Of a stretch of DNA of 25,680 nucleotides, positions 1 through 25,680 are shown piece by piece. The stretch's first letter is position 1. Every line of letters begins with the position of its first letter. A program made the translations under genes and the position numbers. The notes under the pieces are model-generated. The model was not told the origin of the DNA. It saw nothing but the letters and a program-made list of their open reading frames with translations, and ran no database searches. The stretch is from the IMG/VR virus record IMGVR_UViG_3300026118_000039, positions 1 through 25,680 of that record; one strand, 5' to 3'. The stretch comes from a virus.

Positions 1-2
1 GC

Positions 3-1007
3 TTCGCGCCGAGCGAGCTGACGAGCGAGGAGGAGCGGCTCGGCAAGGTGTGGGGACCGTTCGCAGCCCGCCTCCCAATCGCGCACGTCCCGATCGGTGC
101 GGCGCTCATCTACACTTTCGATCCCGACTGGGTGAACATCGGCGCCAGCCGCTTCGCGACGCGCAAGACCTACGTCGAGTTCGAGGGCCGCACCGCGTGG
201 GGCGAGCAGTCGACGATCCCCTTTCACGTGACCAGCGCCGATTGGCTCGAGAGCGATCGCCTGCTGGCCGGCATCATGACGGCGTTCGGATCCGACACCG
301 GCGCCGTGGATGTCGGCGGCTGGGGCGAGTTCGGGATGTGTCTGGACGGCAAAGTGCGACTGCTGATCCATCCGCCGATCATTATTCCAATTTCGGTGCG
401 CAGCGAGAAAGAACCGGAATACCAGATCGCGGAGTTTGTGCGGCGTGAGTGTGAAGGAAATTCAATCCTTCCGCAGAACATGTACCACGACGCCACGGGG
501 CGCGGCTCGCTTGGAACGGCACTGGCCCGGGCATGGAGCGCGGAGTGCAACCCGGTGGAATTTGGTGGGCAACCGTCTGAACGGCCCGTGTCGATGGATC
601 ACTACATCAATGATCCAAAGACGCGCGTGCGGCGGCTGAAGCTCTGTCAGGAGCATTACGTGAAGTTTGTCACGGAACTGTGGTTCACGGTGCGATACGC
701 CATCGAAGCAGATCAATTGCGCGGCATTACTGACGAAGTGATGGAGGAAGGATGTATGCGCGAGTGGGATCGCACCAAGGACGACAAGATAGAACTCGAA
801 ACCAAGCTCGACATGAAAGAGCGCGTGGGGCGTTCTCCAGATTTGATGGACTGGCTCTCGATCATTTGCGAAGGAGCGCGTCGGCGAGGGTTCCTGATCT
901 CAAAGCTAGCCAATGAGTCCGTGGAGAATTCAAACTATGGCTGGATGCGCGAACTGAACGAGCGCCAGCAGAACTTCAGGCAGGCGCGGGAGTTGGTGTT
1001 TCGGTAG
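3..1007 (+). CDS. Phage terminase large subunit, C-terminal (nuclease) part, 5'-truncated
   Basis: The reading frame is open to the window edge, so the gene starts upstream; the GTG at 48 is internal. The visible part corresponds to the RNase H-like nuclease half of a large terminase, which cuts concatemeric DNA during packaging. Two landmarks support this: a YHDATGRGSLG motif near residue 147 (counting from the GTG), like the conserved DxTG loop of terminases, and a C-terminal SPDLMDWL motif near residue 264 carrying a conserved Asp. The ATPase half with Walker motifs would lie upstream. GC is about 68% in the first 360 bases and falls to about 50-60% afterwards. The 3' end runs 32 bases into the convergent small gene at 976-1239. 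The family call is from motif memory, not a database search. Confidence 0.75.
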   Translation, partial: FAPSELTSEEERLGKVWGPFAARLPIAHVPIGAALIYTFDPDWVNIGASRFATRKTYVEFEGRTAWGEQSTIPFHVTSADWLESDRLLAGIMTAFGSDTGAVDVGGWGEFGMCLDGKVRLLIHPPIIIPISVRSEKEPEYQIAEFVRRECEGNSILPQNMYHDATGRGSLGTALARAWSAECNPVEFGGQPSERPVSMDHYINDPKTRVRRLKLCQEHYVKFVTELWFTVRYAIEADQLRGITDEVMEEGCMREWDRTKDDKIELETKLDMKERVGRSPDLMDWLSIICEGARRRGFLISKLANESVENSNYGWMRELNERQQNFRQARELVFR

Positions 1008-1239
1008 GCGGCTCCATCTCAGGCTCAGGTTTATTCAACGACTTGATGAATTCCTCACTGCAAACCTTGCGCGCCTTGTTCGATTCAAACAGCATGCTGA
1101 ACGCCCAAATCACCCAATCACGATTGATTGATTTCAAGTCACGCTCTTTCAAGTAGCGAATGAACATGACTTCATTCGGCGGCGGAATTTGCTTCTGCTG
1201 CGTCTTCTGTCCGTTGCGTTGAATCTTTCGGATGCTCAT
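976..1239 (-). CDS. Small hypothetical protein, 87 aa
   Basis: The start ATG at 1239 overlaps the stop of the upstream scaffold-like gene as ATGA, and an AGGGAG Shine-Dalgarno sits 5 to 6 bases before it; the longer frame to 1287 lacks this support. The protein is basic at the N-terminus, has a central segment with DWVIWAFSMLF, and ends in a Pro/Glu/Thr-rich tail. It is the last gene of the minus-strand group 976-3061 and is co-directional with the scaffold-like gene, so a head-assembly role is possible. I do not recognise the family. Its 3' end overlaps the terminase gene on the opposite strand. Confidence 0.65.
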   Translation of the reverse strand: MSIRKIQRNGQKTQQKQIPPPNEVMFIRYLKERDLKSINRDWVIWAFSMLFESNKARKVCSEEFIKSLNKPEPEMEPPTETPTPAPA

Positions 1240-2582
1240 TGAAGCTCCCTGTTTAGCGCTTCCAGTTTGGCATTGGCGGAACTCCACGCATCGGCAACGG
1301 CTGTCGGGGCATCGCCTTTGACTTCGCCATCGCCCGGCTCGGATTTTTGAAAGCCAGCAATCTTCGCTTCAAGCTCGGCAATCTTCTTTACAGCGTTTCG
1401 ATATTGTCGCACGGCATAAGGGAACGCCCCGGCGCGATTTCGAATCACGGAATGCTTGCTCAATAATTGATCTGGCGTCCACGGCTCGTCACCCTCTTTC
1501 AATTGTGCCCCACCAGCAAAAGCCCGATCTGTTTCGTGACGATACTTGGCTAGCAGTTCGGCACCTTCAGCATCTCCTTCCGCTGCGGCAAACACGTCCT
1601 TCATCTTCTCATGTTTCTCTCCAGTCTCGTTCATCTCCTTGAACTTGGCGGCGCGAGCAGTGGATTGTTCAGCCGCTTGACGCTGCTGCGCTTCCCACTG
1701 CTCCTGCGCTTTCTTGGAACGCTCGGTGCCTTCCTTCCGGTACTTCTCCTTGGCTGCTTCCGTTGCGTTGTGCGCGCGGACAATTTCGTTTCGGCGCTCG
1801 ATGACATTTTGTGCCTTCAGCGATCCCTCACCGAACAGTTTCTCGGCTGCGGCCAGAGCGTCGTCTTCATCTCCGATGTGAACAATCTGCCAGAATTCAT
1901 CCGGCGTCATGTTGCGCTTGGAACCATCCTCGTTGGTGACTTTTAGCTGAGTCGCGCGTGAGACTGCGGCGGAAGCCGTTTCTTCGTATGGCTTCTGGTA
2001 CTGCTCCAGATATTCCTTGGATTTGGTGTAGTCCACGAACCGGATGTGATCCTCAAGTTCATGAAGCCGTTCAGAGAGCTGCTTTTTCTCAGGATCATCA
2101 GCGGGCGTTGCTGGCTTGGATTTCAGCGTCTCAATTTCTTTTCGTAGGGTGTCGCGTTCCTGCGCAAGTTGCGCGGCTTCTTTTTCCTTCTCCCTGTAGA
2201 GATACCCGAGGCTGTGCTTTTCTTTCGGCTTTCCCTCTCCAGCTTTCTCAACTGGCTTTTCAGGTATTTTGCTATCAACTCTCCGATCTGTCTCGTCGCC
2301 GACTGGGTCGTCACTGGCATTTGCTTCCTTTGGTTTATCGACTGGCTTGTTGGCGTCAGCAACTTCTGTTGGTTTCTCGGTGGGTTTATCTGCTGGTTTT
2401 GCGGTAGCAGGCTTCTCTGGTTCCCGTCTTGGCTCAGGCTGTGGCCCATCTCCGCTGTGATCTTCCTTGGCGTCCAGCGCGGCGAAAGCCAAATCCATCG
2501 CGGACTTTGGTGCGGCGGCAGGTGGAGATGCGACTGATGGTGCTGAAACTGGAGCGGGGGCTGTGGCGAATTCTGCTGGCAT
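1236..2582 (-). CDS. Probable head scaffolding-like coiled-coil protein, 448 aa
   Basis: A highly charged protein. Residues 1-120 are Pro/Ala/Lys/Glu-rich and look disordered, with many KP, PTEKP and DKP repeats. Residues about 125-200 and 260-320 are Glu/Lys/Gln/Ala-rich with strong coiled-coil character, and a less charged segment at 335-400 (YRHETDRAFAGG, FPYAVRQYRNAV) looks folded. There are no membrane segments. Composition, size and placement near the portal and capsid genes fit a phage scaffolding protein, which templates procapsid assembly and is then lost. The start follows the previous stop by three bases with only a weak AAAG ribosome site, so coupling is likely. The functional call rests on composition and context; another large coiled-coil virion protein is possible. 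Confidence 0.6.
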   Translation of the reverse strand: MPAEFATAPAPVSAPSVASPPAAAPKSAMDLAFAALDAKEDHSGDGPQPEPRREPEKPATAKPADKPTEKPTEVADANKPVDKPKEANASDDPVGDETDRRVDSKIPEKPVEKAGEGKPKEKHSLGYLYREKEKEAAQLAQERDTLRKEIETLKSKPATPADDPEKKQLSERLHELEDHIRFVDYTKSKEYLEQYQKPYEETASAAVSRATQLKVTNEDGSKRNMTPDEFWQIVHIGDEDDALAAAEKLFGEGSLKAQNVIERRNEIVRAHNATEAAKEKYRKEGTERSKKAQEQWEAQQRQAAEQSTARAAKFKEMNETGEKHEKMKDVFAAAEGDAEGAELLAKYRHETDRAFAGGAQLKEGDEPWTPDQLLSKHSVIRNRAGAFPYAVRQYRNAVKKIAELEAKIAGFQKSEPGDGEVKGDAPTAVADAWSSANAKLEALNRELQ

Positions 2583-2585
2583 ACT

Positions 2586-2873
2586 TTATTTCAATCTGTG
2601 ATCTATCTGGCCCGGAATGTTACGAGCTTGTTCCACCGGCTTGTCTCCTATGGTTTGGATCAAATCCCGAAACTTCACAGCGCCTTCGATCCGGTACTGG
2701 TTTGCTGCGGCCCTCAAGCCATCGTCTTCCATTCCTTCAGGCTTTGGCTTTGGTAATTCCTCCAGCAATTGAAGCAGGGCATGAGCGAGCGCTGACGTGA
2801 ACGGTTCCGCGTGCGCTATCGCGCGATGTTTCTCGGCATCTGAAGTCAAAAGGAAGCGTTGCTTTGGTGTCAT
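2586..2873 (-). CDS. Hypothetical protein, 95 aa
   Basis: The start overlaps the stop of the 63-aa gene upstream as ATGA, and the stop is three bases before the scaffold-like start. It looks mostly helical, with an Ala/Leu-rich stretch (LAHALLQLLEELPKP, residues 29-43) and a basic C-terminus. There is no signal peptide or membrane segment. It belongs to the four-gene minus-strand unit at 976-3061. No family recognised. Confidence 0.65.
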   Translation of the reverse strand: MTPKQRFLLTSDAEKHRAIAHAEPFTSALAHALLQLLEELPKPKPEGMEDDGLRAAANQYRIEGAVKFRDLIQTIGDKPVEQARNIPGQIDHRLK

Positions 2874-3061
2874 TGAATTCTTCGGATTGCGAAATCACCT
2901 ATCAGAAACGTGCCGTAGCCGTATTTTTGAACTCCGTCTCGGATTTCCTTCTCGCTCATGTCACGCAACTGCCCGTGCTGTTCCATCTCGATAGCTGATT
3001 GAACCTGGCGTTTCAGGATTTCCAGTTCTTCTTTAAGCGGACGCGGCTCGTGCGGTGTCAT
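2870..3061 (-). CDS. Hypothetical protein, 63 aa; first gene of its unit
   Basis: A small charged protein with a helical N-terminal half (KEELEILKRQVQSAIEME) and a YGYGTFLIG segment near the C-terminus. It is the promoter-proximal gene of the minus unit. A TTGACA/TAAAGT promoter at 3074-3103 would place the transcription start about six bases before the ATG, so the mRNA may be close to leaderless; I see no Shine-Dalgarno. The stop overlaps the next start as ATGA. No family recognised. Confidence 0.6.
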   Translation of the reverse strand: MTPHEPRPLKEELEILKRQVQSAIEMEQHGQLRDMSEKEIRDGVQKYGYGTFLIGDFAIRRIQ

Positions 3062-3073
3062 TCGACAGTCCTA

Positions 3074-3103
3074 ACTTTACGCGATGCGGCTCGGTGTTGT
3101 CAA
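3074..3103 (-). promoter_or_regulatory. Promoter for the minus-strand unit 976-3061
   Basis: On the minus strand the -35 is a perfect TTGACA (3098-3103) and the -10 is TAAAGT (3074-3079, four of six matches), 18 bases apart. The predicted start lies about six bases before the ATG at 3061. It sits back to back with a plus-strand promoter at 3111, only seven bases between the two TTGACA boxes. Confidence 0.5.
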
Positions 3104-3110
3104 TCAGTTC

Positions 3111-3139
3111 TTGACACGGACAACTGGATTCGATAACGT
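3111..3139 (+). promoter_or_regulatory. Promoter for the structured RNA and downstream plus-strand genes
   Basis: A perfect TTGACA at 3111-3116. The -10 is less clear: GATAAC (3132-3137, spacing 15) or TAACGT (3134-3139, spacing 17). Transcription would begin around 3143-3146, just before the first hairpin of the candidate RNA. Confidence 0.4.
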
Positions 3140-3142
3140 CGG

Positions 3143-3257
3143 CGCACTCGATTTAGAGCCGAGTGAAAACACCACAAAACAATTTGCAGCCGTCTGTTGA
3201 TGGCAACGCCGCCCGGCTTTGCGCTCTAAACATCAGCAGGCGGTTGCAGTTTTAATT
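3143..3257 (+). ncRNA. Candidate structured small RNA with two kissing hairpins
   Basis: No convincing gene covers this stretch. Hairpin 1 has arms CACTCG (3145-3150) and CGAGTG (3160-3165) with a 9-base loop. An A-rich linker follows. Hairpin 2 has 19-base arms at 3184-3202 and 3231-3249 that pair without a break as RNA, including four G-U pairs; the same bases on the opposite strand would give A/C mismatches, so the plus-strand transcript is the structured one. The hairpin-1 loop contains TTTAGAGC (3152-3159), the exact complement of GCTCTAAA (3223-3230) in the hairpin-2 loop, so an 8-bp loop-loop contact can form. TTTTAATT follows hairpin 2 directly, as in an intrinsic terminator. The 5' end is inferred from the promoter. 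It could instead be a 5' leader or attenuator of the gene at 3315. I know no matching RNA family. Confidence 0.6.
3184..3257 (+). terminator. Intrinsic terminator or attenuator (hairpin 2 of the candidate RNA)
   Basis: A 19-bp stem with four G-U pairs and a 28-base loop, followed by TTTTAATT at 3250-3257. Inside the loop GCAA/TTGC and GCC/GGC can also pair. It would end a transcript of about 110 nt from the 3111 promoter, or attenuate transcription into the gene at 3315. Confidence 0.5.
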
Positions 3258-3314
3258 GCTGGTTTCCGATGAAATTCAATCATCTGAAGCAAGCGATAAA
3301 GAAATGGGAACGTC

Positions 3315-3509
3315 GTGAAACGAAGTGCGATTCTGGAATTAGCACACCAAATGTGGAGATGGTCAGCGCGAACGCCGTGGAAGGTGAACGGCGAGCAGAA
3401 GGAGAAGCTCCACGACCTGTGCTGCGATTATTACGCCCGAGTAAAGAGAGAGTTGCAGGAGGAACGATCCTTTGGAAACCGATTGATCGTGCCGCCGCTA
3501 TGCTGTTAG
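3315..3509 (+). CDS. Hypothetical protein, 64 aa (GTG start)
   Basis: The GTG start at 3315 is preceded by GGGAA five bases upstream. The sequence reads like a real helical protein (LAHQMWRWS, KEKLHDLCCDYYARVKRELQEE), unlike the overlapping frame from 3269, which is rich in Arg/Pro/Glu. An ATG at 3269 opens a plausible N-terminus (MKFNHLKQAIKKWERRE) in a different frame, so an ancestral longer protein split by a frameshift is conceivable. The gene lies downstream of the structured RNA. No family recognised. Confidence 0.5.
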   Translation: MKRSAILELAHQMWRWSARTPWKVNGEQKEKLHDLCCDYYARVKRELQEERSFGNRLIVPPLCC

Positions 3510-3589
3510 CCAAGTCGTCTTGGATAAACCAACCGCCACCAGATCAACCTAAACAACCCAACCAGAAAACCGAAAGAAAGAAGAAGCGT

Positions 3590-4078
3590 ATGAGTTTAAG
3601 TCCAAAAAATATGCCGGGAAATCGCCATCCAATGCAGGGTGAAGAAATCGTCTATGAAAAGAAAACAGACGAGCAATTTAACGCAGAGTTATCCACGCAG
3701 ATGATTAAGCGTTCAGCCAAAGCTATTGATGTCTCATCAGAGTTGATGGACAAGGCGTTGGACGCTCGCGCCGCAATGGATGTGATGTGCGCCCAGTGGA
3801 AAGTGGGTTGGCTGGATTTTCAGGACACCTGTGATTCCCGATTGAAAGAACTTCGCATGACACGAATGGCGCTGGACACGGAGATGCGTCAGTTGATGGC
3901 GTCGTGTCGAGAAGTGCGGGCGTTCTTTCTGGATAAGGATTACGAACAAGAGCGAGCAAGACTAAAAGAATTTGTTGATGTATGCGAACGGCTACAACGA
4001 CTCAAAGAATCTGGATTTCTTGATTCGGTTGCCGATACGATGTTGAAGCTCGCAGATACTTCTTCTGGAACGCCATGA
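3590..4078 (+). CDS. Hypothetical helical protein, 162 aa
   Basis: I chose the ATG at 3590, preceded by GAAAGAAAGAAGAAG, over the ATG at 3269 because the upstream part of that frame has no protein-like character. The protein is mostly alpha-helical and charged, with likely coiled-coil segments around residues 75-145 (LKELRMTRMALDTEMRQLM, QERARLKEFVDVCERLQRL). There are no membrane segments or signal peptide. It is convergent with the portal gene, with 53 bases between the stops and no clear terminator there. It could be a small virion or accessory protein. No family recognised. Confidence 0.6.
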   Translation: MSLSPKNMPGNRHPMQGEEIVYEKKTDEQFNAELSTQMIKRSAKAIDVSSELMDKALDARAAMDVMCAQWKVGWLDFQDTCDSRLKELRMTRMALDTEMRQLMASCREVRAFFLDKDYEQERARLKEFVDVCERLQRLKESGFLDSVADTMLKLADTSSGTP

Positions 4079-4131
4079 CGCGGTGCGGTTTGCTAAGCTA
4101 AGGTTCGATGCGGCGCGTACTGCTATGGTTA

Positions 4132-6513
4132 CTATTCAGCGGCAGGCTCGGCAGCTTGCCGCTGGATTTTAGACGCTGCTTCCAAATCTGCAATGGTCGT
4201 ATTTACTTCCGCCTCTTTGATTCGGAGTGCGCTATCGACTGCCGCCGCGTCCGCTTTCGACTGCAATTGTTGCGCGTGAGTTTGTTCTTTCTGCCGTGCT
4301 TTCTGAGCGTGCGTATCTGCCATCAGCTTGATCTTGGCTTGGCCTTTAGCCATCTCTGCCATGATTTTGGCTTGTTGCTCAGGCGGTATTTGCCCGTTTC
4401 CGTTCTGTTGTTCGCCTTGTGCTTCTTGAAGCCGTTGTGAGAAAGCTTTCGTTTCGTTCAGTAATTTTCCAAGCGCGTCACCCAACTGCTTAACGATTTG
4501 CTTGCTCTCTTTGTTCTGCGCCAGAATTCGCAGATGTTCTGCCACTCCGTTGGAAGGCCCATTTGGTCCCGGTATCGGTTGCCCGTCGATGGTTTGGCCA
4601 GCAAGAATTTGAAGCCCAGCCAATTCTTCGGGCGTGGCCACGCCTCCGCGTTGCAGGATTTTCTGCACTTGCATAGCCATTGCGCGCAGCAGCTCCTGAG
4701 CATATTCGGAATGATTAACGCCAAGCGTAAGCCCCATCGTGGTTCCCAGCAGCATCGTGGTGCTGCTGATCGTGGCGTCATGTATTGAATCCGTAACGGC
4801 AGCTTTATTTTGTGGCACGAGTTCATTTGTCTTAGCTGGGTCGCCCGTGACAGCGAAAACGAAATCTCGCAGCGCAGTGCGTTGAGCATCTGGATCAAGC
4901 CGATCAATGATGCCGAGCACAAGCTGGCTTTGAGCGATGGCCAGTTGCTTATTGCCGTTCCCAAGAATCTGATCGACGGAGATGTTCCAACAACTGACAT
5001 TCAGACATTCTTCAGGAACGCCACGGCTGATGCAACCAGCGCGGAAATTGCGCACGTCAACATCCCGGCTGTCCTTGATGCAGAAGCGGCGGCAAATCTC
5101 TTTCCACTGGTACTTCTGGTAGAGATACAAATTCTGAAGCATCGAACCAACGAGGGCCGATGACGCATTTACTTCTGCTGTGATCTGAGTTGCTGTCTTT
5201 TCTGGGCCAGCGTCTTCATGGCCGAAGTTTCGATTGTAGCCGGTGGAACTGTCCGCGATCTGTTCCTTGTTCAGATTCAGCACTGTCTGAATCAGCTTCT
5301 CGTTTACCTGCCAGCGTTCTTCTGGACGCAGAAAATTTATCCCGTCCGGGATCACCGCTCTATCCGTCAGCACTAACTTTACGATCCGATCAACGTCAGC
5401 GCTGCCGCTGGCTCGGAAGTATTGCATAGAAGCTTCGAATGCGGCTCTTGTGAAGGCACAGCGCAGCCGGTTCTGGAGATGGCAGACTGAGTAAAGCAGG
5501 AACCCTAGCGAACGAACGGAGTGATAACGGAAAGGGGCCACAACTGAGCCATCGGAGAATTGGAAGTGGACGATCTCGCTCAGCTTATCGGCGTATGTGC
5601 GATTTCCGCTGTTGTAGAGAAATCGTCCGCGATCACCGAGTATGTTCTTGGATTCTTTGCCGAGTCTTCCGCCGTTTATCGACATGCTGGCTATGTCCGG
5701 GCAATCGAGCACCATGCGCCGTTTCCAACCATAATGTTCGTCGTCGTAATCTGTGTAGAAAAAGTCGTAGGCGTTGATGGTGCAGACCTGATCCGTGTTC
5801 CAAATTCCGCCGTTCTCTTTTACGTCTTCCTGAAGTCGTTCCGGGGAGAAGCCGGTGGTGTAATCGTTCGCATCCTGTCCGGTGCCCTGCTTCATGGCCC
5901 ATGCGATAGCGCGTTCTGCTACGTCCACTTTCCAACCTGCATCGACATTCGCGCCATGCGTCATTTGCCAAAGCTTTCCTGGAGTATAGCGACGATAGAC
6001 GGCGAAGTGCTCCATGTTCTCCATCGTAAGCAGTGTGCGCGATGGGATGAGCAAATCTTCCATCGGCTGCATCGAGCCGCACCAGCGCTCGTTATCACCC
6101 CAGACAGTAGGGCCAACGCCGTGTACGATCAGTTGTGACGAGACGTTTTTTTCCTTCTCGATGTAGCGCAGGGCAGAAGCGCCGTCCTTCGTGGCCTTGC
6201 GCAATTCCTCCGTGATGATCGTTGAATACTCGCTGCGCTTGTGACTTGGGCCGCGATCCACCTTTACCGTGACGTACTGGTTCGTGGACAGTAGCGCATT
6301 TCGGCATTGGCTCGTGGCATCGGAATGAATTCGGGATGGCTCAAGGAAGCTGGCATTCTCAGTAATGTTGTTTTGAGCTACTTCTTCTGGGGAATACGGC
6401 GGGAACCCGTTGAACAGTTCGTCGATCAATGCCCGGCGGCGGGCGCGTTCTTGATCGGCCAGCTTCATGGTCCAGCATTCCTGCTCGATGGCTTCCGGCT
6501 TGGTGAACTTCAT
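4132..6513 (-). CDS. Probable phage portal protein, 793 aa
   Basis: A large soluble protein with the overall pattern of portal proteins of the 700-800 aa class. The N-terminus is rich in Arg/Glu (QERARRRALIDELFNGFPP), the mixed alpha/beta middle is Trp/Tyr-rich (WGDNERWCGSM, GGIWNTDQVCTINAYDFFYTD), a Thr/Ala helix near residue 430 (GPEKTATQITAEVNASSALVG) resembles the region before the clip and stem helices, and residues about 690-790 are a long Gln/Ala/Lys coiled coil. The portal forms the dodecameric DNA channel and docks the terminase. Start: ATG at 6513 without a clear Shine-Dalgarno; ATG at 6468 is an alternative. It is the last gene of the long minus-strand unit. The call is from pattern memory and genome context. 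Confidence 0.7.
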   Translation of the reverse strand: MKFTKPEAIEQECWTMKLADQERARRRALIDELFNGFPPYSPEEVAQNNITENASFLEPSRIHSDATSQCRNALLSTNQYVTVKVDRGPSHKRSEYSTIITEELRKATKDGASALRYIEKEKNVSSQLIVHGVGPTVWGDNERWCGSMQPMEDLLIPSRTLLTMENMEHFAVYRRYTPGKLWQMTHGANVDAGWKVDVAERAIAWAMKQGTGQDANDYTTGFSPERLQEDVKENGGIWNTDQVCTINAYDFFYTDYDDEHYGWKRRMVLDCPDIASMSINGGRLGKESKNILGDRGRFLYNSGNRTYADKLSEIVHFQFSDGSVVAPFRYHSVRSLGFLLYSVCHLQNRLRCAFTRAAFEASMQYFRASGSADVDRIVKLVLTDRAVIPDGINFLRPEERWQVNEKLIQTVLNLNKEQIADSSTGYNRNFGHEDAGPEKTATQITAEVNASSALVGSMLQNLYLYQKYQWKEICRRFCIKDSRDVDVRNFRAGCISRGVPEECLNVSCWNISVDQILGNGNKQLAIAQSQLVLGIIDRLDPDAQRTALRDFVFAVTGDPAKTNELVPQNKAAVTDSIHDATISSTTMLLGTTMGLTLGVNHSEYAQELLRAMAMQVQKILQRGGVATPEELAGLQILAGQTIDGQPIPGPNGPSNGVAEHLRILAQNKESKQIVKQLGDALGKLLNETKAFSQRLQEAQGEQQNGNGQIPPEQQAKIMAEMAKGQAKIKLMADTHAQKARQKEQTHAQQLQSKADAAAVDSALRIKEAEVNTTIADLEAASKIQRQAAEPAAE

Positions 6514-6547
6514 CTGGGTGGGACACTATCTGTCCAACCCGTTCGGC

Positions 6548-6775
6548 TCAAGGCTTTCGTTTGGCAGAATCGGGGTGATCGTCCGGCAGACGCATGGCCC
6601 CCTTGTAGCCCTCCGGGATGTCCTTTAACGCTGTAAGTAGCTTGTCGGCTGTTTTAACAGCATTCTGAATTCGATACGCTTCGAAGTGTTCATCACCTAA
6701 AATTGTCGGATAATCGAGCGTTTCCTGTCTATATTGAATGTAGATTCGGACTGTAAATTCTTCGCGTGTTGTCAT
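6548..6775 (-). CDS. Hypothetical protein, 75 aa
   Basis: A small mixed alpha/beta protein starting MTTREEFTVRIYIQYRQ, with beta-rich N-terminal and helical central parts (NAVKTADKLLTALKDIP). It lies between the glycosyltransferase-like gene and the portal gene in the same direction, 34 bases before the portal start. It has no membrane segment or Cys motif. No family recognised. Confidence 0.65.
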   Translation of the reverse strand: MTTREEFTVRIYIQYRQETLDYPTILGDEHFEAYRIQNAVKTADKLLTALKDIPEGYKGAMRLPDDHPDSAKRKP

Positions 6776-6832
6776 ATCGTAGATGCCTTGATCCAGTGCT
6801 CTAGCCCCCGCGTTTAGCTCCGTGGGGCGAAA

Positions 6833-7465
6833 TCACAGTTTCAAACTCGTCATCCCTGGCATCCCATAAAAGTGAACTGGCGGCGGTGCTGGGCCGTAAG
6901 CTCGGTGGCCATGCAAAGGATGCAGGATGCACTTCCAATCCGTGATGTCGTAGAAATCGCGCTTGGCCTTGGAGTTGAAATAAGAAAGCAACCATGAGTC
7001 CCACTGAATTGCACCGAGCCTGAGTTCTGGCGGGCAATCCTGATAAACCTTGGCCCAGATGTCCGGTGTTGCTGCGTAGAAATCAAGGCCGTTGTCCACG
7101 CGCTCACAGGGTTGCAGGCCGACAGCAGGATCGAATTGATGACGCCATGACGTGGCCATATTCGCGCGACACTTATCCAGCTTTTTTTCGACGTGATGAA
7201 GCAGATGGGTAACAACAATGTCCGCGTTGAGAATCGAGCACCATTCCGGCTGGCACATGCAGAACTCGGCGAGTCTATAGAGTTGCGGGAATGGTTCGGA
7301 AGGAACAAAGCTGGTTTGTTCGTCCTGAAGTTCCGGCTGTGGCTGTTCGTTGAAATAGACGATGGCTTTGAACACTCGCAGCCACGATTCGTGAGCGGCA
7401 ATCTGGTTCCGGGCGTATTCATGGTTGGCGTCAGTGAAATTTCGAATGCTGGATACGGCGATCAT
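6833..7465 (-). CDS. Glycosyltransferase-like protein (GT-A type), 210 aa
   Basis: The start at 7465 overlaps the stop of the upstream methyltransferase as ATGA; the longer frame to 7522 would run 61 bases into that gene. The N-terminus MIAVSSIRNF and a later YFNEQ resemble the first strands of a GT-A fold. WCSILNADIVV (residues 75-85) looks like the N/DxD-type metal and nucleotide-sugar site. The C-terminal third is Trp/Tyr-rich. It would transfer a sugar to a virion or cell-surface acceptor; donor and acceptor cannot be read from the sequence. It is the last of five consecutive sugar- or methyl-transfer genes. Family membership is inferred from fold-level resemblance. Confidence 0.5.
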   Translation of the reverse strand: MIAVSSIRNFTDANHEYARNQIAAHESWLRVFKAIVYFNEQPQPELQDEQTSFVPSEPFPQLYRLAEFCMCQPEWCSILNADIVVTHLLHHVEKKLDKCRANMATSWRHQFDPAVGLQPCERVDNGLDFYAATPDIWAKVYQDCPPELRLGAIQWDSWLLSYFNSKAKRDFYDITDWKCILHPLHGHRAYGPAPPPVHFYGMPGMTSLKL

Positions 7466-8193
7466 GTCCGCACGAATATACCCAATCCTGGATTGCATTC
7501 TTTGGGATAGCCATCGCCCCACATCAATAGGCAGTCCGCCTGCTGACAGCTCTGAATACAGACACCCGTCAACTCTCCCGATTTATTCATTGATTCCAAC
7601 CATTGACGTATGGGCGGAGCTTCAGTGGCATCCGGGCGATTGCGCAGTGGCACATCGTGGAACAGGAACACGGTTCCCTTATGCGTAATGAGCTTCAACG
7701 CTTCAAATTCTTTTTGAGTATGTTCCAGAGAGTGATCGCTATCCACAAACACCAAATCAAAATCTTGTGGGTACAGTCCCGTCAGCACATCCTGGGACCA
7801 GCCTTCAAGGAAACGGAAAATGGGAAAGTGAGAAAAGAATTCCCGATCCAGCATGGGCCGGGCATCTACCGATACCAGGCACGCCCCCTTCTTCCCGATG
7901 ATTGCCCTCAGGATGTGCATTGAGGTAAACCCGGTACACATGCCAACTTCCAGAATCTTTCGAGAATCCGTCATCACGATAAGCGCTTCGATCATTTCGC
8001 TTATTTCCGGCGTGGTGATGAAGCGTGGTTCCATCAATGACTCGATTTTCTTTGTCAGCAAAGATCGTTCCGAAAAGAATTTTTTACGGCGGTTCCATTC
8101 GGGCTGCTCATCAGCGTACGGATTTGGGTGAATGCCGATTCCGGGCCGTTCCTTGGCCTGCATAACCCGAGTGATTTCAGCGTGATTTATCAT
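7462..8193 (-). CDS. Class I SAM-dependent methyltransferase, 243 aa
   Basis: The start at 8193 overlaps the upstream FkbM-type gene as ATGA; an ATG twelve bases earlier is less likely. Motif I is ILEVGMCTGFTS (residues 80-91), the glycine-rich SAM-binding loop. The acidic motif is VSVDARP (about 98-104), and FDLVFVDSDHSLEHTQKEF followed by GTVFLFHDVP matches the DxxH...HD pattern of O-methyltransferases of the Methyltransferase_24/CmcI-like group. It likely methylates a hydroxyl, perhaps on a sugar made by the adjacent glycosyltransferases. No signal peptide. The methyltransferase call is solid; the substrate is unknown. Confidence 0.8.
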   Translation of the reverse strand: MINHAEITRVMQAKERPGIGIHPNPYADEQPEWNRRKKFFSERSLLTKKIESLMEPRFITTPEISEMIEALIVMTDSRKILEVGMCTGFTSMHILRAIIGKKGACLVSVDARPMLDREFFSHFPIFRFLEGWSQDVLTGLYPQDFDLVFVDSDHSLEHTQKEFEALKLITHKGTVFLFHDVPLRNRPDATEAPPIRQWLESMNKSGELTGVCIQSCQQADCLLMWGDGYPKECNPGLGIFVRT

Positions 8194-8879
8194 TTGCGAG
8201 TACACAGGACATCTAGTTGGGGCATACTCAAAGTGTGGTGCGGTTCTGAAGGTTCTATCTCATAGCCCAATGCCTGCAATGGGCGGTAAATGTCACATTC
8301 TGTTTTACCGAATGCCGCCAGCACCGGCTTGTTTACTTCGATAAGAAGCGTTGGATGAAATGCGCCCAATAAACTTAGCGCGCCTTCGATCACCCAGGGT
8401 TCCCGCCCCTCCACGTCAATCTTTATGAAGTCGAGCCTGTCCATGCACGATACACAAAGCAGGTCATCCAACGTTCGCACTGGAATTGATCCCTCCCCGT
8501 AAATCACTCGTTCTGCTCCAAGATTATTCGGTTCTGCCGGGGATTCTGTCATCCGCGCGAATCCCGTACGATCTCCCAACGCCACCATGAACTTCACCAC
8601 GTTCAGGTACGGCTTCATGTTGTGGAGCAGGCATCGGTAAGCTGCCGGATTGGATTCAATCGCGAACACTCTTCCTGTTGGCCCCACCATTTCAGAATAG
8701 CTGGCAGTGTGATCTCCGAGACAGGCACCAGCGTCCACAACTGTTCCTCCTATCGGAATGTACTTTTCAAAAAGACGGCAATATTTGTCTGAAATATCGA
8801 GGCGGCGTTGTTCGATGATCCACTGCGACAAATGACTGTCCGAATCCACAACTGCTATGTTGAAATCGGTGACTGTCAT
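8190..8879 (-). CDS. FkbM family methyltransferase, 229 aa
   Basis: The start at 8879 overlaps the stop of the upstream gene as ATGA. The SAM-binding motif is VVDAGACLGDHTASYS (around residues 47-62), with VFAIESNP after it. The FkbM signature DFIKIDVEGREPWVIEGA followed by HPTLLIEVN is clear. FkbM proteins methylate hydroxyl groups on polyketides or, very often, on sugars in surface polysaccharide clusters. Here it sits between glycosyltransferase and methyltransferase genes, consistent with O-methylation of a glycan. The substrate is inferred from context only. Confidence 0.85.
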   Translation of the reverse strand: MTVTDFNIAVVDSDSHLSQWIIEQRRLDISDKYCRLFEKYIPIGGTVVDAGACLGDHTASYSEMVGPTGRVFAIESNPAAYRCLLHNMKPYLNVVKFMVALGDRTGFARMTESPAEPNNLGAERVIYGEGSIPVRTLDDLLCVSCMDRLDFIKIDVEGREPWVIEGALSLLGAFHPTLLIEVNKPVLAAFGKTECDIYRPLQALGYEIEPSEPHHTLSMPQLDVLCTRK

Positions 8880-9877
8880 GCCAGCATCGCTTCGATCTCG
8901 GATTTGATTTCTGGCGTAATTCCACCGTGGCTCCAATAGGCCTGTTTTCTGTCGGTTGGATACGGGTTTCCGTTACACACGTCAAACCAAGTGAAGCGTT
9001 CATTCATAAAGCGGTGAGCAAATGCCCCCATCGCTGTCCAGTCCATGCGATCCTGTGGGAATTCATTTCGTCCTTCCAGCATGTATTGCTCAAAGTCTTT
9101 CCGGTGCGCTTGCTGAACATGAGCACGATACGATTTGTAGAAATCAATCGGTAGAACGGCGGTATTCATGCACATCGTGTACCATTCCGTGTCCCATCCA
9201 AGTTGAGCATCCGTCGCTGGTTTCCACTGGCCGCAATCAGAAACGATGCGATTGATCGGATGGCGTGGATCAGGAACGCCAAGGCTGCTCCATGAACGAA
9301 TCAGATAGTACGGCTTGTCGTTCCAAAAATAGTGCTCCGGCGTCGTCAGCATTTTGAAGATGCAATCTGAGTCGCTGTGCAGGACGTATTTGGTTCCTTC
9401 CGGTACTAACAACTCAGCTTCGGCCATCTTAACCATATGATGGAGCATCCCTTTGCCGCGCACTTCCGGGAATGGTTCCACGTTGAAATGCCAATTTATC
9501 GGCATCACCAAATCGGTTGCTTCTCGGAAATCTTTTACCGGAACAACTACTGTGACGCCTTGAAAGCCTTTGCAGAATTTGATGATGGAGCGGAGCGCCA
9601 GTTCCAACCACGGAAAATCCTTGGCGTGACTGACGATCAGAATCTCTGTCGGCCCATCCACTGGATTTGGATTTGGTTCTACCATAGTGCCGTCGCGAGT
9701 GTGGTTTGGTACATTGGCTTCAGTTGAGTTTTGGCCAAGATGGTAGGCACATCCGAAATCAATGCGAGTTCGAATCGCGACATCTGGATGCAGGCACCTG
9801 TATTTGCCATCTTCAGTTTGTTCTTTTGGCACTTCATGATTTGGCTCCCAGTAGGCGCAACTTTTACAGTCGTTCAT
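8876..9877 (-). CDS. Zinc-finger domain fused to a DUF6492-like glycosyltransferase, 333 aa
   Basis: Residues 1-50 form a Cys/His module (C4, C7, C28, H30, C43, H46) of the CxxCxYW type seen in small phage proteins. A linker to about residue 75 leads into a transferase-like domain: EILIVSHAKDFPWLELALRSI (79-98), then VLHSDSDCIF with D169-x-D171 as a likely DxD metal and nucleotide-sugar site, and a Trp/His-rich C-terminal half. The fold resembles DUF6492-type putative glycosyltransferases. It overlaps its neighbours by ATGA on both sides, so it is translationally coupled within the cassette. The fusion of a zinc module to a glycosyltransferase is unusual. Acceptor and donor are unknown. Confidence 0.6.
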   Translation of the reverse strand: MNDCKSCAYWEPNHEVPKEQTEDGKYRCLHPDVAIRTRIDFGCAYHLGQNSTEANVPNHTRDGTMVEPNPNPVDGPTEILIVSHAKDFPWLELALRSIIKFCKGFQGVTVVVPVKDFREATDLVMPINWHFNVEPFPEVRGKGMLHHMVKMAEAELLVPEGTKYVLHSDSDCIFKMLTTPEHYFWNDKPYYLIRSWSSLGVPDPRHPINRIVSDCGQWKPATDAQLGWDTEWYTMCMNTAVLPIDFYKSYRAHVQQAHRKDFEQYMLEGRNEFPQDRMDWTAMGAFAHRFMNERFTWFDVCNGNPYPTDRKQAYWSHGGITPEIKSEIEAMLA

Positions 9878-11343
9878 AGCGTGATCGCGCCGTTTATCAG
9901 GTTATCCAGAACCGAATCCTTCAGACGATGAATGAGTACAGTGTTACCCAGTGGCCATCGTTTGAATTGCTCCGCTGTGATCCCGCGCGGTTCATCTCCG
10001 CCGCCAGCCGGATGTGGCATTCCACCGACAAGCGTCCAAAGATGGAACATCAGTCGGCTATTGTGGCAGTGCGGAACTACTTCCTCCTTCGTCAGCATGT
10101 CCCACGCTTGATCCGTGGCCTTCATTGCGGACGGCATTCGAATCGCAGCGTCATTCGGATAAACAGCAACCCCAGTCATGTGCCCCATGTGCGGCACAAT
10201 CACTCCCATCCAGGCCTTGTTTGATCTGTCGTATTCAGATTGAAGTTGCTCGATCCAGTCTTTCTTGAGCGCGATGGCGTCAGCCTCAAACCAGAGCCAC
10301 GGACATTCTTGTTTTGCCATGTGCAGGGCTGTGTGCTGCCATGCCTGATTTGCAGTGTGGGGGTAACGGCCTTGTGGCCGCGGATAAATGAACGTGTCCA
10401 CTTGAGCAAAGCACGTCTTCAATTTTGAGAAGAGCCGCTGCACAAGGATGATAGGACACGAGATGTCATAGGCTACGATGGCTTTGTGTTCAGACTTCAT
10501 TCCCATTTTTTGTAGCCAGCGCGCATGTTTCTCGGCCAACGCTATGTCGCCGACGAAGACGTTGAACACGACAACGATCTTGTCGTTCGTTTCCGGGAAC
10601 AGGCGGCGCTTCAAAAGCCGGATCAGGCTTCCGTCTTTGTTTCGGTGGAACAGCACGGCCTCAGTTTTATCCAGCCACGCTAGATCGAAGGCGTTTACTG
10701 GACTGTCGGCAGTTTTCTCAGCTACGAACGTTGGAGCCAGATTCAAATCTACTTGGCCGTTGGCCATGCCTCCGAAGAAATGCTTGATGAGTGGAGTGTG
10801 AACACCCTGCGATACCATGACTTCGGCGTTGTCCACGTCCCAGTGAACTGGATGATCTCGAAGAACGAAGCGAGTAGCAGTGTCGGAAGGATACACCGCA
10901 ATCCCACTCATCAACTTATTTGGCAGTCCGGGTTGCTGGCATTCATAGATATGGCCAACAAATGGCACAGGCCCGCATATTTGGTGAAAAGAATAATCAG
11001 CGGAAATAGAATCCAGCCACCCCTTCTTCAATGGCACACAATCCGGTTCCAGTAGCAGGAATGGCTCCTGCCATTTCTCCGCCACGTAACGCACGGCAGC
11101 TTTGAACAGTGAGTAAGCCCCAGCGGGCCAGCCTTTGACGGAAGTACCGTTCGTTGTGAACCTAACTTCTCGGAATATGGTTCTCGCCTGATCGCGTAAA
11201 TCAACAGCATCGCGATATGGAACTCCTGCATCGCAGACGATCAGGCAATCGTGCTCCAGCTTGCCGTCGAGCAGTGCGATCCACGACAGGAGTTGGCGCG
11301 CGTTAGCGATGTCGCCGGAATGGGTTAAGAGGCAGATCAACAT
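9874..11343 (-). CDS. Tandem two-domain glycosyltransferase-like protein, 489 aa
   Basis: The protein contains two copies of one domain. In copy 1 (about residues 1-245) the acidic site is LLLEPDCVPLKKGW (E99, D101), then SGIAVYPSDTATRF (146-159) and LFHRNKDGSLIRLL (231-244). In copy 2 (about 256-489) the matching segments are LWFEADAIALKKDW (E353, D355), TGVAVYPNDAAIRM (390-403) and LIHRLKDSVLDNLI near the C-terminus. The ExD acidic pair before a basic LKK stretch resembles the metal site of GT-A enzymes. The copies have diverged, so they may use different donors or acceptors, as in bifunctional polymerising transferases. ATG start at 11343; it overlaps the 40-aa membrane ORF by seven bases. 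Confidence 0.6.
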   Translation of the reverse strand: MLICLLTHSGDIANARQLLSWIALLDGKLEHDCLIVCDAGVPYRDAVDLRDQARTIFREVRFTTNGTSVKGWPAGAYSLFKAAVRYVAEKWQEPFLLLEPDCVPLKKGWLDSISADYSFHQICGPVPFVGHIYECQQPGLPNKLMSGIAVYPSDTATRFVLRDHPVHWDVDNAEVMVSQGVHTPLIKHFFGGMANGQVDLNLAPTFVAEKTADSPVNAFDLAWLDKTEAVLFHRNKDGSLIRLLKRRLFPETNDKIVVVFNVFVGDIALAEKHARWLQKMGMKSEHKAIVAYDISCPIILVQRLFSKLKTCFAQVDTFIYPRPQGRYPHTANQAWQHTALHMAKQECPWLWFEADAIALKKDWIEQLQSEYDRSNKAWMGVIVPHMGHMTGVAVYPNDAAIRMPSAMKATDQAWDMLTKEEVVPHCHNSRLMFHLWTLVGGMPHPAGGGDEPRGITAEQFKRWPLGNTVLIHRLKDSVLDNLINGAITL

Positions 11344-11459
11344 TTATTTGTTGTCACGAATCGAGTTCGTAGTTCAAACAGGATGCCAACGGCAAACCCC
11401 AGCGCGAAAAAAACTGCGCCAGAACAAATCACAAGCCCTACTATGTCATCACCATTCAC
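11337..11459 (-). CDS. Small single-span membrane protein, 40 aa (GTG start)
   Basis: The GTG start at 11459 overlaps the preceding stop as GTGA, and the stop overlaps the start of the tandem glycosyltransferase by seven bases. A hydrophobic segment covers residues 5-28 (DIVGLVICSGAVFFALGFAV), followed by a short basic tail (ELRTRFVTTNK). Gap-free packing on both sides supports coding. A small holin or accessory lysis protein is one possibility, but nothing in the sequence proves it. Confidence 0.55.
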   Translation of the reverse strand: MNGDDIVGLVICSGAVFFALGFAVGILFELRTRFVTTNKC

Positions 11460-11656
11460 TTCCGCCCTCGCGTTGCATGTTTCTCGCATACTGTACGCCC
11501 GTCAATCTCGTGCGTTGGCCAGTCAAGATAAGTCGAACCAGCTTCCGATTTCCCATCGCGCAGGCATTCCGTGCAAACATAGTGATTCGACGTGAAGCCA
11601 AACGATCTGGCTGTGTTCTCGCGCTTTATGAGTTCTGCAAATTCGACATTATTCAT
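11456..11656 (-). CDS. Small zinc-finger-like protein, 66 aa
   Basis: Contains CTECL (Cys28, Cys31) and a C-terminal CEKH (Cys57, His60), a CxxC...CxxH arrangement that suggests one zinc site. The N-terminus is charged (NNVEFAELIKREN) and the C-terminus basic. It overlaps both neighbours as ATGA/GTGA. Such small zinc proteins are common in phage genomes as regulators or accessory factors; no specific function can be assigned. Confidence 0.6.
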   Translation of the reverse strand: MNNVEFAELIKRENTARSFGFTSNHYVCTECLRDGKSEAGSTYLDWPTHEIDGRTVCEKHATRGRK

Positions 11657-11829
11657 TTCTGCCTCCGCGTCGCAAACAGGATGGAGCCAAGCACCAAAGC
11701 CATGATTCCAACACTTGTCATAAATGTTTCAGAGCGATACTGTCCGCCGACGAACATGGATGCCATGAACGCAATGGCCATGAGCACCGCTGCCAATCCA
11801 GCGCCGACGATGAATTCAGTAACTTTCAT
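11653..11829 (-). CDS. Two-span membrane protein, 58 aa; holin candidate
   Basis: Two hydrophobic segments at residues 6-28 (FIVGAGLAAVLMAIAFMASM and on) and 35-53 (TFMTSVGIMALVLGSILFA) are separated by a short polar turn (GGQYRSE), and the protein ends in a basic RRQK. Size, two spans and charged tail fit a class II holin, but no endolysin gene is seen nearby, so the role is uncertain. The start at 11829 lies 14 bases inside the end of the sigma-like gene, and the stop overlaps the next start as ATGA. Confidence 0.6.
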   Translation of the reverse strand: MKVTEFIVGAGLAAVLMAIAFMASMFVGGQYRSETFMTSVGIMALVLGSILFATRRQK

Positions 11830-12130
11830 TTGGTAGTTGGATGGCTCTCATTATTGGCCGAATTCGCACCGGATGTCGCAGTTTGCGCAAGGCATTCGAT
11901 TCTCGCTGACGCACTCGACCGGGTGATATTTTCATCAATTGTCCGGTTTGATACAAAGTCATTTTCGGCGTGTTGAAACGACATCGAAGCACAAACGCCT
12001 CTTCCGTTCTTAGCGTTAGCAATTGAGTTTCGATTTCGACGATTCCGATGGCATCCAAATCTATTACCGGCAACGGACTCACGAGGATTTGTGCCAGAAG
12101 CGTCGTGTTCAGATTTGTCGGTAAAGTCAT
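11816..12130 (-). CDS. Stand-alone sigma-70 region 4-like DNA-binding protein, 104 aa
   Basis: The start at 12130 has a GGAAAGGA ribosome site and overlaps the upstream stop as ATGA. Residues 42-88 match sigma-70 region 4: TEEAFVLRCRF, then TLYQTGQLMKISPGRVRQRE and SNALRKLRHP, equivalent to the helix-turn-helix that contacts the -35 element (the EExVLxLRF...VRQxExxALxKLRHP pattern). Regions 1 to 3 are missing, so it is not a complete sigma factor. In phages such proteins redirect or modulate host RNA polymerase. Residues 1-40 are hydrophobic/acidic and unlike known regions; they may contact polymerase. It is encoded early in the long minus-strand unit, upstream of the glycan and portal genes. 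Confidence 0.7.
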   Translation of the reverse strand: MTLPTNLNTTLLAQILVSPLPVIDLDAIGIVEIETQLLTLRTEEAFVLRCRFNTPKMTLYQTGQLMKISPGRVRQRESNALRKLRHPVRIRPIMRAIQLPNESY

Positions 12131-12363
12131 TGTTCCTTTCCAAACTGTTCTTTGCGTTTCACTTTGATCCGATGAACTCGGCAGCGCCTTGTTCCGCCAT
12201 CGGCTTTTCTGGGGCAGAGCGCGCATAGCCCTTTGCGGATATGTCGTTTCTGGTAACGTCTCTGAAGACTCTCCACGCCGCGCGCTTTCCTTCGAAGACG
12301 ATAGCGTTGAAATCTGTCGAGCGATTTATCGTTGGCGAATTTGTCATGGATTGGAGCGGGCAT
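12127..12363 (-). CDS. Small basic zinc-finger-like protein, 78 aa
   Basis: Very Arg/Lys-rich. A motif CALCPRKADGGTRRCRVH (near residues 47-64) gives a CxxC...CxxH set. This looks like the small zinc ribbons found in phage proteins that bind nucleic acid. It overlaps the sigma-like gene as ATGA. The ATG at 12363 has no clear Shine-Dalgarno but is the only good start; the first 20 bases overlap the membrane ORF upstream. Nucleic-acid binding is inference. Confidence 0.55.
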   Translation of the reverse strand: MPAPIHDKFANDKSLDRFQRYRLRRKARGVESLQRRYQKRHIRKGLCALCPRKADGGTRRCRVHRIKVKRKEQFGKEQ

Positions 12364-12535
12364 TGGTTGATGCTGAGTTAGTGCTTCCGATCCATATTTC
12401 TGTAACTGTTGCCTTGAGTCCTCCAGCCTTCATAGACTTTGAAAGCGTCACCAGACAGAAGGCCAGCAGCATAGCACACGCTGTTGCTGCAATGATTACT
12501 TGTTTTTCTATCGTCAACACGCTGGGTGTTATCAA
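12344..12535 (-). CDS. Small membrane protein, up to 63 aa; first gene of the long minus unit
   Basis: The frame opens right after a stop codon, with TTG at 12535 as the first possible start and GTG at 12520 as the next. The GTG fits a promoter at 12528-12556 that would start transcription at about 12521, making the message almost leaderless and the protein 58 aa. One hydrophobic segment (VIIAATACAMLLAFCLVTLS) is followed by a basic, then polar tail. It overlaps the next gene by 20 bases. Coding support is moderate: packing and the promoter favour it, but there is no family match. Confidence 0.45.
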   Translation of the reverse strand: MITPSVLTIEKQVIIAATACAMLLAFCLVTLSKSMKAGGLKATVTEIWIGSTNSASTNARSNP

Positions 12536-12556
12536 TCAAGAACCGGAGCATTGCAA
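12528..12556 (-). promoter_or_regulatory. Promoter for the long minus-strand unit 4132-12535
   Basis: On the minus strand: TTGCAA at 12551-12556, a 17-base spacer, GATAAC at 12528-12533. The predicted start falls near the GTG at 12520. TTGCAA is its own reverse complement, so the same box could serve as a -35 for the divergent plus gene (with a poor CACATT -10 at 12574-12579). Confidence 0.4.
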
Positions 12557-12584
12557 GCTTTGTTTTGCTCTGGCACATTTGGCC

Positions 12585-13316
12585 ATGTTCAAATCGTTGC
12601 GCGATCATCCGCCTGGGGGCTGGCGGTTCCATCAGCCCGAAATTGATTGGCCACAGAGCGCGACGGAGTTTCGCGGGCTTGGGATTGATGCGGTGGTGGA
12701 CAAGATCATCAAGGTGCGGGAAGCCAATCGAGGGCGCTGGCCGAATCTTTCGCTTGATCCAAACTTTGTGCAACGCGAAGTGATTGCCTTCACCGAACCC
12801 ATCGTGCGCAAGATGAAGGGCGGCGAAGCGTACTTGGTTCCGGGTGAGCTTCCCCAGATGCCGTCCGCGTCTTTTCAGGTGGCCCGCAGCTTTCGCAAGG
12901 TTGCCGAAGTTGCGGGCACGGTTAAACGAATGGCGGCAGGAGTGGGACTGCTCGTGGACTGGCTTGGGGATGGACTGGAGTCTGTAGATATTCCCATTGC
13001 TGAACAGCGCGCTAAGATTTGCGCCACGAGTGGATTTGATGGTAGTTCGTGTCCGTTTAACCAACCAGCGCAAGGATTGCAGCGACTGTCCGGCGCAGCA
13101 GCAGACGACATCAAAGCGTTGATGGAAGCGCGTTCTGAACTGAAGCTGCAAACCTCCTACGACGATAATTTGAAAACGTGCCAGCTTTGTGAGTGCAACC
13201 TGAAATTGAAAGTGCTTGCGCCTGCCTCGCATCTTGCCTTCAAAACATCCAAAGAAATCCGAGAGAAATTTCGCACGGAATGGCCTGCGTGTTGGATGAA
13301 CGAAATCGGTACTTGA
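12585..13316 (+). CDS. Cys-rich (zinc-binding) phage protein, 243 aa
   Basis: I chose ATG 12585 because the protein-like sequence begins there (MFKSLRDHPPGGWRFHQPE) and the frame upstream overlaps the divergent genes. The start lacks a clear Shine-Dalgarno. The middle has a small hydrophobic stretch (MAAGVGLLVDWLG, 116-128). The C-terminal third holds a cysteine cluster: C146 and C156 (ICATSGFDGSSCPFNQ), then TCQLCECNLKLKV with C199, C202 and C204, and C236. This AEQRA-x-IC...CPxN...TCxxCxCxLKxKV arrangement recurs, from memory, in phage proteins located just before the capsid gene. A structural or assembly role is inferred from position. A much longer frame on the opposite strand here is a shadow. 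Confidence 0.65.
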   Translation: MFKSLRDHPPGGWRFHQPEIDWPQSATEFRGLGIDAVVDKIIKVREANRGRWPNLSLDPNFVQREVIAFTEPIVRKMKGGEAYLVPGELPQMPSASFQVARSFRKVAEVAGTVKRMAAGVGLLVDWLGDGLESVDIPIAEQRAKICATSGFDGSSCPFNQPAQGLQRLSGAAADDIKALMEARSELKLQTSYDDNLKTCQLCECNLKLKVLAPASHLAFKTSKEIREKFRTEWPACWMNEIGT

Positions 13317-13342
13317 CGGTAAGACATTCCATGTCCTATCTT
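13313..13342 (+). promoter_or_regulatory. Candidate promoter for the capsid transcript
   Basis: TTGACG at 13313-13318 overlaps the stop codon of the preceding gene. After 17-18 bases comes CTATCTT, read as TATCTT at 13337-13342. This would give a leader of roughly 215 bases before the capsid start. The -10 matches only four of six consensus positions. Confidence 0.35.
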
Positions 13343-13562
13343 CCGCGCAGTTAGCGGTTCCTTCGGTGGAATCCGAACGCTGACACGGTTTCATCCGACG
13401 ATACAGGATGTAGTTCTACAGGCGCTCGGTGAAATACCCGAGACATTCAGGGCGGAAGCCCGGGAGCCATCGCCAGCTTCAAACAGTTCACAAAACAGTC
13501 TCGCTGCGCCTTGACGCATGTGCGTTTAAGAGCCGCGCGAGGGAACAACGTTTGGAGTTTTT
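13317..13562 (+). other. Non-coding leader upstream of the capsid gene
   Basis: I see no supported gene in these 246 bases. They contain several short hairpins: TTCGG/CCGAA near 13362-13377, CATCC/GGATG, TGTAG-TT-CTACA, CTCGG/CCGAG and GGGC-GGAA-GCCC. The capsid Shine-Dalgarno (GGAG) lies at its end, six bases from the ATG. It may be a structured leader that sets capsid expression; the structure is read by eye. Confidence 0.35.
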
Positions 13563-14927
13563 ATGGCTTGTAGCGCACGCAGTTTCACGGATTTCCTCGT
13601 CGATCAACAGCCGCATTACGATGAAATGATCTGGGTGGACATCACCCCGCGAGACGGCCTCGTGATGCACATCTCTACCGGTACACAGAAAGCCGGTGTG
13701 GGCACAACCCTGTATCAAGATCGGCTGCACTCCGTTTACCCGGACACCACGCAGAAGTGGAACGCGGTAACGAATGTGGCGTGCGTGGGTTCGCCGTGCG
13801 ATCCGACTGCGACCAAGATCGGCATGGGTGCCAGTCGGCGTGATTACAATGCGCTGGCGCAAAGCTGGGAATCAGACCTGTTCTGTTACGACTCGATGAT
13901 CCCCATCAGTCATCCCAAGGAAACTTTCGAACAATACGTTTCCAAGATTCTCCGCCCGTCCACGGTTGTCATCACGTCGCAGTTGATCCGCAAATCGCTC
14001 CTGCTCTGGGCCGACAAAAAATGGGTGGCCAACGCGACGATGACTGAGTTCAACCACTTCTGGGATGTGATCCCGGGCACAACTCAGGAAGCGTACCTTT
14101 ACACGAGTGCGATTCCGACTTCGATGCTCACGCCGCAGATGCTTCAACGTCGAGTCGAGCCGCTGATGGAACGCGGCTTCTTTGGTACCACGCCGTATTC
14201 CGGCAAAGGCAATCTGCCGCTGTTCCCGCTCATCACGGATTTGGATACGCTCTGGTATCTGGATCATCTCGGTGGTTCGCAGGGTTTCGGAAATGGTCCC
14301 ACAATCCAAGGCAATTGGCGTTTTCAGATGTGGGACGCGGCCTCGGAATTCTGGCGCTACGGCCTGAGCGGGCAAATCGGTAACTACGCGGCTCAAGTCG
14401 ATTCGGGCCAGCTTCGGTTCAACCTCATCACGACAACCAGCGGCGTGGTGGGCTATCCGTACAAATTCCAGTTGATCCTGCCAAAGCGCAACGTGGCTTC
14501 GTCTGGCGCGGGCCAGCAGCCCGGCCTCAAGGAAGAGTACAACCCGGATTACCAACTTGCGCAGTACCGGATGTCTTTTATCCATCATCAGAAATCCATC
14601 GAGCTTCTGACGCAGGAGAACGTCGCAGTGAATGGCCAGATGCCATTCCTTAAACGCAACTTCGGCGGTGGCTGGCGCTTCGTGATGGACAACCTGACGA
14701 ACGGTTGCGACGTGAACGGGAATCCGATTGCCGTGGACAACACCCGGCGCAACAAGGGCAAATTCCAAGCGGACTTCCGCTATTGGGTGCGTCCGGCGCG
14801 AACTGAATGGGAAGAAGCGATCTTCCACTTGGGCAATCCGCAGTGCGTCACTGTGGTTGGGCCTTGCACGACGAATCCTGGATACCCTGCTCAGGATTAC
14901 AATTCGGCGAACGATCTCTGCGACTAA
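13563..14927 (+). CDS. Probable major capsid protein, 454 aa
   Basis: The ATG at 13563 follows a TTTGGAG ribosome site. The protein is soluble, rich in Asn, Gly, Trp and aromatic residues, with few repeats and no signal peptide. Size, its own long leader with a candidate promoter, a strong ribosome site, a stable hairpin just after the stop and the following acidic small gene are all typical of the most highly expressed virion gene. The N-terminus ACSARSFTDFLVDQQPHYDEM and segments such as FRYWVRPARTEWEEAIFHLG suggest a folded shell protein, but I cannot confirm the HK97 fold by eye. A different major structural protein is the main alternative. Confidence 0.6.
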   Translation: MACSARSFTDFLVDQQPHYDEMIWVDITPRDGLVMHISTGTQKAGVGTTLYQDRLHSVYPDTTQKWNAVTNVACVGSPCDPTATKIGMGASRRDYNALAQSWESDLFCYDSMIPISHPKETFEQYVSKILRPSTVVITSQLIRKSLLLWADKKWVANATMTEFNHFWDVIPGTTQEAYLYTSAIPTSMLTPQMLQRRVEPLMERGFFGTTPYSGKGNLPLFPLITDLDTLWYLDHLGGSQGFGNGPTIQGNWRFQMWDAASEFWRYGLSGQIGNYAAQVDSGQLRFNLITTTSGVVGYPYKFQLILPKRNVASSGAGQQPGLKEEYNPDYQLAQYRMSFIHHQKSIELLTQENVAVNGQMPFLKRNFGGGWRFVMDNLTNGCDVNGNPIAVDNTRRNKGKFQADFRYWVRPARTEWEEAIFHLGNPQCVTVVGPCTTNPGYPAQDYNSANDLCD

Positions 14928-14952
14928 TCTTCGGAGTCGGGGGTTGGAACAC

Positions 14953-14982
14953 GGGCGGCGTGGAATAGATGCGACGCCGCCC
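14953..14982 (+). terminator. Stable GC-rich hairpin after the capsid gene
   Basis: Arms GGGCGGCGT (14953-14961) and ACGCCGCCC (14974-14982) form nine perfect pairs around a 12-base loop, 26 bases after the capsid stop. Only TATTTG follows, so it is a weak terminator or an RNA-stabilising/processing element that would lower expression of the genes downstream relative to capsid. Confidence 0.5.
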
Positions 14983-14999
14983 TATTTGAAAGTTGATTT

Positions 15000-15272
15000 A
15001 TGGCTGACGACATGTATCCCGAAGGCGAAGCCTCCAACGCTACCGAGAACGAGCGCGAAGACGATGGCGCTGAGACGGCGCTGCTTCCCAAGTCCCTGTT
15101 CGGCGGCGATTGCAAGGTTGGCGACGAATACAAGGTGAAAGTCGTCGGCGTGCTGGAAGACGAGCTTGAAGTTGAGCCGATCAAGGAAGCCAAGGAATCA
15201 GAATCACCCGGAAAATCTCGCATGGAAATGGCCGGATCGAAGCTCGACGAGATGGACGGCGAATACTCTTAA
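15000..15272 (+). CDS. Acidic small protein downstream of capsid, 90 aa
   Basis: Very acidic at both ends (EGEASNATENEREDDGAE, ESESPGKSRMEMAGSKLDEM), with a central beta-like core ETALLPKSLFGGDCKVGDEYKVKV (about residues 25-48) followed by VGVLEDELEVE. The core with LPKSxFGG and GDEYxxKVVxxxEDE recurs, from memory, in small proteins next to phage capsid genes. Possible roles are head decoration or a scaffold-like assembly factor; neither is shown. The ribosome site is weak. The stop TAA abuts the next ATG. Confidence 0.65.
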   Translation: MADDMYPEGEASNATENEREDDGAETALLPKSLFGGDCKVGDEYKVKVVGVLEDELEVEPIKEAKESESPGKSRMEMAGSKLDEMDGEYS

Positions 15273-15650
15273 ATGGCAGAATCAGCCGCATTGTTGGAAG
15301 CCTCGCGCTGTTACGATCAGTGCATCCCGGACGGCGCTAAACTCGGTGTGCTGATCTATCTGGCACTACAAACCGCAGAACTTGATATGACTCCAGCCGA
15401 ATTGATGGATGCTTCCCGGTGCTACGATCAATGTATCCCGCAGGGAGCCAAGATTGCCGCCTTGATGTATTTGTTTGAGAACGGCGGGGGCGGAGGTGGT
15501 GGAGGCGGCAGCGGTGTTGTTTCAAGCGGGGCCGTTGATCCCGTGGCGGCTCCGGCTGATCCTACTGTGGACAATTGGTACATCAACACGGCTGCTGGCA
15601 CAGGCTGGCTCTGGCCAGCAGGCGGCGCAGCGTGGCAGCAAATCGTATGA
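15273..15650 (+). CDS. Tandem CYDQCIP-repeat protein with Gly linker, 125 aa
   Basis: Two near-identical copies of a Cys motif: ALLEASRCYDQCIPDGAKLG (residues 6-25) followed by VLIYLALQ, and ELMDASRCYDQCIPQGAKIA (43-62) followed by ALMYLFEN. Each has two cysteines three residues apart and an amphipathic helix. A run of nine glycines (about 71-79) links to a C-terminal NWYINTAAGTGWLWPAGG segment, which resembles the xYxNTxTG motif of tail-fibre and adhesin tails. The start follows the previous stop directly; the stop overlaps the next start as ATGA. This motif family appears, from memory, in phage-like genomes of Verrucomicrobiota/Planctomycetota; I infer a virion or adhesion role. Confidence 0.7.
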   Translation: MAESAALLEASRCYDQCIPDGAKLGVLIYLALQTAELDMTPAELMDASRCYDQCIPQGAKIAALMYLFENGGGGGGGGGSGVVSSGAVDPVAAPADPTVDNWYINTAAGTGWLWPAGGAAWQQIV

Positions 15651-16489
15651 AAAAGCTTTTGGCATTGATGTTCCTGTTTTGTGCCGCGTCGGTATTTGGG
15701 GCTGCGCCTCCGATCTACGCCTATCGCACGAATCTGTTTTGGACCAACAACGCCGGAGTGCTTCAGCCGGTGCTTACAAACGCTATGTCCATTGGGCGCA
15801 ATGGTGGCCTTTTTTTGGGAAAATCAACGTTAGCTGATTACGGCGGAAATCCAAGCGTATTGGGTTTGTTCACTGAAAGTTTTGCAGCTTCTGGTGATCC
15901 GGCGTCGGCAACTGTTTACCTCCAACGTGCCGACAGCACGGACTACAATTGGTCTTCCAGCCTCGATCTTAGCGTCAGCGGAAGCTCAAACGCCACAGTT
16001 TCTGCAATTACTGGGCTGACGCAAGACGGGTGGGGCTTTAATCTAAGGGCCGATGACACGGGCGATTTGTGGCTAACTCTTTCCGACTCAGGAGGAATCG
16101 TCACTTCCTTAAAACCAGCAATAGCTGACGGATTAACTGCTTACACCTTGGGGACATCCATCGCCCATACGTCTGGTAATTTGTTCGAACTCGGGAACAC
16201 GACCAATACCCCGCTTGCCGTGAGTTTCAACGGGTCTTTGACAGCCAACAGCTCCAACGTCGCAGACATCGGATCGTCACTGTTCCCGTATCGAACAAAC
16301 TACGCCAAAGCCTTCACCGTCGTAGGATCACAGCGCACTGTGGCGTATTCAGACAACGGAACCATTGTTGGAGACTTTGATGCAGTAAGGATTCGCGGGG
16401 CAACGCCGCTGACGACCAATTACGTGATCCCCGCCGTGGCCACGCTAATAATCAGCAACGGATTGATCTTCGGAATTACTGGGCCATGA
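15647..16489 (+). CDS. Secreted tail-fibre/adhesin-like protein, 280 aa
   Basis: The start at 15647 overlaps the previous stop as ATGA; the longer frame from 15575 is not needed. Residues 1-19 form a classic Sec signal peptide (MKKLLALMFLFCAASVFGA, cleavage near AAPP). The mature part is Ser/Thr/Asn/Gly-rich and beta-strand-like, with many TNxx and GxS repeats, and NVADIGSSLFPYRTNYAKAF resembles the DxGS...W/YRNxYA motif of tail spikes and fibres. There are no other membrane segments. A cleavable signal peptide on a virion-like protein is odd. It may be a receptor-binding or surface protein; the sequence does not settle this. Confidence 0.6.
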   Translation: MKKLLALMFLFCAASVFGAAPPIYAYRTNLFWTNNAGVLQPVLTNAMSIGRNGGLFLGKSTLADYGGNPSVLGLFTESFAASGDPASATVYLQRADSTDYNWSSSLDLSVSGSSNATVSAITGLTQDGWGFNLRADDTGDLWLTLSDSGGIVTSLKPAIADGLTAYTLGTSIAHTSGNLFELGNTTNTPLAVSFNGSLTANSSNVADIGSSLFPYRTNYAKAFTVVGSQRTVAYSDNGTIVGDFDAVRIRGATPLTTNYVIPAVATLIISNGLIFGITGP

Positions 16490-16857
16490 AGATCGCTATT
16501 CTGAGTTTGCTGCTCTCGATCCTGTGCTCTCACGCACAAATCGACTTGAGCAGCACCAACGTCGTGACATGGAACGCGGTGACAAACGATACTGGCGGCA
16601 CACCGCTGGGAACGAACGTGATTTACTCTTTGGGACTGTTCAATCTTGGCACTGGATCGCCCTTCTACAGTGCGGTGTCCACCACAAATGAGCTTCCCGT
16701 TACGCGGTTTTATGATCAGATGCAGCGCGACTTGAGCTATGAAGTGCGAGTGAAGGCCCAGGCATTCGGCTACATCGACAGCGACTACAGCGATACGCTG
16801 CTTGTGCGTCGTCCGCGCGGCAAGGCGGGAAAGCCAGTCAATGTAGGAGTGAAATGA
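16486..16857 (+). CDS. Secreted protein with fibronectin-III-like domain, 123 aa
   Basis: The start overlaps the previous stop as ATGA. It has an N-terminal signal peptide (MKIAILSLLLSILCSHA, cleavage before QID). The remaining 105 residues look like one fibronectin type III-like beta sandwich: VVTWNAVTND early, then IYSLGLFNLG, SYEVRVKAQAFGYIDSDYSDTLLV, with the usual Y-x-V-R-V-x-A strand near the end. The C-terminus is basic. Such domains mediate adhesion and are common in tail and surface proteins. The signal peptide fits export or a tail-surface role. Confidence 0.6.
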   Translation: MKIAILSLLLSILCSHAQIDLSSTNVVTWNAVTNDTGGTPLGTNVIYSLGLFNLGTGSPFYSAVSTTNELPVTRFYDQMQRDLSYEVRVKAQAFGYIDSDYSDTLLVRRPRGKAGKPVNVGVK

Positions 16858-17168
16858 TTACCAACGTTCTAGCCTCAATCGTGGTTTCTCTGTTCACGAA
16901 CGTTCACGAGCATCAATGGTCTCCGGTACTTAAAACTCGGGTCTGCGAAGTGAGCGAGCGAACCATGTGGACCTTCCCGGGCTACGACATCCAAGCCTGC
17001 GTGAAGGATGAGCGCCCACTATTTCAGAACACAATCCTGTTCTCGTTGCAGAACGGGCAGTGGGTGGAGGCGACCAATGGTCGTACGTCCGGAATATTCT
17101 TGGTCATGCCTAACGGTGATCGTTGGTACGTGCCGCACCCGAGCGTATGTCCTCCACCGATGCGATGA
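16854..17168 (+). CDS. Hypothetical protein with hydrophobic N-terminus, 104 aa
   Basis: The start overlaps the previous stop as ATGA. Residues 1-14 (MITNVLASIVVSLF) are a short hydrophobic stretch that could be a weak signal peptide. The rest is soluble with several Trp and Cys residues (TRVCEVSERTMWTF, YDIQACVKDE, HPSVCPPPMR) and a beta-like middle (ILFSLQNGQWVEAT). It forms a coupled series with the two secreted proteins before it. No family recognised. Confidence 0.6.
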   Translation: MITNVLASIVVSLFTNVHEHQWSPVLKTRVCEVSERTMWTFPGYDIQACVKDERPLFQNTILFSLQNGQWVEATNGRTSGIFLVMPNGDRWYVPHPSVCPPPMR

Positions 17169-17359
17169 GGACATATCGAAACAATTTCGGAGAGAATCAC
17201 AAAGGTGGCGGCATCGGGCCGAAGTTGCTGGCCTTCCGTCGCCAGTACGGATCAATGATTCGAGCTAACAAGCGGAGTAGATTGAAACAGTGGAGAGGAA
17301 TCGAGGACGGCTTGGCCCGCGCTGAACATGCGTTGCTCAAGCTGGCGCTTCGGCCATAG
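17165..17359 (+). CDS. Small basic protein, 64 aa; end of the capsid-tail unit
   Basis: I chose the ATG at 17165, which overlaps the previous stop as ATGA; ATGs at 17147 and 17123 are alternatives. The sequence is rich in Arg, Lys and Gly (NHKGGGIGPKLLAFRRQYG, NKRSRLKQWRGI) with a C-terminal helix. It converges with the minus-strand operon, overlapping the end of the 83-aa gene by 23 bases, with no terminator between. No family recognised. Confidence 0.5.
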   Translation: MRTYRNNFGENHKGGGIGPKLLAFRRQYGSMIRANKRSRLKQWRGIEDGLARAEHALLKLALRP

Positions 17360-17588
17360 CTTCAATTCTTCGGAGCAGCGCGCCGAGTTTGGCCATGCTG
17401 TCCTTCACGTATTCAAGGTTGTTGTCGGAAAGCTGTAAGTAGAGTGATTCCTTCCGAAGTCTCGCGCAGAGCGCTTCGCAATGCCCAGCCGCATGCCCGG
17501 CTATCGTCCAGTTGCGGAGTTTAACCGCGTCTTGCAGCATGGCAATGGTGTCGTCGAGTTCAGTCTGGAGTTGTTGTTTGGTTTTCAT
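17337..17588 (-). CDS. Helical hypothetical protein, 83 aa
   Basis: Mostly helical, Leu/Glu/Lys-rich with coiled-coil character (MKTKQQLQTELDDTIAMLQD), two cysteines near HCEALCARLRKES, and an Ala-rich tail. It is the last gene of the recombination operon on the minus strand. The first 13 bases of the gene match those of the gene at 17560-17751 (ATGAAAACCAAAC). The start lies 29 bases inside the end of that gene. No family recognised. Confidence 0.55.
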   Translation of the reverse strand: MKTKQQLQTELDDTIAMLQDAVKLRNWTIAGHAAGHCEALCARLRKESLYLQLSDNNLEYVKDSMAKLGALLRRIEAMAEAPA

Positions 17589-17751
17589 GTATCAAAGATT
17601 GCCATGTTCGGTATGCAGCCTTGCGTTCACGCGCGATTACTGACAAGTCCCGGCGCATGGCGTTGATCTGTGATCGGTGCTGTTCCTCGCGCCTAACAGC
17701 GGCGTCGTGCCTCTGCTTGGCTTCAGCGAGCAGTTCTGGTTTGGTTTTCAT
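17560..17751 (-). CDS. Helical charged hypothetical protein, 63 aa
   Basis: A single long charged helix is likely (KPELLAEAKQRHDAAVRREE, then QHRSQINAMRRDLSVIARER). The start overlaps the DUF551-like gene as ATGA. It opens with the same ATGAAAACCAAAC as the 83-aa gene after it, but the bodies differ. It may be a small DNA- or protein-binding accessory of the recombination operon; that is speculation. Confidence 0.5.
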   Translation of the reverse strand: MKTKPELLAEAKQRHDAAVRREEQHRSQINAMRRDLSVIARERKAAYRTWQSLIHENQTTTPD

Positions 17752-17948
17752 GGTAAGTCAGGCAGTTCCATCCAATGCGTCGGCGTGAAGCAGTCCTCGC
17801 CTTGCTGAACGATGCTTCCAACTGGATACGGCCGCTCCCATGCGCGCTTGAACGGATTCCACAAGTGCATCCGCACAGCTCCGTCTTGCGTCACGATAAC
17901 GAAGTCCATCTTGCCTGGGTCCAACTCCTCAATGGGTTTCCATTTCAC
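17748..17948 (-). CDS. DUF551-like small phage protein, 66 aa
   Basis: The pattern MKWKPIEELDP at the start and a C-terminal TPTHWMELPDLP match the DUF551-type phage proteins (W-x-P-x-x-E/D...THWMPLPxxP), which are widespread beside phage recombination and nin-type genes and have no known function. It overlaps both neighbours as ATGA. The full domain is present at its usual length. Confidence 0.65.
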   Translation of the reverse strand: MKWKPIEELDPGKMDFVIVTQDGAVRMHLWNPFKRAWERPYPVGSIVQQGEDCFTPTHWMELPDLP

Positions 17949-18670
17949 GGCACCACCTCGTCAATGTTGGTTGGTTGCGGAGTTGTTTCCCACGTAAAGC
18001 GCACGGGGCCGGGCGTGGGCGTGAAGGGTTGTCGGATCGGAGGCTTCCCGCCGTTCAGTTTCAAAACTTCGGTCCAAGCGTCTTCCAGTCGTTCATTGAA
18101 GTCCTCCGTTGCTTCGCGAATAGCGTCCTGCATTTCTTCGTCCCGCATGATTCGCAGAATCAGTGGCGGCATTCGACGCCGAAAGCTTGTAAAATACCAC
18201 TCGCTCCAACCCGTAACAAACATGGAGAACTGAACCTGCAAAATGTAATCCGATGGGAGCGTGCCATCCAGTAGATAGCGCAGATGGTTCACGATGCCGG
18301 GAGCCTTTGCCTCCACTCCGATCTCTTGGCCCTCCACAACGGCATCTGGAGAGCAGCCGCACGTCCCGTCGTCAGTCTCGATAAACGCGACGCGCTGCAA
18401 CTTCATTCCGGTTTCCAGTTCGAATGCCGGGAGTGCAAATTCTTCGAGAATGTTACCCTGCTCCATTGCGAACGTTGAAGCTTCCTTTGGAAGCGGCGCA
18501 CCAAGCCAACGCTCGGCAAGCTTTTCCAGCATCAGCGTTTTTACGCCTTCTCCGGTTCGCACTTTGCCGAGCGGCGACACTAACCTGTCGGCTTCCGATG
18601 CGGTAAGCTTGCCAGCCCGAGCGTTCAACCACTCAAGCGAATGCTGTTGGAATCCGTCGTGTATCTTCAT
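17945..18670 (-). CDS. YqaJ-type phage exonuclease (PD-(D/E)xK), 241 aa
   Basis: The start at 18670 overlaps the previous stop as ATGA; the longer frame to 18709 only adds residues inside the previous gene. The motifs fit the YqaJ/lambda exonuclease family: W14-NAR-x-G-K-x-TAS (substrate-side helix), QGNILEEFA (E76/E77), GCSPDAVV (D109), IGVEAKAP (E120 and K122, the E-x-K pair) and DYILQVQFSM (Q145, Q147). These are the catalytic residues of a 5'-3' dsDNA exonuclease that resects ends for the annealing protein. It lies downstream of ERF and the coiled-coil protein in one coupled operon. Length is within the usual range. Confidence 0.85.
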   Translation of the reverse strand: MKIHDGFQQHSLEWLNARAGKLTASEADRLVSPLGKVRTGEGVKTLMLEKLAERWLGAPLPKEASTFAMEQGNILEEFALPAFELETGMKLQRVAFIETDDGTCGCSPDAVVEGQEIGVEAKAPGIVNHLRYLLDGTLPSDYILQVQFSMFVTGWSEWYFTSFRRRMPPLILRIMRDEEMQDAIREATEDFNERLEDAWTEVLKLNGGKPPIRQPFTPTPGPVRFTWETTPQPTNIDEVVP

Positions 18671-19824
18671 GGCATCCGCGCAATCTGAGCTTCCACCCAT
18701 TTCGCCCACGATTCGATCTGATCGCTGACGGCGACCGAAAGCATTGCGTCTCCGAAAGGCGGGGCCGCGAGCGCGCGAACAGTGGCAGCGAACGCCTTAA
18801 GCTTTGCCTTGTCCGGCGCAGCGGCAGCGCGTTTGGTCGCTAATGCTGCCTGTTTGGCTTCCTCAACGCGCTGCCGTTCCTGCTCCGCTTCGGCTTCCTC
18901 CTTTGCGGCAAGCTCCGCTTTCAGACGCGCTGCTTCTTTGGCAGCTTTCTCTGCCTCATCACGGGCCTTGGCTTCGATGGCTTCCCGCTCCTTCTTAGCA
19001 ATGGCGGCGAGACGCGCCGCCTCAGCTTCCGCTTTGCGTTTCTCTTCGGCGCGCTCTGCCTCGATGCGCTTCCGTTCAAGTTCAGCCGCCTGTCGTTCCT
19101 GGTCGCGCTCAGCTTCAATCCGCTTGCGCTCGATCTCGGCAAGACGCTTCGCTTCTTCCGCCTCAGCTTTCAGCTTTGCGTTTTCAGCGGCAATACGCTC
19201 GCGGTCGGCGCGCTCCGCTTCCTCTTTGGCCTTGCGGTCGGCTTCGGCCTTTGCCGCTGCGTCGATCTTGGCTTGGCGCAAAAGCTTCGCGTCGCCCAGC
19301 ATCTTGGCGTAAGCCTCTTCAGTGAGTTCGGAAATGTCGCCGAGAATCGGCGTGTCCATGAGCGGGCGCAATTCGTTCTCGCGTGCGATCTTCAACGCTG
19401 CCTTACGCGCAGCCTCCGCACGTTCTGCGATGTCTTCAGCCTCTTGCAGCGACGATTCAACCGGCGCTAAGTCCGCCAGCAGGATGTTATGGAAGCCGTC
19501 CACCGCGCGCCCGTAAAGCAGCGCGTGCTCCTTGTGTTTCTTGCGTGTCGCGTCGCTCTCCAGACGCACGGCGCGCAGCGCCAAGCGGCACGCGCGAGAC
19601 TTTCGAATCTCAGTGACGCACGTCGCGTCCTTCACGCTCTCCGCGACGCCGCGAGCGGAGTTAATCGCCGTGCGCGCCTTGGCGAAGATTGGTCGGAAAG
19701 CTTCAACGAGTGTTTCGGTGCTCGCTTTCTCCAAGCCGGTTTGCTTTGCGTAAACGACAAGCTTGCTGTCTGGCTCTGCCGTGGTTGCTACCTGTTCAAC
19801 GTCGATGGTTGCTGATTCGTTCAT
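18667..19824 (-). CDS. Coiled-coil protein between ERF and exonuclease, 385 aa
   Basis: Residues 1-130 are folded and mixed (SKLVVYAKQTGLEKASTETL, CVTEIRKSRACRLALRAVRL). Residues about 133-345 are Ala/Glu/Lys/Arg-rich heptad-like coiled coil with many EAERK, AEEAKR and KAEAE units, and residues 350-385 are a less charged tail ending WAKWVEAQIARMP. It has no membrane segments. It may be a phage recombination accessory protein of the DUF1351-like or similar type that bridges exonuclease and annealase; the sequence alone does not prove this. The stop overlaps the exonuclease start as ATGA. The repetitive coiled coil makes the opposite-strand frames look like proteins; these are shadows. Confidence 0.6.
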   Translation of the reverse strand: MNESATIDVEQVATTAEPDSKLVVYAKQTGLEKASTETLVEAFRPIFAKARTAINSARGVAESVKDATCVTEIRKSRACRLALRAVRLESDATRKKHKEHALLYGRAVDGFHNILLADLAPVESSLQEAEDIAERAEAARKAALKIARENELRPLMDTPILGDISELTEEAYAKMLGDAKLLRQAKIDAAAKAEADRKAKEEAERADRERIAAENAKLKAEAEEAKRLAEIERKRIEAERDQERQAAELERKRIEAERAEEKRKAEAEAARLAAIAKKEREAIEAKARDEAEKAAKEAARLKAELAAKEEAEAEQERQRVEEAKQAALATKRAAAAPDKAKLKAFAATVRALAAPPFGDAMLSVAVSDQIESWAKWVEAQIARMP

Positions 19825-19850
19825 TGGTTTTGCTGGGTTGGTGTTTGGGT

Positions 19851-20636
19851 TTACTTGGCTTGCCTTTCTTTCCGCGAGAGCAACATATCCAATTCCTCGT
19901 AGCGGTGCGCCGGTATCTCGGCGAACTTTGGCGCTTTGGAGTTCGGCAATGCAAAAGCGAGGAACGATTGCGCGCAGTCCAGAAGTTTTGCCCGTCGCTC
20001 GAATTCGTCGGCTTGCTCGGGCGTGATGAATGCGTTCGGATCGCCTTCAACGCGCGCATCCTCGTTCTCGTTGATCCTGGATTTCAGGCTGAACATCTTG
20101 ATTACCAAATGCCGCCATGCGCTGGTCGTCGCCCCCGTGTCCGCTGCTGTGGCGTCCTTCATCCGATTGGTGTTGCCGGAGCGCACGGAAAACTCGCGCG
20201 TCTCTTCGTGCCCGTCCTTGTGAATGAGCGTTACAATCGCAACGCTCCGTTCAGCGTCGGCTCGCTGGCCAAATAGCATGGTAAATCCGTGCCTGAGCAA
20301 CACCGGATCGAGTCCGGCTGACAATTCCGTTTCGGAGCAATAGCGGTAAGCCGGTTGGCCGCTGTCTGTTTTCGCCACTTTGTCAGCGTAGAAATTCATC
20401 TTGGCGATCTCAGTCTTCAGTTCGAAGAACGCTCGATTGAACTTCTGCTTGTTCTCGGCGGCGATCTCGTCGCGTCGCATGGCGATGATCTCCTTCACCA
20501 CGGCGACATTCTCGGAAGTGATTCCGCCGCGAACGGCACTCTCAAGAATCTCAAGAGACGTTAGCATCCTGGCTGGCGTGGATGTTTGGGGGGCCAATTC
20601 TAGCTGCGGCCTTACGGCCAATGTGTCGTTCTTCAT
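19851..20636 (-). CDS. erf: ERF family single-strand annealing protein, 261 aa
   Basis: Residues about 55-205 carry the ERF pattern: an Arg/Lys/Glu-rich helix region (KFNRAFFELKTEIAKMNFYA), AYRYCSETELSAGLDPVLLRHGF, SVAIVTLIHKDGHEE, then DTGATTSAWRHLVIKMFSLKSRIN ending in a NEDAR acidic turn. These are the conserved strands and the aromatic/basic loop of ERF proteins, which bind ssDNA, form rings and anneal complementary strands. The C-terminal third is helical and variable. It lies one base after the stop of the previous gene. Its partner would be the YqaJ exonuclease two genes downstream. Confidence 0.85.
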   Translation of the reverse strand: MKNDTLAVRPQLELAPQTSTPARMLTSLEILESAVRGGITSENVAVVKEIIAMRRDEIAAENKQKFNRAFFELKTEIAKMNFYADKVAKTDSGQPAYRYCSETELSAGLDPVLLRHGFTMLFGQRADAERSVAIVTLIHKDGHEETREFSVRSGNTNRMKDATAADTGATTSAWRHLVIKMFSLKSRINENEDARVEGDPNAFITPEQADEFERRAKLLDCAQSFLAFALPNSKAPKFAEIPAHRYEELDMLLSRKERQAK

Positions 20637-20637
20637 G

Positions 20638-20829
20638 TTAGTCGATGCTTTTTCTAGCGTCGGTTAAAGCTTCGTAAAGAGTTTCCCCGGTAGAATCGCC
20701 AGACCACGATAGCGGAGCCACCGATACCACGGTGTCGGTGAAAAGTATCTGGCAGTCTTTGCCTAGTGATCGCGCCACGTTCTCCACAATTCGACAAGCC
20801 GCAGCAAGTTCCTGTGCGTCGTTATTCAT
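20638..20829 (-). CDS. Hypothetical protein, 63 aa
   Basis: A small mixed alpha/beta protein (LAAACRIVENVARSLGKDCQ, then TLYEALTDARKSID) with two cysteines and no membrane segment. The start overlaps the 21-codon mini gene as ATGA, and the stop is one base before the ERF start, so it belongs to the same translational unit. No family recognised. Confidence 0.6.
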   Translation of the reverse strand: MNNDAQELAAACRIVENVARSLGKDCQILFTDTVVSVAPLSWSGDSTGETLYEALTDARKSID

Positions 20830-20891
20830 GGGTTAGTTTGCTTCATGTGCTTCGCGGAGAACTTTTCCAACTTGGAGAGCTGTTCGTTCAT
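20826..20891 (-). CDS. Mini gene, 21 aa, fixed by two ATGA overlaps
   Basis: MNEQLSKLEKFSAKHMKQTN then P and stop. The start overlaps the stop of the zinc-ribbon gene (20888-20891), and the stop overlaps the start of the 63-aa gene (20826-20829), so it fills the gap exactly. It is charged and would form one short helix. It may be a real micro-protein or a leader peptide that couples translation of its neighbours. Confidence 0.45.
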   Translation of the reverse strand: MNEQLSKLEKFSAKHMKQTNP

Positions 20892-21088
20892 TTTAGCTGC
20901 TCGGGGTAGGCGAGCACCTTGCGAGTTTCATCTTGCAGCTCAACCGTTGTGCTTTGCCCGTGACAGTGCGGACATGTCCAGCACGTCTCCGCAATCCAGA
21001 ACCGCCCAGACTCCCGCCAGTCAATCGAGCTACACGCGCCGCAATGCGGGCAACGGATATTGTGATAATGAGATTCCGGGATTTTCAT
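20888..21088 (-). CDS. Zinc-ribbon protein, 66 aa
   Basis: Two Cys pairs form a classic ribbon: CPHC (residues 13-16) and CPHC (39-42), with additional cysteines (ACSS, ETCWTC), in a 66-aa protein with a polar C-terminus (DETRKVLAYPEQLK). It probably binds one zinc and perhaps nucleic acid. It overlaps both neighbours as ATGA. Confidence 0.65.
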   Translation of the reverse strand: MKIPESHYHNIRCPHCGACSSIDWRESGRFWIAETCWTCPHCHGQSTTVELQDETRKVLAYPEQLK

Positions 21089-21591
21089 TGCTGCTTTTCG
21101 TTCAGCGCCTCGGCTTGCGCGATGGCGTTTCTCAGTTTGCAGATATTCACGCCGACTTTATAGGCGTCATCTTCGCCACAGATAAACATTTGATCCTCGT
21201 GCATGGCCAGATGCAGCTTGGCCACGCTTAGCAAGCTGTCATGGCTCGCCTTGAGCGCGTTGTAGTGGGCGCGGAACCGTTCAATCTGCTGGGCGGCATC
21301 GTCCGTCCACGGGTTGCCCAGGACTGTGCTTTGGCCATTTGTGCCAGAACCATGCAAGGAGCCTCCGCCTCCGTCTCCGCCAGCGCCATACGGCGCGCTT
21401 TGGTCTGCTTCGTCGTGAAGTTCGTCTTTCATGGCAACACCCCTTTCGGGCCAACAATTTCGCGCCGATATTTTGCAAACCGTTTCCAGCACGCCCAGGA
21501 AAGCTTCAAACCTTCCCTTGTCCGCTTCCGCCCAGTGCGTTGCGCGCACGTCCACGTTCAACACTTCGGCTTGGTTGGCTTCGTCGATCAT
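21085..21591 (-). CDS. Hypothetical protein with Gly-rich linker, 168 aa
   Basis: The ATG at 21591 has GTGAGGC just upstream (GAGG four bases before the start). A second ATG at 21432 with GAAAGGGG could give a 115-aa form. Residues 1-50 are helical and charged, residues about 65-85 are a flexible Gly/Ser/Asp linker (YGAGGDGGGGSLHGSG), and residues 95-168 are helical (QIERFRAHYNALKASHDSLL). It is preceded by a 146-base structured leader, the only large gap in this operon. No family recognised. Confidence 0.55.
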   Translation of the reverse strand: MIDEANQAEVLNVDVRATHWAEADKGRFEAFLGVLETVCKISARNCWPERGVAMKDELHDEADQSAPYGAGGDGGGGSLHGSGTNGQSTVLGNPWTDDAAQQIERFRAHYNALKASHDSLLSVAKLHLAMHEDQMFICGEDDAYKVGVNICKLRNAIAQAEALNEKQQ

Positions 21592-21594
21592 ATC

Positions 21595-21731
21595 GCCTCA
21601 CGGTTTGAAAGAGCGTTCCCGCCGTGAGACATGCGCCCGAAAGCGTCAATCGCAGGCCGCGAACCTGCTCGGGAACGCTCCAAATTTGTTTTGCTTTAAG
21701 TCTCACTCAGAACCGGCGCTCTGTCCGGTTC
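21595..21731 (-). promoter_or_regulatory. Structured mRNA leader with three-way junction and SD-sequestering alternatives
   Basis: On the minus transcript this leader holds, in order: hairpin GAACCGG/CCGGTTC (21725-21731 with 21710-21716); strand GTGAGAC (21700-21706); an 11-bp perfect long-range helix (21670-21680 with 21611-21621) enclosing hairpins GCAGG/CCTGC (21652-21668) and TGACGC/GCGCA (21632-21649); the joining strand GTCTCAC (21624-21630); and the Shine-Dalgarno region GTGAGGC (21595-21601). GTCTCAC can pair perfectly with the upstream GTGAGAC, or with the Shine-Dalgarno strand by seven pairs including one G-U. So the same strand can hide or free the ribosome site. This is read from the sequence; that it acts as a switch is inference. 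Confidence 0.5.
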
Positions 21732-21737
21732 GGGGTG

Positions 21738-21995
21738 TTACTTGTTGTAGTTGCGCTGTGTTCTCACCCAAGAGACAGAATCAGCCGCGTGAGCTTCCAT
21801 GATAATTCCTCGCGGTGGACATGCACCGTAGCAGTCTCGCAAGTAATAGATTTGTGTCCCGTGAACACGATGCACGCGATAAATCACAGTTGGCCACTGC
21901 GGGCGAAAGAATAAATCGCCGACTTCCCACTTTGGATATTTCCTCCGCTTGGGCTTGGGTGAATTGTGAGCCTGAATGAATTTATCCAGAGTCAT
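21738..21995 (-). CDS. Hypothetical basic protein, 85 aa
   Basis: A basic N-terminal half (KPKRRKYPKWEVGDLFFRPQ) leads into a beta-rich part (TVIYRVHRVHGTQIYYLRDC) and a tail. It has the look of a small SH3-like or OB-like protein, which I cannot confirm. The start overlaps the upstream gene as ATGA. It precedes the structured leader. Confidence 0.6.
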   Translation of the reverse strand: MTLDKFIQAHNSPKPKRRKYPKWEVGDLFFRPQWPTVIYRVHRVHGTQIYYLRDCYGACPPRGIIMEAHAADSVSWVRTQRNYNK

Positions 21996-22225
21996 ACGAT
22001 GGCGCTTACTACTCGCGTTTTGGCTTGGCCCTTAATCAGGCGCTCGACTCGCGCGCACAGTTTCCCCGCCTGCTCTCTGGACAGTCCGCGTTCATCCTTA
22101 ATCTCAACGCTGATACGTACAAGGGTTTTGCGGTCGTCGTCATCGGCTGGCCAATTTGGGGTGTGTCCACTGAACCAACTTTCTGGCTGGCTCATCAAGC
22201 GGTGAAGATCGTTGCGATAACTCAT
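21992..22225 (-). CDS. Hypothetical protein, 77 aa
   Basis: Contains an aromatic/acidic N-terminal half (SWFSGHTPNWPADDDDRKTL) and a helical basic C-terminal half (SREQAGKLCARVERLIKGQA). Both ends overlap the neighbouring genes as ATGA. No family recognised. Confidence 0.6.
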   Translation of the reverse strand: MSYRNDLHRLMSQPESWFSGHTPNWPADDDDRKTLVRISVEIKDERGLSREQAGKLCARVERLIKGQAKTRVVSAIV

Positions 22226-22632
22226 AATGGGTATGCTCGCATTTCCGGTTCGTCGTAAACAAAACAGCGGCGAGCCTGATCGAGAATCACGGTGTCTATA
22301 TCCCAGTCATGGCCGAAGGCATGGGTTTGGAACACTTTCACCTTGCCGTCAGGCGATACCCGAATTGCCTTACGACCAAAAACCGCCTTGCCGAAAAAAT
22401 AGCGTTGCGCTGGCGCTGGTAGGCGAATCCATTTGTCCTCCAATTCGGAGAGCTTCACCGCTTCAAAAAATCCAAGGTGGTCCTTTGCGCCTTGAAGGTA
22501 GAAAGTCTGTCCCTTGGTATGCCTTGCACGCGCCAAAACAGTACAAATTTGCCAGCCGGGTTTGTAACCAATTTCGGTGCTGACAACTTGGTTGCCCGTG
22601 TCAACGTCGGGCGAATTTGTTTCTTGTCTCAC
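22222..22632 (-). CDS. Hypothetical protein, 136 aa (GTG start); first gene of the recombination operon
   Basis: A mixed alpha/beta protein with many aromatics (YKPGWQICTVLARARH, RYFFGKAVFGRKAIRV). It starts at a GTG (22632) two to three bases after AGGGA. It is promoter-proximal in the minus operon that ends at 17337, and faces the divergent region 22633-22839. It has no Cys cluster or membrane segment. No family recognised. Confidence 0.55.
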   Translation of the reverse strand: MRQETNSPDVDTGNQVVSTEIGYKPGWQICTVLARARHTKGQTFYLQGAKDHLGFFEAVKLSELEDKWIRLPAPAQRYFFGKAVFGRKAIRVSPDGKVKVFQTHAFGHDWDIDTVILDQARRCFVYDEPEMRAYPL

Positions 22633-22839
22633 GTCCCTAATCTACACGGGCGCCAAAACGAGCACAATCGGGGAAACCCCGCGACGTGACTACCGTATTC
22701 TCCCCGATATAACCCGGGCCAAACCTTGGTTCACGAATAGTAGGTCCCCCGATTGCGCGCGGATTCTGAACGTGATTGAATCCTGTTCGCTGGCCAGAAG
22801 CTAGCTCCCGCGTCAGACCGGGATTGAAGAAAGGCAACA
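22633..22839. promoter_or_regulatory. Divergent regulatory region
   Basis: No supported gene in these 207 bases. The sequence CCCCGATTG occurs at 22665-22673 (minus orientation) and 22747-22755 (plus), and CCCCGAT at 22702-22708 (plus). A minus-strand promoter candidate has GTGAAC (22729-22734) 17 bases from TATATC (22706-22711), the latter overlapping one of these boxes. An inverted repeat GGATTC...GAATCC lies at 22761-22783, and CGGGG-AAA-CCCCG at 22669-22681. The layout suggests operators for a repressor; which gene encodes it is unknown. Confidence 0.4.
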
Positions 22840-23079
22840 ATGGAAAATCCGATAACAGTTCTAGCGAATGTGGCTCGCGGATACGCCACTGATTCACAAT
22901 GCGAAAACGCACTCAAGCGAGATGTTGAGTTGACAGAGGCTCTAAGTAACGCTTACGAGGCAATGCTGGTAATGCGCGCCATGCTCGCAAAGGCTGACGT
23001 TTCCTTGAAAGGCGGAAAGCTTCAGCAAGTCATCGACTCGGTTGCGATGACGCTTCATCCGGTGAAAGGGCAAGTATGA
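22840..23079 (+). CDS. Hypothetical helical protein, 79 aa
   Basis: The ATG at 22840 follows AAAGGCAACA. The protein is largely helical (VELTEALSNAYEAMLVMRAM) with one cysteine and a basic middle. It is the first gene of the plus-strand early-type series and divergent from the recombination operon. The stop overlaps the next start as ATGA. No family recognised. Confidence 0.6.
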   Translation: MENPITVLANVARGYATDSQCENALKRDVELTEALSNAYEAMLVMRAMLAKADVSLKGGKLQQVIDSVAMTLHPVKGQV

Positions 23080-23285
23080 AAATGCGCCGAATCAAAGTGT
23101 CCTACGTCGTGAACATCTCGGATCAAGAATACAAAGCGCTTGTCGCCCTTGGCCGGGAATGGGGATTGGACTACGACACGAAAACAACGGTTGCGCGCCC
23201 TCTGCAAATCGCCAAGCGAGCGTTGCGTAATTCCGGCGAATCGGGTTGCCTCTCACTCATTCCAACAAACAACTGCGTGTTTTGA
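23076..23285 (+). CDS. Hypothetical small basic protein, 69 aa
   Basis: Mixed alpha/beta and basic (KMRRIKVSYVVNISDQEYKA), with a polar C-terminus. The start overlaps the previous stop as ATGA. There is no Cys cluster or membrane segment. No family recognised. Confidence 0.55.
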   Translation: MKMRRIKVSYVVNISDQEYKALVALGREWGLDYDTKTTVARPLQIAKRALRNSGESGCLSLIPTNNCVF

Positions 23286-23289
23286 TTTT

Positions 23290-23385
23290 ATGCACAACGA
23301 ACAATTCCACGATCACGCGAGCCATTTAGCCGCTCACGCGGGCAAGTCCTCAGTTGCCGCCCGGTCTGAAGTGAGCGGCTTTTAA
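23290..23385 (+). CDS. Possible micro-protein, 31 aa
   Basis: An ATG five bases after the previous stop opens MHNEQFHDHASHLAAHAGKS followed by SVAARSEVSGF. It is His-rich and has no clear ribosome site. Its second half coincides with the terminator-like hairpin at 23328-23383, so it may be chance. Confidence 0.2.
   Translation: MHNEQFHDHASHLAAHAGKSSVAARSEVSGF
23328..23383 (+). terminator. Intrinsic terminator
   Basis: Arms AGCCGCTCAC (23328-23337) and GTGAGCGGCT (23371-23380) form ten perfect pairs followed by TTTT (23380-23383). The 33-base interior can form a smaller hairpin (GGCAA/TTGCC). It would separate the two genes before it from the gene starting at 23398. Confidence 0.55.
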
Positions 23386-23389
23386 CTCT

Positions 23390-23405
23390 CAAAACTTATG
23401 ACAAC
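23390..23405 (+). repeat. 16-bp direct repeat, copy 1 (start region)
   Basis: CAAAACTTATGACAAC, spanning the start codon of the gene at 23398. An identical copy is at 24001-24016. Confidence 0.7.
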
Positions 23406-23658
23406 CTTACAACCGAAACATGCAAAACTCAGCGCCGTAGGTCTTTCAACCTTCCACGGACGCGAAGTCTATCCGTTTTTTGTCGCGGGCTGGCTCACGC
23501 TGGCCAATGGCAAAACTGAAACGTTCGCTTGGCACGTCCCTGATTTGAACTGGGGCGGCTTTGACTGGTCTTCCGTCCAGATCAAACCGGACGTTGCCGC
23601 GAAAATGGTCGAACTACAGACCGCTCAAGAAATCTGGATTAGCTACGCCCGGCCATGA
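23398..23658 (+). CDS. Hypothetical protein, 86 aa
   Basis: A beta-rich protein with many Trp/Phe residues (FVAGWLTLANGKTETFAWHV, then LNWGGFDWSSVQIKP), with no membrane segment or Cys motif. The start has no Shine-Dalgarno and lies within the repeated 16-bp sequence. The stop overlaps the next start as ATGA. No family recognised. Confidence 0.55.
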   Translation: MTTLQPKHAKLSAVGLSTFHGREVYPFFVAGWLTLANGKTETFAWHVPDLNWGGFDWSSVQIKPDVAAKMVELQTAQEIWISYARP

Positions 23659-23969
23659 ATTCGAAGCAATGCCCAAAGTGTAGCGCGTGCTCACCAGACA
23701 ACGCCGCTAGTTGCCGAGACTGCGGCTTTCAATGGCCGGTGCCAATCTCTCACGCGGACTATGTAGCGGAGAGTAATCGGAATTACGACTTGGGCCGAAA
23801 GCACGCGCAGGACGAATCCGTTCCAATGGAAAGCGCCTTGTTGCGACTATTCCTTTCCTGCGCGCACCTGCGGCTTAGGTGTGAGCAAGTCTGTCCGTCG
23901 ATCAAGTCATTCTCAGACTGGGAAGACAACACGAAGGCAATGCAGAACGCCGAGAACGTGCTCCGCTAA
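23655..23969 (+). CDS. Zinc-ribbon protein, 104 aa
   Basis: The N-terminus is a zinc ribbon: CPKCSAC (Cys6, Cys9, Cys12) and CRDCGFQW (Cys20, Cys23). The rest is helical with further cysteines (LSCAHLRLRCEQVC). It is probably a small metal-binding protein of the phage early region. The stop is followed by a small hairpin, CGCTAA-CCC-TTAGCG. Confidence 0.6.
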   Translation: MNSKQCPKCSACSPDNAASCRDCGFQWPVPISHADYVAESNRNYDLGRKHAQDESVPMESALLRLFLSCAHLRLRCEQVCPSIKSFSDWEDNTKAMQNAENVLR

Positions 23970-24000
23970 CCCTTAGCGCAAACCCTCACGCCGCTGGCCG

Positions 24001-24016
24001 CAAAACTTATGACAAC
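24001..24016 (+). repeat. 16-bp direct repeat, copy 2 (vestigial start)
   Basis: Identical to 23390-23405. Here the ATG opens only seven codons (MTTPKTG) before a stop, so it looks like a remnant or a leader peptide before the promoter at 24055. Confidence 0.65.
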
Positions 24017-24054
24017 ACCGAAAACCGGGTAGTGGCCTGATTTGATTTTTCATG

Positions 24055-24082
24055 TTGACAATAGCTAACAGATCGGTATTCT
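24055..24082 (+). promoter_or_regulatory. Strong-looking promoter, near-leaderless message
   Basis: A perfect TTGACA (24055-24060), a 16-base spacer and TATTCT (24077-24082). The predicted start is at about 24089, three bases before the ATG at 24092, and there is no Shine-Dalgarno. This indicates a leaderless or nearly leaderless mRNA. Confidence 0.55.
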
Positions 24083-24091
24083 AGCGGCACA

Positions 24092-24502
24092 ATGAATACA
24101 ACAAAACGTTTGGTTGATAAGTTGATGGCGATGGAAGCGAGCACGGCTGACAAGGGTTTGCTGGACGTGTCGAGTGTGGACCTTGCCGAAGCATATCGGT
24201 TGGCCCGCGAGGTTAACCGAGGCAGCGATAAGTTCAGCCGTGACAATGAAGTGTTTGTGGCGATAAACACGTTTGCGACATTCTACCGCTTCGACCTCGC
24301 GAATGGTGTTTACGCCAACTCGCCATTGATGCAGGACTTTGACGGTTCTGCTACGGGCTACTGGGAACGCCGCGCGCATTATTTCGGTACTTCTGACGAG
24401 GAGCTTGCTCAAATCAAGCGCGACATAGCGGCTGAGGTTAAAGAGGAAAGGCACAAGGAGCTTCAAAAACATAACGCCAAAGCGAACGGGGGTGCGCTGT
24501 GA
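24092..24502 (+). CDS. Hypothetical protein, 136 aa
   Basis: A helical protein (NTTKRLVDKLMAMEASTADK, DLAEAYRLAREVNRG) with a central aromatic part (FATFYRFDLANGVYANSPLM) and a charged C-terminus. It has no Cys motif or membrane segment. It is transcribed from its own promoter and coupled to the next gene by GTGA. No family recognised. Confidence 0.6.
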   Translation: MNTTKRLVDKLMAMEASTADKGLLDVSSVDLAEAYRLAREVNRGSDKFSRDNEVFVAINTFATFYRFDLANGVYANSPLMQDFDGSATGYWERRAHYFGTSDEELAQIKRDIAAEVKEERHKELQKHNAKANGGAL

Positions 24503-24801
24503 TCACCATCGAATTGGAGCGATGCCCGTTGTGCGGTCACACTGCCATTCAAACAGTGAACAACGGCGTCGCGCGGGTAGCATGTTCGCGGTGCGGATTG
24601 AACATTGAAAGCTGGATACTTAACGAAGCTCCGGTGGTAGCAGTCAACCGGGTTGTCGCGAAGTGGAACAAGCGCGTAACCGCTGACCTTCTTGCAACCT
24701 TGCAAGGGATTGCGGATTCGGCTGCGCACATTGGAAACAACGTCACGCCGAGCATGATTGAGCGGGTGGCTCGTAAGGCCATCGCCAAAGCCAACCCTTG
24801 A
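24499..24801 (+). CDS. Lar-like zinc-ribbon protein (restriction alleviation type), 100 aa (GTG start)
   Basis: Residues 1-60 follow the Lar pattern: CPLCGHTAI (Cys9, Cys12), ACSRCGLNIE (Cys29, Cys32) and the closing AVNRVVAKWNKR, equivalent to the conserved A...WNxR. Lar of the Rac prophage modulates host type I restriction; related phage ribbons are often annotated that way without proof. Residues 60-100 are an extra helical tail. The GTG start overlaps the previous stop as GTGA. Family likeness is good; an antirestriction role here is inference. Confidence 0.6.
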   Translation: MITIELERCPLCGHTAIQTVNNGVARVACSRCGLNIESWILNEAPVVAVNRVVAKWNKRVTADLLATLQGIADSAAHIGNNVTPSMIERVARKAIAKANP

Positions 24802-24804
24802 CCT

Positions 24805-25653
24805 ATGAACCGACTCACTAACGAAGACCGCGCGCGCGCCGTTGCCTGCCTTGTGGAAGGCAACAGCCAGCGCTCCACTTGCCGCATGACTGGACTCGCA
24901 AGGCAAACCGTTCAGCGGCTCGCTGTGGACCTTGGTGAAGCGTGCGAGAAGTTCGCCGCAAAAGTCATGGTGAACCTGCCATGCACGTCGCTTCAATGCG
25001 ACGAGATTTGGAGCTTCTGCTACGCGAAGCAAAAGAACGTTCCATCGCATCTGCGCGGTACTGGCAAGGCCGGGGACATCTGGACTTGGGTTGCCATCGA
25101 CCGGACGACAAAGTTGATCCCAGCTTGGTATGTGGGCGACCGCACAACGATGAGCGCCTACAAGTTCCTTCGCAACCTCTCGCCCCGTCTCGCGGAGCGC
25201 GTTCAGATTGCGACGGACGGGCACAAGGCTTACGCGCTGGCCATGAAAGGCGCGTTCAACGGCTCGCCAGTCGATTACGGAACGGTCGTGAAGATTTACG
25301 CGGAGCCGTGGGGCGAAGGCAAATACAGCCCCGGCGTCGTCACCGGCGCGAAGCGAGAGATTGTCTTTGGCGCGCCAGACCGCGACGCCATCTGCACAAG
25401 CCACGCGGAGCGGCAGAACCTCACGATGCGAATGGGAATGCGCCGTTTCACCCGCCTGACCAATGGCTTCAGCAAGAAAGTGGAGAACCATCGGCTCGCA
25501 GTGGCGCTCCACTTTGTTCACTACAACTTCGCGCGCATCCACCAGTCGCTGCGCATCACTCCGGCGATGGCGGCGGGCCTGACTGACCACGTTTGGGAGC
25601 TTTCCGAGATAATCGGATTGCTTGAGACTGAGGAGGCTGCTCTGTGCGTTTAA
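24805..25653 (+). CDS. IS1-like DDE transposase, 282 aa, intact
   Basis: Begins with a helix-turn-helix (RSTCRMTGLARQTVQRL, near residues 23-39). The catalytic core shows LQCDEIWSF (D66), IATDGHKAY (D138) and SHAERQNLTMRMG (E202), the DDE set and RxxR-type context of IS1-family transposases, then VENHRLAVALHFVHYNFARIHQSLR. The frame is complete and there is no programmed frameshift as in classic IS1. It starts only three bases after the Lar-like gene, and I see no terminal inverted repeats: the upstream side is coding, and only 27 bases lie downstream before the window ends. It may be a single-frame IS1-type element whose right end lies outside, or a transposase gene domesticated in the phage early operon. 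Confidence 0.85.
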   Translation: MNRLTNEDRARAVACLVEGNSQRSTCRMTGLARQTVQRLAVDLGEACEKFAAKVMVNLPCTSLQCDEIWSFCYAKQKNVPSHLRGTGKAGDIWTWVAIDRTTKLIPAWYVGDRTTMSAYKFLRNLSPRLAERVQIATDGHKAYALAMKGAFNGSPVDYGTVVKIYAEPWGEGKYSPGVVTGAKREIVFGAPDRDAICTSHAERQNLTMRMGMRRFTRLTNGFSKKVENHRLAVALHFVHYNFARIHQSLRITPAMAAGLTDHVWELSEIIGLLETEEAALCV

Positions 25654-25680
25654 TCGCATCTTGCACAACGCTGAAGGCCA

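Follow-up and report, generated by a model that had tools for sequence, protein, structure and literature searches.

A two-hairpin RNA with kissing loops, probably a 5' leader, precedes exchangeable genes in uncultured phages

Background

What is the role of a short non-coding stretch that lies between two divergent promoters in a phage genome and is able to fold into two hairpins with complementary loops? The question arises at positions 3143-3257 of a 25,680-nucleotide stretch taken from an IMG/VR virus record; this stretch, at its full length, is referred to below as the window. The first-pass annotation, made without database searches, had interpreted the locus as a compact RNA with a possible loop-loop contact and an intrinsic terminator. 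According to the results presented below, the element belongs to a family of RNAs that, judging by sequence comparison, is a real and apparently undescribed control element, since many relatives keep the pairing between the loop and the gap with different letters. Structural conservation is thus observed, while termination and regulation are inferred.

Anatomy of the element

All parts that had been proposed for this RNA are present at their positions on the plus strand. Hairpin 1 (3145-3165) has the 6-bp stem CACTCG/CGAGTG closed by the 9-nt loop ATTTAGAGC, and is followed by an A-rich linker (3166-3183; family motif CAATTTGC), which ends with CAAT and runs into TTGC. Hairpin 2 (3184-3249) has an outer stem of 19 bp, formed by 3184-3202 with 3231-3249 and including four G-U pairs, and the T-rich, terminator-like tail TTTTAATT (3250-3257) stands directly 3' of this stem. 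The minimum-energy fold also contains an inner hairpin GCAACGCCGCCCGGCTTTGC (3203-3222) within hairpin 2, which recurs in family members and had previously gone unnoticed. It leaves exactly eight bases of hairpin 2 unpaired, namely the 3' bulge GCTCTAAA (3223-3230). This bulge is the full complement of the word TTTAGAGC (3152-3159) in loop 1, so the suggested kissing contact of 8 bp is indeed possible. Each of the two words occurs only once within the window; the loop word covaries in relatives, and an equivalent bulge is present in 18 of the 18 curated members.

The divergent TTGACA boxes that had been reported are found as well. On the minus strand, the box at 3103-3098 belongs to a promoter (3074-3103, TTGACA-18-TAAAGT) that is reported by the promoter scan and serves the leftward gene 2870-3061. 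On the plus strand, a promoter-like sequence (3111-3139) was read directly and consists of TTGACA at 3111-3116, a 17-nt spacer, and the weak -10 box TAACGT at 3134-3139, which was not noted earlier. The consensus promoter scan of the window does not list it because of this poor -10 box. Hairpin 1 starts approximately at the predicted transcript start, i.e., at the predicted 5' end. Also overlooked was a gene of the same direction (3269-4078, plus strand), whose ATG lies 19 nt past the stem. It encodes 269 aa of unknown function, for which a homologue search returned none; the coding log-odds of this frame are positive, moderate overall, and weak toward the N-terminal part.

Folding of 128 nt of the plus strand yields -50.9 kcal/mol, whereas shuffled sequences average -36.0 (z = -4.5), and 0 of 200 shuffles reach the observed value. 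As for hairpin 2 alone, its energy is -39.2 in the plus orientation, compared with -25.9 for the minus strand, where the structure is much weaker because the four G-U pairs turn into A-C mismatches; this agrees with the earlier remark that these pairs are favourable in the plus-strand RNA only. The statement that such an arrangement is hard to explain by chance also stands without the use of relatives: among 800 simulated strands of 25.7 kb with the same dinucleotide content, only 1 contains a comparable match (kiss of at least 8, stem 1 of at least 6, and stem 2 of at least 14 bp). Regarding the intrinsic terminator, the 19-bp stem and TTTTAATT meet the sequence criterion of a G+C-rich stem with a T run immediately behind it, which is only moderate in the window; termination itself is an inference.

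Search for relatives

The same region is present at 99.99% identity in the 55.9-kb contig IMGVR_UViG_3300005719_000016; the alignment ends at window position 312, and bases 1-311 differ. Elsewhere in the window, an IS1/IS240-like transposase gene or fragment lies near the end (24805-25653, plus strand), and a run of genes at 7462-11343 (minus strand) resembles methyltransferases and glycosyltransferases, judged from translations only.

Relatives were traced via the portal-like protein encoded at window positions 4132-6513. This protein has no relatives among the annotated phages or bacterial genomes searched; among viral contigs, the first alignment yields about 75 relatives and a better one 59 loci, and many of these contigs are about 55 kb long and represent uncultured phages. 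An exact search for both loop words in viral contigs gave at least 119 stretches, and among the matches listed the structure is present only in the near-identical contig. Since a DNA-level search for the RNA element in the relatives gave nothing usable, a shape descriptor was written, which comprises hairpin 1, the linker, the outer stem, the inner hairpin, and a 3' bulge complementary to loop 1. The initial descriptor ignored the promoter and the ATG, and the T run was counted only for ranking. Beside the window, sequences from L126/L203, L226, L233 (twice), L217, L207, and L218 stand near the top of this ranking, and they share features that were not selected for: an upstream TTGAC (all but L226), a linker that mostly ends with AATTT, and an ATG after the tail. 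Full contigs added further members (two each in the near-full-length phages G014, G015, G024, and G030, and three in G023), and an HNH-guided search recovered only three already-known phages.

Clear members have scores of about 36-46 (with tail and promoter terms), compared with maxima of 33.2 for composition-matched simulation and 36.4 for reversed sequence. Since matches with lower scores were assessed visually, the size of the family is known only approximately; the curated set comprises 18 distinct sequences. At least 18 different sequences, drawn from about 20 contigs, display the common anatomy, and about half of the near-full-length relatives have no match with the shape descriptor. Sequence conservation among members is too low for a covariance model to help.

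Conservation of the loop-bulge pairing

In the 18 curated members, loops and bulges vary in sequence, yet the pairing stays. The complement between a loop and its own bulge is 5-9 bp long, in contrast to mostly 2-4 when loops are matched with the bulges of other members. This set, however, was partly selected by complementarity; the two tests that follow avoid such selection wholly or almost so. A scan blind to complementarity reports 25 sites vs 5 in reversed sequence, and an own complement of at least 5 is present in 8 of these 25 sites vs 13 of 600 cross pairs. Two of the eight complementary sites are near-identical RNAs. Looser settings of the blind scan are swamped by coding noise, while the stricter version, used here, remains usable.

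Compensatory changes can be followed in the homologous leaders of G029 and G030b. Among the 7 pairs of their kissing helix 4 are unchanged, 3 are double-changed (A-U to G-C twice and C-G to U-A once), and 0 are broken. Over the whole structure 97% of positions are paired vs 26-47% for slid partners; the shuffle control (15/500) is weak, as only two sequences are involved. In the orthologous pair G023c and G033, compared by eye, loop TTTTAG and bulge CTAAA become TTGTAG and CTACA. Homologues whose loops vary without compensation would have refuted the first-pass annotation, and the opposite is found. Its view of a real RNA with two hairpins in contact is thus supported by complementarity kept across relatives, in the absence of transcript data.

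Placement between promoter and gene

Members share the order of a TTGAC -35 box, hairpin 1, a linker ending with AATTT, a long hairpin with the inner hairpin, the 3' bulge, usually a T run, and an ATG. The distance from TTGAC to the hairpin 1 that follows is nearly constant, typically about 34 nt (34 nt in the window), and falls within 30-47 nt for 14 of 17 members. An alignment of 10 sequences shows conservation of TTGAC, CAATTTGC, CTA in the bulge, GGGG/stem end, and the T run.

The position of the start codon bears on whether the RNA is free-standing. It could be a trans-acting small RNA of about 110 nt, with the gene behind it incidental and with loop 1 or the bulge possibly pairing between molecules; the RNA does have its own promoter and a terminator-like end, and 3 of 17 members (L319 +8556, L275, and L346) have no ATG within 30 nt. 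A stand-alone RNA, however, does not need a start codon of the same direction close behind it, and in 14 of 17 members such an ATG is located 6-19 nt past the stem (19 nt in the window). Furthermore, copies within one genome bear different kissing words, which leaves no evident shared target. We therefore regard a free-standing RNA as rather unlikely, and less likely than a leader. Because of this regular spacing to the ATG, the original description needs to be amended: the RNA in the window is probably the 5' leader of the next gene.

A leader could also act at another level than transcription. As a cap, the pseudoknot at the 5' end may block mRNA decay or present the start codon, with the T run being an unstructured spacer. 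The position of hairpin 1 at the predicted 5' end is consistent with this, and so is the absence of Shine-Dalgarno enrichment over random positions in these phages (the window value of -2.7 equals the random median), which implies that other start-site features may count. A spacer, however, has no need of a T run abutting a G+C-rich stem. TTTT is found just past the stem in 12 of 17 members and, in comparison, before only 6% of 1228 ordinary genes (16 nt before the ATG), whose starts in these phages lean slightly towards A and not towards T. The T run is not universal in the family: 5 of the 17 members have only an imperfect one (TTCTTCT, TTTATT) or none. We consider a cap or translation leader unlikely, while keeping it as an alternative.

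The same Shine-Dalgarno statistics speak against sequestration of the ribosome-binding site in the manner of T4-type homing endonuclease genes, in which the 3' strand of the outer stem would hide the start region. Several next genes do encode HNH endonucleases, and in some members the 3' strand contains many G residues 7-12 nt ahead of the ATG. The phage genes, however, are no richer in Shine-Dalgarno signals than random positions, several members lack such a signal altogether, and non-HNH genes are likewise found behind the family. This explanation appears very improbable, and it was rejected since these phages lack the signal to be hidden.

Ordinary genes of the related phages L269-L384 show a peak of TTGAC 35-39 nt before the ATG (e.g., L273 10699-10736), as expected for leaderless mRNAs; there are 62 pattern matches, whereas reversed sequence has 6 and simulated sequence 21. 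Because these genes have TTGAC at this distance, the leader RNA looks like an additional control step that has been placed behind a promoter of this same type and ahead of the gene. The best-conserved part of these phage promoters is the -35 box, which is the element read by sigma-70 region 4. A short protein of the window (11816-12226, minus strand) contains sigma-70 region 4 as its sole domain (Pfam, 45 bits), and it has a clear match in only 2 of 34 relatives.

Genes behind the RNA

Next genes vary among members and encode several types of HNH endonuclease, a helix-turn-helix replication-like protein (L322), and unknown proteins. At a syntenic spot of four phages (L279, L292, L308, and L291), the next gene is different in each. 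From the -35 box to the stem end, these four are 91-100% identical over about 127-144 bp, in comparison with about 71-90% for longer flanking stretches. Such a near-identical block with less-conserved flanks and swapped next genes suggests, at the level of sequence, a fixed promoter-RNA block ahead of an exchangeable gene.

This exchange also bears on the possibility that the RNA is a guide-like partner of the HNH protein, similar to HEARO/omega RNA. In several phages it does lie directly 5' of HNH genes. The same RNA block, however, stands before unrelated genes as well, there is no Rfam match, and the leader RNA is missing from nearly all of the other HNH homologues inspected in these phages. 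We find a guide-like role hardly credible, and since most HNH homologues elsewhere in these genomes do without the RNA, its belonging to HNH genes was ruled out. HNH endonuclease genes are many and scattered in these phages (e.g., L285 4549-5148 and homologues).

A further and more speculative interpretation is an RNA-only gene gate of a new class, acting as a plug-in cassette, with a near-fixed block, an exchanged gene, and a private loop-bulge pair for each copy; we consider it quite doubtful. If it were true, terminated leaders could feed back solely on their own gene via copy-specific pairing in trans, or, alternatively, newly acquired genes could be placed under a control that is already in position.

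Proposed mechanism

The explanation that we favour, with no more than modest confidence, is a cis-acting 5' leader whose pseudoknotted terminator gates the next gene and which represents an apparently undescribed family in uncultured phages of about 55 kb. The anatomy, the conservation with compensatory changes, the placement from promoter to ATG, and the exchange of genes behind the RNA are observed directly.

According to this model, transcription would begin at hairpin 1 or slightly ahead of it, driven by a promoter whose TTGAC -35 box is strong. Behind the promoter, hairpin 1 would be made first, then the linker and the 5' strand of hairpin 2, next the inner hairpin and the bulge, and finally the 3' strand, the T run, and the ATG. 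As RNA polymerase advances, the inner hairpin would fold and the emerging 3' bulge of hairpin 2 would pair with loop 1; because loop 1 is ready ahead of the bulge, the kiss may form before or during closure of the outer stem. The closed pseudoknot would then top the long G+C-rich stem, which ends in a T run immediately ahead of the start codon. Together, stem and T run would serve as a built-in terminator (attenuator), and the next gene would be made only by read-through, with the loop-bulge contact tuning how fast or how firmly the terminator hairpin closes. Transcription and termination are inferred here, and so is whether the kiss favours or hinders termination. Antitermination of the NusG type is unsupported, as no NusG-like antiterminator was found in 34 contigs.

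Regarding its wider meaning, the family is a phage RNA whose structure is supported by covariation yet which has no Rfam entry, and it was recognised by shape rather than by sequence in about 20 uncultured phage contigs starting from one window. Kissing-loop families can thus elude sequence-based RNA searches. In addition, the leader marks a site of gene swapping, often involving HNH endonucleases, so that the way in which these lytic-looking phages control incoming genes becomes accessible to simple reporters.

Comparison with known systems

Covariance models of Rfam 15 give 0 matches in the window at the gathering score; weak signals there are spurious miRNA only (E 2.6-3.8), and one relative has an isrN signal of 21.1 bits vs a gathering score of 44. 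With attenuators and terminator riboswitches the family shares a 5' leader, a terminator-like hairpin, and a T run just before the gene. Riboswitches, however, have conserved bases in the ligand pocket, whereas in the phage family loops and stems vary freely while pairing is kept; the criterion of conserved unpaired ligand-binding bases is not met, as loops and bulges differ among members. Unlike in attenuators, the bulge that contacts the upstream loop is part of the terminator hairpin itself, and no alternative antiterminator fold was found.

Several phage RNAs have a similar layout. The put RNAs of HK022 are promoter-proximal antiterminators with two hairpins at the 5' end of the phage transcript, which cause polymerase to pass later terminators, and the family resembles them in having two hairpins at the predicted 5' end immediately past the promoter. 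In contrast to put, it has a T run after hairpin 2, a loop-bulge kiss, and exchangeable single genes adjoining. The CI RNA of phage P4 and the C4 antisense immunity RNAs of P1/P7 are leader RNAs with internal complementary segments and a link to termination. The family differs from them in having several copies per genome with differing kissing words; besides, no integrase above cut-off is found in 34 related contigs (the control was positive), which makes a lysogenic immunity RNA less likely. In the Pistol ribozyme, the loop of a 5' hairpin pairs with an internal loop of the following hairpin. In the family, however, the partner is on the 3' strand, no conserved catalytic bases are seen, and there is no Rfam match at E <= 10.

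A literature search of limited extent found only one precedent and no kissing-hairpin leader arrangement: RNA hairpins ahead of T4-type homing endonuclease genes (I-TevI, segB, mobE) sequester the ribosome-binding site (PMC2988022). In both cases, genes for HNH or homing endonucleases are directly preceded by an RNA structure; the family differs by the lack of a Shine-Dalgarno signal, by its two-hairpin kiss, and by preceding non-HNH genes as well. As a kind, i.e., a phage leader RNA or attenuator, the element is already known. As far as Rfam and this limited search reach, three aspects appear to be new, namely the fold, the loop pairs private to each copy, and the use as a fixed block in front of genes that are exchanged.
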